DNA from: Streptomyces sp. SAJ15
GTDB taxonomy: Bacteria; Actinomycetota; Actinomycetes; Streptomycetales; Streptomycetaceae
Direction of reading: 5' to 3'
Assembly: GCF_007595705.1 (NCBI RefSeq)
Contig: NZ_NISY01000003.1
Location: forward strand, 62,001-126,000
Length of the DNA: 64,000 bases
Positions 1 through 64,000 of the stretch are shown here, piece by piece (position 1 is the first letter of the stretch; the number at the start of each line of letters is the position of its first letter). The translations under genes were made by a program, and so were the position numbers. Below the pieces are notes generated by a model. The model saw only the letters and a list, made by a program, of their open reading frames with translations, was not told the DNA's origin and ran no database searches.

Positions 1-1322
1 TGCGCCACGTCGATCTGCTCGGTCTCGTCGTGGGCGGTCAGGTCGATGATCTCGTCCGCGTCCCGTCGGTCCTCGGCCCGCGCAGCGGCCTCGGCCGCAG
101 CCTCGGCCTCGGCCGCCGCCAGCGCCTCCGCGCCCACCACGTCGGCCAGGTCCTCCTCGGCCGCCGCCCCGGCCGGCTCGGCGCCCGCTCCGGACTCGGC
201 AGCCGCCTTGGGCTGCGGGCCCTGCTTCTGGTTGCCGAAGAAGTCGAAGCCACCCTCGAGCCGAGAGGCCGTCCGGCGGGCCGCGGCGTACGGCACCACC
301 GCGGAGGCCACCGTGCGGGCGTGCGCCGGCGTCGGCCGCTCCGCGTCGTCGGACTCGGGCGCCGGCCGTGCGGCGGCGGACGCCGGCTCCGCCGCCGACT
401 CACCGTCCTCGACCTCCACGCCCGCCGCCGGCTCGACGGCCGCCGTCGACGGCTCGGTCCGGGCCTCCGCCGCGATGGGCTCGGCGGACTCGACGAGCTC
501 AACCGACTCGACGGACTCCGCCGACTCGACGGGCTCCGCCGGCTCGACGCACTCCGCCGACTCGACGGGCTCGGCGGACTCGACCTGCTCCGCCGGCTGC
601 GCCGCGTCGACCGACCGCGCCGACGCCGCCGCGTCGGTCAGCTCCCGCGCACCCGCCGCATCCAGCGGACGCGCGGGCTCCGGCAGCAGGGGCTGCTCCG
701 CCCGCTCGACGACCCACTCCTGCTCCTCCAGCCGGCGCAGGGCCGCGTCGGCGCGCCGATAGAGCTCCGCGCTCAGCACAGCCCTCGACAGGAGGTCGGC
801 GACGCGCTCGGCAGCGTCGATGTCATCGACGTCCACGCCGCCGTCGAGGTCGTCCGGGTCGTCGTCGGTCACGCCCAGGGCCAGCTGGCGACGGCCCTCC
901 AGCGCGCGGGCGCGCTCGGTCTCCGCGGTGGCATAGCGGCGCAGCAACTCGGCGTGCTCGTTGCGCAGCCGGGCCAGCTCGGCCCGTTTGGCGCGCAGCT
1001 TGCCGTTGAGGGCGGCACGCGCCTCGCGCGCCTCCTCGACGTCCGCCTCCAGCTCCGCCATGCGCTCTTCGGCCCGCCACTCCTCGCGCGCCCGCGCCTT
1101 CGTCAGCTCGGCGACCCGCTTACCGGCGGCGCGGTCCCACCGGCGCAGCAGGACCGCGCCGACGACCGCGGCCGCACTGGCGGCCGCGGCGAGCCCACGT
1201 ACCACCGTCACTTCACCGGCCAGCCAGGCACCGGCGGCGCAGGCTATGGAAGCGGCTGCGACCGACGTCGGGGGAAGAAGCCTGTGCAGGGGTGGGGCTT
1301 GGCGGTGGCGTCCACGTGGCAT
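1..1322 (-). CDS. Membrane-anchored coiled-coil protein (C-terminus cut by window edge)
   Basis: The reading frame runs without a stop from an ATG at 1322 to the window edge, so at least 440 residues are present and the C-terminus is missing. Seen: a basic N-terminus, two hydrophobic segments (about residues 20-36 and 40-59), then a long charged Ala/Glu/Arg coiled-coil stretch (about 65-135), then an acidic low-complexity region with a degenerate five-residue repeat of the type V-E-S-A-E/P (DNA about 475-610), and an Ala/Glu-rich tail. I do not recognise a family. Inference: an inner-membrane hairpin displaying a cytoplasmic coiled coil. No strong ribosome binding site precedes the ATG. It lies downstream of, and on the same strand as, the transporter genes, with a 94-base gap. 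The large plus-strand frames over it are shadows. Confidence 0.75.
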   Translation of the reverse strand, partial: MPRGRHRQAPPLHRLLPPTSVAAASIACAAGAWLAGEVTVVRGLAAAASAAAVVGAVLLRRWDRAAGKRVAELTKARAREEWRAEERMAELEADVEEAREARAALNGKLRAKRAELARLRNEHAELLRRYATAETERARALEGRRQLALGVTDDDPDDLDGGVDVDDIDAAERVADLLSRAVLSAELYRRADAALRRLEEQEWVVERAEQPLLPEPARPLDAAGARELTDAAASARSVDAAQPAEQVESAEPVESAECVEPAEPVESAESVESVELVESAEPIAAEARTEPSTAAVEPAAGVEVEDGESAAEPASAAARPAPESDDAERPTPAHARTVASAVVPYAAARRTASRLEGGFDFFGNQKQGPQPKAAAESGAGAEPAGAAAEEDLADVVGAEALAAAEAEAAAEAAARAEDRRDADEIIDLTAHDETEQIDVA

Positions 1323-1416
1323 GGCCTGAAACTTACCGTGCGTAGGGTCGCCTTGGGGGCTCGCCCCGCCAAACTCCTCGGTGAAATTCGCGATTCTCCC
1401 GGCGATTAGCGTTGGG

Positions 1417-2406
1417 CTAGTTCTGCAACAGCCCCTTGTCCTTGAGGTACTCCTCCGCGACATCGTCCGGCTTGAGCCGCTCGGAGTCCACCTTCTTGTT
1501 GAGTTCGGCGAGATCCGCGGTGGTCAGGGTTCTCGTGATCTTGTCCAGCGCGTCCTCGATGTCCTTCGCCCCGGCGGACTTCGCATTCACCACCGGCAGC
1601 ACGTTGTCCGCGTTCTGCAGGTGTTTGTCGTCTTCGAGTACGACGAGGCCGAACTGGGCCAGCGTGGCGTCGGTGGTGATCGTCAACAGCATCTGGTCCT
1701 TTCCGTCCTTGACCGCCTGCTTGGCCTGGGTGCTGTTGACGTCCAGCGGGTCGATGCCGGTGATGTCGATGCCGTAGGTCTTCTCCAGGCCCGGCTGGCA
1801 GAACGGCCGCCTCGGGCATTCGTCGCCCGCCGCGAGCCTGATCTTCTGCTTGGATTTCCCCAAGTCGGAGAGGGTTTTGAGGTTGTGCTCCGCGGCGAAG
1901 TCCTCGCTCACCGCGAAGGCGTTCTGATCGACCGCCTTGCCCGGCTCCAGGACCTTGAGCCCGCGCTCCCCGGCGAGCTTGCGGAGCGCCTTCACGGTGG
2001 CCTCGGGATCGGAGGAGGCGACGGGCTTGGCGTCCGGCCCGTTCTCCTTCTGGTTGAGGAATTCCGCGAGCGTGGCCGCGTACTCCGGAACGACGTCGAT
2101 CTGCCCCTTCTCCAGGGCCGGCGCATACAGCTCGCGGGCGTCGACGGTCTTGATGGAGACCGCGTACCCGGCGTCCTCCAAAGCCGCCGCGTACATCTCG
2201 GCGAGGATCTTGGACTCGGTGAAGGAGGCGGAGCCCACCACCAGCGAGCCCTTCTCACCGGAGTCGCCCGAGCCGCCGCCGGACTCCTCCAGGCTCTCTC
2301 CACCGCACGCCGTCAGCCCGACGGCGAGCACCGCGGCACCGGCCGCGGCGAGCACGGTGCGAGTGGCCGTGCGAGGGATGCGCGTTCTACGCGGGGTCGT
2401 GGTCAT
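1417..2406 (-). CDS. Glycine betaine/choline/carnitine-type ABC transporter substrate-binding lipoprotein
   Basis: A 329-residue secreted lipoprotein. The N-terminus has a twin-basic region, a hydrophobic core and a lipobox ending L-T-A-C, with the lipid Cys at about residue 34. The mature part matches the OpuAC/ProX binding-protein family (PF04069) in length and in its start (K-G-S-L-V-V-G-S-A-S-F-T-E-S type beta strand). It would capture quaternary ammonium osmolytes or similar compounds outside the cell and hand them to the two permeases encoded just upstream on the same strand. It is the last gene of that transcription unit, separated from the permease by about 206 bases containing a 21-bp tandem repeat. 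The exact substrate cannot be told from sequence. Confidence 0.88.
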   Translation of the reverse strand: MTTTPRRTRIPRTATRTVLAAAGAAVLAVGLTACGGESLEESGGGSGDSGEKGSLVVGSASFTESKILAEMYAAALEDAGYAVSIKTVDARELYAPALEKGQIDVVPEYAATLAEFLNQKENGPDAKPVASSDPEATVKALRKLAGERGLKVLEPGKAVDQNAFAVSEDFAAEHNLKTLSDLGKSKQKIRLAAGDECPRRPFCQPGLEKTYGIDITGIDPLDVNSTQAKQAVKDGKDQMLLTITTDATLAQFGLVVLEDDKHLQNADNVLPVVNAKSAGAKDIEDALDKITRTLTTADLAELNKKVDSERLKPDDVAEEYLKDKGLLQN

Positions 2407-2506
2407 GGGTCTCCATCTCCATCACATCGGTCACATCGGTGGGGTTTTGCGCCCGGCCGGCGAGGCACGGCGGCGGGGCGCGACGGGTGGGCGGGCGGCG
2501 GGGGAC

Positions 2507-2578
2507 GGACGCGGGGGCTCGACGGGCGGACGCGGGGGCTCGACGCGCGGACGCGGGGGCTCGACGCGCGGACGCGGA
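2507..2578. repeat. 21-bp tandem repeat, about 3.4 copies
   Basis: Units start at 2507, 2528, 2549 and 2570 (partial). Each reads GGACGCGGGGGCTCGAC plus four variable bases; units two and three are identical. The array lies in the gap between the permease stop (2613) and the binding-protein start (2406), inside the presumed operon. Because 21 is a multiple of three, copy changes would not shift a frame, and no gene is evident here. Confidence 0.9.
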
Positions 2579-2612
2579 GGGGCCGCGGCGGGTGGACGGC
2601 CGGGTAGGGGGC

Positions 2613-3374
2613 TCAGCCGACGCCCACGCCCACCGGCTTGACGACATCGGCGGGCGAGGGTCCGTCCCCGCCGCCCGGTCGGGCGCGCAGCGCGCGGGCC
2701 TGCCGCCGACCGCGCCGCCGCATGGGGTCCAGCACCCACTCCAGGACCACCAGCGCGCCCTCGACCAGCAGCGCGAGCGCGGCGACCAGCACCGCCCCGG
2801 CGACCACCTGCGGGGTGTCGGTGAGCCGGAAGCCGGCGGTGATGATGCGGCCGAGACCGCCGCCGCCGGGCAGCGCGGCGAGCGTCGCGGTCGCCACGAC
2901 CTGCACCGCCGCCGTGCGCACCCCGGTCATGATCAGCGGGAAGGCGAGCGGCAGCTCGACCCGGCCGACCAGCTGAGCCCCCGTCATCCCCATGCCGCGC
3001 GCCGCCTCGACGACCTGGCGGTCCACCTCGCGCATGCCGACGTACGCGTTGGTCAGCAGCGGCGGGACGGCGAACAGCACCAGCGCCAGGATCACCGGCC
3101 AGTCCCCGTGCCGTCCCAGCGGGCTGAGCAGCAGCAGGACCAGCACGGCGAAGGTGGGCACCGCGCGGCCCGCGTTGGAGATGTTGATCGCGACCGTGCC
3201 GCCCTTGCCGAGGTGGCCGAGCAGCACCGCGACGGGCAGCGCGACGCCGCAGGAGATCGCCAGGGAGACCACCGTCAGATACAGGTGCTGGCCGAGCCGG
3301 TGCCACACACCGTCGCCACCGGACCAGTGGGCCGCGGTGGTCAGCCATGTCCATGCCTCGCCGATGACGCCCAT
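2613..3374 (-). CDS. Osmolyte ABC transporter permease (OpuCB/ProW type)
   Basis: A 253-residue integral membrane protein. The ATG at 3374 is chosen because it overlaps the stop of the upstream permease by one base (TGATG) and gives the usual N-terminus M-G-V-I-G-E-A-W; the longer frame to 3518 is unsupported. It has five or six hydrophobic segments and the binding-protein-dependent transport EAA loop (about residues 135-155, E-A-A-R-G-M-G-M-T). The family forms heterodimeric or homodimeric channels with a ProV-type ATPase. The C-terminus is a basic, cytoplasmic, low-complexity tail. It pairs with the permease just upstream. Confidence 0.88.
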   Translation of the reverse strand: MGVIGEAWTWLTTAAHWSGGDGVWHRLGQHLYLTVVSLAISCGVALPVAVLLGHLGKGGTVAINISNAGRAVPTFAVLVLLLLSPLGRHGDWPVILALVLFAVPPLLTNAYVGMREVDRQVVEAARGMGMTGAQLVGRVELPLAFPLIMTGVRTAAVQVVATATLAALPGGGGLGRIITAGFRLTDTPQVVAGAVLVAALALLVEGALVVLEWVLDPMRRRGRRQARALRARPGGGDGPSPADVVKPVGVGVG

Positions 3375-4105
3375 CAGACCGCCGCCTTCCCCGCTTCTCG
3401 CACCCGCACCCGTGCCGCGCCACGCTTCGCCGCGCGCCGGTTCCCGCGCGTCCAGGGCGTCAACAACCGCTGGGCGCCGAGCAGCAGCAGATCCGCCACC
3501 ACGGCGAGCGCCACGCACAGCACGGAGGCGGTGAGCACCTGCGCCTTGAAGAAGCTGCGCATACCCTCGTAGATGAGATTGCCGAGGCCGCCGTAACCGA
3601 CGATCGCGCCGACCGTGGTGAGCGAGATGGTGGAGACGGTGGTGATCCGCAGACCGGCCATCAGGGCGGGAAGCGCCAGCGGGAGTTCCACGCCGAAGAG
3701 CAGCCGCAGCGGCCCGTACCCCATACCGCGCGCGGCCTCGCGCGCCTCTTCGGGCACCGCCGCCAGGCCCGCCAGGATGTTCCGCACCAGGATGGTGAGC
3801 GAATACAGCACCAGGCCGGTCACCACGACGGCCGCCGAAATCCCGAAGACCGGCAGCAGCAGCGAGAACATCGCCAGCGACGGCACCGTATAGAGAATCG
3901 TCGTCAGACTCAGCAGCGGGCCGGCCACCACCCGCCAGCGGCGGGCCAACAGGGCCAGCGGAAAGGCCACCAGCAGGCCGATCGACACCGACGCGAGGGT
4001 GATGCCCACGTGTTGGAGCGTCGCGTCGGTCAACTCCTCACTGCGCGTGCGCACATACTCGCCACAGACCCAGTCGTTGGCGATCAGGCAGTTCTGGTCC
4101 GCCAC
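3374..4105 (-). CDS. Osmolyte ABC transporter permease (OpuCD/ProW type)
   Basis: A 243-residue permease with a short periplasmic N-terminus (includes C-L-I-A-N-D-W-V-C), about six membrane spans and a clear EAA motif (E-A-A-R-G-M-G-Y-G). It is first of the minus-strand unit permease, permease, binding lipoprotein. The cognate ATPase is encoded divergently from 4220, so the 114-base gap between 4106 and 4219 should hold promoters for both units. Two permeases with one ATPase and one lipoprotein is the OpuC/OpuB-like arrangement. Confidence 0.88.
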   Translation of the reverse strand: MADQNCLIANDWVCGEYVRTRSEELTDATLQHVGITLASVSIGLLVAFPLALLARRWRVVAGPLLSLTTILYTVPSLAMFSLLLPVFGISAAVVVTGLVLYSLTILVRNILAGLAAVPEEAREAARGMGYGPLRLLFGVELPLALPALMAGLRITTVSTISLTTVGAIVGYGGLGNLIYEGMRSFFKAQVLTASVLCVALAVVADLLLLGAQRLLTPWTRGNRRAAKRGAARVRVREAGKAAV

Positions 4106-4219
4106 CGGCTCACCTCCCCGTCAATTCCGATCGACCCTAACCCCGGGCGCCGACAATGACCGTCGCCCGCCACACAACGGCAACATTTCCGGCCGCCCAT
4201 GGGGCCACAATGGGGAGTC

Positions 4220-5377
4220 ATGATCCGATTCGAGCACGTCACCAAGCGCTACGCCGACGGAACGACCGCGGTGGACGACCTGTCCTTCGAGGTCGCGGAG
4301 GGCGAGCTGGTCACGCTCGTCGGACCGTCCGGCTGCGGCAAGACCACCACCATGAAGATGGTCAACCGGCTGATCGAGCCGACCAGCGGACAGATCTTCC
4401 TGGACGGCGAGGACATCGCCACGGTCGACCCGGTCGCCCTGCGGCGCCGCATCGGCTACGTCATCCAGCAGGTCGGCCTCTTCCCGCACAAGACGGTGCT
4501 GGAGAACACCGCGACCGTCCCGCACCTGCTGGGTTGGCAGCGCCGCAAGGGCCGTGAGCGCGCCGCCGAGCTTCTGGACCTAGTGGGGCTGGACCCCTCC
4601 GTCTACGGGGACCGCTACCCGGACCAGCTCTCCGGCGGCCAGCGGCAGCGGGTCGGGGTGGCCCGCGCGCTGGCCGCCGACCCGCCGGTGCTGCTGATGG
4701 ACGAGCCCTTCGGCGCGGTCGACCCGGTGGTCCGCGAGCATCTGCAGACCGAGTTCCTGCGGCTCCAGTCCCAGGTCCGCAAGACGGTGCTCTTCGTCAC
4801 GCACGACATCGAGGAGGCGGTGCGGCTGGGCGACCGGATCGCGGTCTACGGCGCGGGGCGGATCGAGCAGTTCGACCCGCCCGCGACGGTGCTGGGCGCC
4901 CCCGCCACCCCCTACGTCGCCGACTTCGTCGGCGCGGACCGCGGGCTCAAGCGGCTGTCCGTCACCCCCATCGAACCCGGCGACCTGGAGCAGCCGCCGG
5001 TCGTCCACCTCGACGACCCGCTCCCGAAGGCCGCCGCCCGGCTCGCCGACGACTCCGCCCGCTGGGCCGTGGTGCTGGACGACGCGGACGGCCTGCACGG
5101 CTGGATCTCCGCCGAGGCCGCCGCTGCGGGCGCCGGGACGGTACGGGAGCACGCCCGCCGCATGGAGGCATGGCTGCCCGTCGGCTCCTCGCTCAAGCAG
5201 GCGTTCAGCACCATGCTCCAGCACGACGCCGGCTGGATAGCCGTCACCGACGGCGACCGCTTCCTCGGCGTCCTCACCCCGGCCCGACTGCACGAGGCGC
5301 TGCGGCGCTCGATCGACGCCGACGCCAACGCGCTCCCGCGCGGGGATGTGGACGTGGTGACCGTCTCCCGGGTCTGA
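4220..5377 (+). CDS. Osmolyte ABC transporter ATPase with C-terminal CBS domains
   Basis: A 385-residue ATPase. The ATG at 4220 is preferred because it starts the conserved first strand (M-I-R-F-E-H-V); the ATG at 4199 lacks a ribosome binding site, though GGGGAG before 4220 is only 2 bases away. Walker A is at about 35-43 (G-P-S-G-C-G-K-T-T), the signature is L-S-G-G-Q-R-Q-R-V, and Walker B is L-L-M-D-E-P with a following H-D switch. Residues from about 255 form a CBS-type regulatory region, as in OpuAA/ProV homologues that sense ionic strength. It is divergent from its permeases. Confidence 0.9.
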   Translation: MIRFEHVTKRYADGTTAVDDLSFEVAEGELVTLVGPSGCGKTTTMKMVNRLIEPTSGQIFLDGEDIATVDPVALRRRIGYVIQQVGLFPHKTVLENTATVPHLLGWQRRKGRERAAELLDLVGLDPSVYGDRYPDQLSGGQRQRVGVARALAADPPVLLMDEPFGAVDPVVREHLQTEFLRLQSQVRKTVLFVTHDIEEAVRLGDRIAVYGAGRIEQFDPPATVLGAPATPYVADFVGADRGLKRLSVTPIEPGDLEQPPVVHLDDPLPKAAARLADDSARWAVVLDDADGLHGWISAEAAAAGAGTVREHARRMEAWLPVGSSLKQAFSTMLQHDAGWIAVTDGDRFLGVLTPARLHEALRRSIDADANALPRGDVDVVTVSRV

Positions 5378-5756
5378 GGCCATCGCCCCGGCGGAGCGCC
5401 CCGCTCCGCCTCGGCACCGCCGTTTCGACCCGCAGCCCAGCCGGCGGGACCGGCGGTGCCGCCCCCGGAGCACACACCTCCACGGCCCGCGACGACCCGG
5501 CACCGCCGGACACCGCCGTCGCGGCCCCGCACCACGGCGGCGGAAGAGAGTGCACGGCCCACTCCGGCCCTGGCGGAGGCGGCAGAACTCATCCACGGCC
5601 CGCGACGACACGGCACCGCCGGACACCGCCGTCGCGGCCCCGCACCACGGCGACGGAAGAAGCCGCGCGACCCGCCCACCGGCCAGGCCCCTCGCGGCGG
5701 CGACAGCGATGTCGGCCGGGGTCCTCAGGGGTGGGCCACCCCCGGTCGACGGGCCC
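5378..5756. other. Intergenic region without a supported gene
   Basis: This lies between the convergent ATPase and DUF3180 genes. All frames here look like compositional shadows (Pro/Arg/Ala runs). It holds a 70-bp direct repeat and one copy of a dispersed ~40-bp element at its right end, both listed separately. Confidence 0.7.
5479..5661. repeat. 70-bp direct repeat (two copies, 113 bp apart)
   Basis: Copy one runs 5479-5548 and copy two 5592-5661. Both begin TCCACGGCCCGCGACGAC or nearly so and end in a GGAAGA run, with about two or three differences. The 43-bp spacer is unrelated. Neither copy codes for anything recognisable. Confidence 0.85.
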
Positions 5757-5770
5757 TCACCGGGAGGTGG
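5731..5770. repeat. Dispersed ~40-bp element, copy at 3' end of the DUF3180 gene
   Basis: This copy starts GTGGGCCACCCCCGGTCGAC and includes the DUF3180 stop codon at 5757-5759. It matches 9136-9175 with one single-base gap and a few substitutions. Confidence 0.75.
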
Positions 5771-6251
5771 CCGCCGCTCCGGGGCCGCCGTCGTCCTCGT
5801 CCTCCGGAAGCTTGCACACCCGCTCCAGGAAGAACGCCGCGGCGATCACCGCGGCGGCGGCGACGACCGAGACACCGGCGTAGATGGCCTGGTCGCGGCG
5901 GGCCGGGACGTCGAGCTGGTCGGTGAGGAGGAAGACGCCGACGCCGCCGTAGAGACCGGCCACGAGGGCGGAGACGAGGGCGCTGGCATGGCCGAAGACC
6001 ACGGCCCGGGCGGCGACCAGCGGGTCGACGCCCTTGGCGCCGGGGCGCCGCTCACGCTGGGCCTTCAGCCGGGAGCGCAGGGAGAGGGCGGTGGCGAAGA
6101 GGACCACGGCGATGAGCGCCAGCACGATGGGCGCGGCCACCGGCACGCCGGGCAGTGTGCCGACCGAGTCCCACAGCCGGGCGCCCGCCCAGGAGATGAC
6201 ACCGGCCACGATGAACAGCCCGAGCAGCACCCTGATCCGAAGTTGGCTCAC
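5757..6251 (-). CDS. DUF3180 membrane protein
   Basis: A 164-residue protein with four hydrophobic segments (about residues 8-24, 36-55, 85-107, 120-142), matching the actinobacterial DUF3180 family that is regularly found beside folK. The GTG at 6251 is chosen because GAGGGG sits about 10 bases upstream and it gives the family-like start V-S-Q-L-R-I-R-V-L; the ATG at 6308 has no such support. Its function is unknown. It lies downstream of folK on the same strand, 130 bases away, probably as the last gene of the folate unit. Confidence 0.85.
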   Translation of the reverse strand: MSQLRIRVLLGLFIVAGVISWAGARLWDSVGTLPGVPVAAPIVLALIAVVLFATALSLRSRLKAQRERRPGAKGVDPLVAARAVVFGHASALVSALVAGLYGGVGVFLLTDQLDVPARRDQAIYAGVSVVAAAAVIAAAFFLERVCKLPEDEDDGGPGAAATSR

Positions 6252-6381
6252 CGAGCAGTCGCCCCTCACATTCCCGTCGTACGCCTGCGCGTACTCACCC
6301 GCGTGCACGGCACGGCGTCCGACGCCGCCCGCCGCGAGGCGCGCGGCGTTCCCTTCGTGCCACTGCCCCCGAAACTACCGC

Positions 6382-6975
6382 CTACTCCGGCAGCCGGAGC
6401 TCCAGGTCGGCCCGTGCCACCACGCCCTCGCTGCCGACGGACGCCAGCAGCTCGGTGACCGCGCCGCGGCCCGGCACCTCGGCCTCCGGGTCGACGTCGT
6501 GCCACGGCACCAGCACGAAGGCGCGCTCGTGGGCGCGCGGGTGCGGCAGGGTGAGCTCGGGGTCCTCGAGGACGACGTCCTGGTAGGCGACGATGTCGAC
6601 ATCCAGGGTGCGCGGCCCCCAGCGCTCGTCCCGCACCCGCTCGAACGCCTCCTCGATCGCGTGGCCGCGCTCCAGCAGCGAGGACGGCGGCAGCGTCGTC
6701 TTGATCAGGACCACGGCGTTGAAGTACGACGGCTGCGCGCCGGGCTCCACGCCCCACGGCTCCGTCTCGTACACCGGGGAGACCGCTTTGACCCGCAGGC
6801 CGGGGGTGTCCTCCAGCGCGTCCACGGCGCCCTGGAGGGTCTCCAGCCGGTTGCCGAGGTTGCTGCCGATGGAGATCACGGCCCGCTTGGGGTTGCTCAG
6901 GGTCACATCCGCCGCGTCCACCTGTTCCACCACGGAGGAGGGGACGGGCTGCACGGTCGGGTCGCTGCTGCTCAT
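6382..6975 (-). CDS. folK: 6-hydroxymethyl-7,8-dihydropterin pyrophosphokinase
   Basis: A 197-residue enzyme that transfers pyrophosphate from ATP to 6-hydroxymethyl-dihydropterin in folate synthesis. The start ATG at 6975 overlaps the folB stop in an ATGA arrangement, which fixes it against the longer frame. Seen: the S-I-G-S-N-L-G-N-R first strand (about residue 36), the substrate-binding Y-F-N-A-V segment, and the signature R-W-G-P-R-T-L-D-V-D-I with the Mg-binding Asp pair. An N-terminal extension of about 30 residues precedes the catalytic core, as in other Streptomyces. It is translationally coupled to folB. Confidence 0.95.
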   Translation of the reverse strand: MSSSDPTVQPVPSSVVEQVDAADVTLSNPKRAVISIGSNLGNRLETLQGAVDALEDTPGLRVKAVSPVYETEPWGVEPGAQPSYFNAVVLIKTTLPPSSLLERGHAIEEAFERVRDERWGPRTLDVDIVAYQDVVLEDPELTLPHPRAHERAFVLVPWHDVDPEAEVPGRGAVTELLASVGSEGVVARADLELRLPE

Positions 6976-7331
6976 ACTCGGCTCCGGGTGATGGTGATGG
7001 ACACGTCGTCGAAGGGCACGGTGATCGGTGCGTCCGGCTTGTGCACGGTCACCTCCACTTCCCGTACCACGTCGTACTTGAGACACAGGGCGGCGATCCG
7101 CTCGGCGAGCGTCTCGATGAGGTCGACCGGCTCCCCGCGCACCAGGCCCACGACCTCCTCCGCGACGATCCCGTAGTGCACGGTCTTGGTGAGGTCGTCA
7201 CCGGCGGCGGCGGGGCGGGTGTCCAGGCCCAGCACCAGGTCCACGACGAAGGTCTGGCCCTGCTCGCGCTCCTGCGCGAAGACACCGTGGTGACCGCGGG
7301 CCCTGAGGCCGCGCAGCGCGACACGATCCAC
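6972..7331 (-). CDS. folB: Dihydroneopterin aldolase
   Basis: A 119-residue enzyme converting dihydroneopterin to 6-hydroxymethyl-dihydropterin and glycolaldehyde. The GTG at 7331 gives the family N-terminus V-D-R-V-A-L-R-G-L-R and normal length, with GGAG 7-8 bases upstream; the long frame to 7589 is unsupported. Seen: G-H-H-G-V-F near residue 15, H-Y-G-I-V (active site region) and the late Lys in V-H-K-P-D-A. The family assembles as octamers. It overlaps folK by 4 bases. The gap to the SnoaL-like gene upstream is about 267 bases and may carry a promoter. Confidence 0.94.
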   Translation of the reverse strand: MDRVALRGLRARGHHGVFAQEREQGQTFVVDLVLGLDTRPAAAGDDLTKTVHYGIVAEEVVGLVRGEPVDLIETLAERIAALCLKYDVVREVEVTVHKPDAPITVPFDDVSITITRSRV

Positions 7332-7598
7332 CCGAATCACTCCTGCCGGTCGTCCCTGCTGATCGTCGGTTGCGGGCGCGCACCGAACGGCGCCGACGCA
7401 CCACCCACCAATCGAATCTACCTGCGAGCGCCGACAAACCTCACGCACGGGGGCGCGCGGAGCCGCCCCGGCGGGTGGGTGGGAGCATCCTCGCCGCGCT
7501 TGCCCACGCCCTTGTGAACCACTCCCTACCCCGGCGCCAACCGACTCGAACGAGTGGACGTCGTCACCCCGCTGACGGTCCCTCGCCACCGCCCCGGC

Positions 7599-8027
7599 TC
7601 ACTCCTCCTCGTTCTCCGTCAGCACCGGCGAGCCGTGGTGCGACCACAGCTTCCACCCCTCCGGTGTGCGTTGGAACACATTCGTGGCCACCACCAGCTG
7701 ACCCACCAGCGGCCCCAGCTCGCCCTCCTCCTCCGCCGGGGCGCCGCTGAGGATGTTCTCGGTGCAGGTGACCAGGGCGGTGTCGGCGGAGACCGACACC
7801 TCGACGTCGGTGAGGAAGAACTGGATGTACTCCGTGTTCGCCATGATCAGCGCGTAGGAACGGAGCACCTCGCCACGGCCGCGCAGCACCGGCCACCCCG
7901 GGTGTACGCAGGAGACGTCCCCGTGCAGCCAGAGCCGCTCCATCGCGGCGTGGTCGCCGCGCTCCATCGCCTCGTAGAGCGCGGTGTTCGCCTGCTCCAC
8001 CCGCTCGCTGTCGGTTACGGAAGTCAC
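7599..8027 (-). CDS. NTF2/SnoaL-like fold protein in the folate operon
   Basis: A 142-residue protein of the nuclear transport factor 2/SnoaL-like superfamily, with a helical N-terminus (E-Q-A-N-T-A-L-Y-E-A-M-E-R-G-D) and a half-barrel rich in H, W and aromatic residues (V-H-P-G-W-P, W-S-H-H-G-S-P). Start GTG 8027 overlaps the folP stop by 4 bases (GTGA), so it is translationally coupled to folP. Its substrate is unknown; the coupling suggests a role tied to pterin/folate metabolism, but that is inference. Confidence 0.85.
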   Translation of the reverse strand: MTSVTDSERVEQANTALYEAMERGDHAAMERLWLHGDVSCVHPGWPVLRGRGEVLRSYALIMANTEYIQFFLTDVEVSVSADTALVTCTENILSGAPAEEEGELGPLVGQLVVATNVFQRTPEGWKLWSHHGSPVLTENEEE

Positions 8028-8884
8028 ACCGCTCCCTCGACGGCACGGGCCACCCGCACCGCGTCCGCACTCGCCCGCACCTCGTGCACCCGCACCGCCC
8101 AGGCGCCCTCCCGGGCGGCTATGGCGGAGACGGCGGCGGTGGCCGCGTCCCGCTCCCGCGCGGGCGGCAGGGCGTTCTCGCCGTCGGCCAGCACCCGCCC
8201 CAGGAACCGCTTGCGGGAGGCCGCGACCAGCAGCGGGTGCCCCAGAGCACGCAGCCGGGCCAGGTGCGCGACCAGCGCCAGGTCGTGCTCGGCGTTCTTG
8301 GCGAAGCCCAGGCCCGGGTCGACGATGATCCGGTCCGGCTCGATACCGCCGGCGACCGCCGCGTCCAGGCTGGTGCGCAGCTCCGCGAGGACCTCGGCGA
8401 CCACGTCCGCGTAGACGGCACGGTTGTTCATGTCGATGGACTGGCCGCGCCAGTGCATGACCACGAACGGCACCCGTGCGGCCGCCACCAGCGGCACCAT
8501 CGCCGGGTCGGCGCGGCCCCCGCTGACGTCGTTGACCAGCGCGGCGCCGGCCTCCACGGCCCGCTCGGCGACCGCGGCGCGCATGGTGTCGACGCTGACC
8601 ACGGCCCCGGCCGCCGCCAGCTCCCGCACCACGGGGATGACGCGGCGCAGCTCCTCGGCCTCGTCCACGCGCGGGGCGCCCGGCCGGGTCGACTCACCGC
8701 CCACGTCCACCAGGTCGGCCCCGGCCCGCATGAGCTCCAGGCCGTGCTTGACGGCGAGCTCGGTGTCGAACCACTGGCCGCCGTCGGAGAACGAATCGGG
8801 GGTCACATTGACGACGCCCATCACCGCGCACCGATCCCACTGGGGCAGCCCCGCCGGTCCGGTCCGACCACGCAACGTACTCAT
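8024..8884 (-). CDS. folP: Dihydropteroate synthase
   Basis: A 286-residue TIM-barrel enzyme condensing hydroxymethyl-dihydropterin pyrophosphate with p-aminobenzoate; the target of sulfonamides. Seen: G-V-V-N-V-T-P-D-S-F-S-D at about 23-34 (phosphate and pterin loop), G-G-E-S-T-R-P-G at 62-69, V-N-D-V-S-G, and a late A-A-S-R-K-R-F-L-G. It has an N-terminal extension of about 18 residues. It is first of the genes folP, SnoaL-like, (gap) folB, folK, DUF3180 on the minus strand. FolE lies 3.6 kb away, beyond the lysyltransferase/esterase pair. Confidence 0.95.
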   Translation of the reverse strand: MSTLRGRTGPAGLPQWDRCAVMGVVNVTPDSFSDGGQWFDTELAVKHGLELMRAGADLVDVGGESTRPGAPRVDEAEELRRVIPVVRELAAAGAVVSVDTMRAAVAERAVEAGAALVNDVSGGRADPAMVPLVAAARVPFVVMHWRGQSIDMNNRAVYADVVAEVLAELRTSLDAAVAGGIEPDRIIVDPGLGFAKNAEHDLALVAHLARLRALGHPLLVAASRKRFLGRVLADGENALPPARERDAATAAVSAIAAREGAWAVRVHEVRASADAVRVARAVEGAV

Positions 8885-9135
8885 GCCCCCAGCCTAGGCG
8901 CCTCCCGGCGGGGGGTCGTGGTGACGGGGTGGCCTACCCCGTGTGACCCCGGCGTCGCGGCCTGCGCGGAGAGCTGTCACAGGAGGTGCCTCCGGGCCCA
9001 CGAGCCCCCGGCCGCGGCACGATCAGCCCGACCCCCATCCCGCCGCCACGGCGAGCAACCGCAACGAACGCCGCGGCCCGGCGGTGCCGAACCGGCGGAG
9101 ACCCGTGGGGTTGACGGCCCCGCCAGGCCCCCGCG

Positions 9136-9175
9136 GTGGGCCACCCCCGAGTCGACGGCCCCTCGCCGGGAGGCG
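9136..9175. repeat. Dispersed ~40-bp element, copy at 3' end of the lysyltransferase gene
   Basis: This copy starts GTGGGCCACCCCCGAGTCGA and is about 90 percent identical to 5731-5770, which overlaps the stop of the DUF3180 gene. Both sit at the 3' end of minus-strand genes 3.4 kb apart. Confidence 0.75.
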
Positions 9176-9176
9176 G

Positions 9177-11024
9177 TCAGGCCACGCGCTCCACCTCGTG
9201 CTGCCGTACCCGCCCCGCGTCGAGGTGCGCGCACGGCTTGGGCTCGGCGGCCTCGCCGCGGCGCAGCGGGCGGGGCAGGGCGAGCGAGACGAAGCCCTCG
9301 GCCTGCATCATGGCGAAGCCGATGCGGGGCAGGTCGCGGCTCTTGCGGAAGACCACGAAGCGCGGCTCCCAGCGTGGCTGGAACTTGGCGTTGAACTTGT
9401 ACAGCGACTCGATCTGGAACCAGCGGGAGAGGAAGATCAGCAGACCGCGCCAGCCGCGCAGCACCGGGCCGGCGCCCAGCTTCTCGCCGCGTGCCAGGGC
9501 GGAGCGGAACATCGCGAAGTTGAGCGAGACCTGCTTGATCCCGAGCCCGTTGCCGGCTTGCAGGGTGGCGACGATGAGCAGCTCGTTCATGCCCGGGTCG
9601 GCGGAGCGGTCGCGGCGCATGAGCTCCAGCGAGATGCCGTCGTCGCCCCAGGGCACGAAGTGCTGCATCGCCTTCAGGTCGCCGTACGGGGTGGGCTCCT
9701 CGCCCTCCTCCGGGGCCTTGTGCGCGGTGGCGATGACGGCGTCGCCGTCGCGCTCGGCGTCGATCCGGCCCAGCGCCATGGAGAAGCCGCGCTCGGTCTC
9801 GGTGTCGCGCCAGGCGTCCGCGGCCCGCTGGACGCGCTCCAGCTCCTCCGGCTCCAGGTCGCGCACCCGGCGCACCCGGGTCTCGTAGCCGTTGCGCTCG
9901 ATGCGCTTGACCATCTGCCGCACGTTGCGCATGGAGCGCCCGGAGAGGGTGAAGTCCGGCACGTCGACGATGGCCTCGTCGCCCAGCTCCAGCGCGTCCA
10001 GGCCGGTCTCGCGGGTCCACACATGGCCGCCGGTCTCGCTGCAGCCGACCACGGCCGGGGTCCAGGAGTGGGCGCGGGCCTCCTCCATGAAGCGCTCGAT
10101 GGCGCCGGGCCACGCCTCCACGTCGCCGATCGGGTCGCCGCTGGCGAGCATCACACCGGACACCACGCGGTAGCAGACGGCGGCCTTGCCGCTGGGCGAG
10201 AAGACCACGCCCTTGTCGTGGCGGAGCGCGAAGTAGCCGAGGGAGTCGCGTCCGCCGTGCTGGGCGAGCAGGGCGCGCAGCCGCTCCTCGTCCTGCGGGG
10301 TGAGCCGGGCGGCCGGGTGCTCGGGCCGGAAGGCCAGGTACGCGGTGGTGGCGACGGTCAGCAGGCCGAGCGCGCCGAGGGAGTAGCCGACGGTGTAGTC
10401 GGCCCCGTCGGTGTAGCGGATCGGGCCCTCGAAGCCGAACAGGCCCCAGAGCACGTGCTCAAGCTGGTCGCGGAAGGACGGGTCGCCGACGATCTTGCTC
10501 GGGTGGGCGTCGACGATCAGGAAGCCCAGCCCCAGGCCGGCCCCGCCGAGCAGCACGAAGTTGGCCAGCGCCCGCCAGCGGCTGCGCGGATCCGGCAGCG
10601 CGGCGAACTCCTTGCGGTGCCAGACCATCAGCGCCAGCAGGGCCAGCGAGAGGACCGCGCCGCAGACCGAGTGCCGGTACAGCAGCTGCCCGGCCACGCC
10701 GACCGGCAGCAGTGCCACCGCGGCCACCCAGGCCCGCCGCTTCCGCCGCTTGAGGCCGTGCGCCAGCATCAACAGCAACAGTCCGACAACGATCGATCCG
10801 GCGGCGGCCAGCGGGTTGACCGCCCCCGGCAGAACCTCCGCCAGGGCGCGGAACCGGCTGTGTCGGAAGCCGGGAAAGACGCCGGAGGCAAGGTTCAGCA
10901 GTCCGATGAGCGTGCACGCGGTGCCGATGACCGTGGGGATGGCCTCCGGACGTGGTCCACGTAGCAGGCGCCGCGCCCGCCCCGGAACCACATCGGACTT
11001 TTCGCCATCTTGCTTCTCAGACAT
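9177..11024 (-). CDS. Aminoacyl-phosphatidylglycerol synthase-like membrane protein (MprF/LysX C-terminal DUF2156 type)
   Basis: A 615-residue protein with about five or six membrane spans in residues 30-250 and a cytoplasmic DUF2156 (GNAT-fold, MprF C-terminal) domain from about 260 to 590. Conserved features: the region H-D-K-G-V-V-F-S-P-S-G, the substrate tunnel segment S-G-D-P-I-G-D, R-R-D-R-S-A-D-P-G-M-N-E-L-L, and the late motif S-R-W-F-Q-I-E-S-L-Y-K-F-N-A-K-F. Family members transfer lysine or alanine from tRNA to phosphatidylglycerol or diacylglycerol, changing surface charge. It lacks the long flippase part of full MprF. It is divergent from an esterase gene, a partnership also seen for lipid aminoacylation enzymes in other actinobacteria. 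Confidence 0.85.
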   Translation of the reverse strand: MSEKQDGEKSDVVPGRARRLLRGPRPEAIPTVIGTACTLIGLLNLASGVFPGFRHSRFRALAEVLPGAVNPLAAAGSIVVGLLLLMLAHGLKRRKRRAWVAAVALLPVGVAGQLLYRHSVCGAVLSLALLALMVWHRKEFAALPDPRSRWRALANFVLLGGAGLGLGFLIVDAHPSKIVGDPSFRDQLEHVLWGLFGFEGPIRYTDGADYTVGYSLGALGLLTVATTAYLAFRPEHPAARLTPQDEERLRALLAQHGGRDSLGYFALRHDKGVVFSPSGKAAVCYRVVSGVMLASGDPIGDVEAWPGAIERFMEEARAHSWTPAVVGCSETGGHVWTRETGLDALELGDEAIVDVPDFTLSGRSMRNVRQMVKRIERNGYETRVRRVRDLEPEELERVQRAADAWRDTETERGFSMALGRIDAERDGDAVIATAHKAPEEGEEPTPYGDLKAMQHFVPWGDDGISLELMRRDRSADPGMNELLIVATLQAGNGLGIKQVSLNFAMFRSALARGEKLGAGPVLRGWRGLLIFLSRWFQIESLYKFNAKFQPRWEPRFVVFRKSRDLPRIGFAMMQAEGFVSLALPRPLRRGEAAEPKPCAHLDAGRVRQHEVERVA

Positions 11025-11171
11025 GTACTTTCCCGCCGCCTCCGTCGAGAGGATCCGCGCCCCTTGGCGCGGTACCTAGGCAATGTGCGCCCTGCAAGAC
11101 GGCGCCGGGGCAGCTAGGGTTCCATCGCGCGGCAGAGGGGACGTCCGAGCCGCCCGACCAGAAAGATTGTG

Positions 11172-12308
11172 ATGGGTCTCACCGCCACCAAGGTCGTGAT
11201 GCTTTCCGTCCTCGTGGCGGTGCTGCTGTTCGCCGCCACCGTGTGGCTTTGGCCGCGACTAGCGGGCGGCAGCATACGCGCTGTACTCGGCCGCATAGGA
11301 ACCCTGCTGATATGTCAGCTGTCGATCTTCGCGGCGATCGGACTCTACGCCAACCAGTCCTTCGGTTTCTACGGCTCCTGGGCCGACCTCTTCGGCACCG
11401 AGACCACCCCGGGCGTGGTGGTGGACCACGACTCCCCCGCCAGCAAGCGGGTGCAGGTGGTGGGCACCAAGCGGATGAGCGTGGCCAACGCCAACAACCC
11501 GAGGGTCGCGGGCCGGATCGAGAAGATCACCCTGCAGGGCCCCAAGGCCGACATCGCCAGCCCGGGGTACGTCTACCTGCCGCCGGAGTACTTCCAGCCC
11601 GAGTACGCGAAGAAGCGTTTCCCCGCCGCGCTGGTGCTGACCGGCTACCCGGGCACCACCGAGGCGCTGATCAACGGCCTGAAGTACCCGCAGACCGCGC
11701 ACAGGCTGGCCAGACAGGACAAGATGCAGCCGATGGTGCTGGTGATGATGCGGCCGACGGTCGCCCCGCCGCGCGACACCGAGTGCATGGACGTGCCCGA
11801 GGGCCCGCAGACCGAGACCTTCTTCACCGAGGACGTGCCCAGCGCCATCAGCGGCTACTACCGGGTGGGCGCCGAGGCCCGTAACTGGGGGGTCATCGGC
11901 AACTCCTCCGGCGGCTACTGCGCCCTGAAGATGGCCATGCGCCACCCGGACGCCTTCTCCGCGGCCGCCGGGCTCTCGCCCCACTACAAGGCTCCGAAGG
12001 ACGCCACCACCGGCGACCTCTTCGGCGGCGACGAGCGGCTGGAGAAGGAGAACAACCTGCACTGGCTGCTGGACCACCGCCCCGCCCCGCCGGTGTCGCT
12101 GCTGGTCACCAGCAGCAAGAAGGGTGAGAAGAACTACAAGGCCACGATGAGGTTCATCAACAAGGCCAAGGCGCTCAACGCCCGGGGCGAGCCGACCCGC
12201 ATCTCCTCGATGATCCTGGACAGCGGCGGCCACAACTTCAACACCTGGAACCGCGAGATCGCAGGCTGTCTGGAGTGGCTGTCCGGCCGGGTCGAGACAC
12301 CGAAGTAA
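11172..12308 (+). CDS. Membrane-anchored alpha/beta-hydrolase (esterase D-like)
   Basis: A 378-residue protein. Two N-terminal membrane segments (about residues 5-27 and 40-65) precede an extracytoplasmic esterase domain (PF00756-like). The nucleophile elbow is G-N-S-S-G-G (Ser in the centre), and a late S-G-G-H-N-F-N-T-W supplies the likely catalytic His. The ATG at 11172 has GAAAG 6 bases upstream; a GTG one codon earlier is possible. It is divergently transcribed from the aminoacyl-lipid synthase, sharing a 147-base promoter region. Inference: it may trim or transfer the lipid made by that enzyme. Homology to mycolyl-transferase-like esterases is an alternative. Confidence 0.82.
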   Translation: MGLTATKVVMLSVLVAVLLFAATVWLWPRLAGGSIRAVLGRIGTLLICQLSIFAAIGLYANQSFGFYGSWADLFGTETTPGVVVDHDSPASKRVQVVGTKRMSVANANNPRVAGRIEKITLQGPKADIASPGYVYLPPEYFQPEYAKKRFPAALVLTGYPGTTEALINGLKYPQTAHRLARQDKMQPMVLVMMRPTVAPPRDTECMDVPEGPQTETFFTEDVPSAISGYYRVGAEARNWGVIGNSSGGYCALKMAMRHPDAFSAAAGLSPHYKAPKDATTGDLFGGDERLEKENNLHWLLDHRPAPPVSLLVTSSKKGEKNYKATMRFINKAKALNARGEPTRISSMILDSGGHNFNTWNREIAGCLEWLSGRVETPK

Positions 12309-12356
12309 AACGTTTCCGCGTACAGCGTTTCCGCGGGGGCGGGACGGCTGGCAGGA

Positions 12357-12403
12357 CATGCGAGCGGGCGGTCGGAGAGATCTCCGGACCGCCCGCTCGC
12401 ATG
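12357..12403. terminator. Bidirectional terminator between convergent esterase and folE genes
   Basis: A near-perfect hairpin: outer arms CATGCGAGCGGGCGGTC and its complement (17 bp), then an inner GGAGA/TCTCC pair around a two-base loop with one bulged G. It sits in the 176-base gap between two convergent genes. No long T-run follows, as is usual in this GC-rich group. Confidence 0.8.
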
Positions 12404-12484
12404 TCGTATGTCGTGGTCGTGGAGCCCGGCACACGGCCCACACGGCTCACGGCCGCCGCCGGCCCGGCGCCGGCGGCGCCCCGC

Positions 12485-13090
12485 TCAGCGCCCTATGATC
12501 AGGCTCATCGCCTCGGACCGGGAGGCGGGGTCGCGCAGCTGGCCGCGGACCGCCGAGGTGATGGTCTTGGCACCGGGCTTGCGGATGCCGCGCATCGACA
12601 TGCACATGTGCTCGCACTCCACGACGACGATCACGCCGCGCGGCTCCAGGATCCGCACCAGCGACTCGGCGATCTGGGTGGTGAGCCGCTCCTGGACCTG
12701 GGGACGGCGGGCGTAGACGTCGACCAGGCGGGCCAGCTTGGACAGGCCGGTGATCTTGCCGTCGTGGGACGGGATGTAGCCGACGTGCGCCACGCCGTGG
12801 AACGGCACCAGGTGGTGCTCGCAGGTGCTGTACACCTCGATGTCCTTGACCAGCACCATCTCGTCATGGCCCAGGTCGAAGGTGGTGGTGAGGACGTCCT
12901 CGGGCTCCTGCCACAGACCGGCGAAGATCTCCTTGTAGGCGCGCGCCACGCGGGCCGGGGTCTCCCGCAGCCCCTCTCGGTCCGGGTCCTCCCCGACCGC
13001 CATCAGCAGCTCGCGAATCGCGTTCTCCGCGCGCTTCTCGTCGAACACACCGATGGGGTCCGCGCCATCCAGCGTCACCGGGTCGGTCAT
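12485..13090 (-). CDS. folE: GTP cyclohydrolase I
   Basis: A 201-residue enzyme making dihydroneopterin triphosphate from GTP, the first step of folate synthesis. The ATG at 13090 has GAGG upstream and gives the expected length; the longer frame to 13168 is unsupported. Seen: the zinc Cys90 and His93 in [10 protein letters not shown], the third zinc ligand in H-M-C-M-S-M-R-G (about residue 163), and G-L-S-K-L-A-R-L-V. It lies 160 bases downstream of ftsH, from which a strong hairpin separates it, so it probably has its own promoter. Confidence 0.96.
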
Positions 13091-13173
13091 GGGGGTGCCT
13101 CGTTCCTCGTGCGTCACACATGCGGAATGCCGCGTCACCACCAGGCTAGAACCTGGGTGACACGGCATTCATT

Positions 13174-13211
13174 CCGGGGCGGATGGGGCCTGTAGACCCC
13201 ATCCGTCCCGG
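13174..13211 (-). terminator. Terminator downstream of ftsH
   Basis: A 15-bp stem with one or two mismatches: CCGGGGCGGATGGGG pairs with CCCCATCCGTCCCGG around an 8-base loop. It lies between the ftsH stop (13250) and the folE start (13090), just downstream of ftsH. Confidence 0.78.
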
Positions 13212-13249
13212 TCTGTTCTCGGCCCGTGGGCCTGCCGATCGCGTGGCGA

Positions 13250-15292
13250 TCAGACCTCGGTGCCCGGCTCCTCGGGACGGTCCGGACCCGCGCCCACGCC
13301 CTCTTCCGACGCGGTGCTCTTGGCCAGGGCCGCCGAGGCCGGCTGAACGCCGTTGGTGAGTGCCAGCTCCTTCGGCGAGGAGACCGGCGGCCGCGTCGAC
13401 GGGGTGCGCCGCGAGGAGCCGGTCCACGCCGGGCGGGCCGGACGCTTGACCACCGGGGCGAAGATCTCGGCGATCTCCTCCTTGTTCAGGGTCTCCTTCT
13501 CCAGGAGCGCCAGCACCAGGTTGTCGAGCACGTCGCGGTTCTCGACCAGGATCTCCCAGGCCTCGTTGTGCGCCGTCTCGATGAGCTTCTTGACCTCCTC
13601 GTCGACCAGCGCGGCGACCTCTTCGGAGTAGTCGCGCTGGTGCGCCATCTCACGGCCCAGGAAGGGCTCGGAGTGGTCGGAGCCGAACTTGATCGCGCCG
13701 AGCCGCTCGGTCATGCCGTACTGCGTGACCATCGCGCGGGCCGTCGCGGTCGCCTTCTCGATGTCGTTGGAGGCGCCCGTGGTCGGGTCGTGGAAGACGA
13801 GCTCCTCGGCCGCGCGGCCGCCCATCATGTAGGCGAGCTGGTCGAGCATCTCGTTGCGGGTGGTCGAGTACTTGTCCTCGTCCGGCAGGACCATGGTGTA
13901 ACCCAGGGCGCGGCCGCGGGAGAGGATCGTGACCTTGTGCACCGGATCGCTGTTGGGAGAGGCCGCCGCGACCAGGGCGTGACCGCCCTCGTGGTACGCG
14001 GTGATCTTCTTCTCCTTGTCGCTCATGATCCGGGTCCGCTTCTGCGGGCCGGCCACGACGCGGTCGATCGCCTCGTCCAGGAAGTGGTTGTCGATCAGCT
14101 TCTTGTCGCTGCGGGCCGTCAGCAGGGCGGCCTCGTTCAGCACGTTGGAGAGATCGGCACCGGTGAAGCCGGGGGTGCGCCGCGCGACGGCCGACAGGTC
14201 GACGTCCGGGGCGACCGGCTTGCCCTTCTGGTGAACCTTGAGGATCTCCAGACGACCCTGCATGTCCGGGCGGTCGACGGCGATCTGCCGGTCGAAGCGG
14301 CCGGGACGCAGCAGCGCCGGGTCCAGGATGTCCGGGCGGTTGGTGGCGGCGATCAGGATCACGCCACCCTTGACGTCGAAGCCGTCCATCTCGACGAGCA
14401 GCTGGTTCAGGGTCTGCTCGCGCTCGTCGTGACCGCCGCCCATGCCGGCGCCGCGGTGGCGACCGACGGCGTCGATCTCGTCGACGAAGACGATCGCCGG
14501 GGCGTTCGCCTTGGCCTGCTCGAACAGGTCGCGGACCCGGGAGGCACCGACACCCACGAACATCTCGACGAAGTCGGAGCCCGAGATCGAGTAGAACGGC
14601 ACGCCGGCCTCGCCGGCCACGGCGCGCGCCAGCAGCGTCTTACCGGTGCCGGGCGGGCCGTACAGCAGCACACCCTTGGGGATCTTGGCGCCGACGGCCT
14701 GGAACTTCGCCGGCTCCTGGAGGAACTCCTTGATCTCCTGGAGCTCCTCGACGGCCTCGTCGGCGCCCGCGACGTCGGCGAAGGTCGTCTTCGGGGTGTC
14801 CTTGGTGATCAGCTTCGCCTTGGACTTCCCGAAGTTCATGACCCGGGAGCCGCCGCCCTGCATCTGGTTCATCAGGAACAGGAAGACGACGACGATGAGC
14901 ACGAAGGGCAGCAGCGAGAGCAGGATCCCGACGAACGGGTTCTGCTTCGACGTCGTGACGTTGTAGCCGTCCTCGATCTGGCCCTTCTCGGCGTTGGCCT
15001 GGAGGGTCTTGGCGACCTCCAGCCCCTGGTCGCCGATGTAGGTGGCCTGGAGCTTGTCGCTCCCCTCGATCTTGGGGGCGTTGTCCTTCAGCTTGATCTT
15101 GATCTTGTGGTCATCGCCGGTGGTCAGTTCGGCCGACTTGACCCGGTTCTTGTCGATCGCTTCGACGACCTGGCTGGTGTCCACCGACTTGTAGCCGCCG
15201 GACGAGCCGACGACCTGCATCAACACGACCACGGCGAGGACGGCCAGCACGATCCACATGACCGGCCCACGGAAGTAGCGCTTCACGTCCAT
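13250..15292 (-). CDS. ftsH: ATP-dependent zinc metalloprotease FtsH
   Basis: A 680-residue membrane AAA protease that degrades membrane and regulatory proteins. The ATG at 15292 (M-D-V-K-R-Y-F) gives the usual short N-terminus; a longer frame reaches 15328. Two membrane spans at about 11-28 and 121-141, Walker A at 212-219 (G-P-P-G-T-G-K-T), Walker B at 268-273 (V-F-V-D-E-I-D), the second region of homology near 315-335, and the zinc motif H-E-G-G-H at 434-438. The C-terminal tail (from about 620) is low-complexity and lineage specific. It is followed by a hairpin terminator. Confidence 0.96.
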
Positions 15293-15458
15293 CCATACGG
15301 GGCGGTGCCGCCCCGTCCCTCCTGCCACAGTGAGGCACGGCAGCCTCTGCGAACTCTTTGATCCGGTCCGACGGCTGCCTGTGCGTGCGGTGTCTTACTC
15401 GGCCTGAAAAAGACTGACCTTCGGACGGTACCCCAGCATTGTCACCCGACGCCGCTGT

Positions 15459-15478
15459 GGACGGTTAACAAACCGTCC
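15459..15478. terminator. Small hairpin between hpt and ftsH
   Basis: GGACGGTT and AACCGTCC form an 8-bp stem with a 4-base loop, 58 bases downstream of the hpt stop. It could terminate hpt or be part of the ftsH promoter leader; no T-run follows. Confidence 0.4.
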
Positions 15479-15535
15479 TCCCATGCTCCAACGGCGGAAA
15501 CGCCTGTCAGGTTCCCGCCGTGTCTCCAGGGTGCC

Positions 15536-16090
15536 TCAGCCGCCGTAGACGTGCGGCGCGAGCGTCCCCACGAAGGGGAGGTTCCGGTACTTCTCGGCGT
15601 AGTCCAGGCCGTAGCCGACCACGAACTCGTTGGGGATGTCGAACCCGACCCACTTCACGTCGATGGCGACCTTGGCCGCCTCCGGCTTGCGCAGCAGGGT
15701 GCAGACGTTCAGCGAGGCGGGCTCGCGCGACCCCAGGTTCGACAGCAGCCAGGACAGCGTCAGCCCGGAGTCGATGATGTCCTCGACGATCAGGACGTGC
15801 TTGCCCTTGATGTCGGTGTCGAGGTCCTTGAGGATCCGGACCACGCCCGAGGACTGGGTGCCCGCGCCGTAGGACGACACGGCCATCCAGTCCATGGTGA
15901 CCGGGGTGGACAGCGCCCGCGCCAGGTCCGCCATGACCATCACGGCGCCCTTGAGGACGCCGACGATGAGCAGGTCCTTGCCCGCGTAGTCCGCGTCGAT
16001 CTTCGCGGCCAGCTCGGCCAGCTTCGCGTCGATCTCTTCCTTGGTGATCAGGACAGCCTGGAGGTCGGTGCCCATGTCCTTGTCGTCCAC
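15536..16090 (-). CDS. hpt: Hypoxanthine phosphoribosyltransferase
   Basis: A 184-residue purine-salvage enzyme joining hypoxanthine or guanine to PRPP. The GTG at 16090 is preferred: GAGAG lies 8 bases upstream and the protein then starts V-D-D-K-D-M-G; a nearby ATG (16075) is an alternative. Seen: L-K-G-A-V-M-V near residue 50, the PRPP loop [11 protein letters not shown], and [18 protein letters not shown] near the C-terminus. It follows tilS with a 46-base gap, the conserved tilS-hpt-ftsH order. Confidence 0.95.
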
Positions 16091-16136
16091 CCGTGCCACT
16101 CTCGTTCGTTGCAGGACTCCGTGCGGCACGGGCGGC

Positions 16137-17360
16137 TCAGCCCTGCCGGATGACCAGTCTGCCACCCTGCCGGCGGACCTCGACCCGGCCGGGCAGGTTG
16201 ATGGCCCGCTGACCGCGCCATCCGGTGATCAGCCGGTCGACCTCCTCGATGTGCCGGGCGAAGAGCGAACCGGCCGGGGAGCCCGCGGTGATGGCCGCGC
16301 GTCGCAGCACCCGGCGCCGCACGGCCGGGGGCAGCGCGTGCAGCCGGACGGTGTCGAGTTCCACACCCTCGTCGCTGGCGACGGCCCGGACGTCGGCCTC
16401 CGCGCGGGCGGCCCAGTCGTCCAGGGCGTCCGCGTCGTCGCGGGAGAGCTGGGCGGTGCGGGCGAGCGCCTCGACCACGCCCTTGCCGAGCGCCTTCTCC
16501 AGCACCGGCAGCGCCTCGTGGCGGACCCGGGAGCGGGTGTACGCCGGATCCACGTTGTGCGGGTCATCCCAGACCGGCAGGGACTGGGCCAGACAGGCGC
16601 GGCGCGCGGTCTGCCGGTCGAGCTGGAGGAAGGGGCGGCGGTAGCGGCCGTCGACGCCGGAGACCTGGGCCATGCCGGACAGCGAGCGGGTGCCGGAGCC
16701 GCGGGCGAGACCGAGCAGGACCGTCTCCGCCTGGTCGTCGCGGGTGTGGCCGAGCAGCACGGCGGCGGCGCCGTGGCGCTCGGCGGCGGAGTCGAGGGCG
16801 GCGTAGCGGGCGTCGCGGGCGGCGGCCTCCGGGCCGCCGTCCCGGCCGACGGTCACCGCGATGGACTCGACCGGGTCCAGGCCCAGCAGCCGCAGCCGCT
16901 CGGCCACCTCGGCGGCGCGCAGGTCGGAGCCGGGCTGCAGCCCGTGGTCGACGGTGACGGCCCCGGCGCGGACGCCGATCTTGGGGGCCTCGAAGGCGAG
17001 AGCGGAGGCCAGCGCCATGGAGTCGGCGCCGCCGGAGCAGGCGACGAGCACCAGCGGACGCTGTCCGGGGTCCGGGCGGCCGGGGGCGGGGACGGAGGCG
17101 CGGGCCGCGGGCGGCGCCGAGGCGGCGGCCGAGAGCGGGGAGCGAGCGGCGGGCGCGGTCGGTACGGCCGGCGGGGCCTGGTGGGGGCGGGGGGCGGCGC
17201 GCTGCGGGGCGGGGGTCGCGGGGCGCGCGGCGGGGGGAACCGGACGCGCCGGGTGCGTCGTGCGGGTAGCCGGGGGCGGCGGGGGGTAGTCGAGGAGGAC
17301 GTCATGCAGGACGCGGCGGACCGCCAGGCGTATCGCGGCGACCGCAGGATGGGGACCCAT
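16137..17360 (-). CDS. tilS: tRNA(Ile)-lysidine synthase
   Basis: A 407-residue N-type ATP pyrophosphatase that modifies C34 of the AUA-reading tRNA-Ile with lysine. The ATG at 17360 ([10 protein letters not shown]) starts the conserved N-terminal helix. The PP-loop is at 109-114 (S-G-G-A-D-S), followed by [10 protein letters not shown] and the R-P-F-L-Q and Y-T-R-S-R-V-R-H segments. Odd: residues about 26-100 are a Pro/Ala-rich insert between the first helix and the PP-loop, so the usual compact N-terminus is split. It is upstream of hpt. Confidence 0.93.
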
Positions 17361-17661
17361 GTCCGTTTCCCATCTGTCAATCGAGGGGGTGCCTCGGGGG
17401 TCGTACGAGCTTTTCGTCACGAGCTGTTTCACGAGCCGGTGTCAGCGCGGTTGCACACCAGCCGCCGCGGTGCCCGCCGGCCGGGGCCCTTCAGGGGGTT
17501 CGCGGGCCTCGGGGCGGGTCACTTCGGGGCTTTCGTCACGCTGAGTACGTTGATGGTGACAGAAGCGAGCTGTTCCCCGAGCATCGCACGCCTACCCGTG
17601 ACTCACGGTCCCTCGGACGAGTGATAGCGGGAGCGTTCACCTGCCGTAGGGGGTGCCGGAG
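17361..17661. other. Intergenic region upstream of tilS
   Basis: About 300 bases between the tilS start and the DUF2342 gene stop, both minus strand. It should hold the tilS-hpt promoter. I see no convincing gene, hairpin or repeat here. Confidence 0.5.
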
Positions 17662-18828
17662 CTAGGGCTCTCCCGTACGGTGCACCCGCGCGACCCAGTC
17701 GGCGGGTTTGCTGATCTCCGTCTTGGTCGGGAGCGTGTTCGGCGAGGTCCAGACCCGGTTGAAGCCGTCCATGCCGACCTGGTCCACCACCGCCCGCACG
17801 AAGCGCTCACCGTCACGGTACTGCCGCAGCTTGGCGTCGAGTCCCAGCAGTCTGCGCAGCGCCTGGTCGAGCCGGCCGGCGCCCGACGCCCGCCGCTTCT
17901 GGAACTTCTCGCGGATCTCCGCCACGGACGGGACGACGCCCGGGCCGACCCCGTCCATCACGTAGTCCGCGTGGCCCTCCAGCAGCGACATCACGGCGGT
18001 GAGCCGGGCCAGGATCTCCCGCTGCGCCGGGGTCTGCACCAGCTCCACGATGGACCGCCCGCCGCGCTGCCCGTCGCCGTCCTGACCGCCGCCCAGCGAC
18101 TGCACGGCCTCCCGGAACCGCTCCAGCAGCGTGGCCGGGTCCACCTCGGTCTCGCCGAGGAACGCCTGGATCTCGGACTCGAGGTGGTCGCGCAGCCAGG
18201 GCACGGCGGTGAACTGGGTGCGGTGCGTCTCCTCGTGCAGGCACACCCACAGCCGGAAGTCGTGCGGTTCCACGTCGAGCTCGCGCTCCACGTGCACGAT
18301 GTTGGGCGCGACGAGCAGCAGCCGGCCGCCGGCGGGGGAGGCCGCGGGCAGCTCGCGGCTGGGCGGCGCGAAGGTCTCGTACTGGCCGAGCACCCGGGAG
18401 GCGAGGAACGACAGCAGCATGCCCAGCTCCACGCCGGTCACCTTGCCGCCCACCGTGCCGAGCACGGCCCCGCCCGGCACCCCGCCGCGGCGCTCCTGCA
18501 TCTTGCCCAGCAGCGGGCGCAGCACCTCGCGGAAGCCGGCCACGTTGGCCCGGATCCAGCCCGCCCGGTCGACCACCAGGACGGGGGTGTCCGCCGCGCT
18601 CGGGGCGCCGGCCCGCCCGCCGCCCGGTTCTCCGCCGCCCGCGCCGTCGGGGAACATCCGCGTGAAGGCGCGTACGTGCTCCTCCGACGCCTTGGCGTGC
18701 CGGCGCAGCTCGGCGACGACGGCCCGCGCCTCGTCCCGGCTCACCTCGGGCCCCGGCCGCACCAGCCGGGTCGCGGTCGCCACCGCGAGGTTCCAGTCGA
18801 CCATCTCCGCATCACCGAGGCTCGTCAT
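17662..18828 (-). CDS. DUF2342 zincin-like metalloprotease
   Basis: A 388-residue protein of the actinobacterial DUF2342 family (sometimes annotated coenzyme F420 biosynthesis-associated protein). Seen: L-H-E-E-T-H-R-T-Q-F with the H-E-x-x-H zinc motif near residue 200, a downstream E in L-L-E-G-H-A-D-Y-V-M-D, and R-E-K-F-Q-K-R-R. No signal peptide or membrane span, so it is probably cytoplasmic. Natural substrate unknown. It lies between the carboxypeptidase and tilS on the same strand, an arrangement typical of Streptomyces and mycobacteria. Confidence 0.88.
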   Translation of the reverse strand: MTSLGDAEMVDWNLAVATATRLVRPGPEVSRDEARAVVAELRRHAKASEEHVRAFTRMFPDGAGGGEPGGGRAGAPSAADTPVLVVDRAGWIRANVAGFREVLRPLLGKMQERRGGVPGGAVLGTVGGKVTGVELGMLLSFLASRVLGQYETFAPPSRELPAASPAGGRLLLVAPNIVHVERELDVEPHDFRLWVCLHEETHRTQFTAVPWLRDHLESEIQAFLGETEVDPATLLERFREAVQSLGGGQDGDGQRGGRSIVELVQTPAQREILARLTAVMSLLEGHADYVMDGVGPGVVPSVAEIREKFQKRRASGAGRLDQALRRLLGLDAKLRQYRDGERFVRAVVDQVGMDGFNRVWTSPNTLPTKTEISKPADWVARVHRTGEP

Positions 18829-18921
18829 GGCTTCACGGTACGTGGGACGCGGGGCGTGTGGGAGGAGTCGCCGGCTTCGTCCCGGCCACGACGGGGCGGC
18901 CGGCGCTCACACCCGTGGTCG

Positions 18922-20436
18922 TCAACGGCAGCCGCAGGAGGCCACCGCCGAGGCCAGGCGGTCCAGGGCGCGCTGGGCGGCCTGGGGATCGGTGGTGCCG
19001 GTGGTCATGAAGGCGAAGACCAGCAGCCGCCCGTCGGCGTCCACGACGGTGCCGGTGAGGGTGTTGACGCCGGTCAGGGTGCCGGACTTGGCACGCACCA
19101 CGCCCCGGCCGGCCGCGTCCTCGGCCCAACGGCCGCGGAGGGTGCCGGTGAAGCCCGCCACCGGCAGCCCCGTCACGACCGGGCGCAGCTCGGGGTGTTC
19201 CCGGCCGGCGGCCCGGACCAGGACCTGGGCGAGCAGCCGCGCGGAGACCCGGTCCGCCCGGTCCAGGCCGCTGCCGTCGGCGAACCGGGCACCCGCCACC
19301 GGCACTCCCAGCCGCTTGAGCCGGGCGCTGACGGCCCGGGAGGCGCCGTGGAAGCTGGCGGGCTCGCCGGAGGCGTGGGCGGTGTGCCGGGCCAGCGCCT
19401 CGGCGATGTCGTTGTCGCTGGTGGTGAGCATCCGCTCGACGAGCGCCGAGAGCGGCTGTGAGCGCACCGCGGCCAGCTCGTCGGCGTTCTTCGGCGCGGT
19501 GTGGCGGGCCGGTTCCTCGCGGACCTCCACGCCGCGGTCGGCGAGCATCTCGGCGAAGATCCCGGCCGCGTCGGCCGCCGGGTCCCCGGCGCGTGGGGCC
19601 GGCCCGTAGGCGCTGTCGTCGAGCCGGCCCTCGTCGACCATGAGGGGGGTGACGGGCGAGATGTTCTCGTTGGGGCCGATGGGGTGCAGCACGGGGCCGG
19701 AGTAGAGCGAGGTGTCGTAGTCCAGCCGGATCCCGTCGATCCCCCGCCGCTTCAGCGTCCGCGCGGTGGCGTCGGCCAGCTCGCGCAGGCTGGCGGGGGC
19801 GTCGGGGCCGTCGACACGACGGGCGGTCAGGGTGGGGTCGCCGCCGCCGACGAGCACCACCCGATCCGGGTGGTCGGGGTCGGCCACGACCCGGGTGGTG
19901 AGGCGGTGCCCGGGGCCCAGCGCGGAGAGCGCGGCGGCGCCGGTGGCCACCTTGATGGCCGAGGCGGGGGTGGTGCCGGAGTCCGCCTCGGCGCCGTAGA
20001 CCTGCTGGCCGGTGGCGGCGTCGAGGACGGACGCGGTGCGCACCGGTCCCAGTGCCGGGTCCTTCAGCAGCGGTTCGAGAGCGTCGGCGAGCCCGGGCCA
20101 GGTGGGCGGCGGCAGCGCGTCCTGGCCGCCGGCCTCGCCGCCCCGGTCGCGGGGGCCGGTGAGCGCGCCCAGCGGGGCGAGCACCGGCGCGGCGCCGGGC
20201 GGGGAGGCGGGGCGGACGTGACGCTCGCCACCCGTACGGCGGTCTTCGGCGGCGCGGGCGCGCTCGGCCGTACGCTGGCCCGAGTCCCAGGGCCCGGCCA
20301 CCACCACCGTTCCGGTGGCGACCGCCAGTCCGACGACGGCCGACAGCGCGGTCAGCCGCCAGGTCTCACGCTGCGCCCGGGTGGCACCTCGCCACCCGTC
20401 AAGACATCTGACCTGCCACGATCTGGCCTCAGGCAC
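18922..20436 (-). CDS. dacB: D-alanyl-D-alanine carboxypeptidase/endopeptidase (PBP4/DacB family)
   Basis: A 504-residue penicillin-binding protein trimming peptidoglycan stem peptides. The GTG at 20436 has GGGG about 9 bases upstream; a longer frame reaches 20481. An uncleaved-looking signal anchor lies at about 26-47 and is followed by a Pro/Gly-rich linker. Active-site motifs: S-A-I-K at 159-162 (Ser159 nucleophile), S-D-N in L-T-T-S-D-N-D-I, and K-S-G in [10 protein letters not shown]. It is divergent from ppa with an 86-base gap. Confidence 0.93.
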
Positions 20437-20522
20437 GTCGGACCAGCCCCTTTCGCCACCACACACCTGCGTGGGGGACACTTAATCACCAGACGTATGT
20501 GTTGATCATGGAGGAGCCACCC

Positions 20523-21017
20523 GTGGAGTTCGACGTCACCATCGAGATCCCGAAGGGTTCGCGGAACAAGTACGAGGTGGACCACGAGACCGGTCGGATC
20601 CGCCTGGACCGCCGACTCTTCACGTCGACCAGCTACCCGGCTGACTACGGGTTCGTCGAGGGCACCCTGGGCGAGGACGGCGACCCGCTGGACGCCCTGG
20701 TCATTCTGGACGAGCCGACCTTCCCGGGTTGCCTCATCAAGTGCCGCGCCATCGGCATGTTCCGGATGACCGACGAGGCCGGCGGCGACGACAAGCTGCT
20801 GTGCGTGCCGGCGTCCGACCCGCGCGTCGAGCACCTGCGGGACATCCACCACGTCTCGGAGTTCGACCGCCTGGAGATCCAGCACTTCTTCGAGGTCTAC
20901 AAGGACCTGGAGCCGGGCAAGTCCGTCGAGGGCGCCAGCTGGGTCGGCCGCGCCGAGGCCGAGGCCGAGGTCGAGGCGTCCGTCAAGCGCCTTGAGGCCG
21001 CCGGCGGCGCGCACTGA
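20523..21017 (+). CDS. ppa: Inorganic pyrophosphatase (family I)
   Basis: A 164-residue enzyme hydrolysing pyrophosphate from biosynthetic reactions. The GTG at 20523 is set by GGAGG 8 bases upstream and the family start [10 protein letters not shown]; the ATG at 20499 lies before that site. The metal-binding acidic cluster E-D-G-D-P-L-D is at 51-57 and K-Y-E-V-D-H-E-T-G at 16-24. Residues from about 145 are a Glu/Ala-rich helix. Monocistronic, with a strong hairpin after it. Confidence 0.97.
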
Positions 21018-21378
21018 GCCATAGCGCTGTCGCGCGATAGCGCGCACCGGCGCTCAGGGGCGGGCCGGGGGACCAGATCCCCCGGCCCGCCCCTTCTCAT
21101 GCCCGGTGCCGCCGCGCGGAGGCCCGGGCGTGCCGGGCCGGAAACCGAGGGACGGCCATCAGGCCGGCCGCGGCGGGGACCCGTACGGCGGGGACCGGCG
21201 GCGCGCCTCGGCTCCGTCGCCGCTCGGCGGGACGCGGCCGGTTCGCACCGCCGGTCTCCACCACCGGGGTCGCGCGCCGTCGCGGCGGGATGGATTCCCC
21301 GAACCCGGACGGAGACCCCAAGCCCGGCCATGAGGGCGTCGCGGCCGGCGGCTTAACCCGTCGCGAGGGCGGGAGGGC
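21018..21378. other. Intergenic region between convergent ppa and ThrE genes
   Basis: Beyond the ppa terminator (21057-21093) no supported gene is seen. The frames on both strands are Pro/Arg-rich shadows. Confidence 0.6.
21057..21093 (+). terminator. Terminator after ppa
   Basis: Fifteen-bp perfect stem: GGGGCGGGCCGGGGG pairs with its complement around a 7-base loop, 40 bases after the ppa stop, followed by TTCTC. Confidence 0.85.
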
Positions 21379-23142
21379 TCAGAAGCCGCGGGTGCGCTTG
21401 GCCGCCCGGCGGGCCTCCACGCGGTGCGGTTCCAGCCGCGGCGGGCGGATGAAGAGCCGCGCCACCTCGTTACCGAGATTCACCCCGATGGCGATGGCCA
21501 GCGCGAGCGCGGCCGCGCGGGTGAGGTGGGCGATGCCCGGGTCCAGCTCGCCCTGGGCGAGCGAGAGCAGTCCGAAGTAGGTGGCGCTACCGGGCAGCAG
21601 CGGGCCGATGGCCGCGGTGACGTACGGCAGCGCGGAGGCGTAGCGGTAGCGGGACAGCAACTGGCCGAAGAGGCCGACCAGGCCGGCGGCGACCGTGGTG
21701 GCGGCGACGGCCGGGACGCCGGCCGTGTCGTGCAGCGCGGCGTAGATCACCCAGGCGACGCCCCCGTTGAGGGTGGCGAACAGCAGGGTGTGACGCTCCT
21801 GCTGGAGCAGCACGCAGAAGGCGAAGACCAGCAGCATGGCGGCGAGCGTCTGCGTCACCGGCCGCTCCACGTGTTTGAGCGCCGCCTCGGGGTTGAGCTT
21901 GGCGTTCAGCTGGACGCCGCCGTAGAGCACGGTCAGCACGCCGCAGACGATGCCGACGATCAGATAGCCGACCTCCAGCAGCCGGGCGGAGGCCGTGATG
22001 TAGTAGCCGGTCAGCCCGTCCTGGACGCCGGCGACCAGCGCTCGCCCCGGGATCAGGGCGAACAGCCCACCGGTGATCACCGCGGACGCCTGGAGTCCGG
22101 CGTGCGCCAGGCTCAGCGCGACCCCCATCGCGGCGGGCGGCATGGCGGCCGCGACGAACTGGTAGAACTCCGGCAACCCGCGTCCGGAGGCCAGCCAGGC
22201 CAGCCGGTCGCCGAGCATCGCGCCGATCGCCGCGGCGAGGAAGACCTCGGCGCCGCCGCCGACCAGCACGCTGCCCGCGCCGGCGAGCACGCCGCTGGCC
22301 AGGGTGAGCGCCCAGCCGGGGTAGGGGTGGCGGTTACGGCGGATCTCGGCGAGCCGGCGGTACGCCTCCTCCAGGGTGACCGTCTCGGCGGTGATGTCGT
22401 GGACGAGCCGGAAGACGGCCGCCAGCCGGGTGTAGTCGGTGCCCCGGCGGCGCACCGTCCGGCTCGCGGTCACCGGGTCGTCGACCAGCGAGGGCTGGTA
22501 GGAGACCGAGAGCAGGGTGAAGGTGACGGTGGGTTCGCAGCGGTCCAGCTTGTAGGCGTGCGCCACGCCGAGCATCGCGGCCTCGACGTCCTCGGCGTTC
22601 TCGCCGCCGGCCAGCAGCAGTTCGCCGATGCGGAGTGTGAGGTCGAGCACACGCGGCACGGCGGGCCCGGTCTCGTCGTGCTTCTCGGGCCGCTCGGGCG
22701 TCGGGCGCTCCCCGATCGGGGTGCGCAGCATGGTGCGCATCCGGTCCTGCCAGGGGGCGTCCTTGGTCAGCCGGATCACCGGGACGCCGTGCGGCGGGGT
22801 CAGCACCGGGATGCTGCCGGTGGTGGAGGAGCTGGTCGTCACGCCGGGTGGCGGGGTGAAGGCCGAGCCCTCCGGCTCGCCGTGCGGCTCGGTGGTCAGC
22901 CCCTCGGGGACGGCGAACTCCGAGGTGGGGTGCTCGTCCTCGGGCGGCGGCGGCAGCGGCACGCCCAGCGGCGGGGTGAAGGCGCTGTGCGCCTCGTCAG
23001 AGGTGGGCTTGCGGTCCTCGGGACCGGGTGGCACGGGCGGCACCGGTGGCACGGGCGGCACCGGTGGCTGGGCCGCCCGGCTCGCCGGCACCCCCGACTC
23101 CCGTGCGCCGCCCCGCTCGGGGGTGTGGTCTGGTTCCGCCAC
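21379..23142 (-). CDS. ThrE-family threonine/serine exporter
   Basis: A 587-residue membrane protein. Residues 1-150 are a disordered Pro/Gly/Glu-rich cytoplasmic region containing two or three P-P-x-G-V repeats; about 160-410 is the ThrE N-terminal domain (PF06738) with the conserved amphipathic start (R-I-G-E-L-L-L-A-G-G-E-N-A-E-D) and five or so spans; about 430-560 is the second ThrE domain with four or five spans. ThrE homologues export threonine and serine. The GTG at 23142 has GAGGAG 8 bases upstream. It is monocistronic. Confidence 0.87.
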   Translation of the reverse strand: MAEPDHTPERGGARESGVPASRAAQPPVPPVPPVPPVPPGPEDRKPTSDEAHSAFTPPLGVPLPPPPEDEHPTSEFAVPEGLTTEPHGEPEGSAFTPPPGVTTSSSTTGSIPVLTPPHGVPVIRLTKDAPWQDRMRTMLRTPIGERPTPERPEKHDETGPAVPRVLDLTLRIGELLLAGGENAEDVEAAMLGVAHAYKLDRCEPTVTFTLLSVSYQPSLVDDPVTASRTVRRRGTDYTRLAAVFRLVHDITAETVTLEEAYRRLAEIRRNRHPYPGWALTLASGVLAGAGSVLVGGGAEVFLAAAIGAMLGDRLAWLASGRGLPEFYQFVAAAMPPAAMGVALSLAHAGLQASAVITGGLFALIPGRALVAGVQDGLTGYYITASARLLEVGYLIVGIVCGVLTVLYGGVQLNAKLNPEAALKHVERPVTQTLAAMLLVFAFCVLLQQERHTLLFATLNGGVAWVIYAALHDTAGVPAVAATTVAAGLVGLFGQLLSRYRYASALPYVTAAIGPLLPGSATYFGLLSLAQGELDPGIAHLTRAAALALAIAIGVNLGNEVARLFIRPPRLEPHRVEARRAAKRTRGF

Positions 23143-23296
23143 CGCTCGCTCCTCGTGCCCTCATACGCCTCCCGGCCGCTGTCACAGCAACCATGCACGA
23201 TCGCTGGTGCGCCTGCCCAGCGGGCCCCCGAACAAGCGTCTAGGAGCGCGCGGCGACGGACTCGGGTAACCGGTTTCGCCGGCCCCCACACGGCCG

Positions 23297-23328
23297 GCGG
23301 GCCCCTGGACAGGTGTCCAGGGGCCCGC
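23297..23328 (-). terminator. Terminator downstream of the DedA gene
   Basis: Perfect 14-bp stem GCGGGCCCCTGGAC with its complement around AGGT. It lies 95 bases beyond the DedA stop (23423). Confidence 0.75.
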
Positions 23329-23422
23329 TGGGGGTGCTTCTCCGGCCACGGCCGCCGGGCGCGGGGCTCCCGCGGGCGGTCCGGGGCGGCCGGGTCGGCG
23401 CGACGGAGTCAGCGCGACGGGG

Positions 23423-24133
23423 TCAGCGCTTGGCGTGGCGCCCGCGCTGCACCGGGGGCTGCGGGGGCTGCGGGCCGGTGGCCCCCATGGGGGGCGCGGC
23501 GGCGGCCGCCTTCTTGCCCTGGCGGCGGGCCTTGAGGTACTCGATCACGATCGGGATCACCGAGATGAGCACGATGCCGACCAGCATCGCCTCGATGTTG
23601 TCGCGCACGACGGCGGTCTTGCCCAGCAGCGCGCCCAGCACGGTGACGCCCGCGCCCCACAGCACTCCGCCGATGATGTTGAAGATCAGGAAGGAGCGGT
23701 AGTTCATCCGGCTCACGCCGGCGATGATCGGCGTGAAGGTGCGGACGACGGGCACGAAGCGGGCCAGGACCAGCGACTTGGGACCGTGCTTCTCGAAGAA
23801 CTCGTGGGCCTTCTCCACGTTCTCCTGCTTGAAGAACTTGGAGTCCGGGCGCCGGAACAGCGAGGGCCCGACTTTTCTGCCGAAGAGATAGCCCACCTGG
23901 TCACCGAGGATCGCGGCGGCCACGATGCCCAGGCACATCAGCCACAGCTCCGTGGAGAGCTGGTCGGTGGTGATCAGCAGGCCGGTGGTGAACAGCAGCG
24001 AGTCACCGGGCAGGAAGAAGCCGATGAGCAGGCCCGACTCGGCGAAGACGATCGCCATGACACCCCACGGGCCGAAGGTGTCGATCAGATGGTTTGCGTC
24101 CAGCCAACTGGGTCCGAGCGCGAGTGTGGTCAC
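23423..24133 (-). CDS. DedA/VTT-family membrane protein
   Basis: A 236-residue protein with the SNARE-associated (VTT) domain: F-A-E-S-G-L-L-I-G-F-F-L-P-G-D near residue 30, G-D-Q-V-G-Y-L-F-G-R near 80, and R-F-V-P-V-V-R-T-F-T-P near 125, the conserved membrane-embedded arginines and prolines of DedA proteins. The family takes part in undecaprenyl phosphate or phospholipid recycling. The C-terminal 35 residues are a basic Ala/Pro/Gln tail. GTG start with AGGAG about 10 bases upstream. Confidence 0.9.
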   Translation of the reverse strand: MTTLALGPSWLDANHLIDTFGPWGVMAIVFAESGLLIGFFLPGDSLLFTTGLLITTDQLSTELWLMCLGIVAAAILGDQVGYLFGRKVGPSLFRRPDSKFFKQENVEKAHEFFEKHGPKSLVLARFVPVVRTFTPIIAGVSRMNYRSFLIFNIIGGVLWGAGVTVLGALLGKTAVVRDNIEAMLVGIVLISVIPIVIEYLKARRQGKKAAAAAPPMGATGPQPPQPPVQRGRHAKR

Positions 24134-24428
24134 GGGTGACAGGCTCCTGGGTCGAGTGGTGCAGGCTCGTGCGAGGCCCGGCCGCAGGTGAGTGGGGCAG
24201 ACGGCGGACGCGGTGCATGGATGGTGCCGCCCAAAATATCAACGCCAGACCCCGGACTCCGGTTCCAGTGGCCCCACCGTCTCCCGCCGCGCTCCGCCCG
24301 GCGCTCGTCACGCCCCGTCGGCGCACCGTCGGCTCACCGTCGGCGCCCCACCGTGACGCCCCGTGACGCCCCGCGCGGACGCGCGCGGCGGCGCGGGGCG
24401 CCCCGGGACACCGTGGAGCCCGCCGGCG

Positions 24429-25196
24429 CTACGCGCCCTCCGCGCGGTGGCGGACGTTGGCCAGGATCGCCTCCCGCAGGAAGGCGGCCAGCCCCGGCGC
24501 GGTCGCGTCGTAGAAGGCGGTGAAGCGCTCGTCGGCGACGTACATCTCGGCGAGGCAGCCGTGCATCTCGTACGAGCACTCGTAGTGGTAGCGGGTGATC
24601 TGGGAGCGGTGCTCCTCGGCGAGGTCCGTCGCGGCCGGCGAGTCCGGCGCGGCGCCGGAGGCCATCAGGGCCGCCAGCCGTTCGACGAGCTCCTCCCCCT
24701 CCCGCTTGATCCGCAGCCAGTCCTCCTTGGTGTACGCGGCGGCCCGGCGCTGCGACTCGCGGTAGGCGTCGGTGTCGCCCCAGCGCTGCTCGACCTCCTC
24801 GGCGTACTGGTCCGGGTCGTGGTCCCCGAAGACCTCGAACTTCTCCTCGGGCGTGAGGTTGATGCCCATCGCGCGTGCCTCCATGGCGTGCTCCACGGCC
24901 GCGGCCATCTCCTGCAGTCGGGCGATCCGGGCGGTCAGCAGCTCGTGCTGGCGCCGCAGGTGCTCCCGCGGGTCCGCGTCCGGGTCGTCCAGGAGGGCCG
25001 CGACCTCGTCGAGCGGGAAGCCCAGCTCCCGGTAGAACAGGATCCGCTGCAGCCGGTCGAGGTCGGCGTCGTCGTAACGCCGGTGCCCCGCGCGGCTGCG
25101 GCCGCTCGGCCTGAGCAGCCCGATCTCGTCGTAGTGGTGCAGGGTGCGCACCGTGACGCCGGCGTAGCCCGCCACCTGTCCCACGGAGTAGCTCAT
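24429..25196 (-). CDS. tipA: MerR-family thiopeptide-responsive regulator TipA
   Basis: A 255-residue transcription activator. The MerR helix-turn-helix is at 1-70 (Y-S-V-G-Q-V-A...V-T-V-R-T-L-H-H-Y-D-E-I-G-L-L), the dimerisation coiled coil about 75-108, and the TipAS drug-binding domain from Met110 on. Met110 (M-G-I-N-L-T-P-E-E-K-F) is exactly the internal start known in S. lividans to give TipAS, the short form that sequesters drug. Cys207 and Cys214, which trap thiostrepton covalently, are both present. The start at 25196 is chosen over the long upstream frame. An autoregulated promoter precedes it (25229-25259). Confidence 0.95.
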   Translation of the reverse strand: MSYSVGQVAGYAGVTVRTLHHYDEIGLLRPSGRSRAGHRRYDDADLDRLQRILFYRELGFPLDEVAALLDDPDADPREHLRRQHELLTARIARLQEMAAAVEHAMEARAMGINLTPEEKFEVFGDHDPDQYAEEVEQRWGDTDAYRESQRRAAAYTKEDWLRIKREGEELVERLAALMASGAAPDSPAATDLAEEHRSQITRYHYECSYEMHGCLAEMYVADERFTAFYDATAPGLAAFLREAILANVRHRAEGA

Positions 25197-25228
25197 CGCT
25201 TTCCGCTCCCTCGGTCGGTTCGCGCTCC

Positions 25229-25259
25229 ACGTTCCGCCCTCACGCCGCGTGAGGTGCAA
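25229..25259 (-). promoter_or_regulatory. tipA promoter with MerR-type operator
   Basis: On the minus strand, -35 TTGCAC (25259-25254) and -10 GAACGT (25234-25229) are separated by 19 bp, the long spacer that MerR regulators need. The spacer region holds the palindrome CCTCACGCGGCGTGAGG (25238-25254). This closely matches the published S. lividans ptipA layout, from memory: same -35, same palindrome arms. The lysE-like gene starts 58 bases away on the other strand. Confidence 0.9.
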
Positions 25260-25316
25260 GTCCACATCGCGGAAATCCCCGGGGCGGGAGTGCGGGCCGG
25301 TGCGATCCTGCCGTCC

Positions 25317-26057
25317 ATGCTGGGGATAACCGATCTTTCGACGTATCTGGCGGGGCTCGCCCTGATCATCCTGCTGCCGGGGCCGAACTCCCTCTATGTG
25401 GTCTCCGTGGCGGCCCGGCGCGGGCCGCGCACCGGCTACCGGGCGGCGGGCGGGGTACTCGTCGGCGACACCGTGCTGATGGCGCTGTCGGCCGGCGGGG
25501 TGGCCTCGCTGCTCCAGGCGAGCCCGGTGCTGTTCGCGGTGGTGAAGTTCGCGGGCGCCGGCTATCTGTCCTGGCTCGCGGTGGGCATGCTGCGCGGGGC
25601 CTGGACGCTGTGGCGGGAGCGGGGCGCGCGGGCCGACGCCACGAAGGCCCCCGGGGCTTCGGGGGTTTCCAGGGCTTCCGGAGCTTCCAGGGCTTCCGGG
25701 ACGGCTTCGGTGGCGGGCCCTTCGGACGCCTCCGCGAAGGAGAGGGAGGCGGTCGAGCGACCGTTCCGCCGGGCGGTGGTGATCAGCTTGCTGAACCCCA
25801 AGGCCATCTTGTTCTTCATCTCGTTCTTCGTGCAGTTCGTCGATCCCGAGTACGCCCACCCGGCGCTCTCGTTCGTGGCGCTGGGCGCCTGGGCGCAGCT
25901 GTTCAGCTTCACCTATCTGACCATCCTGATCTTCAGCGGCTCGTTCCTGGCCGCGACCTTCCGCCGTCGCAAGCGGCTGACCGCCGGGCTCTCCGCGGCC
26001 GCGGGCACCGCCTTCCTGGGCTTCGCGGCGAAGCTGTCGCTGAGCGGCGCGGGGTAA
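25317..26057 (+). CDS. LysE/RhtB-family amino acid exporter
   Basis: A 246-residue membrane protein with about six spans and the family motif near the N-terminus (I-L-L-P-G-P-N-S-L-Y-V-V-S-V-A-A-R-R-G, G-x-x-x-G-D). Closest in look to leucine exporter LeuE. The central cytoplasmic loop (about 103-140) carries an inserted Ala/Ser/Gly repeat. The ATG at 25317 is the best in-frame start, but no strong ribosome binding site is visible, so the start is uncertain. It is divergent from tipA and followed by glutamate decarboxylase 142 bases on. Confidence 0.86.
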   Translation: MLGITDLSTYLAGLALIILLPGPNSLYVVSVAARRGPRTGYRAAGGVLVGDTVLMALSAGGVASLLQASPVLFAVVKFAGAGYLSWLAVGMLRGAWTLWRERGARADATKAPGASGVSRASGASRASGTASVAGPSDASAKEREAVERPFRRAVVISLLNPKAILFFISFFVQFVDPEYAHPALSFVALGAWAQLFSFTYLTILIFSGSFLAATFRRRKRLTAGLSAAAGTAFLGFAAKLSLSGAG

Positions 26058-26086
26058 GGAGGTGCCGCGGGGCGTGGTGGTACGCC

Positions 26087-26111
26087 CCTTACGGGAGTCA
26101 TGCCCGTAAGG
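26087..26111 (+). terminator. Small hairpin between lysE-like and gad genes
   Basis: CCTTACGGG and CCCGTAAGG form a 9-bp stem around a 7-base loop, 30 bases after the exporter stop. It may be a weak terminator. Confidence 0.5.
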
Positions 26112-26199
26112 TCGCGATCACCACGGCCCGGACCGGTCGGACCGCACCCGCGCCGGCCCCGGCCGTCCGGGCCGGACCGAGCTGAGGGGCGCGCATCCG

Positions 26200-27612
26200 A
26201 TGTCACTCCACAAGGGCACCAGCGGCAGCGACGAGGAGCGGGGCTTCTCCGTCAACCCCTTCTTCCTCGCGGCCGACCCGCTGCGCGGCCTGGAGTCGGA
26301 GCCGCCCCGGCACCGGCTGCCCGGCAGCCCGATGACGCCCTCGGCGGCGTACCAGTTCGTCCATGACGAGCTGATGCTGGACGGCAACTCCCGACTGAAC
26401 CTCGCCACCTTCGTCACCACCTGGATGGAGCCCGAGGCCGGCCGGCTGATGGCCGAGTGCCGCGACAAGAACATGATCGACAAGGACGAGTACCCGCGCA
26501 CCGCCGAGTTGGAGCGGCGGTGCGTGGCGATGCTCGCCCACCTGTGGCACGCCCCGGACCCGGAGACCACGGTGGGCTGCTCCACGACCGGGTCCAGCGA
26601 GGCGTGCATGCTCGCCGGGATGGCGCTCAAGCGGCGCTGGGCGCGGCGGAACGCGGACCGCTACCCGAGCACCGCCCGGCCCAACCTGGTGATGGGCGCC
26701 AACGTCCAGGTCTGCTGGGAGAAGTTCTGCACCTTCTGGGAGGTGGAGGCGCGCCAGGTGCCGATGGAGGGCGAGCGCTTCCATCTGGACCCGGAGGCCG
26801 CGGCCGCGCTGTGCGACGAGAACACCATCGGGGTCGTCGCCGTGCTCGGCTCCACCTTCGACGGGTCCTACGAGCCGGTCGCCGAGGTGTGCGCGGCGCT
26901 CGACGCGCTCCAGGAGCGCACCGGGCTGGACGTGCCGGTCCATGTGGACGGCGCCTCCGGGGCGATGGTCGCGCCCTTCCTCGACCCCGAGCTGGTGTGG
27001 GACTTCCGCCTCCCCCGCGTCGCCTCGGTCAACACCTCGGGGCACAAGTACGGGCTGGTCTACCCGGGGGTGGGGTGGGCGCTGTGGCGGGACGCGGCGG
27101 CGCTCCCCGAGGAGCTGGTCTTCCGCGTCAACTACCTGGGCGGCGACATGCCGACCTTCGCGCTGAACTTCTCCCGGCCGGGCGCCCAGGTGGTGGCGCA
27201 GTACTACACCTTCCTCCGGCTGGGGATCGACGGGTTCCGCGCGGTGCAGGGGTACTCCCGCGACGTGGCCTGCCGGCTCGCCGACCGGATCGAGGAGCTG
27301 GGCGACTTCCGGTTGCTGACCCGCGGCGACGAGCTGCCGGTCTTCGCCTTCACCATCGCGGACGACGTGAGGAACTACGACGTCTTCGACGTCTCGCGGC
27401 GGATGCGGGAACGGGGTTGGCTGGTGCCCGCGTACAGCTTCCCGCCGAACCGCGAGGACCTGTCGGTGCTGCGGATGGTGTGCCGCAACGGCTTCACCGC
27501 CGATCTGGCGGACCTGCTCCTGGACGACCTGCGGATGCTGCTGCCCGAACTACGGCGGCAGTCCAAGCCGTCGCTGGAGCGCGGGACCGCGGTGACCGCT
27601 TTCCACCACTGA
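26200..27612 (+). CDS. gad: Glutamate decarboxylase
   Basis: A 470-residue PLP enzyme converting glutamate to GABA with proton consumption. The start has GAGGGG about 10 bases upstream. Seen: the F-M-E-P-type segment T-T-W-M-E-P-E-A (73-80), S-T-T-G-S-S-E-A (128-135), H-V-D-G-A-S-G (248-254) and N-T-S-G-H-K-Y-G with the PLP Lys283. The C-terminus ends F-H-H, like the pH-sensitive tail of bacterial Gad enzymes. It follows a LysE-type exporter rather than a GadC antiporter; export of GABA by that protein is a possibility, not shown. Confidence 0.94.
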   Translation: MSLHKGTSGSDEERGFSVNPFFLAADPLRGLESEPPRHRLPGSPMTPSAAYQFVHDELMLDGNSRLNLATFVTTWMEPEAGRLMAECRDKNMIDKDEYPRTAELERRCVAMLAHLWHAPDPETTVGCSTTGSSEACMLAGMALKRRWARRNADRYPSTARPNLVMGANVQVCWEKFCTFWEVEARQVPMEGERFHLDPEAAAALCDENTIGVVAVLGSTFDGSYEPVAEVCAALDALQERTGLDVPVHVDGASGAMVAPFLDPELVWDFRLPRVASVNTSGHKYGLVYPGVGWALWRDAAALPEELVFRVNYLGGDMPTFALNFSRPGAQVVAQYYTFLRLGIDGFRAVQGYSRDVACRLADRIEELGDFRLLTRGDELPVFAFTIADDVRNYDVFDVSRRMRERGWLVPAYSFPPNREDLSVLRMVCRNGFTADLADLLLDDLRMLLPELRRQSKPSLERGTAVTAFHH

Positions 27613-27694
27613 GGCGCCGCGGGGCCGTCCCCGCCCCGCCCGCTCCGCCGGCCGTCGGCCGCGCGGGGCCCGTCGGCCGCGCGGGGCCCGCGGG

Positions 27695-29512
27695 TCAGCC
27701 CGGCCCGCCGGCCCCCAGGACGGTGGCTCGGCGGCGCACCGCCTCCAGCGCGCCCGGGCGGCGCCCCGGCACCCGGCCGCGGAGCTCGATGAGGGCGGGC
27801 GCCAGCGCCCCGGCCCGGGCCGGGTCCTCGATCTGCTGCCACTGGTGGTGCGCCCGGTCGGCGGCGCCCTCCACATCGGGGTGGCCGGGCGGCTGCTCGT
27901 TGGCCAGCCGCAGGCCGGCGGCGGATATCCACAACTCGCAGGCGCGGGCCGGGTCGTCGGCGAGCCGGGCCAGGTCGGCCCGGACCTCCAGCCAGTGGAC
28001 CGCCTCCGGCGAGCTGGGCCCGGAGGCCCGCATGGCCTCCTGCTCCCAGGCGGCCGCCATGGACGCCGCCTCGCTGTGCCGCCCCGCGCGGGCCGCCTCC
28101 AGGATCGCCGCGTGCGGGTCGGAGTGATACGGCTCGGAAGGCCTCGCCCCGCGCGGCGGCACGACGGGCACGGGCGGAGCGGTGGGCGGCGCGGCGGGCG
28201 CCGGGGGTGCGGCCGGGAACGCGGCCGGCAGGGGCGGCACGGGAACCGCGGGCGGCGGCACGATCAGGATGGGCGGGCCGACGGGGGGTGGAAGGGCCTC
28301 GGAGTCGGACCAGCCGCCGTCGCCGTCCGCGCGGGGACGGGTGACCGGCTCCTCGGCGAAACCGGCGTCCGCGCGGGGACCGGCGGCCGGCTCCTCCGTG
28401 GCACCGGCCTCCGCGCGGGACACGGATATCGCCTCCGCGGCGGAGCCGGGCTCCGGCACGAAGCCGGCCTCTGCGGCGGGCCCGGGCCCGGCCGCGACCC
28501 CGGCCGCGACCCCGGCTCCCGGGGCGAGAGTCCCTCCTGGGGCGGACACGGCGTCTCCAAAGGAGGCGGAACTGGCGGAACTCACGTCTGCCGCCGGCCC
28601 GGGCTCCACAGGGGGCGCGACCGGGCCCTCCAGAGCGGCCGGGCTCCCCAGGGTGTCCGGGCCCGCCAGAGTCGGCCGGCCCTGCGGAGCCGTCAGACCC
28701 GCCGAGGTCGCCGAACCCGTCGGGGTCGCCGTTGAGGTCGCCAGAGCCTCCGGAGTCGCGGGCCCCTCCGCGGGGAAGGCGGGAGCGCCGTGGTTCGCCG
28801 GCTGGAGCGGTAGGGCGGAGCCGTCGGAGAGTCCGGCCTCGACCGCGGCGTGTTCGTGGAGGCGTGCGAGGGGAGGGCGATCGGCGGCGCCGCGGAGCGC
28901 GGCGGCGAGGGCCCGGCTGTAGACCGGTGTGAAGACCTCACGCTTGGGCGGGGCGGGGGCGAGGGCCCCGTAGAGGGTGAGCCCGGCGGCGAGTTGGCGT
29001 GGGTCGATCCCGAGCCGGGACGCGCCGGCGCCCTTGCCGCCCGCCCGGTCCCCGCTCCCCTGGGGCCACACCGTCCCGTCCGCCACCAGATCGGCGACGA
29101 CGGTGGTCTCGCTGCCCGGCGGCCGCTTGGCCAGCTCCGCCGCCAGCCAGTGCCAGGGCAGAGCGGTGTAGCGGGCGGTCCTGGGGGTGGTGCGGGCGAG
29201 CGCCAGGTGCGGGAGCCGCTGCTTGGCGTCGAGGGTGAGCTGCCCGGCCAGATAGACCAGCACGGGGCCGGGGTGGGCGGCCGCGGTCCGCAGGTGGGTC
29301 AGCACGGTCTGCGGATCGTCGGGGTCCACCAGCTGGACGACGCTGGCGCCGGCCGGGGTGCCCACCAACACGGTCGGTGCCACGGCGGCGAGTTGAGGCA
29401 GGACCGCCCCGGCGTCCATGATGCGCTGCCGGCCGTTCTTGCCACGGGGGCCGGCGGCGATGAGCAGGGCGTAGCCGGGCTCGCCTGCCGTTCCCGCGCG
29501 GTTGATCGCCAT
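27695..29512 (-). CDS. TPR-type protein with N-terminal possible degenerate caspase-like domain
   Basis: A 605-residue protein of unrecognised family. The ATG at 29512 (M-A-I-N-R-A-G) is the natural start; the frame continues upstream without support. Residues 15-175 have an alternating strand/helix pattern (A-L-L-I-A-A-G-P; T-V-L-V-G-T; P-V-L-V-Y-L-A-G-Q; T-T-V-V-A-D-L-V-A-D) reminiscent of caspase/CHAT-like folds, but the catalytic His and Cys positions are not conserved. About 235-460 is disordered, Pro/Ala-rich. About 465-600 has helical TPR-like repeats (A-I-L-E-A-A-R-A-G-R-H-S-E-A). Function unknown; the caspase-like reading is inference. Confidence 0.7.
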   Translation of the reverse strand: MAINRAGTAGEPGYALLIAAGPRGKNGRQRIMDAGAVLPQLAAVAPTVLVGTPAGASVVQLVDPDDPQTVLTHLRTAAAHPGPVLVYLAGQLTLDAKQRLPHLALARTTPRTARYTALPWHWLAAELAKRPPGSETTVVADLVADGTVWPQGSGDRAGGKGAGASRLGIDPRQLAAGLTLYGALAPAPPKREVFTPVYSRALAAALRGAADRPPLARLHEHAAVEAGLSDGSALPLQPANHGAPAFPAEGPATPEALATSTATPTGSATSAGLTAPQGRPTLAGPDTLGSPAALEGPVAPPVEPGPAADVSSASSASFGDAVSAPGGTLAPGAGVAAGVAAGPGPAAEAGFVPEPGSAAEAISVSRAEAGATEEPAAGPRADAGFAEEPVTRPRADGDGGWSDSEALPPPVGPPILIVPPPAVPVPPLPAAFPAAPPAPAAPPTAPPVPVVPPRGARPSEPYHSDPHAAILEAARAGRHSEAASMAAAWEQEAMRASGPSSPEAVHWLEVRADLARLADDPARACELWISAAGLRLANEQPPGHPDVEGAADRAHHQWQQIEDPARAGALAPALIELRGRVPGRRPGALEAVRRRATVLGAGGPG

Positions 29513-29900
29513 GGCAGCACCGTAGCCGGTACCGGGCCGTGGCGCTGTGGCCTGAGCACCAGTCGTACGGTCGGCTCGTCGCACTCGGGCGCGGCGGTCG
29601 AGCTCCGCGAGCCCCGCCGCAACCGGCCCACGGAGTACGGGAACCGGCCCACGGGGAGGGCGAGGGGCCGGCCGCCGGCGCCTGGTTGGGCTCCACACGG
29701 ACCCGAAAGCCGTCGCGCCGATCGGGGTTGGCGCCCGACTGGTGACGGCTGCGGCCGTGAGGTGTCGGGTTTCCCGCGGCGGCCGTGGACGGCCGTGGAC
29801 GAGGCGGGCGGGGCGACCGTGGGGGGCGACTTTCCCGCGGCGACCGCGCGGCACGCGCCGCGCGCTCGCCGCGCGCCGCGCGGAGTCCGTCACCCGGGCC
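29513..29900. other. Intergenic region without a supported gene
   Basis: A 388-base gap between two minus-strand genes. It holds GC-rich short repeats such as GCGGCGACCGCGCGGC around 29830-29880 but no convincing gene. It should include the promoter of the 605-residue gene. Confidence 0.5.
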
Positions 29901-30524
29901 TCACTCCGAGGCGGCGTACGGGTTCTTCGCCCCCTCGGGCAGCACGTCCACGGAGCGCTTCCCCTCGCCCGCCATGACGTAGGCGCCGCCCTCGAGGCGT
30001 TTGATGAGTCCACGGGTCCACTCGGCTCCGCTGTCGGAGGAGTCCACCCAGAGCTTCATGATCTCGCCGATGTGGCCCCACTCGTCGGAACCGCCGTCCG
30101 GCGGCATCCAGTGCCGGGTCACCTCGGCCCGCCACTGCTCCAGGGCCGCCACCCGCTCCTTGAGCAGGGCGATGGCCTCCGCCCGGGGGAGGTCGACGAT
30201 GAACCCGACCCCGGCCGTCAGCTCGTCGATCTTCTGGTCGTGGCGCACCAGGGCCTCGCGCAGCAGCTTGAAGTACTCCACCTGGCCCGCCTCGGTGAGC
30301 TCGTACTCCGTGCGGGGCGGGCCGCCCGCCGTGCTCGGCGCCACATCGTGGGCGATCATCAGTCCCTGTTTCGCCATCTGTTTCAGCGCGTGGTAAATCG
30401 ATCCGGGCTTGGCGTTGGACCACTCGTGCGCGCCCCAGAACTCCAGGTCGTTGCGGACCTGGTACCCGTGTGCCCGCCCATGCTGGCGGACCGCGCCGAG
30501 CACCAGCAGCCGGATCGCCGACAT
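29901..30524 (-). CDS. PadR-family transcriptional regulator
   Basis: A 207-residue regulator. The N-terminal winged helix (L-L-V-L-G-A-V-R...H-G-Y-Q-V-R-N-D-L, G-S-I-Y-H-A-L-K-Q-M) is typical of PadR; the C-terminal half is a helical dimerisation domain (Vir_act_alpha_C-like). GAGGAG precedes the ATG closely. It is divergent from the VOC-fold gene at 30620; the 95-base gap contains a near-palindrome (30575-30592) that is a good candidate for its operator, giving autoregulation and control of the neighbour. Confidence 0.9.
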   Translation of the reverse strand: MSAIRLLVLGAVRQHGRAHGYQVRNDLEFWGAHEWSNAKPGSIYHALKQMAKQGLMIAHDVAPSTAGGPPRTEYELTEAGQVEYFKLLREALVRHDQKIDELTAGVGFIVDLPRAEAIALLKERVAALEQWRAEVTRHWMPPDGGSDEWGHIGEIMKLWVDSSDSGAEWTRGLIKRLEGGAYVMAGEGKRSVDVLPEGAKNPYAASE

Positions 30525-30574
30525 CGTCTCCTCATTCCGTCGGACCTGCCCCGCTCCCAGACTAGTGGGCGCGT

Positions 30575-30592
30575 CTAATCAAGTTTGACTAG
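30575..30592. promoter_or_regulatory. Candidate PadR operator
   Basis: CTAATCAAGTTTGACTAG is an 18-bp near-palindrome (7 of 9 pairs symmetrical). It is the only AT-rich patch in the divergent gap between the PadR and VOC genes. Assignment is inference from position and symmetry. Confidence 0.65.
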
Positions 30593-30619
30593 CAGGGGAA
30601 CCGATGCCAGGCTCGCTCC

Positions 30620-31330
30620 ATGGCCGAGACCGTGATTCCGATGCTTCCCTGCCGGTCCATCGACGACATCACCGCCTTCTACCCCGCCCTGGGCTTCGAA
30701 GTGACCTTCCAGCAGCGCAGCCCCAACCCCTATGTCGCACTCGCGCGCGGCGAGCTCGCACTGCACTTCTTCGGCATGAAGTCGTACGACCCGGCGTCCT
30801 CCTACAGCACCTGCTACGTGCGGACCGACGACGTCGACGCGCTCTACGAGGCGTTCCGGTCGGGGCTGAAGGCGTCGCTGGGCAGAATCCCGACCCGGGG
30901 GCTCCCCCGCCTCGGAGCGCTGAAGGACACCACGTACGGGATGCGCCAGTTCCTGCTGACCGACCCCGGCGGCAACACGCTCCGCGTCGGCCGGCCCGTC
31001 GCGGACACCTTCGAGCACCGTCCGGCGCCGACGGAGCGCTATGCCCGCGCCCTCCACCAGGCCACGCTGCTCGGCGAGTCCAAGGGCGACCCCGCGGCCG
31101 CCGCCCGCGTCCTGGACCGCGCGCTCTCCGCCGAGGGGGCGCCGCCGCCGTCGCGACTGGCGCCCCTGCTCGTGCTGCGTGCCGAGATGGCCGCCCGACT
31201 GGGCGACGCGGACCACGCCCGCGACTGCCTGGCGCGCGCCGCCGCCGTCCCCCTCACCCCCGAGCAGCGCCTGGCCCTTCAGGACATCCTCCGCCGGGCC
31301 GACGACCTGCGCGAGCACCCGTCCTCCTGA
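30620..31330 (+). CDS. VOC-superfamily (bleomycin-resistance-like) protein with helical C-terminus
   Basis: A 236-residue protein. Residues 1-125 form a vicinal-oxygen-chelate fold like bleomycin-binding proteins (M-L-P-C-R-S-I-D-D-I-T-A-F-Y, A-L-H-F-F, D-P-G-G-N-T-L-R-V). Residues 140-236 are an extra TPR-like helical region (A-L-H-Q-A-T-L-L, A-R-V-L-D-R-A-L-S), which plain Ble proteins lack. It could sequester a drug or act enzymatically. Divergent from, and probably controlled by, the PadR regulator. Confidence 0.82.
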   Translation: MAETVIPMLPCRSIDDITAFYPALGFEVTFQQRSPNPYVALARGELALHFFGMKSYDPASSYSTCYVRTDDVDALYEAFRSGLKASLGRIPTRGLPRLGALKDTTYGMRQFLLTDPGGNTLRVGRPVADTFEHRPAPTERYARALHQATLLGESKGDPAAAARVLDRALSAEGAPPPSRLAPLLVLRAEMAARLGDADHARDCLARAAAVPLTPEQRLALQDILRRADDLREHPSS

Positions 31331-31438
31331 GCGCCCGGCCCCCGGCTTCCAGAAGTCGGGGGCCGCCGGCGGTCACACTTCCGCGCGGCGATCCGTCAGT
31401 GGGGTGACAGCAACGTGAAAGCCCGAAAGGAGACGGAG

Positions 31439-31945
31439 ATGGAAGCGCGTGCGATCACCGCGGAGGTGCCGATGGGGCCGCGGATGTCCCAGGACCCCCA
31501 GGAGCTCGTCCCCGAACTGGCGGAGGTCTCCGCGGCGCTGTTCAAGGCCACCGGCAACCACTCGGTCCCGCGGACCACGATCAGCCTGCTCCAGCTGCGC
31601 GCCGGCCAGATCGTGGAGAACACCTACCTGACCGTCCTGCACACGGGATTCCTGCGCAAGGCCGGGGAGTCCGAGGAGCGGATCACCGCGGTGTCCTCCT
31701 GGCAGGACGCGCCGTACTTCACCCCCGCCGAGCGCGCCGCGCTGGCGCTCGTGGAGGCGGTCTTCCAGCCGTCCCCGCGCGGCGAGCGGGTCACCGACGA
31801 GCTCTACGCCCAGGCGGCCGAGCACTACGAGCCCAAGGCGCTGGCCACCCTGGCCATCGCGATCGGACAGGTCGGCTTCTTCATCCCGCTGGCCCTGATC
31901 GCCAAGCCGGTCCCGGGCCGGTCGTTCACCGACCCGTGGAACTAG
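31439..31945 (+). CDS. Carboxymuconolactone decarboxylase/AhpD-like protein lacking the CxxC motif
   Basis: A 168-residue all-helical protein of the AhpD/CMD superfamily. AAGGAG 6 bases before the ATG at 31439 fixes the start over the GTG at 31415. The core helix reads L-R-A-G-Q-I-V-E-N-T-Y-L-T-V-L-H-T; in AhpD-like proteins this helix carries C-x-x-C followed by H, but here both cysteines are replaced while the His remains. Downstream features are intact (A-L-A-L-V-E-A-V). It may bind a ligand or act without redox chemistry. Confidence 0.82.
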   Translation: MEARAITAEVPMGPRMSQDPQELVPELAEVSAALFKATGNHSVPRTTISLLQLRAGQIVENTYLTVLHTGFLRKAGESEERITAVSSWQDAPYFTPAERAALALVEAVFQPSPRGERVTDELYAQAAEHYEPKALATLAIAIGQVGFFIPLALIAKPVPGRSFTDPWN

Positions 31946-32107
31946 AACCACCCGACTGAGAAGCGGCGTTCGGGCCTCCGGCCTTGGGCCTCGGGCCTCG
32001 GCCGACACCCGGGGCCCGGCCCTGTCCGAGCGACCGGCGCCCGGGGCCGGGGCCGGGCCCGAGCGACCGACGCCCGGGGCCGAGCGGGCCGACGCCCGGC
32101 GCCGTCC

Positions 32108-32659
32108 CTACACCCCCGCCCCCGCCCGTGCCGCCTCGTCGACCAGCTCGAAGGCGGTCTTGCCGTCCAGGGACTCTCGGATGATGTCCGCGTGTCCCGC
32201 GTGGCGACCGACCTCCTCGATCAGGTGGAGGAGCAGCCAGCGGACCGAGACCCGGCCGCCCTGGGGGAACCACGGCGCGTCGGGGAGCGGGAAGGTGTCC
32301 TGGAGGCTGGGGACCGAGCGGACGTACTCCTCCGTCTGTCGGGCCACCGCGTCCCAGAAGTCCAGCACGGAGGCGACCGATTCGCCGCCCTCCAACTGGA
32401 AGCCCAGGTGCCAGGTGGTCTCGTCGCGCCGGATGGAGTGCGGCACCCGCCGGGCCGTCTCCACCCAGTTCAGCTCGGTCTCGGCGACGTGCTTGAGCAG
32501 GCCGGCCAGGGAGAGTCGACTGGCGCTCGGCTGCTGCCGCGCCTGCTCGTCGCCGAGTCCGAGCAGCGCGCGGCGCACACCGCCCCGCTGGGCCTCCAGA
32601 AAGGCCAGCAGGGTGCCGCGCTCGTCGGCCGGGTTGGTCTCGATCACGTGGGTGGGCAT
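32108..32659 (-). CDS. DinB-family protein (DUF664)
   Basis: A 182-residue four-helix-bundle protein. The ATG at 32659 has AAGGCGG upstream; the frame to 32692 is not needed. Seen: L-A-G-L-L-K-H-V-A-E-T-E-L-N-W near residue 52 and H-L-I-E-E-V-G-R-H-A-G-H-A-D near 143, giving the three-His metal site of the DinB/MST fold. Family members are thiol-dependent S-transferases (mycothiol, bacillithiol) or of unknown role. Monocistronic and convergent with the AhpD-like gene. Confidence 0.88.
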   Translation of the reverse strand: MPTHVIETNPADERGTLLAFLEAQRGGVRRALLGLGDEQARQQPSASRLSLAGLLKHVAETELNWVETARRVPHSIRRDETTWHLGFQLEGGESVASVLDFWDAVARQTEEYVRSVPSLQDTFPLPDAPWFPQGGRVSVRWLLLHLIEEVGRHAGHADIIRESLDGKTAFELVDEAARAGAGV

Positions 32660-32793
32660 GGGGTCCGCCTTCCGTCGGCTCGTCCTCGACATCTGCGACA
32701 GTAGGACCCCATGCGGTCAGGTTCTGTCCTCAAGTCCACCCGCGGTCGCCGCGTTCGACGCGCCCGCGCGGGGGCGCGCCGGAAGAGCGCGGG

Positions 32794-34251
32794 TCAGAGG
32801 GGGAAGTGGGTGCGCCCGTGCTGGATCGAGATCCACTTGGTCGTGGTGAACGCCTCGATGTACGCGTCGCCGTTGAGCCGTCCCAGCCCCGAGTGCCTCT
32901 CGCCGCCGAACGGCACGATCGGCTCGTCGTGCACCGAGCTGTCATTGATGTGGATCATGCCCGTCTCCACCCGTCGGGCGAGCCGGACACCGCGCTCGAT
33001 GTCGCCGGTGTGGACCGCGCCGCTGAGGCCGTAGTCGGTCGCGTTGGCGATCTCGACGGCCTCCTCGTCTCCGTCGAAGGGGATGAGCACGACCACCGGA
33101 CCGAACATCTCCTGGTGGAGCACGGCCGAGCCCTCGGGGACGTCGGTGAGCACGGTCGGGCCGACCAGGGTGCCGTGGGTCTCCCCCCGCACCAGGGCCG
33201 TGGCACCGTCGGCGATGGTCTGGCCGACCAGCGAGGTGAGGTTCTCGGCCTGGGTCTCGTTGATGAGCGGGCCGATCTGCGTGGTGGGGTCGTTCGGGTC
33301 GCCCACCTTCAGACCGCGCACCCGCGCCACGAACTTCTCGGTGAACTCCCGCTCCACCGCGCGGTCCACCAGGATCCGGTTGGCCGCCATGCAGATCTGG
33401 CCCTGGTGGGCGAAGCGGCTGAGGATCGCCGCGTCCACCGCGTAGTCGATGTCGGCGTCGTCCAGCACGATCAGCGCGCTGTTGCCGCCGAGCTCCAGGA
33501 CCGTGCGCTTGAAGTGCGAGGCGGCGACGGTGGCCACATGGCGGCCCACCTTGTCCGAGCCGGTGAAGGAGAACACCTTGGGCACCGGATGCTCGATGAG
33601 CGCGTCGCCGATCTCCGCGATGTCGGTGATCACCACGTTGAGCAGCCCGGGCGGCAGTCCGGCCTCCTCGAAGACCTTACCCAGCAGGCTGCCGCCGCAG
33701 ATCGGGGTGTTCTGGTGCGGCTTGAGCACCACGCCGTTGCCGAGCGCCAGCGCGGGACCGACCGACTTCAGCGAGAGCAGGAACGGGAAGTTGAAGGGGC
33801 TGACCACCCCGACCACGCCGACCGGCAGCCGGTACAGCCGGTTCTCCTTGCCGTCGATCGGCGACGGGATGATCCGCCCCTCGGGGCGCAGCGCCAGCTG
33901 GACGCACTCGCGCAGGAACTCTCTCGCCAGGCCCAGCTCGAAGGCGGCCTTGAAGTGGGTGCCGCCGACCTCGGCGATGATCGCCTCGCTCAGCTCCTTC
34001 TCGCGGTCCTCGACGATGCGCAGCGCCCGCTCGAAGACCAGCCGTCGGGTGTAGGGATTGGTGCTCCCCCACTCCCGCTGCGCCCGCTCGGCGGCCCGAT
34101 AGGCGAGGTCCACCTCCTCCACCGTGGCCACGGTGATCGAGGCGAGCTTCTCCCCGTTGTACGGGTTGAAGTCGACGATGTCCCAGGAGCCGCTCCCGGG
34201 TCGCCATTCGCCGTCGATGTACTGGTACGCCAACTCGGAGAAGTAGGACAT
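32794..34251 (-). CDS. Aldehyde dehydrogenase (vanillin/benzaldehyde dehydrogenase-like)
   Basis: A 485-residue NAD(P)-dependent dehydrogenase. The ATG at 34251 (M-S-Y-F-S-E-L-A-Y-Q-Y-I-D-G) matches the family start. Catalytic Glu253 in L-E-L-G-G-N and Cys287 in G-Q-I-C-M; the cofactor loop S-P-F-N-F-P and F-T-G-S are present. The sequence resembles aryl-aldehyde dehydrogenases such as vanillin dehydrogenase; the physiological aldehyde is not known. No decarboxylase or oxygenase gene lies beside it to confirm an aromatic pathway. Confidence 0.88.
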   Translation of the reverse strand: MSYFSELAYQYIDGEWRPGSGSWDIVDFNPYNGEKLASITVATVEEVDLAYRAAERAQREWGSTNPYTRRLVFERALRIVEDREKELSEAIIAEVGGTHFKAAFELGLAREFLRECVQLALRPEGRIIPSPIDGKENRLYRLPVGVVGVVSPFNFPFLLSLKSVGPALALGNGVVLKPHQNTPICGGSLLGKVFEEAGLPPGLLNVVITDIAEIGDALIEHPVPKVFSFTGSDKVGRHVATVAASHFKRTVLELGGNSALIVLDDADIDYAVDAAILSRFAHQGQICMAANRILVDRAVEREFTEKFVARVRGLKVGDPNDPTTQIGPLINETQAENLTSLVGQTIADGATALVRGETHGTLVGPTVLTDVPEGSAVLHQEMFGPVVVLIPFDGDEEAVEIANATDYGLSGAVHTGDIERGVRLARRVETGMIHINDSSVHDEPIVPFGGERHSGLGRLNGDAYIEAFTTTKWISIQHGRTHFPL

Positions 34252-34334
34252 GACCGTCCCTATCTGGAGGGCTGGGTGCCCTTGACACCCAAGCGTCTGT
34301 GGGGCTCCTGATGGCACGTCATGCTACATACGTC

Positions 34335-35198
34335 TTACGCGAGTTGAAGCAACCGTTCGAGCAATTCCCGGCTGTTCTCGGGTGACAGGCTGTCGGCGGC
34401 CAGACGCCCCAGAACCCTTTCGTAATGGGCGACTTCCTCGCGCTTGTCGAGATAGAGCGCGCTGGTGAGTTGCTCCAGATAGACCACGTCCGGCAGGTCC
34501 GATTCGGGGAAGCGCAACCGGGTGAACGCGCCGCTCTCCCCGGCGTGCCCGCCGAAGGCGAACGGCATCACCTGGAGCGTCACGTTCGGCTGCTCTGAGA
34601 CGTCGATGAGGTGCTCCAGCTGCCCCCGCATCACTCGCGAGCCGCCGTAGGGGCGGTGCAACGCCGCCTCGTCCAACACCACGTGGAACTCCGGCGGCTG
34701 CTCGGCGACCAGCAGCTTCTGGCGCTCCAGCCGAAGCGCCACGCGGCGCTCCACCTCGGACTCGGAGGCCGTGGGCTGACCGCTGGTGACGACCGCCTGG
34801 GCGTAGCTCTCGGTCTGCAGCAGCCCGTGCACGAACTGCACCTCGTAGCAGGCGATGTGCGAGGCGGCTCCCTCCAGCCCCACATATGTCTGAAACCACC
34901 CCGGCAGCACATCGCCGTAACTGTGCCACCACCCGGCCACATTGGCCTCGCGGGCCAGCCCGAGCAGCGCCGCCCGCTCCCCGTCGTCGCTGACGCCGTA
35001 GAGCGTCAACAGGTCCTCGATGTCCCGCGCCTTGAAGCTCACCCGCCCCAACTCCATGCGGCTGATCTTTGATTCGGAAGCACGGATCGAATAGCCGGCC
35101 GCCTCACGCGTGATGCCGCGTGCCTCGCGCAGCCGCCTGAGCTGGGAGCCCAGAAGAATGCGGCGTACCACCGATCCACTCGACTCGCTTGCGGTCAT
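34335..35198 (-). CDS. XRE-family regulator with DUF5753 (WhiJ-like)
   Basis: A 287-residue DNA-binding protein: helix-turn-helix at about 15-75 (L-R-R-L-R-E-A-R-G-I-T-R-E-A-A-G-Y) and the DUF5753 domain at about 105-280 (H-S-Y-G-D-V-L-P-G-W-F-Q-T-Y-V-G-L-E). GGAGG lies 9 bases before the ATG at 35198; the frame to 35483 is a run-on. This is the typical large member of the WhiJ/DUF397 developmental gene families of Streptomyces, with a small HATPase and a DUF397 protein encoded next to it. Confidence 0.92.
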   Translation of the reverse strand: MTASESSGSVVRRILLGSQLRRLREARGITREAAGYSIRASESKISRMELGRVSFKARDIEDLLTLYGVSDDGERAALLGLAREANVAGWWHSYGDVLPGWFQTYVGLEGAASHIACYEVQFVHGLLQTESYAQAVVTSGQPTASESEVERRVALRLERQKLLVAEQPPEFHVVLDEAALHRPYGGSRVMRGQLEHLIDVSEQPNVTLQVMPFAFGGHAGESGAFTRLRFPESDLPDVVYLEQLTSALYLDKREEVAHYERVLGRLAADSLSPENSRELLERLLQLA

Positions 35199-35503
35199 TC
35201 CCGTGACCCTCCCTCTACGGAACACACCCTTCCGGGGGCGACCCCCGGCACCCCCGGCGGCGAAGTCTGCCACCTTAGGGCTTCGCGCTGTGCACATGTC
35301 GTTACTCAGCCGCGATACGTACGCAGGACAGCGTAGGAAGAATCGCGAGCAAACCCCCGCAGGTTTCCCCAAAGCGTGCGCGTGCACGTGCATCTGCCCT
35401 TGCATCTGCCTTACGCATTCGGAACGATGGGGATCGCGCACATGCAAGCTCGTATGGGGTCCAGCCAGGATCATCACGGCCACGAAGGTGCAGGAGTGCT
35501 CGC
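35199..35503. promoter_or_regulatory. Divergent promoter region of the XRE and HATPase genes
   Basis: A 305-base gap, less GC-rich than its surroundings, with no gene. It contains the 18-bp element at 35377-35394 that recurs upstream of the DUF397 gene, and a short internal repeat GCATCTGCC at 35390 and 35403. Confidence 0.6.
35377..35394 (+). promoter_or_regulatory. 18-bp shared element upstream of the HATPase gene
   Basis: TGCGCGTGCACGTGCATC. The identical 18-mer occurs on the minus strand at 36589-36572 upstream of the DUF397 gene, in the same orientation relative to its gene. The core GTGCAC is palindromic. Candidate operator for the XRE regulator encoded next door. Confidence 0.7.
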
Positions 35504-36049
35504 ATGGGGACCAACGGCTCGGCCACGCTGGAGCCCTTGTGGCGAGGACTGCCTCCCGTCGACCCCTCCACGGCGCTGCCCGATCTCTCCGACTCCGCCT
35601 CCTGCGCGCTCCCGGCCCGCTTCGAGGCGGTCAGGGGCGCCCGCCACTTCGCCGGGGCGACGCTGGAGCGCTGGGAGTTGCCGGAGCTCTTCGACGACGT
35701 GGCGCTGGTGGTCTCCGAGCTCGTCACCAACGCCCTGCGCCACGCGCTCCCCGTCGGCCGGCCCGAGCGCGCCACCGGCGACGGCCCCCTCGGTCCCGCC
35801 GACAGCCATGAGGCGCATGTCCGTCTCCACCTGATGCGCTGGGCCTCCCGCCTGGTCTGCGCGGTGCGAGACCCCAGCGAGGAGAGCCCCACCGCCGGGG
35901 AGGCGGACTCCGGTGAGGAGTCCGGGCGGGGGCTCCACCTCGTGGAGTCCTACAGCGACGGCTGGGGCTGGCACCCGCTGGCGGGCTCCCTGCACGGCAA
36001 GATCGTGTGGGCCCTCTTCCTGCTGCCGCGCCAGACCGGACGCGGCTGA
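35504..36049 (+). CDS. Small HATPase (anti-sigma-factor-like serine kinase fold)
   Basis: A 181-residue protein with a GHKL ATPase fold of the RsbW/SpoIIAB-like group. N-box near 66-80 (V-S-E-L-V-T-N-A-L-R-H-A), a D-P segment near 125, and a G-rich lid near 140-150 (E-S-G-R-G-L-H-L-V-E-S-Y). AGGAG is 8 bases before the ATG. Such proteins are standard partners of WhiJ-like XRE/DUF397 pairs; most have no known sigma partner. Confidence 0.88.
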   Translation: MGTNGSATLEPLWRGLPPVDPSTALPDLSDSASCALPARFEAVRGARHFAGATLERWELPELFDDVALVVSELVTNALRHALPVGRPERATGDGPLGPADSHEAHVRLHLMRWASRLVCAVRDPSEESPTAGEADSGEESGRGLHLVESYSDGWGWHPLAGSLHGKIVWALFLLPRQTGRG

Positions 36050-36249
36050 CTCCGCCGCGTCGGCGCCACCCGCCACGCCGCGTCCGCGTCACCCACCGCC
36101 ACATCCGCACCGCTCCCGCCGCATCGCCGTACCGCGGCCGCACGGCGGCCGTACGGCGGTCCGCCGGGAACACCGGTACAGCAGTCACGGGAGCCGTCGT
36201 ACGGCAGCCGTGGGGAACACCGTACGACGCCTCGTACCGCCGTCCGCCC

Positions 36250-36495
36250 TCAGTCCCCCACCAGGTGGTCGAACTCCCCGTCCTTGGCGCCGAGCAGCAG
36301 CGCCGCGATCTCCGCCGGGGTGTAGATCAGGGCCGGGCCGTCGGGGAAGCGGGAATTGCGCATGGCGACCTCCCCACCGGGGAGTTTGGCGAATTCGACG
36401 CAGGAACCCTGGGAGTTGCTGTGCCGGCTCTTCTGCCAGACGACCCCATGGAGATCCGCCGCCGCCATGCCGTTGAAGGGGTGGTCGTCGCGCAC
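36250..36495 (-). CDS. DUF397 protein
   Basis: An 81-residue DUF397 protein (V-V-W-Q-K-S-R-H-S-N-S-Q-G-S-C-V-E-F-A, then V-A-M-R-N-S-R-F-P-D-G-P-A-L-I-Y-T-P-A-E). The GTG at 36495 is preferred because GGAG lies 6 bases upstream; a TTG at 36528 and an ATG at 36468 are alternatives. DUF397 proteins act with cognate DUF5753 XRE regulators in development and antibiotic control. It is convergent with the HATPase gene, and its upstream region carries the shared 18-bp element and a TATGAT box (36543-36538). Confidence 0.88.
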   Translation of the reverse strand: MRDDHPFNGMAAADLHGVVWQKSRHSNSQGSCVEFAKLPGGEVAMRNSRFPDGPALIYTPAEIAALLLGAKDGEFDHLVGD

Positions 36496-36571
36496 AGGGC
36501 TCTCCGGATGTATCGGTGCAGCTACCAACTGCCCCGGATCATAGCCTCGTTCACGTGCCGACGCGCGAGCG

Positions 36572-36589
36572 GATGCACGTGCACGCGCA
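36572..36589 (-). promoter_or_regulatory. 18-bp shared element upstream of the DUF397 gene
   Basis: On the minus strand this reads exactly as 35377-35394 on the plus strand. It ends 28 bases before a TATGAT -10-like box and about 77 bases before the GTG start. Confidence 0.7.
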
Positions 36590-36601
36590 GTGGCGGAATG
36601 A

Positions 36602-36850
36602 TCACCGCGAGCCGTAGGGCAGCAAAGCCATCTCCCGGGCGTTCTTGATGGCCCGAGCGATCTGCCGCTGCTGCCGCGCGGTCACGCGTGTGACCCGCCG
36701 ACTGCGGATCTTCCCCCGGTCGGATATGAACTTCCGCAGCAGATCCGTGTCCTTGTAGTCGATATAGGTGACGCCGGCGGCGTCCAACGGGTTCGGCCGC
36801 GGCTTCAGATTTTTGCGATTCGCTCCGCGCTGCGCACCGTTTCTTGGCAT
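36602..36850 (-). CDS. rpsR: 30S ribosomal protein S18, zinc-independent paralogue
   Basis: An 82-residue S18 ([18 protein letters not shown], then [18 protein letters not shown]). It has no cysteines at all, unlike the zinc-binding S18 of the rpsF operon. The ATG at 36850 has AAAGGA about 8 bases upstream. It is last of the minus-strand unit rpmG, rpmE, cobW-like, rpsR under the Zur-like box at 38556-38575. Confidence 0.94.
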
Positions 36851-36935
36851 GTGCGAGTCCTTTCTCTCAGTTTTTACGGGACATAAGGGGGCCGCCCGGG
36901 AATTCGCGGCCCCTCGGGGCATTCAGGAGAGCGCC

Positions 36936-38105
36936 TCAGGAGACCGGGTCGAGGAGCTGGTCGAAGGCGGCGGAGAGGTCGCGCCACGCCTCGGGGCCCG
37001 TCGCGTACTCCTCGTCCGTCAGCAGACAGGACTCCAGCAGCGACGCCAGCGCCTCGGCGTCCAGGCCGGGGGAGGTGAAGGTGAGGTGCTGGGCACGATC
37101 GCCGTGCTCGGCGTCCCAGTCCAGGGCCGCGGCCACCCGACGGGTCGGCGGCACCATCTCCCACGCCGCCTCCGGCAGCGCGGCCAGCCACGGCCCCACG
37201 CTCTCCACACACAGCGCGCCGCCCGCCGCGTCCCAGGAGAGCAGCGTGTCCGGGCGGTCGGCGAGCCAGAAGCGGCCCCGGCTGCGCGCCGCCGCGCAGC
37301 TGAGGTCCTCCAGCGCCGCGTACAGCCGACCGGGGTGGAAGGGGCGGACGCGGTGCCAGACGAAGGTGGTGACCCCGTCGGCGTCGGCGGCCTGCGGCAG
37401 CAGCGCGCAGGCCGGGTGCTGCCGGGCCGCGGCCGCCTCCACGTCGAATCCGGCGAGCGCCTCCCGGGCGAGGTCCGGGGAGTCCAGGGCCACCTGACGG
37501 GCCGTGGGGTGCAGCTGCGCGAGGAGCGCGCGGTCCGCGGCGTCCGCGGCCTCGTCGCCGTCGACGACGGCCAGCGCCGACGGGTACTCCAACTGGCGGG
37601 CGAAGGTGTCGGCGACCGTACGCTGATCGGTGGCCGCGGCCGCCAGCCCCACCTCGGCCAGGTCGTCCCCGCAGCCGAGGAACGGCAGCAGCAGCGCCGG
37701 GTCCACCGCGGTGAGCACGCCGCTCAGCCGCAGCCGCTCACCGGCGCAGGCTGCCACCACCTCGGCCATCGCCTGCGGCTCCACCGAGTCCCACAGCTCG
37801 ACCACGGCCAGCCCGCTCGACCCGCCCTCGGCGAGCCGCTCCAGCTCGGGCATCAGGTCCTCGCGCAGCGCGCAGCAGGCGCAGTCGTTGACCAGCGGGA
37901 CCTCGCCCTCGTCCAGCGTGCCCCGGCGGTCCCGGACGGTCCGACGCACCGTGCCGTCCGCCGCCGAGGCCAGGTCGTGGTGGAGCGCGACGGCGCCGGG
38001 CACGGCGCCCAGCAGTCGGTCGACGACCGCCTGTCGGGCGTCGGTGTGCAGCCCGGCCACCAGCACCACGGGCAGGGCGTCGGGCAGCCGCCGCGGGCCG
38101 CTCAT
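36936..38105 (-). CDS. CobW/COG0523-type protein with degenerate P-loop
   Basis: A 389-residue protein of the COG0523 metallochaperone GTPase family. The ATG at 38105 overlaps the rpmE stop (ATGA). The metal-binding C-x-C-C motif is present ([12 protein letters not shown], about residue 74) and the C-terminal CobW domain (F-H-P-G-R-L-Y) is intact. Odd: where the second CobW in this window has G-F-L-G-A-G-K-T-T, this one has A-G-L-H-T-D-A-R-Q, so the Walker A lysine is missing and GTP hydrolysis is doubtful. Expected role: zinc delivery during starvation, perhaps as partner of the active paralogue. Confidence 0.88.
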
Positions 38106-38368
38106 CGGGCGGCCCCGCGGCTCCCGCGCCTCCCGTACCGGCGCTCGAACCGCTCGACGCGGCCGGCGGTGTCCAGCACCCGGGCGGTGCCGGTGTAGAA
38201 GGGGTGGCTCGCCGAGGAGATCTCGACATCGATGACCGGGTAGGTGTTGCCGTCCTCCCATTCGATCGTCTTGTCGCTGGTGGCGGTCGAGCGGGTGAGG
38301 AAGGCGAAGTCGGCGGCCCGGTCACGGAAGACGACGGGCCCGTACGGAGGGTGGATGCCGGGCTTCAT
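38102..38368 (-). CDS. rpmE: 50S ribosomal protein L31 type B
   Basis: An 88-residue L31 of the zinc-free type B class ([16 protein letters not shown], then [10 protein letters not shown]). No C-x-x-C pair. Released during zinc limitation, it replaces the zinc form of L31. It is translationally coupled to the cobW-like gene and lies just downstream of rpmG. Confidence 0.95.
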
Positions 38369-38376
38369 CGGGCTGC

Positions 38377-38541
38377 TCAGCGCTCCTCTCGGAAGGTCAC
38401 GTGGCGGCCGGCCACCGGGTCGTACTTGCGCAGCTCCATCCGGTCCGGGTCGTTCCGGCGGTTCTTGCGGGTGACGTACGTGTAGCCGGTGCCGGCGGTG
38501 GACCGGAGTTTGATCACGGGGCGTAGTTCGTTGCGGGCCAT
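38377..38541 (-). CDS. rpmG: 50S ribosomal protein L33, zinc-independent paralogue
   Basis: A 54-residue L33 ([22 protein letters not shown]). The two C-x-x-C motifs of the zinc form are absent. The ATG at 38541 starts the ORF immediately after the Zur-like box region. It is first of the minus-strand unit. Confidence 0.95.
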
Positions 38542-38555
38542 ACGAGCTACTATAC

Positions 38556-38575
38556 AGAAATGGTTTCCATTTTCA
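38556..38575. promoter_or_regulatory. Zur-like box between divergent rpmG and rpmB
   Basis: AGAAATGGTTTCCATTTTCA; the other strand reads TGAAAATGGAAACCATTTCT, matching the actinobacterial Zur palindrome around AATGGAAACCATT. It lies 15 bases from the rpmG start and 36 from rpmB, positioned to repress both units when zinc is plentiful. Confidence 0.9.
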
Positions 38576-38610
38576 TTAAGCCCTCGCGGCACCCCGGGAG
38601 GCACTGACCC

Positions 38611-38847
38611 ATGTCCGCCCACTGCCAGCTCACCGGACGCAAGCCCGGCTTCGGCAACTCCATCTCGCACTCCCACCGGCGCACCTCGCGCCGCTTCGAC
38701 CCCAACATCCAGCGCAAGCGCTACTGGCTGCCGAGCGAGGGTCGACACGTGCGGCTCACCCTCAGCGCCAAGGGCATCAAGACCGTCGACACCATCGGCA
38801 TCGAGGCCGCCGTGGCCCGGATCCGGGCCCGTGGGGAGCGTGTCTGA
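38611..38847 (+). CDS. rpmB: 50S ribosomal protein L28, low-cysteine paralogue
   Basis: A 78-residue L28 ([16 protein letters not shown], then [13 protein letters not shown]). Only one cysteine is left, so the zinc site of the C-plus form is broken. GGAGG is about 8 bases before the ATG. Its stop overlaps the rpsN start (TGATG). Confidence 0.95.
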
Positions 38848-39152
38848 TGGCGAAGAAGAGCAAGATCGCAAAGAACGAGCAGCGGCGGCTCGTCGTCGCC
38901 CGCTACGCCGCGCGCCGCGCGGTCCTCAAGGCCGTCATCCGCGACCCGCGCACACCGGACGCCGAACGCGACGCCGCGCGGCGCGAGTTGAGCCGCCAGC
39001 CGCGCGATGCCAGCGCCACCCGCGTCCGCAACCGCGACAGCGTCGACGGCCGCCCGCGCGGCTACCTCCGCGCCTTCGGCCTCTCCCGCGTCAACCTCCG
39101 CACCCAGGCGCATGCCGGGTACCTGCCGGGAGTGCGCAAGTCCAGCTGGTGA
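38847..39152 (+). CDS. rpsN: 30S ribosomal protein S14, zinc-independent paralogue
   Basis: A 101-residue S14 of the long, cysteine-free type ([14 protein letters not shown], then [17 protein letters not shown]). Zinc S14 is about 61 residues with C-x-x-C motifs. It overlaps rpmB and is followed by a strong double hairpin. Confidence 0.96.
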
Positions 39153-39203
39153 GCGTGCGGTGATCCGGTGACCGGGTGAGCCGCGCGGGCGGTACCGAAC
39201 GCC

Positions 39204-39280
39204 GGACGCCGCGCCCCGGGCCTCGCGGCGGCGTGGCCCGGGGCGCGGCGTCCGCACCGCGGTCCACCGCGCGGTGCGGA
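39204..39280 (+). terminator. Tandem hairpin terminators after rpsN
   Basis: First hairpin: perfect 19-bp stem, arms 39204-39222 and 39235-39253, loop 12. Second hairpin: 10-bp stem TCCGCACCGC with 39271-39280, loop 10, overlapping the foot of the first by three bases. The two are mutually close to exclusive. Confidence 0.82.
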
Positions 39281-39387
39281 CGGGCCCGGGGGCGGTCACG
39301 CGCCGCCCCGCCCGCGCGGACGCCTCGACGTAGCGGACCTCGCGCGGCCACGTCGACACACGCGCCATCCCCGCCCGCGCGGACGCC

Positions 39388-39920
39388 TCACGTCGCCGTC
39401 AGGGCCACCGTCGGGTGGAGTCGAGAGGCCCGGATCGCCGGGTAGAGGCCGGCGATCACGCCGATGAGGAGCGTCGCGCCGAGGCCGCCCGCGAGCGCCC
39501 AGACGGGCACCACGGCCAGCCCTGGGCCGCGGCGAAGCCGACGGTGGCCAGGGAGCCGAGGGCCGCGCCGACGAGGCCGCCCAGGGCGGAGAGCAGCAGC
39601 GACTCGGCGAGCAACTGCCGACGGACGGCACCCCTGGTGGCGCCGAGCGCCCGGCGCAGCCCATCTCCTGGCGGCGCTCCAACACGGAGATGACCATGGT
39701 GTTGGCGACTCCGACGCCGCCGACCAGCAGCGCCACCGCGCCCAGCGCCCAGCGCCCAGCGCCCAGCGCCCAGCGTGAGGGTGGTCAGCCCCTTGTCGGT
39801 GGCCGCCCTTGGCCGCGAGGGCGTCCGAGGGCCGGCTGACCTCGACCGTCTCCTCAGCGCCCGGGTTGACCGTGCGGGCGAGCACCTCGCGCACCCCCTC
39901 CATGAGGCGTCCGGGGACAT
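39388..39920 (-). pseudogene. Remnant of a MacB/FtsX-type ABC transporter permease
   Basis: Pieces of one protein lie in different frames: L-M-E-G-V-R-E-V-L-A-R-T (start near 39918), S-R-P-S-D-A-L-A-A-K, then A-L-L-V-G-G-V-G-V-A-N-T-M-V-I-S-V-L-E-R-R (frame shifted), then L-R-R-A-L-G-A-T-R-G-A-V-R-R-Q-L-L-A-E-S (shifted again), then L-I-G-V-I-A-G-L-Y-P-A-I-R-A-S-R-L-H-P-T-V-A-L and a stop at 39388. This is the C-terminal third of an FtsX permease with at least three or four single-base shifts. The 5' part of the gene is gone. A 7-bp repeat (39738-39775) has expanded inside it. Confidence 0.85.
39738..39775. repeat. 7-bp tandem repeat (GCGCCCA), about 5 copies
   Basis: GCGCCCA repeated head to tail. 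It lies in the FtsX remnant and encodes, on the minus strand, an extra L-G-A-G-R-W-A run not found at this place in FtsX proteins. Each unit gained or lost shifts the frame. Confidence 0.9.
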
Positions 39921-40382
39921 CTCCCGCTTCGACGCCGGGCGGCCGCCCTCACCCTCCATGAGACCGATGTGGCCGACGTGGTGCGGGGCACGCTCGCCGC
40001 GCGCGGCTGGTCCGGCCGGGTGCACGCCGTGCTGCCGGAGGGCGCACGGGCCCGGGTCGACCGGCGCCGGTTGGACGTCGTCGTCGCCAACCTGGTCGGC
40101 AACGCGCTGCGGCACGGAGCCCCACCGGTGACGGTCGGTCTGGAGGCGAGCTCGGAGGAGCTGCGGATCGCGGTGTCAGACCGGGGGCCGGGGCTGGCGC
40201 CGGAGACCGCTCGGCGCGTCTTCGACCGCTTCTACAAGGCCGACACCGCCCGTGCCCGCTCGGAGGGCAGCGGCCTCGGCATGGCGATCGCGCTGGAGAA
40301 CGCGCGGCTTCACGGCGGCACCATCGAGGTCGCCGACCGGCCGGGCGGGGGCGCGCTGTTCACGCTGCGGCTGCCACGCCGG
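39905..40382 (+). pseudogene. Remnant of a sensor histidine kinase (HATPase part)
   Basis: E-A-S-G-D-I-S-R-F-D-A-G is in one frame and A-A-L-T-L-H-E-T-D-V-A-D-V-V in the next, joined by a frameshift near 39935. The ATPase domain is then intact: N-box V-V-A-N-L-V-G-N-A-L-R-H-G, G1 S-D-R-G-P-G-L, F-box F-D-R-F-Y-K-A-D, G2 G-S-G-L-G-M-A-I. The sensor, HAMP and phospho-acceptor regions are missing. It starts head to head against the truncated FtsX remnant. Confidence 0.85.
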
Positions 40383-40383
40383 C

Positions 40384-40765
40384 GCTCGGCGGGCTGCGGC
40401 TGTACTTCGGCTCCGACGACGGGCTTCGGAGCGTCTCCCGCCCGGAGCGGCGCGTCGACTCGCTGAACGGCGCGCTCAAGCTGCTGGCCGCCGGGCCCAC
40501 CGCTGACGAGCGCGCCGCCGGGCTGACCACGCTCGTCGAGCCCCTGGGGACGTTCGACGCGACCGCGACGCCCGGGAACCGGGTGACCATGCGGCTGTCC
40601 GACCAGGTGGTGCCCCAGCCCGACCTGGCCACCGGGCAGCTGGTCTGCACGCTGGCCCGCGCCCAGTCGCTGCTGCACGGCAGCCGGCCCGACCGGGTGC
40701 AGGTCACGCTGGTCAACGGCGCGGGCCGGCGGGCGGGGCCGTACCGCTCCGCAGTTCCTCACGCG
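40384..40765 (+). pseudogene. Remnant of a GerMN-domain lipoprotein
   Basis: In a third plus-strand frame: G-L-R-L-Y-F-G-S-D-D-G-L-R-S-V, L-L-A-A-G-P-T-A-D-E-R-A-A-G-L-T-T, and V-T-M-R-L-S-D-Q. This matches the C-terminal GerMN domain of lipoproteins encoded after sensor kinases. The signal peptide and N-terminus are absent, and the fragment follows the kinase remnant directly. The frame then runs on antisense to the next gene without its own stop. Confidence 0.75.
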
Positions 40766-40819
40766 CTGAGCGGCACGTTCCCGCACGAAGCGGCATGTCG
40801 TCGGACGGCGGGCACCACG

Positions 40820-42118
40820 TCACGCGCCGAGCATCACGTTCACGTCCTCGTGGCCGTACTGGTGGCCGTCCTGGTGGCCGTGCTCATGGCCGTGCTCGTG
40901 GTCGCAGGCGTCGTCCACCCCGTATGCGTCCCAGGCCGGGAAGGGGTCGGGCCCCGGGGCGTCGCCGCCGTGGGTCAGCAGGCAGGCGTCGAGCGCCGCG
41001 TGCAGGGCCTCGGGGCGCAGCTCGGTGCCGATGAAGACCAGCTCCTGGCCACGGGCGTCCCCGGAGGCGCGGACCCCGGAGGGCTCGAAGCGGGCGACGG
41101 CACCCGCCTGCGACCACAGGCCGGTCACGCGCGGGCGCGAGGCGAGCCAGAAGAAGCCCTTGGAGCGCAGGATGCGGCCGTACCGGCCGCTGTCCAGGCC
41201 GTTGGTGACGAAGTCCCACAGGCGCACCGGGTGGAACGGGCGCTCCGCGCGGTAGACGGTGGAGGAGACTCCGTACTCCTCGGTCTCCGGGACCTGGTCG
41301 CCGTTGAGCTCCCGGACCCAGCCCGGTGCCTCCTGGGCGCGTTCCAGGTCGAACAGGCCGGTGCCGAGGATGTCGGACGGGGCGATCCGCCCGTGCCGCG
41401 CGGGCACGATCCGGGCCGCGGGGTTGAGCCGGCTCAGCACCGCCTGGAGTCGCTCGCCCTCGGCCGCGTCGACCAGGTCGAGCTTGTTGAGGACGATGAC
41501 GTCGGCGAACTCGACCTGGTCCATGAGCAGGTCGCTGACGGTGCGCTGGTCGTCCTCGTACTGGTCCAGGCCGCGCTCGACCAGCTCGTCGCCACCGGCC
41601 AGTTCGCGCCCGAAGCCGGCCGCGTCCACGACGGTGACCATGGTGTCCAGCCGGGCCACGTCGCCCAGGGTCGCTCCGTCGTCGCGTGGGAAGGCGAAGG
41701 TCGCGGCGACGGGCATCGGCTCGGAGATGCCGCTGGACTCGATGAGGAGGTAGTCGAAGCGGCCCGCGCGGGCCAGCCGGTCGACCTCCTCCAGCAGGTC
41801 GTCGCGGAGGGTGCAGCAGATGCACCCGTTGGTCAGCTCCACCAGCCGCTCCTCGGTGCGGGAGAGGGCCGCGGAGCCGCCGCGGACGAGCGCGGCGTCG
41901 ATGTTGACCTCGCTCATGTCGTTGACGATCACCGCCACCCGCAGCCCGTCGCGGTTGCCGAGGACGTGGTTGAGGAGCGTGGTCTTACCGGCGCCGAGGA
42001 ACCCGGAGAGCACGGTGACCGGGAGGCGGCGCGCGGCACCGCCGCGGGGCTCGCACGGGAGCTGCTCGGGGTGCCGGTCCGGGTGCTGCGCCGAGTGCTG
42101 GTCCAGGAGCTGGTCCAT
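40820..42118 (-). CDS. CobW/COG0523 GTPase, putative zinc metallochaperone
   Basis: A 432-residue GTPase. Walker A is [10 protein letters not shown] near residue 39, the metal motif is G-C-I-C-C-T-L near 98, and N-K-L-D gives GTP specificity; the CobW C-terminal domain follows. The C-terminal tail is His-rich ([14 protein letters not shown]), suited to binding zinc. The ATG at 42118 is taken; the frame continues to 42241 through rpmF. It lies 8 bases downstream of rpmF, under the Zur-like box at 42409-42428. Expected job: deliver zinc to client enzymes in starvation. Confidence 0.93.
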
Positions 42119-42126
42119 GGGGTGCG

Positions 42127-42297
42127 TCAGTCCTCGGGGCGGAGCAGGCCGCGCTCGTAGGCGCGCACGAGGTGCTGCGGGACCCGGACCGCGCGGCCGT
42201 CGACGGTGATGGTCACCAGGGCGGGCGGGGCGGCCTTCCACTGGGCGCGGCGGTGGCGGGTGTTGCTGCGCGACATCTTGCGCTTGGGGACTGCCAT
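42127..42297 (-). CDS. rpmF: 50S ribosomal protein L32, zinc-independent paralogue
   Basis: A 56-residue L32 ([20 protein letters not shown]). It has no cysteines where the zinc form has a C-x2-C...C motif. GAGAGG lies about 7 bases before the ATG at 42297. It is followed closely by the CobW GTPase gene. Confidence 0.95.
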
Positions 42298-42408
42298 GAG
42301 GTGGCCTCTCCGGTCGGGGCGGGCGCTGGGTCGTCCCGGAGGACGGGTGTCCTGGGGGACGTGCCGCCGTGAGGACGAGGTGTCTTGGGGGACGGGAGGC
42401 ACGCTATA

Positions 42409-42428
42409 TGAAAATGGTTCCCATTTCT
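42409..42428. promoter_or_regulatory. Zur-like box upstream of rpmF-cobW
   Basis: TGAAAATGGTTCCCATTTCT, an AATGG-n-CCATT type palindrome like that at 38556-38575. It is 112 bases upstream of rpmF and 48 bases upstream of the divergent polymerase gene, so it could affect either or both. Confidence 0.85.
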
Positions 42429-42475
42429 ACTCGCCTTATGAGCCGTTGTCAGACCCCCCTGCCAGACTGTGTTCC

Positions 42476-44203
42476 ATGAGGTGGGCGGTGGTGGAGACGG
42501 ACGACGGGGGTGTTCGTCTCTGCCCGCTCGACGGGGCCGGGCGGCCTGCGGGGCCGGTGGTCGCGACGACCGACGGCATCGTGCGGGCCGTCCGCTCCCG
42601 GCCCGAGGTCGACCGTTGGGTGTGGCGGTCGACGGCCGCCGTGTATCCCCGGCTGCTGGCCGCGGGGATCCGGGTGGATCGCTGCTACGACGTCGAGACG
42701 GCCGAAACGTTGCTGCTGGGCCACGAGGGACGGTCGGGGCGCCCGCGTTCGCTGGCCGCCGCCTGGGCCCGGCTGCGCGGGCTGCCGGTCCCCGAGGACC
42801 CGCCGGTGCGCGCGGCGGACACCCAGCCGTCGCTCTTCGAGCCGGGCCCGGCGCCGCTGCCGCCGGGCGCCGACCCGTTGGAGACGCTGCTGGAGGTGTA
42901 CGCGGACCAGCTGACCCGCGTGGAGGCGGCGGCCCACCCCGAGCGGATGCGGCTGCTGATCGCCGCCGAGTCGGCCGGCACGCTGATCGCGGCCGAGCTG
43001 GGCCGGGCGGGGGTGCCCTGGCGGGCCGATGTGCACCGGGCGCTGCTGGACGAGCTGCTCGGCGAGCGCTATCCGGGCGGCCTGGAGCCGCAGCGGCTGG
43101 CCGAGCTGGCGGAGGAGGTGTCGCGCGCCTTCGGCGACGGAGTGCGGGTCCGCCCCGATCTGCCGGCCGAGGTGATCAGGGCGTTCGCGCGGGACGGCAT
43201 CGCGCTGTCCTCCACCCGCGCCTGGGAGCTCCAGGAGATCGACCACCCGGCGGTCGAGCCGCTCCTGGCGTACAAGAAGCTGTACCGGCTGCACACGGCG
43301 CACGGCTGGTCCTGGCTCCAGTCCTGGGTGCGCGAGGGCCGCTTCCGGCCCACCTATCTGCCGGGCGGCACCGTCTCCGGTCGCTGGACCACCCACGGCG
43401 GCGGGGCGCTGCAGATCCCCCGGGTGGTGCGGCGGGCGGTGGTCGCGGACCCCGGCTGGCGGCTGGTGGTCGCCGACGCCGACCAGTTGGAGCCCCGGGT
43501 GCTGGCCGCGATCTCACGCGACCCGGGCCTGATGAACGTCGCCGGCAGCGAGCGCGATCTGTACGCGCGGCTGTCCGAGTCCGCCTTCTCCGGCGACCGC
43601 GACCAGGCGAAGCTGGCGCTGCTGGGCGCCATCTACGGGCAGACCTCGGGCGACGGGCTCAAGCACCTGGCCGCGCTGCGGCGCCGCTTCCCGGCCGCGG
43701 TCGCCTATGTGGACGACGCGGCGCGGGCGGGCGAGGAGGGCCGGCTGGTGCGCACCTGGCTGGGCCGCACCTGCCCGCCCGCCGCCGCGACCTCCGACGA
43801 CGCCCCGCCCGAGGAGGCCGGGCTGCCGCCGAGCGAGGACGTGTCGGAGTCGCCGGAGGACGGGGGCTTCAGCGGGTACGGCGGGGCCCGCCGCGGCGCG
43901 GGGGCGCGGGCCCGTGGACGGTTCACCCGGAACTTCGTCGTCCAGGGCAGCGCCGCGGACTGGGCACTGCTGATGCTGGCCGCCCTCCGCCAGTCGCTCA
44001 CCGCCGCCGAGCTCCGCGCGGAGCTCGTCTTCTTCCAGCACGACGAGGTGATCGTGCACTGCCCGGCCGAGGAGGTGCCGCGGGTCGAGGAGGCGATCCG
44101 GGCGGCCGGCGACCGCGCGGGGAGCATCGCCTTCGGCGCGACACCGGTGCGCTTCCCGTTCACGATCGCGGCGGTGGAGAGCTACGCGGACGCGAAGGGC
44201 TGA
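42476..44203 (+). CDS. DNA polymerase I-like polymerase (exonuclease/polymerase, no 5' nuclease)
   Basis: A 575-residue family A polymerase. N-terminal residues 1-130 match a degenerate 3'-5' exonuclease fold; palm motif A is V-V-A-D-A-D-Q-L-E-P-R-V-L-A, the O-helix motif B is R-D-Q-A-K-L-A-L-L-G-A-I-Y-G, and motif C is F-Q-H-D-E-V-I-V. The 5' nuclease of PolA is absent, and about 40 residues of acidic/Gly-Arg-rich insert precede motif C. The ATG at 42476 lacks a clear ribosome binding site and may be close to the transcript end. A second PolA elsewhere is assumed. Confidence 0.9.
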   Translation: MRWAVVETDDGGVRLCPLDGAGRPAGPVVATTDGIVRAVRSRPEVDRWVWRSTAAVYPRLLAAGIRVDRCYDVETAETLLLGHEGRSGRPRSLAAAWARLRGLPVPEDPPVRAADTQPSLFEPGPAPLPPGADPLETLLEVYADQLTRVEAAAHPERMRLLIAAESAGTLIAAELGRAGVPWRADVHRALLDELLGERYPGGLEPQRLAELAEEVSRAFGDGVRVRPDLPAEVIRAFARDGIALSSTRAWELQEIDHPAVEPLLAYKKLYRLHTAHGWSWLQSWVREGRFRPTYLPGGTVSGRWTTHGGGALQIPRVVRRAVVADPGWRLVVADADQLEPRVLAAISRDPGLMNVAGSERDLYARLSESAFSGDRDQAKLALLGAIYGQTSGDGLKHLAALRRRFPAAVAYVDDAARAGEEGRLVRTWLGRTCPPAAATSDDAPPEEAGLPPSEDVSESPEDGGFSGYGGARRGAGARARGRFTRNFVVQGSAADWALLMLAALRQSLTAAELRAELVFFQHDEVIVHCPAEEVPRVEEAIRAAGDRAGSIAFGATPVRFPFTIAAVESYADAKG

Positions 44204-44443
44204 CGGCGGGATCGAGCACGCGTGGTCGCTCTCCGGAGACCGCGCGTTCGCGACCGTGGAGCTCCAGGAGCCCGCGGCGCCCTGACCACATCCGGACCGC
44301 GCCCGCCTCCCCCCTCTGATGGCGCATCGACTGACGGCCCCTCACCCAGGCAGCGCACCAGCACGCGCAGCCGGCCGACCGGGCCCGCACGATGGCCACT
44401 ACGGAGCAAGAACCGCAGGAGGAGACAAAGGGGAGCACGGACC

Positions 44444-45472
44444 ATGACCCTCAGCCTTGAGCAGCTACGCCGATGCGCCGTCGCCGTGGACCTCGGCGCG
44501 GCACGCACCCGCATCTACCTCAAGCGCGTGGGGCTCATCGTCGACGAACCGACGGTCGCCGCCGTGAACACCCGAACCGGCGGGCTGATCGCGGTCGGCT
44601 CGTTCGCGGAGCGGATGACCGGCCGTACGCCCGGCCACATCATGGTCGTTCGACCGGTCTCCGGCGGCGCCGTGGTCGACATCGCCATGGCGCAGCGGAT
44701 GCTGCGGCAGTTCGTGGGCGACAAGGTGCGCCGGGCCTGGCGGCGCAAACCGCTGCTCCGCGCGGCCGTGTGCACCCCGCACGACGCCAACCCGCTGGCG
44801 CAGCGCGCCGCCGTCGAGACGCTGACCGGGCTGGGCGCCAAGCGGGTGGAGCTGGTGGACACACTGGTGGCCGCCGCGGTCGGCTGCGGGCTGCCGGTGG
44901 AGCGCCCCGAGGCGACGATGATCATGGTGTGCGGGGCCACCACCACCCAGGTCGCGGTGTTGTCGCTGGGCGCGATCGTGGCCGCCGAGAAGGTACCGGT
45001 GGGCGGCGACACCGTCGACCACGCCGTCGTCCAGCATCTGCGCAACGAGCACGAGCTGATGCTCGCCAGCCAGGCGGTGCGCCCGCTGCACCTGGTCATG
45101 AGCGGCGGCGCGGGGACGGCCGAAGCCCCCGAGGTGCACGGCCGGGACGTGGCCACCGGCCTCGCCCGCTCGGTGCGCGTCAACCCCGACGGCGTGCGCG
45201 CCGCCATGCACACCCCGCTGACCGCGATCACCGACTCCATCGGCGCCGTGCTGCGCCGCTGCCCGCCCGACCTGGTGGCCGACCTCGCCGACCGCGGCAT
45301 CATGCTGGCGGGCGGCAGCGCCCTGCTGCCGGGGCTCGACTCGATACTGCGACGAGCGACGGGGATGCCGGTGCAGGTCGCCGAGCAGCCCGACGTCTGT
45401 GCCGTGATGGGTTTGGGCGCGATGCTGGACGGAAACGTGCAGCCGTTCGACCTGGGGCCTTTGGCCACCTGA
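44444..45472 (+). CDS. MreB-like actin-family protein
   Basis: A 342-residue actin-fold ATPase. Phosphate-1 region V-A-V-D-L-G-A-A-R-T-R-I-Y, hinge V-C-G-A-T-T-T-Q-V-A-V-L-S-L-G, and adenosine motif M-L-A-G-G-S-A-L-L-P-G-L-D all match the MreB family, though the first loop differs from canonical MreB (normally G-T-A-N-T). AGGGGAG is 9 bases before the ATG at 44444; the longer frame to 44222 is a run-on. Streptomyces has several MreB/Mbl paralogues acting in spore wall synthesis; this one sits alone. Confidence 0.87.
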   Translation: MTLSLEQLRRCAVAVDLGAARTRIYLKRVGLIVDEPTVAAVNTRTGGLIAVGSFAERMTGRTPGHIMVVRPVSGGAVVDIAMAQRMLRQFVGDKVRRAWRRKPLLRAAVCTPHDANPLAQRAAVETLTGLGAKRVELVDTLVAAAVGCGLPVERPEATMIMVCGATTTQVAVLSLGAIVAAEKVPVGGDTVDHAVVQHLRNEHELMLASQAVRPLHLVMSGGAGTAEAPEVHGRDVATGLARSVRVNPDGVRAAMHTPLTAITDSIGAVLRRCPPDLVADLADRGIMLAGGSALLPGLDSILRRATGMPVQVAEQPDVCAVMGLGAMLDGNVQPFDLGPLAT

Positions 45473-45590
45473 CCGGCATTCACCCACCGCTCGTCGAAGC
45501 CCCGTCGCGCATCCCAGCGGCCGCTTGGGGAACTTCCCCCACCGTGGAAACAGTTGTCTGTGTGCACCCTGACTCAAGAGGAGGCAGCAC

Positions 45591-46046
45591 ATGGCGCTGT
45601 GGGACCGGCTGAGGGATTCGGCCCAGACGATGCAGACCCAGCTGCAGGCGAAGAAGAACGAGCTGAAGAGCGGTGCCTTCCGGGACGCCAGCATGGCGAT
45701 GTGCGCCCTGGTCGCGGCCGCCGACGGCCAGATCGACCCGTCCGAGCGGCAGCGGGTGGCCTCGCTGATCGCCACCAACGACGTGCTGCGGAACTTCGAC
45801 TCCGATGATCTCCAGCGGCGCTTCAACGACTACCTGTCGAAGCTGACCACCGATTTCTCCTTCGGCAAGGTCAGCCTCATGCAGGCGATCGGCAAGGTGC
45901 ACAAGAAGCCCACCGAGGCCCGGGCCGTGATCCAGATCGGCATCGTCATCGGCGGCGCCGACGGCGACTTCGACAAGACCGAACAGGCCCTCGTCCGCGA
46001 GGTGTGCTTCGCCGTCGGCATCGACCCCGCGGAGTTCGATCTCTGA
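45591..46046 (+). CDS. TerB-family tellurite-resistance-like protein
   Basis: A 151-residue helical protein of the TerB family (M-A-M-C-A-L-V-A-A-A-D-G-Q-I-D-P-S-E-R, I-V-I-G-G-A-D-G-D-F-D-K-T-E), with the conserved acidic metal-binding loops D-G-x-I-D and D-G-D-F-D. AGGAGG lies before the ATG. No other ter genes are adjacent. TerB binds metal ions at the inner membrane and is part of stress-response complexes. Confidence 0.9.
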   Translation: MALWDRLRDSAQTMQTQLQAKKNELKSGAFRDASMAMCALVAAADGQIDPSERQRVASLIATNDVLRNFDSDDLQRRFNDYLSKLTTDFSFGKVSLMQAIGKVHKKPTEARAVIQIGIVIGGADGDFDKTEQALVREVCFAVGIDPAEFDL

Positions 46047-46610
46047 CGGTGTGCGTGGCCGGCGCACGACACGGCCGCGCGGGTCCGCGCTCGCGGCGTG
46101 CTGAGCCGTTGTCGGCGTGGCCGGCTCGCACACGGCCCGCGCGGGTCCGCGCCCATGCCGCGCCCCTCCACGCCCGGCGAGGCCCGACGCGGACACCCGC
46201 CCGCGCGGGGCCCGCACACGGCACGCTCACCCATGACCGGCGAGACCTGGCCCATGCACCCGCTCGCGCGGAGCCGCGCACACGCACCGCGCGGTGGCGC
46301 CGTACTCGTCGGAGATCGCGAAGGCGGGCATCGAGACGCAGATCAGCGCCCGGCGCACCTCCACGCCCGGCGAAGCCGACTCGGACACCCACCCGCGCGG
46401 GGCCGCGCCCACGGCACGCTCACCATGACCGGCGAGACCTGGCCGGGAGACCGCTCACACGGGCCCGCGGCGCCCGGCGGGCCCCTCCACGACCTCGCAA
46501 GGCCCGACTCGGGCACCCGCTCACATGGGGCCGCGCCCACGGCACACCCCTCCACGACCGGCGAAGCCCGACTCGGGCACCGCCCGCGCGGGGCCGCGCC
46601 CGCCGCACGC
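46047..46610. repeat. Intergenic region packed with degenerate repeats
   Basis: Repeated elements of about 65-75 bp made of C-G-C-G-C-G-G-G-G-C-C-G-C-G-C-C-C-A-C-G-G-C-type segments, GGCACGCTCACC and ATGACCGGCGA, each recurring about three to six times with changes between 46100 and 46620. On the minus strand at 46349-46284 the frame reads A-L-I-C-V-S-M-P-A-F-A-I-S-D-E-Y-G, which may be a tiny gene remnant. No intact gene is supported; the large plus-strand frame from 46098 is a shadow. Confidence 0.7.
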
Positions 46611-49600
46611 TCACCCTCCTGGCCGGTCCGGCACGAGCTCGCGCAGCGCCGCCAGCGCGGCGTCGTCCGGGCGCGCGTCGGCCAGCGCCGCGTAGAGCGC
46701 GCGGAGGGCGGCGACCGGGTCGCGGTCGGCGTTGATCCGTCGCGCGACCTCCCTCAGATGGTCCCCCGCGACGTCCCGCTCCCCCACCGGATACGAGCGC
46801 CCGGGCCCCAGCCCCAGTGCCTGCCCCAGGTCCGCGAGGACGCCCTGCCGGAACTCCAGCCGCGCCATGTCGGGGAACGCCTCCAGCGCCGCCGCGAGCA
46901 CCTCGGTGGCGGGCATGCCCGGCAGCGGCGGGACGTCCGCCCCCGCCTCGACGCCGGCCAGCAGGGCGACGACCTCGGGAAGCTCGACCGGCGTCCAGGT
47001 CGCCTCCGCGCACTGCGCCCGGGCGGCGACGAGCGCGGCCTGCAGCTGAAGCCGGCGCGGGTGGCGGGCGACGAGCTCTTTGAGGCGCCGTACCGCCTCG
47101 GGGGTGCCGCGCTGGCCGAGCACCCTGGGCAGGGACTCGCGCCACTCGCCCACCCGCTCCGCGGGGCCCACGACATGGGCGCCGATCGGGCGGACGATGT
47201 CGTCCTCGGGCCGGAGGGCGTTCAGCCAGTCGTAGAGCCGGGCGAGGCCCGCCTCGTCCATGAGCCCCTCGATGCCCGACCGGGTGCCCTCGGCGCGGGC
47301 ACACCACTCGGCGAGTTCGCGGCTGAACACCGGGGCGACCTCGACGAGCGGCGCCATCCGCGCCCAGGCCGTCGGCGCGTCCGCCACCAACAGCGCCTCG
47401 GCCGCCCGTACGGCCAGCACACGCGCCTCCGGGTCACCGGACGCCGCGCGGCGCTCCACCGTGCGCCACGCCAGCGACCGGGCCGCCTCGCTGTCCGCCG
47501 CCAGCAGCCGCGCCAGGAGCTCGCCCAAGAGACGGAGCGCCTCATGGCGCGCGTCGGGGACGACGGCGGGCTCCGGGAGCACCGGCGGATCGCAGCAGAG
47601 CCCAGCGGCGTCGTCAGTCCCGGGGGTCTCCGCTGTCTCGCCGGTTTCTGCGGTCTCGCGGGTGCTGGCGGTCTCGGCGGTCTCGCCGGTGCTGGGAGGC
47701 TCGTCAGCCGTCGGAGCGAGCGCCACGGCCAGCGCGCGGGCCAGCCGTTCCAACGCCTCCCTGAGGACGTCCGACCAGCCCGCGTCGACCTGCCTCAGGC
47801 CCCAGGTGAACGACCCGGCGGCGAGGTCCGCGCGCGCCACGCGGTCCACCGTACGGGCGAAATCCTCGGGCGCGCGCCGGGCGGCGGCCGCCAGCAGGGC
47901 CGATCCCACGCCGCTTCCCGGACCGCCCGCGAAGGAGGCGCCCACCTCCAGGATCGCCGCGTCCCACGCGGCCCACGCGGCGGCCGGCACCTCCTCGATC
48001 CGGCCCTGTCGGTACAGCAGGGCGAGCGCGAGATAGCCGGCCAGGGCGCGCCGGTTCTCCAGCGACCTCCCCAGCCACTCCTCACGGTGGTCGTGGTGCC
48101 CGGTGACGTACGCGAGGGCGGCCGCGCCCAACTCCGCGGCGGCACCCGGGCCGAGCACCGACGTTCCGGGCCAGCGGGCGATGTCGTCCGAGCAGCGCGA
48201 ACCCCCCTCTCCGGTCGTCGGGTCCACCTGCAGCCACCAGACCAGCTGCCAGAAGTCGTCCGCGCTTCCCGCCCGTGCTCGGCGCAGCCGGTCCCGCTGC
48301 TCGGCCGCGAACGCCGCCGCCTCGGCCCACGGCTCCGCCTCGTCCCGCTCGATCTCGTGAGGCTCGCCCAGACCGTCCCCGTATCCGTCCCCGTACCCGT
48401 CCCTGACCGCGCTGCGGCCAGCGTCGGCGTCGTCGGCGGGAAGGGCGTCCGCGAGCCACGCGTACGCGGCGGCGACGTCGGACTCGCCCTCCCGCGCGGC
48501 CCGTTCGCCCCGCTCCTCGGCCCAGGCGCGGTCGGCGTGGTCCAGCAGGCTGTAGCGGCCCGCGCGGCGGTCGGTGTCCTCGGCCATCCCCGCCATCGCG
48601 GGCAGATCGCGCCGCCATGCCTGGAGGGACATCATCAGCGGGTAGCGGGGGTCCGCCGTGGCGCGGACCGCTTCGCGTACCAGCGCGTCGGCGAAGGCGA
48701 GCCGCAGCGTCCGGGAGCGTTCCGGCTCCCTCCCCGTCGGGTCGAGCCGGTCCAGCGCGGCGGGAAACCGCACCTTCTGGTACGCGCTGAAGCGACCGAC
48801 CACGACGGCGGCGAGCGCCGGCAGACGGGCGGCGGCGTCCCGACCGTCCAGCGCCCGATCGACAACGGCGTCGACCAGGGATCTGAGCTGCTCGGCCGTG
48901 AACGTGCGCCCGGCCTCCGCGCGCAGCCACTCCAGTACCCGGCCGAGCCACGCGTCGGGACAGTCGCGCGGCATGGTCGACAGAAACCGCTCGCACCAAC
49001 CGAACCGCATCTGGACCGGGGAAGGCCGCAGCGCGCCCAGCATCGCCTCCACGTCGAGGTGGTGCGGCCACAGCATGCTCAGGGCCACGCCCCGCAGGTC
49101 GTCGTCCGGGTCGAGCCGCGCGGCGGCGGCGGGGTCGGCGAGGCCGTCCAGCATGCGGCGCAGCACGGGGGCGGCGGCGCCCGGGTCGCAGCCGAAGGCC
49201 GCGCGGACGGCGAGACGACGTTCCGCGGTGGGCCAGCGGTCGTCGGCCACCACCGCGAGCACCGGCGCCGCGAGCTCCGCCGAGGGGAAGTCGCGGGCCA
49301 GGCGCAGCGCCAGGCGGGCACGCGCCCGCGCGGGCCAGTCGTCCGCCAGGAGCGTCGGGTCGGGGATGAGCGCCTCGGTCACCTGACGGGCCAGCCCCGG
49401 GTGGTCGAGCGCCCAGCGCGTCCTGAAGAAGCGGCGGTCGCTCAGCTCCAGCTCCGCCGCGCGGTCCAGCATCTTCCGCACCACCAGCTCCTTGACGGCG
49501 TCCGAGCGGACGAGGGCGCTGTGCGCGACCAGGCTCTCGGGATCGGCGGCGGCCAGCCAGTCGGTGTGCTCGGGGTCGAGGGCGACCAGCCAGGCCGCCG

Positions 49601-50960
49601 TCTCGCGCAGCGGGGCGGGGATGGAGGCGGTGTCCTGGTCGGGAGCGCGCACGAGGAAGAGGCGGGTGAGGGCCGCCGCGCCCACGCGGTGGTGGAGGAG
49701 GTGGCGGGCGGCGAGGTAGGCCGCGAAGGAGGAGTGGCGGAAGGAGAGCCGGTCACCGTCGTGGGCGGTGAAGACGGCGGTGGCCAGCACTTCGTCGACG
49801 ACCCGCGGGGTGATCTCGAAGGACTGCGTGGGCACCGTCTCCTCCGCGCCGCCCACCAGGTCGTCCGTGTCGAGGTCGAAGCGGTGCGGGGCGCCGGTGC
49901 GGTGGTTGCCGCGCCACAGGGTGCGGCGGCCGGAGAGGACCATACGGGCGGCGATACGCCCGGCCGCCACCAGCCGCTGCTGCCAACCGGTGACCCGCGC
50001 GGTCACGTCCATGCGGTTCGGGTCGTGCTCGTTGAGCGACAGCCGGATGCCGTCCGCGAAGAGCCGCTCGGCGCCGCCCGTCAGGTCGCCGCTGTCGCGG
50101 TAGCTGCGGACGAGGAGTTCCAGGGTGAGCGGCACGCTCGCCAGCGCGCCCGCCCGCACCTCCACCGCCTTGGCGATCAGCTCCTCGCCGGGGACACCGG
50201 CGCTGTCCGCCAGCGCGACGGCGTCCGCGCGGGAGAGCGGTGCCAGGTCGACCAGTGCGCATCCGCCCGTGAAGCGGTCGCGGAGCACCTCGGTCAGCGC
50301 CTGTGGGTAGTCGCCCGTGCGGCAGGCCAGCAGCAGCCGCGGCCGACCGCCGGGGCCCCCGCGCCCGAGGGAGCGCTTCAGCCGCCCCGGCAGCAGCCGC
50401 AGCATCTCGCTCTCGTCGGCCTGGTCGATCACCACGGTGAGCCCGGCGGGGCGCGCCACGAGGTGGCGGCCCAGGAGTTCCTCGTACGTGGCCTCGGTGA
50501 GCTCGGGCCCCTCGACCCAGACGTACGCCCCGGCCCCGGCTGCCAGGCCCACACCGGTCGCCAGGCCCGCCCCGGCCGCCGGGCCCGCACCGGTCGCCGG
50601 CACCGCTCCGCCGGCCTGGCCCGCCTCGGCGGACTCGCCGCCGGCCCCGAACTCCTCGCCGTCCTCCAGCGGGCGCAGCCCCGCCACCAGGCCGCGCAGG
50701 ACGGTCGTCTTCCCCGCGCCCGGCTCTCCCAGCAGCACCATCGCGCCCCGCGCGGCGGCGACCCGCGGGGCGATCAGGGCGCCGCGCGTCCGCTCGGGGC
50801 CGTCGCCGGCCCGGTCGCCCACCTCGGTCCACCGCAGACGGCGCCAGTCGCTGCCGAGGAATCCGTCGCCGTCCAGCGGGAACAGGTCCTCGGCGGGGTC
50901 GCAGTCCTCCCGTACCCTGCACCAGCGCTCGGCCCGTCGGGTGAACACCTCGCCCGCCAC
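46611..50960 (-). CDS. Large STAND/NACHT-like NTPase with C-terminal effector-associated adaptor domain
   Basis: A 1449-residue protein. Walker A is at 78-86 (G-E-P-G-A-G-K-T-T), Walker B-like V-V-I-D-Q-A-D-E-S near 178, and sensor-like L-L-L-A-C-R-T-G-D-Y-P follows, as in NACHT/STAND ATPases. Residues about 480-1340 are long helical HEAT/ARM-like repeats suited to sensing. The last ~90 residues (from F-P-D-M-A-R-L-E-F-R-Q-G, DNA about 46618-46885) are homologous to the end of the next protein. GTG start 50960, 6 bases after the preceding stop, with GGGATGAG upstream. Inference: sensor/switch of an NTP-dependent conflict system. Confidence 0.85.
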   Translation of the reverse strand: MAGEVFTRRAERWCRVREDCDPAEDLFPLDGDGFLGSDWRRLRWTEVGDRAGDGPERTRGALIAPRVAAARGAMVLLGEPGAGKTTVLRGLVAGLRPLEDGEEFGAGGESAEAGQAGGAVPATGAGPAAGAGLATGVGLAAGAGAYVWVEGPELTEATYEELLGRHLVARPAGLTVVIDQADESEMLRLLPGRLKRSLGRGGPGGRPRLLLACRTGDYPQALTEVLRDRFTGGCALVDLAPLSRADAVALADSAGVPGEELIAKAVEVRAGALASVPLTLELLVRSYRDSGDLTGGAERLFADGIRLSLNEHDPNRMDVTARVTGWQQRLVAAGRIAARMVLSGRRTLWRGNHRTGAPHRFDLDTDDLVGGAEETVPTQSFEITPRVVDEVLATAVFTAHDGDRLSFRHSSFAAYLAARHLLHHRVGAAALTRLFLVRAPDQDTASIPAPLRETAAWLVALDPEHTDWLAAADPESLVAHSALVRSDAVKELVVRKMLDRAAELELSDRRFFRTRWALDHPGLARQVTEALIPDPTLLADDWPARARARLALRLARDFPSAELAAPVLAVVADDRWPTAERRLAVRAAFGCDPGAAAPVLRRMLDGLADPAAAARLDPDDDLRGVALSMLWPHHLDVEAMLGALRPSPVQMRFGWCERFLSTMPRDCPDAWLGRVLEWLRAEAGRTFTAEQLRSLVDAVVDRALDGRDAAARLPALAAVVVGRFSAYQKVRFPAALDRLDPTGREPERSRTLRLAFADALVREAVRATADPRYPLMMSLQAWRRDLPAMAGMAEDTDRRAGRYSLLDHADRAWAEERGERAAREGESDVAAAYAWLADALPADDADAGRSAVRDGYGDGYGDGLGEPHEIERDEAEPWAEAAAFAAEQRDRLRRARAGSADDFWQLVWWLQVDPTTGEGGSRCSDDIARWPGTSVLGPGAAAELGAAALAYVTGHHDHREEWLGRSLENRRALAGYLALALLYRQGRIEEVPAAAWAAWDAAILEVGASFAGGPGSGVGSALLAAAARRAPEDFARTVDRVARADLAAGSFTWGLRQVDAGWSDVLREALERLARALAVALAPTADEPPSTGETAETASTRETAETGETAETPGTDDAAGLCCDPPVLPEPAVVPDARHEALRLLGELLARLLAADSEAARSLAWRTVERRAASGDPEARVLAVRAAEALLVADAPTAWARMAPLVEVAPVFSRELAEWCARAEGTRSGIEGLMDEAGLARLYDWLNALRPEDDIVRPIGAHVVGPAERVGEWRESLPRVLGQRGTPEAVRRLKELVARHPRRLQLQAALVAARAQCAEATWTPVELPEVVALLAGVEAGADVPPLPGMPATEVLAAALEAFPDMARLEFRQGVLADLGQALGLGPGRSYPVGERDVAGDHLREVARRINADRDPVAALRALYAALADARPDDAALAALRELVPDRPGG

Positions 50961-50966
50961 GGCCGC

Positions 50967-52430
50967 TCATCCCAGCAGGCGGCGGAGCCGCTCCAGGGCC
51001 GCGTCGTCCGGGCGGGCGTCGGCCAGTGCCGCGTAGAGCGCCTGGAGGGCCGCGTCCGGGTCGCGGTAGGCGCGGACGCGGCGGGCGATCTCCCGCTGGT
51101 GGTCGCGGGCCACGGCCCGCTCTGCGGCCAGGAAGGGCCGGCCCAGCCCCAGGAGCGCCCCCATGTCGGCGAGGATGCCCTGTCGGAACTCCAGGCTGGC
51201 CATGTCCGGGAACGCGCCCAGGGTGGTGGCCAGTTCGCCGGCGGCGCCGTCGACCGGGCCTGCCTGGGCCGTGCGGACGACGGGTGCGGGCGGGGGCGTC
51301 ACGGCAGCGGATTCGGTCGCGGGGACGGCGGCCGCGAAGGGGGCCTCGGCGGCCGCGAACGGGGCACCGGGGACCGTGGGTGGCCCGGCCGCGGCAGGGT
51401 ACGGAGCAGGCGCGACACGACGCGGAGCCGACACGTCAACGCGCGGAGCAGGCCCGCCATCGCGCGGAACAGGTCCGTCAACGCGCGGAGCAGGCGCGAC
51501 AACGCGCGGAGCAGGCATGGGAAGGCGGGGAGCGGCAGCGGCTTCACGCGGAGCGGCCGCGCCGGCTGGAGGCGTGGCGTCCGCCGCCGGGGGCGGGTAC
51601 GCGCCGGCTGGAGGCGTGGCGTCCGCCGCCGGGGGCGGGTACGCGGCGGGCTCGGAAGGGCGGGCCGTCGGGGCGAGGACGGCCAGGATCTCGGCCAGCG
51701 CGGCGGCGGCGTGGGCGGCGGCGCGCGGCTGTGAACCCGTGGCGTCCGCGGCGGCCTTGGCCCCGTCGGCGTGGTCGCTGATGCCGCGGACGGTCAGGAT
51801 GTGCAGGCCGTCGGCGAGACCGGCCGCCTTGGCGATCCCGGCGCTCTCCATCTCGACGGCCGCGGCGTCCTCGTAGTGCTCGGCGATGATCTGCGTGTAC
51901 AGCGGCGCGGTACGGGAGTTGAGGACCACCTCGCCGGCGGCGACGGGCTTGTGGTGCACCTCGGGCGCGAGGGAGGTACGCAGCGCGGGCGGGATGCGGA
52001 GCCGCCAACGGTCATCGACCAGGGCTGCGTACGCGGCCTGTCCGAGGCGGTGCGAGACGGCGCCGGGGACGGGGCGGAGCCGGTGGCCGGCGGAGGTCTC
52101 CTTGCCGCCGTGCAGGTGGTAGACGCGGGTGGCGACGACGACGTCACCGAGCCGGATGTCGTCCTTGAGGCCGCCCGCGACGCCGACGAAGAACAGCGCC
52201 TCGGGCCGCAGCCACGCGCGGGCCCGCTCGGCGATCACGGCGGAGCCCAGGTTCCCCGCGTCGATGCAGGCGACGGCGACCTGCCAGGGGGTGCCCGGCA
52301 GCGTGCCCTGCTCGAAGACGGTGCCCGACGGGTGCGTCCGTAACGACCTCTCGGTCAGCAGTGCGCGCACCGCGCGGTGTTCCAGTGGCAGCGCCGTCAA
52401 CACCACCGCCAGGCCGGTCGCTTCCGCCAT
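50967..52430 (-). CDS. Nucleoside phosphorylase/nucleosidase effector with C-terminal adaptor domain
   Basis: A 487-residue protein. Residues 1-245 are a PNP/MTAN-fold enzyme: F-V-G-V-A-G-G-L-K (phosphate/ribose loop), A-A-V-E-M-E-S-A-G (ribose-binding E-M-E), and R-G-I-S-D-H-A-D with the catalytic Asp. About 250-400 is a Pro/Ala-rich linker containing a perfect 42-bp tandem duplication (51559-51642). The last ~85 residues (F-P-D-M-A-S-L-E-F-R-Q-G, DNA 50970-51216) match the adaptor of the NTPase. ATG 52430 is taken; GTG 52442 is possible. Expected to cleave a nucleoside or nucleotide when activated. Confidence 0.87.
   Translation of the reverse strand: MAEATGLAVVLTALPLEHRAVRALLTERSLRTHPSGTVFEQGTLPGTPWQVAVACIDAGNLGSAVIAERARAWLRPEALFFVGVAGGLKDDIRLGDVVVATRVYHLHGGKETSAGHRLRPVPGAVSHRLGQAAYAALVDDRWRLRIPPALRTSLAPEVHHKPVAAGEVVLNSRTAPLYTQIIAEHYEDAAAVEMESAGIAKAAGLADGLHILTVRGISDHADGAKAAADATGSQPRAAAHAAAALAEILAVLAPTARPSEPAAYPPPAADATPPAGAYPPPAADATPPAGAAAPREAAAAPRLPMPAPRVVAPAPRVDGPVPRDGGPAPRVDVSAPRRVAPAPYPAAAGPPTVPGAPFAAAEAPFAAAVPATESAAVTPPPAPVVRTAQAGPVDGAAGELATTLGAFPDMASLEFRQGILADMGALLGLGRPFLAAERAVARDHQREIARRVRAYRDPDAALQALYAALADARPDDAALERLRRLLG
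51559..51642. repeat. Perfect 42-bp tandem duplication in the effector linker
   Basis: Copies 51559-51600 and 51601-51642 are identical and encode a 14-residue Pro/Ala unit twice. The length is a multiple of three, so the frame is kept. Confidence 0.95.
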
Positions 52431-52511
52431 GTCCCCGTGCACCCCCGTCGGCGCCGAATCCGCTCTCTCTACGGCTGCCGCAGCTTAGAGCATTCGACCG
52501 GGCACTGTCGG

Positions 52512-53189
52512 TCACAGGCCGGTTTCCCGCAAGGTGATGTTGAGACGGCCGGCGGTCAGGCCGGTGGCGGGGTCGCCGGTGCCGGGGTGGACCCTGGGCA
52601 CGCCGTGGTAGGCGAAGCGGGAGGGCCCGCCGAAGACGAAGAGGTCGCCGGAGGCCAGGGCGATGTCGGTGTACGGCCTGGCGCGGGTCTCGGGGTTGCC
52701 GAAGCGGAAGACGCAGCTGTCGCCGATGCTCAACGAGACCACGGGGGCGCCGGACCGCTCGCCCTTGTCCTGGTGCATGCCCATCCTGGCCTGGCCGTCG
52801 TAGAAGTTGACCAGGGCGGTGTCGGGCGCGTAGGCGGCCGCGGCCGCCGGGTCACCGTACGCGTCCGCGACCGCGCGGCGGCCCAACTCGGCGAGCCACT
52901 CGGGGAAGTCCGCGACCCGCGCGCCGTTCACGTCGTCGGCGGTGCGCGTGTAGCGGTACGGCTGCCAGTGCCAGCCGACGCACACGGTGCGCACGGACAT
53001 CACGCCCCCGCGCGGGAGTCGGGTGTGTCGGATCGGAACGGGCCCGGTGGCCCAGTCGCGGCAGGCGACGACCAGGCGCCGCTGCTGGTCGAGGTCGAGC
53101 CAGCCGGGCAGGTGGACGGCGCCGGGCGCCGGACTGCTGGGGGCCCGGCCCGCCCCGCCCACCACGCCGAACAGGGCCGGGTCGCTCAC
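52512..53189 (-). CDS. alkB: AlkB-family 2-oxoglutarate/Fe(II) dioxygenase
   Basis: A 225-residue DNA/RNA demethylase. Iron ligands H and D in M-G-M-H-Q-D-K-G-E, the distal His in A-Y-H-G-V, and the 2-oxoglutarate Arg pair in R-L-N-I-T-L-R. W-H-W-Q-P-Y-R-Y is the substrate-facing loop. The GTG start at 53189 overlaps the ogt stop by 4 bases (GTGA), so the two are coupled. It would repair 1-methyladenine and 3-methylcytosine. Confidence 0.94.
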   Translation of the reverse strand: MSDPALFGVVGGAGRAPSSPAPGAVHLPGWLDLDQQRRLVVACRDWATGPVPIRHTRLPRGGVMSVRTVCVGWHWQPYRYTRTADDVNGARVADFPEWLAELGRRAVADAYGDPAAAAAYAPDTALVNFYDGQARMGMHQDKGERSGAPVVSLSIGDSCVFRFGNPETRARPYTDIALASGDLFVFGGPSRFAYHGVPRVHPGTGDPATGLTAGRLNITLRETGL

Positions 53190-53713
53190 CTCGGGCCCCG
53201 TCCGCCCCCGGCCGGCGCCCCGGCGCCCTCAAGGTCCAGCAGCCGCCGCTTGGCCTCCAGCCCACCCGCGTAGCCCGTCAGCGAGCCGTCCGCGCCGATC
53301 ACGCGGTGGCAGGGGCGGATGAGGAGCAGCGGGTTGGCGCCGATCGCGGTGCCCAGGGCACGCACCGCCGCGCGGGGCACGCCGAGTTGCTCGGCCAGAC
53401 GCCCGTAGCTGGTGGTGACGCCGTAGGGGATGGTCTCCAGGCCCTCCCAGACCTTGCGCTGGAAGTCGGTGCCGCGGGCGGTGTGTGCCACGTCGAAGCG
53501 GGTCAGCGTGCCGTCGAAGTACGCGCGGAGCTGACGCACGATCTCGACGAACGCCTCCGGGTCGTGCCGCCAGTCCTCTTTGGCCACGGCGCCGCCTCGC
53601 TGACCCGGCAGCGACAGCGAGTCCAGCGCGGTGCCACCCCGCGCGGTCGCCGACTCCTCGCCGACCAGCAGCAGCTCACCCAGCGGGCTGTCCATCGTCG
53701 CGTAGACCGTCAT
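53186..53713 (-). CDS. ogt: Methylated-DNA--[protein]-cysteine S-methyltransferase
   Basis: A 175-residue suicide repair protein removing O6-alkyl groups from guanine. Active site I-R-P-C-H-R-V, DNA-binding R-A-A-V-R-A-L-G-T-A-I-G-A-N, start M-T-V-Y-A-T-M-D-S-P-L-G. The ATG at 53713 is clear. Its 5' end overlaps the 3' end of the PlsC gene by 38 bases. Together with alkB it forms an alkylation-repair pair. Confidence 0.95.
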   Translation of the reverse strand: MTVYATMDSPLGELLLVGEESATARGGTALDSLSLPGQRGGAVAKEDWRHDPEAFVEIVRQLRAYFDGTLTRFDVAHTARGTDFQRKVWEGLETIPYGVTTSYGRLAEQLGVPRAAVRALGTAIGANPLLLIRPCHRVIGADGSLTGYAGGLEAKRRLLDLEGAGAPAGGGRGPR

Positions 53714-55028
53714 GGTGCGCGTTCCTTTCTGCGCTCGTTCCGGGTACGAGTCTGCGGTCCGGCGCGCGGTCGTGCTGGCGGAAATCGGACGTCGCTCTAG
53801 GGGCCGGGCGCTCTCGGCCAGGGGGCCGGGCGGCGGTCCTGGGGCGCGTCTCCCCTCCACCGTACGCGGAGTCCTCCGCGCGGTACGGGCGCCCACGGCC
53901 GGCCCCCGGCCCGCGCGGCCCCTCCGGCTCCCCTCCGTACCCGGCCTCCGGCACCGCCCCACGGATCACCGCCTGCGCCCGCGCGGCGAGCGCCCGGCGG
54001 TCGTCGACGCCCCGCGCGGGCGGCAGCGGCCGGTGGACGCGGACCCGCACCGCGAGCCCGCCGGCGCCGGCGATCCGGCGCAGCGAGGAGGCGAAGTCGT
54101 CCTCGCCCACGAAGGCCGCGACGGTCGTGGGCATCCGGTGCTGGACGTAGGAGAGCGTGACGGGCCGGATGGGCGCGCCCACGTCGAGCGCCGCCTGGAA
54201 GGTCGCACGACGGAACCGGCCCCCGGCCCCAGAGCACCAGGTGGCGCCCTGCGGGAAGACCATCACCGAGCGCCCGGACCGCAGCCGCTCGGCCAGCCCT
54301 GCCACGGCGTCCGGCACCCCGCGCAGGCTGTCACGGTCGATGAACAGCGTCCCCGCCCGACGCACCAGCCCGCCCACCACGGGCCACCCCGCGACCTCCC
54401 GCTTGGCCAGCATGGTCACCGGCTCGACGGCCAGCAGGGCGAGCACGTCGAGCCAGGAGATGTGGTTGGCGACGACGAGGGTGCCGGGCACGGGACCGCC
54501 AGGCGCAGGGGTGCCGGGCGCGGGGGCACCGGGCACAAGGCCGCCGGGCGCGGGGTCGGCGGGCACGGGACCGCCAGGCGCAAGGTCGCCGGACTCGCCG
54601 GACACAAAGACACCGGGCATGCGACCACCAGGCACACGGGCACCAGGCATACGGACACCAGGCACAAGGGAACCGGGCGCAAGCGTGCCGGGCCTGGCGA
54701 CGCCGGGGCCGGGGCCGTGGACGCTGAGCACCCCACCCCCCACGCCCCCGTACGCGGCCCCCTCGGCCCCTTCGGCCCCCTCGGCCCCCTCAGGGCCGTC
54801 CTCGTGGACCTCCAGCCGTACGCCCAGGGCGTCCAGCACGGCCCGTGCGCGGGAGCGCAGCACGGCGGGCTCGGCGATCCGCTCGCCGCTCAGCAGCGCC
54901 CCGGCCAGCACGCGGGCGAGGGCGATACCCCGCCCCGCGGCGACCGGGGCGGGCACGCGCGGGGCGGCGTGCGCGACGCAGCGCGTGGTGCAGGGAGACC
55001 ACGGGGCCCAGGGGCCGGTCGGGGTCAC
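53676..55028 (-). CDS. PlsC-family acyltransferase (OlsA-like) with Pro/Gly-rich insert
   Basis: A 450-residue acyltransferase. The catalytic H-x4-D motif is N-H-I-S-W-L-D at 188-194, followed by F-P-Q-G-A-T-W. Unusual: residues about 78-182 are a repeat-rich insert built of short P-G-x-x-x-x units before the catalytic motif, where ordinary PlsC proteins have a compact fold. The GTG at 55028 overlaps the GNAT stop (GTGA). By partnership with the OlsB-like gene it is expected to acylate lyso-ornithine lipid. The C-terminus runs 38 bases into ogt. Confidence 0.85.
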   Translation of the reverse strand: MTPTGPWAPWSPCTTRCVAHAAPRVPAPVAAGRGIALARVLAGALLSGERIAEPAVLRSRARAVLDALGVRLEVHEDGPEGAEGAEGAEGAAYGGVGGGVLSVHGPGPGVARPGTLAPGSLVPGVRMPGARVPGGRMPGVFVSGESGDLAPGGPVPADPAPGGLVPGAPAPGTPAPGGPVPGTLVVANHISWLDVLALLAVEPVTMLAKREVAGWPVVGGLVRRAGTLFIDRDSLRGVPDAVAGLAERLRSGRSVMVFPQGATWCSGAGGRFRRATFQAALDVGAPIRPVTLSYVQHRMPTTVAAFVGEDDFASSLRRIAGAGGLAVRVRVHRPLPPARGVDDRRALAARAQAVIRGAVPEAGYGGEPEGPRGPGAGRGRPYRAEDSAYGGGETRPRTAARPPGRERPAPRATSDFRQHDRAPDRRLVPGTSAERNAHHDGLRDDGQPAG

Positions 55029-55849
55029 TTCCCGTCGCCGAGGAAGTAGCGCCGGTAGCGGTCGTTCATCCGCTCGGTGTCCAGCATGACGAAGAAGTCG
55101 GCGTCGCCGAAGTCCCGTTCGTGCTGCGGCGGCCCGCACATCCAGGCGCCCACCCGGAGGTAGCCGCGCAGCAGCGGCGGCAGCGTGCCGTAGCCCGCCT
55201 CGGCCTCCAGTGGCCGCCCGGGTATCCAGGGATCGAGCGGCTGCACCCGCAGCTCGGGCGGGGCGGCGTGCTTGGTGGTGCCGAGCAGCCAGGCGTTGGC
55301 GGCGGCCTGTCCGCCGTCGGCCAGCGGGACCGAGGCGCAGCCCGCCAGGTAGCGGTGGCCGGAGAGCAGGACGTAGCGGGCGAGTCCGGCCCACATCAGG
55401 TTGATCACGGCCCCCGACCGGTGGTCCGGGTGCACACAGGCGCGCCCCGCCTCGACCATCGACGAGCGGACGTCGGTCGGGAGCCCACGCAGGTCGAACT
55501 CGGTCTCCGAGTAGAGCCGCGCGCTCCGCCCCGGCGGCAGCAGCCGGTAGGTGCCGACCACCTCGCCGCTCGTCGTCTCCGTGACGATGAGGTGGTCCAT
55601 GTCGGCGTCGAAGGCGTCCACGTCCCGCCCGTCGGCGGTCGGCTCCAGCCGCGCCCCCTTCTCCAGCCCGAAGACCTGGTAGCGCAGCCGCTGGGCGGCG
55701 TGTATCTGTGCGTCGGTGTGGGCGATGGACGTGACGTACGAACTCCCGCCGCGCGGCGCGGAGTCGGTGGCGTTCGCCGCGCGGGAGGCGGGCACGGAGG
55801 CCGCACGGGGATCGGTGGAGGCTGCCGATACTGTGGACGTCGAGAACAT
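55025..55849 (-). CDS. GNAT-fold N-acyltransferase (OlsB-like, ornithine lipid synthesis)
   Basis: A 274-residue acyltransferase of the OlsB/autoinducer-synthase-like group (A-Q-R-L-R-Y-Q-V-F-G-L-E-K-G, D-A-D-M-D-H-L-I-V, V-E-A-G-R-A-C-V-H-P-D-H-R, G-A-W-M-C-G-P-P). Family members attach 3-hydroxy fatty acid from ACP to ornithine. The ATG at 55849 has AGGA 6 bases upstream. It precedes and overlaps the PlsC-like gene, the usual olsB-olsA arrangement. OlsB activity is inferred by family and partner. Confidence 0.82.
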   Translation of the reverse strand: MFSTSTVSAASTDPRAASVPASRAANATDSAPRGGSSYVTSIAHTDAQIHAAQRLRYQVFGLEKGARLEPTADGRDVDAFDADMDHLIVTETTSGEVVGTYRLLPPGRSARLYSETEFDLRGLPTDVRSSMVEAGRACVHPDHRSGAVINLMWAGLARYVLLSGHRYLAGCASVPLADGGQAAANAWLLGTTKHAAPPELRVQPLDPWIPGRPLEAEAGYGTLPPLLRGYLRVGAWMCGPPQHERDFGDADFFVMLDTERMNDRYRRYFLGDGK

Positions 55850-56035
55850 GGGCATTCCTGTTCGCCGTCGGGCAAGCGCTGCGGTCGCCGTGACGCCGTC
55901 GGCGTGAGGACGCCACGGTCTTCGGAGAATGACCAGCGAGGCGAACATCGCGGTGTCCGCACGATGGTGCCCGCAATGCCAGACGATGACGGAAGCGTGC
56001 CCCAGCGCAAGCCCCTGGGTAGCCCTGGGCACATG

Positions 56036-56069
56036 AAAAAGTCCAGGTCACGGATTGCGTGACCTGGAC
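56036..56069 (-). terminator. Rho-independent terminator of tRNA-Thr
   Basis: GTCCAGGTCAC pairs perfectly with its complement around a 7-base loop (56041-56069), followed on the minus strand by TTTTT (56040-56036). Confidence 0.92.
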
Positions 56070-56079
56070 TTTCACAGTG

Positions 56080-56153
56080 AGCCGCCTAAGGGAATCGAAC
56101 CCTTGACCTACGCATTACGAGTGCGTCGCTCTGGCCGACTGAGCTAAGGCGGC
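56080..56153 (-). tRNA. tRNA-Thr, anticodon CGU
   Basis: A 74-nt cloverleaf: acceptor stem GCCGCCT/AGGCGGC, D stem GCTC/GAGC, anticodon stem ACGCA/TGCGT with loop CTCGTAA (anticodon CGT at 56119-56117), T arm AAGGG-TTCGATT-CCCTT, discriminator T. CCA is not encoded. It reads ACG codons. A clear terminator follows. Confidence 0.95.
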
Positions 56154-56270
56154 ATGCTGCCGAGCCAGAGTGGCATCAGCAGCGTCGCTAAGTCTACACA
56201 GTTTCCAGGGGTGCTCCGCACGGGGGCCGGGCGGTCGGGGGTGGGGGCGGGCCGGGGGTGTTCGGGCTGG

Positions 56271-57833
56271 TCAGGTGCAGCGTTTGGCGTCGGCGGGCGG
56301 AGTTCCGTCAAGGAGGTAGGCGTTGACGGCGTTGTCGACGCAGTCGCTGCCCCGGCCGTAGGCGGTGTGGCCGTCACCGTCGTAGGTGAGGAGGGTCGCC
56401 GAGGAGAGCTGGGTGGCGAGGGACTGGGCCCAGACGTACGGCGTGGCGGGGTCGCGGGTGGTGCCGACCACGAGGATGGGTGCGGCGCCGCGGGCCTCGA
56501 TGCGGTGGGGCTTTCCGGTGGCGGGGACCGGCCAGTAGGCGCAGTTCAGGGAGGCCCAGGCGAGGCCCTCGCCGAAGGTGGGGGAGGTCTTCCGGAAGGC
56601 GGGCAGGGCCGCCTTGACGTCCTCCGGGGTGCGGAAGGCCGGCGGTAGGTCGAGGCAGTTGACGGCCGGGTTGGCGTACATGAGGTTGGCGTACTTTCCG
56701 TCCTCACGCTCGTAGTAGAGGTCGGCCAGTCGCAGCAGTGGGCCGCCGTCGCCCGCCATGGCCGAGCGCAGCGCCGCGCGCAGCTGCTGCCAGGAACCCT
56801 CGTCGTACATGGCCGCGATCACCCCGGTGGTGGCGAGCGCCTCGCCGAGCTCGCGCCGGTCGTCGCCGGTGGGGACGGGGTCCCGGTCCAGCCGGGCGAA
56901 CAGGGCGCCGAGGCGCTTCGCGGCGTCGTCCGGGCTGCGGGTGCCCAGCGGACAGTCGTCGCGGTCCACACAGTCCTCGGCGAAGGCGGTGAAGGCGGTC
57001 TCGAAACCGCCGGTCTGGTCGCGGTTGGTGCGCTCCGCGGACAGCGTCGGGTCCATCGCGCCGTCGAGGACGAGCCGGCCGACGCGGTCGGGGTACAGCT
57101 CGGCGTAGGTGGCCCCGAGGAAGGTGCCGTACGAGGCGCCCACGTAGTTGAGCCGCTTGTCGCCCAGCGCCGCGCGCAGCAGGTCCATGTCGCGTGCCGC
57201 CTCGACCGTCGAGACATGGCCCAGGACCTCGCCGGAGCGCTTCTCGCAGCCGGCGGCGAACTTCTTGTACGCGGCCGTCAGCCCGGCGACCTCCGAGGCG
57301 TCGTCCGGGGTCTGGTCGGTCTGCGTGTAGGCGTCCATCTCCTTGTCGGTCAGGCACCGCACGGGTTCGCTGCGCGCCACACCGCGCGGGTCCATCGCCA
57401 CCATGTCGTACCGCGCGCGCACCGGCGCCGGGTAGCCGATGCCCGCGTACCCCTCCAGATAGCCGATGGCCGAGCCGCCCGGACCGCCCGGGTTGACCAG
57501 GAGCGAGCCGATCCGCTCGCCCGGGCCGGTGGCCTTCTTGCGGGCCACCGCGAGCCGCAGGTCCTCGGCGGGGTCCGGGTGGTCGTAGTCCAGCGGCGCC
57601 CGGAGCGTGGCGCACTGGAAGCCCGGCACGCCGCACTCGCGCCAGCTCGGCTTCTGCTCGTAGTAGCGCTTCAGCGCGGCCGGTCGGCCCTCGTCGGCCG
57701 ACGGGGGCCGACCGGATCGGGAGTCGGACTCGTCACCCGAACAGCCGGTGAGGCCGGACGCCACCGCGGCGGTCAGCAGGGCCACGGCCGCCAGCACCGT
57801 GCCGTTACTGCGGAGCTTGCGACTGATCTCCAT
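56271..57833 (-). CDS. Secreted lipoprotein tripeptidyl aminopeptidase-like alpha/beta-hydrolase
   Basis: A 520-residue exported lipoprotein. Lipobox L-T-G-C with Cys31; the ATG at 57833 has AAGGG about 10 bases upstream. The hydrolase fold has the oxyanion segment N-P-G-G-P-G-G-S, the nucleophile elbow G-A-S-Y-G-T with Ser234, a late D in T-R-D-P-A-T-P, and D-G-H-T-A-Y-G with the catalytic His. Similar to Slp/Tap mycelium-associated peptidases (TAP C-terminal domain). It would clip short N-terminal peptides from secreted proteins or nutrients. Confidence 0.9.
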   Translation of the reverse strand: MEISRKLRSNGTVLAAVALLTAAVASGLTGCSGDESDSRSGRPPSADEGRPAALKRYYEQKPSWRECGVPGFQCATLRAPLDYDHPDPAEDLRLAVARKKATGPGERIGSLLVNPGGPGGSAIGYLEGYAGIGYPAPVRARYDMVAMDPRGVARSEPVRCLTDKEMDAYTQTDQTPDDASEVAGLTAAYKKFAAGCEKRSGEVLGHVSTVEAARDMDLLRAALGDKRLNYVGASYGTFLGATYAELYPDRVGRLVLDGAMDPTLSAERTNRDQTGGFETAFTAFAEDCVDRDDCPLGTRSPDDAAKRLGALFARLDRDPVPTGDDRRELGEALATTGVIAAMYDEGSWQQLRAALRSAMAGDGGPLLRLADLYYEREDGKYANLMYANPAVNCLDLPPAFRTPEDVKAALPAFRKTSPTFGEGLAWASLNCAYWPVPATGKPHRIEARGAAPILVVGTTRDPATPYVWAQSLATQLSSATLLTYDGDGHTAYGRGSDCVDNAVNAYLLDGTPPADAKRCT

Positions 57834-58332
57834 CGATTGGCGCCCTTCGTCCTCAGATCGCGCAGTTCGCGGCATCGTGTCTGTCGGAGCGTATCCACAC
57901 CGTTACAGTCCATGCGCAGGCGCGCGAAGCGAACTCGTAAGGGTGAGGGGTGCGTGGAGGGCCGGGGTGGTGAAGGACGGGGCGGGTGGCGCCGACAGCA
58001 CCTACAGCGCCGCCAGCCTGCCTCGCACGAGGTGACGGCTTCGCCGGCCGGCGGCGCTCCCCCGGCCGCGACGTGAACCGATGCCGGTGCCCCCTGCCCC
58101 GGGAGCCGCGCCCCGGGCCCCGTGCTTGGGGAGCGTGCCCGAGGCCGGAGATCTTCCCGAGGGGGAGCTGATCTCCGATCCCGGTCACCTTCCGGCAGGG
58201 CGCCGACCTCCTACCTCCGAGACCTTCCCGGACAGGGGCCGACCGCCTACCTCCGAGACCTTCCCGTACGTCCCGACGGCCGTTTCCCGCCACGGTCCCC
58301 GCCACGCTCCTCGCCCGGGAGCCAGGCTCGGC
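57834..58332. other. Intergenic region without a supported gene
   Basis: About 500 bases between holB and the aminopeptidase gene, both minus strand. It includes a 29-nt repeat (listed separately) and should contain the peptidase promoter. Minus-strand frames read G-G-R-R-S-A-P-x-R-E-G-L repeats that look like repeat-driven noise. Confidence 0.55.
58202..58266. repeat. 29-nt direct repeat downstream of holB
   Basis: Copies 58202-58230 and 58238-58266 differ at one base; the core is CCTACCTCCGAGACCTTCCC. A third, weaker relative lies at about 58140-58165. Unit spacing is 36 nt. Confidence 0.85.
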
Positions 58333-59613
58333 TCAGCCCGCGCGCAGCGCCATGGTCATCGCCTCGACCGCCAGCAGCGGCGCCACATTGCTGTCCAGGG
58401 CCCGGCGGCAGGCCGTCACCGCGTCGATCCGGCGCAGGGTCCGCTCCGGCTTCGAGCTCGCGGCGACCCGTTCCAGCGCATCCCGTACGTCGATGTTGGC
58501 CAGGGCTATCTCCGTACCGAGCTGGAGTGCCAACACGTCGCGGTAGAAGCCGATCAGGTCGGTGAGGGCCAGGTCGAGGCTGTCGCGCTGGGTCCGGGTG
58601 GCGCGGCGCTTCTGTCGGTCCTGGAGGTCCTTCATGGCGCCCGCCGTACCGCGCGGCAGGCGACCGCCGGTGCCGGACGCGGCGCCCAGGGCGGCGCGCA
58701 GCTCCTCGGTCTCCTTCGCGTCGACCTCCTCGGCGAGCTGCTTGGCGTCCTCGTTCGCCGCGTCGATCAGCTCCTGCGCCGCCTTGAGGCAGCCGCCCAC
58801 GTCGTCGACGCGCAGCGGCAGTCTGAGGACGGCCGCGCGGCGACTCCGCGCCCGCTCGTCCGTGGCCAGCCGCCGGGCCCGGCCGATGTGGCCCTGGGTG
58901 GCGCGGGCGAGGGAGGCGGCCAGCTCGGGAGCGATGCCGTCACGGCGCACCAGGACGTCCGCCACCGCGTCGACCGGCGGCGTGCGCAGCACCAGGTGAC
59001 GGCAGCGGGAGCGGATCGTCGGCAGCACGTCCTCCAGCGAGGGCGCGCACAGCAGCCACACCGTGCGCGGAGCGGGCTCCTCGACGGCCTTGAGGAGGAC
59101 GTTGGCCGCGCCCTCGGTCAGCCGGTCGGCATCCTCCAGGACGATGACCTGCCAGCGGCCGCCCGCCGGGGACAGCTGGGCGCGGCGCACCAGGTCGCGG
59201 GTCTCCTTCACACCGATGGTGAGCAGATCAGTGCGGACGATCTCCACATCGGCGTGCGTGCCGATCAGGGTGGTGTGGCAGCCGTCGCAGAACCCGCAGC
59301 CCGGCACGCCGCCCAGGGCCCGGTCCGGGCTGACGCACTGGAGCGCGGCGGCGAACGCGCGGGCCGCGGTGGCCCGACCGGAGCCGGGCGGACCGGTGAA
59401 AAGCCAAGCGTGGGTCATCCGGGACGAGGCGAGCGAGAGCGGCGCGCGCCCCTCCTCGTCCGGCCCACCGGTCCCGGGCTGCGGCACGGCGAGCCTCGGC
59501 GCGGCCGCGGCGCCCGCCGCCGCGGCGGTCACCAACGCGTCCGCGTCCCGCGCGGCAGCGGTGAGCTGGACCGTCACCCGGTCCTGCCCGACCACGTCGT
59601 CCCACACCGCCAT
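58333..59613 (-). CDS. holB: DNA polymerase III delta' subunit
   Basis: A 426-residue clamp-loader subunit. P-loop T-G-P-P-G-S-G-R-A-T (73-82) has Arg in place of the Walker Lys, as is normal for delta', which does not hydrolyse ATP. Zinc Cys93, 106, 109 and 112. E-D-A-D-R-L-T and the sensor S-R-C follow. An Ala/Gly-rich stretch of about 40 residues is inserted before the P-loop. It lies downstream of tmk, the conserved order. Confidence 0.92.
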   Translation of the reverse strand: MAVWDDVVGQDRVTVQLTAAARDADALVTAAAAGAAAAPRLAVPQPGTGGPDEEGRAPLSLASSRMTHAWLFTGPPGSGRATAARAFAAALQCVSPDRALGGVPGCGFCDGCHTTLIGTHADVEIVRTDLLTIGVKETRDLVRRAQLSPAGGRWQVIVLEDADRLTEGAANVLLKAVEEPAPRTVWLLCAPSLEDVLPTIRSRCRHLVLRTPPVDAVADVLVRRDGIAPELAASLARATQGHIGRARRLATDERARSRRAAVLRLPLRVDDVGGCLKAAQELIDAANEDAKQLAEEVDAKETEELRAALGAASGTGGRLPRGTAGAMKDLQDRQKRRATRTQRDSLDLALTDLIGFYRDVLALQLGTEIALANIDVRDALERVAASSKPERTLRRIDAVTACRRALDSNVAPLLAVEAMTMALRAG

Positions 59614-59717
59614 CGTCGCCTCCAGCACCTGCGGCCTCGCCTGCCGCGGGGCCCGTTCCGGCCGTCCCGCGGCTCCCCATTGTGGAGCACGGCACCGACA
59701 AGGGGCGCCGTGCGAGA

Positions 59718-62700
59718 TCAGCTCCGGCCGCGGCCCCGGCCGCCGGCCTCGCCCCCGTCGTCCTCGTTCCCGTCGTCCTCGTTCCCGTACGGGCCCAGCA
59801 GCTCGTCGGCGAGCGTCGGGAGGTCGTCCAGCGGCGTCTCCTCCGCCCAGGTCGGGCGGCGCCGCTGTTCGGCGCCCGGGGCCTCGTCCTGCCGGGGGTC
59901 GACCTGGGGCAGCTCACGGGTGCGGTCGTTGGCGGGGCCCGCGTCCGCCTGCCGCCGCGGCTGTGCCCCGTTCTCCTCCGGGCGGAACAGCCACGGCGGA
60001 ACCCGGTCGGTGGGGTCCTCGGGCCGCTCGGGGTGAACCGACGGCAGCACCGCGGTCTCCGCGGTCGGGTCGGAGGCCGGCCGCTCCGCCGGGCGCGCGT
60101 CCCCCGCGGCCTCCGCGTCGCCCGCGTCCGGCTGCCCCGGGTACTGCGGCAGCACGGCCGTCTTCTCGGCGTCCGGGCCGCCCGTGGGTGCCACGGGCGG
60201 CAGCACGGCGGTCTCGTCCACGTCGCGCGCGTCGCGCTCCGCCGTGCCACTGTCGTCCGCCCGAGGCGTACGCGGCGTCTCGGCGGCGTCCGCGGGCACC
60301 TCGGGCCGCGCGGGAGGCATCGGCGGCATGGGGGGCACGGGCGGCAGCACGGCCGTCTCATCCGCGGCGCCCGCCTCCGCGCGAGCGTCCACCCGCGGCG
60401 TACGCACCGTCTCGGCCGCGTCGGAAGGGGCGGCCTCGACATGCGGCCCCTGCGCCTCGGAGCCCGTGGGCTCCACCTGCGGCAGCACGGCCGTCTCGTC
60501 CGGCGCCGGCTGTTCCCGGACCGCGGGGGTGATCTCGGGGCCCAGGCGCGGATCGCGACGGTCGGCGGTGGGCCGCGCGGCGGCGGACGGGCTCTTGGTG
60601 AGCCGGGTCTTCGCGGGCCGCGACTCGGCCGCCTCGGGGGTGCTCGTCCCGCCGTGGTCGGTCACCGTCGGCGCACCGACCACCGGGGCCTCCAGGGTGG
60701 GCGCCTCGCCGACCGTCCTCGGCGGCTCCTGAGCGCCACGCCCGTCCTGCGGGGCGGGAGCCTGGGCGGCGGGCATCACGTCCCGCGCGGCGGGCCGGGT
60801 GCCCTGTCCGGCGGACGGGGTGCCCTGCGCCGCCGGGGTCGCGTTCCGTCCTGCGGGCGCCGCGTCCCGCGCCGCCGGCGCGTCCTCGTAGCCGGCCGCC
60901 AGCGGGGTCTGGAGCGTGGGGGCGTCGCCTTCCGTACGCCGCGCGGCGCCGGCCTGCGGCGTGACGCCGCCCTCGGGCGTGACACCGCCCTCGGGCGCGT
61001 TACCGGCGCCCGACCCCGTTCCCGCGCCCGGCGTCCTCGCGCCCGGTCCGGCGGCGCCGGCGGCGTCCGGGCCCGCGTCCGCCGCCTGCCGGCGCGCGTC
61101 CTCCGCGCGGAGCAGCGCCTCCTCGGCCTGCCGCTGCCGCTCCAGGCGGCGGGCTTCCGCCTCCGCGCGCTGCCGCGCCTGCTCCTCGGCCTCGCGACGG
61201 CGGCGCTCCTCCTCGGCGGCGCGGGCGCGGTCCTCGGCCTCGATGCGCCGACGCTCCGCCTCGGCCCTCCGACGGGCGTCCTCGGCCCGCTGACGGGCCT
61301 CCTCCGCCTGCCGCTCGGCCTCGCGCTGCCGGGCTTCCTCCAGCTCGCGGCGCTCGCGCTCCTCCTCCTCGGCGCGCGCCTTGGCGGCGGCCTCCTGTCG
61401 CTCGCGCTCCAGCCGCTCCTCCTCCGCCTTGCGTGCGGCCTCCTCCTGGGCCTTGCGTCGCGCCTCCGCCTCAGCGGCCTTGCGGGCCTCGTCACGGGCC
61501 TTCAGCTCGGCTTCCGAGAGGGGCAGCATCCGGTCGAGGCGGTGGCGCACCACCGCGGTGACGGCTTCCGGCTGCTGACCGGCGTCGACGACGAGGTAGC
61601 GGCCCGGGTCGGCGGCGGCCAGGGTGAGGAACCCGGACCGTACGCGCCGGTGGAACTCGGCGGGCTCCGACTCCAGCCGGTCGGGTGCCTCGGTGAAGCG
61701 CTCGCGCGCGGTCTCCGGGGAGACGTCCAGCAGCACGGTCAGGTGCGGGATCAGGCCGTCCGTCGCCCAGCGTGAGATCCGGGCGATCTCGGTCGGGGCG
61801 AGGTCGCGACCCGCGCCCTGGTAGGCGACGGAGGAGTCGATGTAACGGTCGGAGATGACGACGGCACCGCGCGCCAGGGCGGGACGGATGACGCTGTCGA
61901 CGTGCTCCGCGCGGTCCGCCGCGTACAGCAGCGCCTCCGCGCGGTGCGAGATTCCGGCGCTGGAGACGTCCAGCAGGATCGAGCGCAGCCGCTTGCCGAT
62001 GGCCGTGGCGCCCGGCTCGCGGGTCACCACCACCTCGTGGCCCTTGGCCCTGATCCACTCAGCCAGGGCACGCACCTGCGTGGACTTGCCCGCTCCGTCG
62101 CCGCCCTCCAGGACGATGAAGAAGCCTCCGGAGGCCGGGCCCTCCGTCGGGTCCCCGCCGAAGAGTGCCTCGCGCAGATCGCGCCGCAGCGGCACGCCCT
62201 GCCGGTCGTCGGTCTTGCCGAGCACCAGGGCCGCGACCGGCAGCAGCAGCGCGCCGACCAGCATGAGGGTGAAGGCGGCGCCGCCGTGGGCGAAAACGAA
62301 GTCGCCGTTGACCAGCCGGTGCGGGCCGATGGCGGCGGCGAGCAGCGGCGCGGCGACCGCGCCGAGGCCCACGAAGACGCGTACGACGGCCTGGAGATGC
62401 TCGGTCATCCGGGCCCGGCGCGGCTCCTCGACCTCCTGGTCCAGCAGCGCGTGGCCGATCTGCGCCGCGACACCGGCCGACAGCCCGGCCAGCGCGGTGA
62501 TCAGCAGCACGGTCGCGCCGTCGTGGACCAGGCCCGCCGCCAGCAGCGACAGACCGGTCAGCGCGAGGGACAGCGAGAGCAGCCGCCGCCGCGACAGGCC
62601 GGGCAGCACCTTGGGGGCCGTGCGGATGCCGACCACCGGGCCGCCGCTGAGGGCGAGCACCAGCAGCGAGAAGGCGACGGGGCCGCCGCCGATGTCGACG

Positions 62701-63665
62701 GCCTGAAGCGCGGAGACGCCCACGGCCGCCGCGATCGCCCCGGCGATGGCGCCGCAGGCCAGCACCAGGTGCGGCACGGCTCCCGTACGGCCCTTCTCCG
62801 GGCCGAGCCGACCGTCGGGACCGGGCACGGCGGCCCGTGGGCGACGCAGCCCCTCCAGCGGGGAGCGCGGGCGGGGCGTCTGGGCGCTGGGCAGCTCCAG
62901 GAAGCAGACGGCCGTGATCGCGGCCGCGAAGAGCCCGGCCGCCCCGTAGGAGGCGATGGCCGCCTGGTGGGTGTGGAACCACGCGATGCCGGAGCCCAGC
63001 AGGTTCCCGAAGAGCGTGGCGGCCATCAGGCCGACGGCCGCCAGCGGCAGCGAGATGAAGGTCGTCCGGAGCCAGAGCCGGCGCAGCGCGTCGAGGTGGT
63101 CCGGCAGCGGGCGCACGGCCGCACCCTCGGCGGGCGGCGCGGGCAGCAGCCCGGGCGCCGCGCCGTCCTTGGCCACCGTCCAGCAGCGCTCGGCGGCTCC
63201 GCTGACGAACGCGGTGACCAGCAGCCAGACCAGGGCGTTGCCCGGGGTCCAGTCGATCCACAGCGGTGCGATGACGAACAGCACCAGCCGCAGCCCATCC
63301 GCGCCGATCATGGTCCAGCGGCGGTCGAGCGGACCGGACGGACCGATGAGCGAGGAGAGCGGGCCGAGCAGCACCGCCCCGAAGAGCACGGTCGAGAAGA
63401 GCCGTACGGCCAGCAGCGCGGCGACGGCGAAGGCCGCGCCCCGGTAGCCGCCTCCGAAGGAGCCCGAGGCGACCGCGGACTGGAGCGACAGCAACATGAG
63501 CACGAGCACCGCGAGCGCGTCCGCGGTACCGCTGACGAGCTGCGCGCTCCACAACCGCCGCAGCGGGGGGTAGCGCAACAGGGCACGCACCGCGCGCTCG
63601 CGCGAGTCCGCGGCTAGGGCGCCGGAGGTGGGAGTCACGTCCGTTGGCTGCTCGGCTCGTGTCAT
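59718..63665 (-). CDS. tmk: MFS-transporter/thymidylate kinase fusion with coiled coil and disordered tail
   Basis: A 1315-residue fusion. About 1-495: major-facilitator-like membrane domain with about ten spans. About 510-720: thymidylate kinase with P-loop L-E-G-G-D-G-A-G-K-S-T near 520 and D-R-Y-I-D-S-S-V-A-Y-Q near 610. About 725-880: continuous Glu/Arg/Ala-rich coiled coil. About 880-1315: disordered, with five copies of a D/E-x-T-A-V-L-P-x motif. Tmk makes dTDP for DNA synthesis. The MFS-Tmk fusion is known in actinobacteria; the long tail is more unusual. No domain is broken. Confidence 0.92.
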   Translation of the reverse strand: MTRAEQPTDVTPTSGALAADSRERAVRALLRYPPLRRLWSAQLVSGTADALAVLVLMLLSLQSAVASGSFGGGYRGAAFAVAALLAVRLFSTVLFGAVLLGPLSSLIGPSGPLDRRWTMIGADGLRLVLFVIAPLWIDWTPGNALVWLLVTAFVSGAAERCWTVAKDGAAPGLLPAPPAEGAAVRPLPDHLDALRRLWLRTTFISLPLAAVGLMAATLFGNLLGSGIAWFHTHQAAIASYGAAGLFAAAITAVCFLELPSAQTPRPRSPLEGLRRPRAAVPGPDGRLGPEKGRTGAVPHLVLACGAIAGAIAAAVGVSALQAVDIGGGPVAFSLLVLALSGGPVVGIRTAPKVLPGLSRRRLLSLSLALTGLSLLAAGLVHDGATVLLITALAGLSAGVAAQIGHALLDQEVEEPRRARMTEHLQAVVRVFVGLGAVAAPLLAAAIGPHRLVNGDFVFAHGGAAFTLMLVGALLLPVAALVLGKTDDRQGVPLRRDLREALFGGDPTEGPASGGFFIVLEGGDGAGKSTQVRALAEWIRAKGHEVVVTREPGATAIGKRLRSILLDVSSAGISHRAEALLYAADRAEHVDSVIRPALARGAVVISDRYIDSSVAYQGAGRDLAPTEIARISRWATDGLIPHLTVLLDVSPETARERFTEAPDRLESEPAEFHRRVRSGFLTLAAADPGRYLVVDAGQQPEAVTAVVRHRLDRMLPLSEAELKARDEARKAAEAEARRKAQEEAARKAEEERLERERQEAAAKARAEEEERERRELEEARQREAERQAEEARQRAEDARRRAEAERRRIEAEDRARAAEEERRRREAEEQARQRAEAEARRLERQRQAEEALLRAEDARRQAADAGPDAAGAAGPGARTPGAGTGSGAGNAPEGGVTPEGGVTPQAGAARRTEGDAPTLQTPLAAGYEDAPAARDAAPAGRNATPAAQGTPSAGQGTRPAARDVMPAAQAPAPQDGRGAQEPPRTVGEAPTLEAPVVGAPTVTDHGGTSTPEAAESRPAKTRLTKSPSAAARPTADRRDPRLGPEITPAVREQPAPDETAVLPQVEPTGSEAQGPHVEAAPSDAAETVRTPRVDARAEAGAADETAVLPPVPPMPPMPPARPEVPADAAETPRTPRADDSGTAERDARDVDETAVLPPVAPTGGPDAEKTAVLPQYPGQPDAGDAEAAGDARPAERPASDPTAETAVLPSVHPERPEDPTDRVPPWLFRPEENGAQPRRQADAGPANDRTRELPQVDPRQDEAPGAEQRRRPTWAEETPLDDLPTLADELLGPYGNEDDGNEDDGGEAGGRGRGRS

Positions 63666-64000
63666 CTCGCCAGCCTATCCGGATCGCGTGAACGCACGCG
63701 CCGCCCACCCGAACAGACGCCCGATCCGGCATACGCCCTCCGGGCACCGCCCCGACGCCCCTGCTCAGCCCCCGTCCCGGCGGTGTCGCGACCGGGGCTG
63801 AGCACCCCGTCGCGAGCGCCCTCCACCGCCCCCTGGAGACCCCGCCCGGCCGCCACCGAAGCCACAGCGCGCGGAGCCGGCGGCCCGAGGCCGCGGGCGC
63901 CGAGCCGGGTGCCGGACCGCGCGCCCGCGGGAACCGCGCTCCGCGCGGACGCGATCTTCGCCACACCCGCCGCGCGAGCGGCGAACGCGATGAACGGACG
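63666..64000. other. Right-end intergenic region
   Basis: No gene is supported up to the window edge. A perfect 11-bp hairpin (TGCTCAGCCCC, 63762-63772, with 63794-63804) may terminate a gene beyond the window, such as topA, whose usual place is upstream of tmk. A 100-residue minus-strand frame here looks like a compositional shadow. Confidence 0.5.

Follow-up and report, generated by a model that had tools for sequence, protein, structure and literature searches.

Do two identical 18-bp elements in a Streptomyces gene cluster mark the binding site of the cluster's own regulator, and which promoters would such a site serve? The question arises at a WhiJ-like locus of Streptomyces sp. SAJ15, located in the window, by which we mean the whole stretch of 64,000 nucleotides analysed here. 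A first-pass annotation had singled out the 18-mer because one copy lies ahead of an HATPase gene and an inverted copy ahead of a DUF397 gene.

The cluster and its two 18-bp elements

The genes of the locus and the two elements are the following:

34335..35198, minus strand: WhiJ-like regulator (XRE protein) of 287 aa, HTH_31 + DUF5753 (Pfam HTH_31 5.4e-16, DUF5753 1.3e-62)
35377-35394, plus strand: 18-mer copy 1, TGCGCGTGCACGTGCATC
35504..36049, plus strand: AbaA-like / RsbW-like HATPase_c_2 protein of 181 aa (Pfam HATPase_c_2 2.8e-12)
about 36250..36495, minus strand: BldB-like DUF397 protein (Pfam DUF397 6.4e-19)
36572-36589, minus strand: 18-mer copy 2, TGCGCGTGCACGTGCATC
36602-36850: ribosomal S18 gene, beside the cluster
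36936-38261: CobW-like gene, next after the S18 gene

The regulator belongs to the WhiJ-like XRE/DUF5753 class: both its HTH and its DUF5753 score above the Pfam cut-off and the predicted structure agrees. Its gene adjoins HATPase_c and DUF397 genes, as in clusters of the WhiJ/AbaA/BldB type. Judging from its family and from the literature on AbaA-like proteins, the HATPase product would be anti-sigma-like. The DUF397 gene likely starts at the GTG at 36495, behind a GGAGAG site, rather than at the TTG at 36528, since most orthologue matches begin at residues 9-18 of the longer frame. No RNA family of Rfam matched within 34000-37500, and a 71-base stretch had no match in plasmids.

The S18 and CobW-like neighbours resemble the zinc-regulated ribosomal cluster of S. 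coelicolor. From the gene order with these neighbours, plus the TTA trait, we presume that the locus is probably the counterpart of the SCO3421/SCO3423/SCO3424 cluster. In comparison with that cluster, the XRE gene is here widely kept. Of the 111 genus loci described below, 86 have a TTA codon in their HATPase gene, consistent with bldA control; the window copy has no TTA. Identity with the SCO4677 cluster was considered and dropped, as SCO4677 and SCO4676 are co-transcribed genes of the same strand.

The two 18-mers are indeed identical, and no other match was found in the window at up to 3 mismatches. Each copy stands upstream of a cluster gene and points to it, copy 1 to the HATPase gene and copy 2 to the DUF397 gene, as annotated. 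The XRE gene had been placed between the two copies; it lies to the left of copy 1, and it is the HATPase and DUF397 genes that lie between them. In the whole genome (8,098,834 bases) the exact 18-mer has just these two copies, the next best match having 2 mismatches. The exact 13-base core GTGCACGTGCATC also occurs twice in the 8.1-Mb genome, both times at the cluster. A 24-base version of the operator, allowed up to 3 mismatches, matched the genome at the cluster alone (reversed control, 1); this absence of a third full site speaks against a wide regulon. The first-pass annotation had held that many copies away from such clusters would speak against a binding site; they were looked for in the genome and not found. 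With relaxed thresholds, the genome gave 20 matches to the 18-mer at 3 mismatches (26 for the reversed control) and 11 to the 13-mer at 1 mismatch (14 for the reversed control); as neither count exceeds its control, these matches carry no signal.

The annotation had also stated that exact 18-mers are not expected by chance, which overstates the case. Further exact 18-mer repeats, direct and inverted, are present in the window: 135 direct matches, and 9 inverted ones in six places, the cluster pair included, some of which are short hairpins. A pair or more of matches at up to 3 mismatches arose in 2 of 100 shuffles. The identity of two 18-mers is therefore weak evidence by itself in this GC-rich window; as judged from sequence comparison, what exceeds chance is conservation and position. 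Exact direct repeats were also seen at 2506-2570 and 5479-5640, with spacings of 21 and 113 bases.

The same genome has 15 other DUF397 regions (all but that of the window), and none of them shows an operator array. Three of the 15 contain a lone one-mismatch core, located inside the XRE match in L212, inside the HATPase match in L220 and, in L216, about 500 bases upstream of the XRE match and without a second box. Elsewhere in the genome, XRE proteins differ in their helices and are not accompanied by such an array. When the XRE-HATPase gaps of four paralogue clusters were scanned in a simple way for 12-bp repeats, nothing convincing came up. In one paralogue region, L221 (XRE 45 per cent identical), the HATPase-XRE gap carries CGCCCTCAAC, which matches the repeat CGXXCTCAAC of WhiJ9, with a similar CTTCAACT nearby; L221 and L222 have in common, by eye, a CTGCA-TTT-CAGA-like palindrome.

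Conservation in and beyond the genus

The genus was represented by 111 loci, of which 80 were found by XRE protein, 30 by an 18-mer match, the last being the window itself. The 18-mer at no more than 1 mismatch was present in 143 of 295 genomes, against 13 for the reversed control (counted by eye), and all 30 fetched 18-mer loci (L101-L130) contained XRE and HATPase matches. All 111 XRE-HATPase gaps contained the core, 99 of them exactly and 12 at one mismatch, and so did all 108 DUF397 upstream regions, 92 exactly and 16 at one mismatch; three loci had no DUF397 match. These 111 and 108 loci include near copies, possibly the same species twice, and amount to 101 and 98 distinct stretches. The exact core occurs in 79 of the 80 XRE loci, compared to a mean of 0.03 for permuted cores. 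The 18-mer as such is not the conserved unit, its first bases differing among species: what is conserved is GTGCACGTGCATC followed by further 12-bp units.

To look outside the genus, 28 loci (L183-L210; 8 + 20) from other families of the class (f8, f17, f18, f19 and f37) were picked by XRE protein match alone. Away from the three gene matches, TGCACGTGCAT occurred at no more than 1 mismatch in 26 of the 28, the exceptions being L184 and L208. With 20 later additions the site is present in 41 of 48 loci; resampled sequence gave 3.2, the reversed core 5 and permuted cores 1.9 on average. About five of the additions (L232, L233, L236, L241, L244) were chosen for a known adjacent motif, and the outside-genus count is for this reason given for L183-L210 alone. 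Neither the core nor a TGCA-N0-3-TGCA box was seen in the fetched stretches of L184 and L245. Related TGCA-N2-TGCA boxes were observed upstream of DUF397 in L208, L235, L237 and L238, which have no standard core.

The common form outside the genus is, by eye, TGCACGTGCATYtGnnCCTTGCATCTGCA, with a spacing one base wider. A pattern with this 13-base spacing, which misses the 12-base form of the window and of most Streptomyces, matched 27 of 246 genomes of the class, all of them among the 75 whose XRE match reached E 1e-60 or lower. The reversed pattern matched 5 genomes, of which 3 are among those 75, indicating that genome size and GC favour this group. Nineteen of the 28 matches to the pattern lie within about 1 kb of a listed XRE match; of the remaining nine, six adjoin XRE or HATPase matches and three (L248, L249, L255) neither.

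Array anatomy and the XRE recognition helix

Each 18-mer is the outer end of a longer array, which opens with the palindrome TGCACGTGCA. The candidate operator and promoter features are:

35382..35418, plus strand: operator array A, with core GTGCACGTGCATC at 35382-35394 and units at 35395-35406 and 35407-35418
35423..35428, plus strand: proposed HATPase -10 box, AACGAT, at core offset 41, equal to that of TATGAT in array B
36538..36543, minus strand: putative DUF397 promoter -10 box, TATGAT, from the window sequence
36548..36584, minus strand: operator array B, with core at 36584-36572 and units at 36571-36560 and 36559-36548

The order along the window is thus XRE/DUF5753 (-), array A, HATPase (+), DUF397 (-), array B, S18 and CobW-like, with the HATPase and DUF397 genes convergent and array B upstream of DUF397. 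Array A reads GTGCACGTGCATC-TGCCCTTGCATC-TGCnnnnCGCAT, then TcGGAACcATGG. In its main class (67 distinct sequences) array B reads GTGCACGTGCATC-tGCtCATGCAt-nGCAnaTGAAC, then TATGATCC. Both arrays contain 12-bp direct repeats, as in a WhiJ-like operator class. Conservation of array A over 101 distinct sequences is 1.00 at offsets 1-11 and 13-24, 0.96 at offset 0 and 0.92 at offset 12; among the flanking bases most fall below 0.9, apart from isolated positions.

Array B extends to a few bases from the TATGAT box, and by inspection it has no TTGACA-like -35 element. The offset from its core to TATGAT is 39-43 in 83 of the 108 regions, 53-55 in 13 and 77 in 10, the box being absent in 2. Spacing steps of 12 and 36 correspond to whole units, and arrays of about six units occur in ten loci of the L021-L031 group; from these sequences, the array mostly grows by whole 12-bp units, in step with the -10 box. 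In array A, columns 41-46 read AACcAT, with A42 and T46 at 1.00, at the offset equivalent to TATGAT, and it is on this ground that we propose AACGAT as a weak candidate for the HATPase -10. GGAAC is conserved at offsets 39-43 of array A.

In the predicted structure (mean pLDDT 84) the recognition helix of the XRE protein comprises residues 42-49. The helix sequence ESKISR[ML]ELGR is present in 110 of 110 genus loci. Outside the genus, among loci with a site, the second box is TTAC in 8 of 8 with a SHAKIS helix and in 1 of 33 with a SESKIS or SESKMS helix, the lone exception (L193) being a separate weak match. In four of the eight TTAC loci the stretch contains a KTGC string as well, and all eight have Q, not R, at residue 52. 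In one clade, then, the second box changes from TTGCA to TTACA alongside a changed helix. Since the eight loci form one clade and the tree needs one change, this covariation counts as one evolutionary event; the Fisher value of 9e-8 for helix versus box treats related sequences as independent and is not a probability.

The genomes G408 (L231 and L244) and G510 (L205 and L236) each have one SHAKIS and one SESKIS gene, each gene beside its own box type. In G362, G388, G477 and G501, TTAC stands beside a SHAKIS gene and a GTGCA box beside a SASKIS gene. In all, six genomes carry a SHAKIS gene plus a sister gene that has another helix and no TTAC box, and such different boxes beside different XRE genes of one genome speak against a pattern that merely follows lineage. 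A plain ES-versus-HA code does not suffice, since L208, L234 and L235, of another family, with SHAKIS but R at residue 52, have no TTAC boxes (TGCA-type boxes or none). The SASKIS-type XRE proteins (L251, L252, L253, L256) are about 50 per cent identical and have HATPase and DUF397 neighbours; the operator at these loci is TGCACGTGCATTCG-GTGCA, and the same genomes hold the SHAKIS type.

The binding protein, the direction of control and known systems

That the element is a binding site for the XRE protein is supported by its uniqueness in the genome, by its conservation with the XRE gene and by the helix-box covariation in one clade. On this basis we consider it quite probable that the 18-mers are the ends of operator arrays of the cluster's own WhiJ-like XRE/DUF5753 protein, whether control is positive or negative. 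TGCA-type boxes would lead in roughly 12-bp steps from the core to the -10 region of the promoter, and dimers of the XRE protein would occupy the palindromic boxes. The array A promoter would lead to the HATPase gene and the array B promoter to the DUF397 gene. If the protein binds as proposed, it likely activates both promoters, since the arrays occupy the place of a -35 element, with constant spacing to the -10 box. The DUF397 product would restrain the XRE protein, so that the switch limits itself; the analogy is the activation that depends on WhiJ9 and was seen in a bldB mutant.

The same operator and the same protein could also serve repression, with the arrays blocking RNA polymerase at -35 and DUF397 or a ligand relieving the block. 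Array B ends a few bases from TATGAT, and an operator by the -10 box could equally repress; furthermore, the whiJ locus is reported as repressing development (PMC4255298) and WhiJ9 seems to lower its own gene about twofold (PMC10294661). However, array B is without a recognisable TTGACA at -35, which a repressed promoter should retain, and iosA activation needs WhiJ9 (PMC10294661). We regard repression as rather unlikely, though it is the main rival of activation. It is improbable that the binder is a regulator whose gene lies elsewhere, such as a different WhiJ paralogue or a global regulator: a site need not adjoin the gene of its regulator and the genome has further XRE paralogues, but the only two full sites in the genome are both at the cluster, the element is kept with the cluster's XRE gene over families, and it covaries with the recognition helix of that protein, different XRE genes of one genome having different boxes.

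Could the conserved block be a promoter element of an alternative sigma factor instead of an operator? The conserved GGAAC of array A would fit, and sigma-E is reported at SCO3423 and SCO3424. Against this, GGAAC is missing from the corresponding position of array B, where a sigma-70-like TATGAT stands instead, and the most conserved part lies upstream of that position and is built of repeated 12-bp units. The sequence printed as the sigma-E site of sco3424 (PMC6767563), tried as a candidate, was not found at up to 5 mismatches in the DUF397 upstream regions of the 110 loci and the window, a search that misses diverged sites. We hold this explanation very improbable. As for chance identity in GC-rich DNA, the other exact 18-mer repeats of the window would allow it, but the comparisons within and outside the genus, with their controls, contradict it, and we give it next to no credence.

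A side observation concerns the DUF5753 part of the XRE protein (residues about 88-286). The predicted model resembles phospholipase D-like domains: Nuc (1byr) aligned over 136 residues at Z 9.4 and the TrmBL2 regulator at Z 9.0, and PLD3 and Zucchini matched too. All Foldseek E-values are above 0.001, and Z of 7-8 is common for unmatched models, so the resemblance is a lead. The HxKx4D motif is absent from all 29 aligned proteins. DUF5753 may be a TrmB-like sensor domain. By sequence, no solved structure was found for the XRE or the DUF397 protein, and a literature search combining WhiJ and phospholipase D gave nothing. We put forward, tentatively and as a possibility that falls somewhat short of an even chance, the wider proposal that a switch of WhiJ-like XRE, AbaA-like HATPase and BldB-like DUF397 proteins has kept its own two-promoter operator across several actinomycete families, with a code between helix residues 42, 43 and 52 and the second box, and with a DUF5753 sensor having a phospholipase D-like fold as in TrmB-type regulators.

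No published description of the operator of this cluster was found in a literature search that covered mainly openly accessible papers. The motif letters appeared in no actinomycete paper as judged from titles and the starts of abstracts, and the operator of WhiJ9 was the only one found for another WhiJ-like protein. A 2013 review states that information on the targets of WhiJ was lacking. At the whiJ locus itself, loss of the neighbour SCO4542 leads to bald colonies and co-deletion of whiJ suppresses this, according to PMC4255298. On the idea of an XRE-DUF397 type II toxin-antitoxin system, in which the DUF397 protein would be toxic, PMC10364602 reports that 14 pairs of S. coelicolor showed no clear toxicity.

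The controller proteins C.Esp1396I and C.AhdI and the phage P22 c2 repressor are likewise small XRE-type HTH proteins, and they are fold matches of the XRE N-terminal domain; C.Esp1396I is, from the title of its structure entry, a tetramer on a 35-base operator. Unlike the cluster XRE protein, these three have no DUF5753 and belong to a restriction-modification or phage context. The closer comparison is WhiJ9 of S. venezuelae, which binds three direct repeats, is needed for iosA activation in a bldB mutant and probably represses itself (PMC10294661). The present operator resembles that of iosA-whiJ9 as described there in having a WhiJ-like XRE protein, a BldB-like DUF397 protein in the cluster and direct repeats in a divergent gap (PMC10294661). 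It differs in sequence, the WhiJ9 repeats CGXXCTCAAC being unlike TGCACGTGCATC and fitting neither array A nor array B by eye. The layout and targets differ too: WhiJ9 has one site 113 bp upstream of the start of its target, iosA (PMC10294661), whereas two arrays lie here close to -10 boxes and the proposed targets are the AbaA-like HATPase and DUF397 genes. The proposed operator is thus well kept and specific; the kind of system is known, while its sequence and layout are new. We propose it as the defined operator of a very widely kept paralogue, with two target promoters and a suggested specificity code, through which the WhiJ/AbaA/BldB wiring, which affects sporulation and antibiotic production, becomes directly testable.
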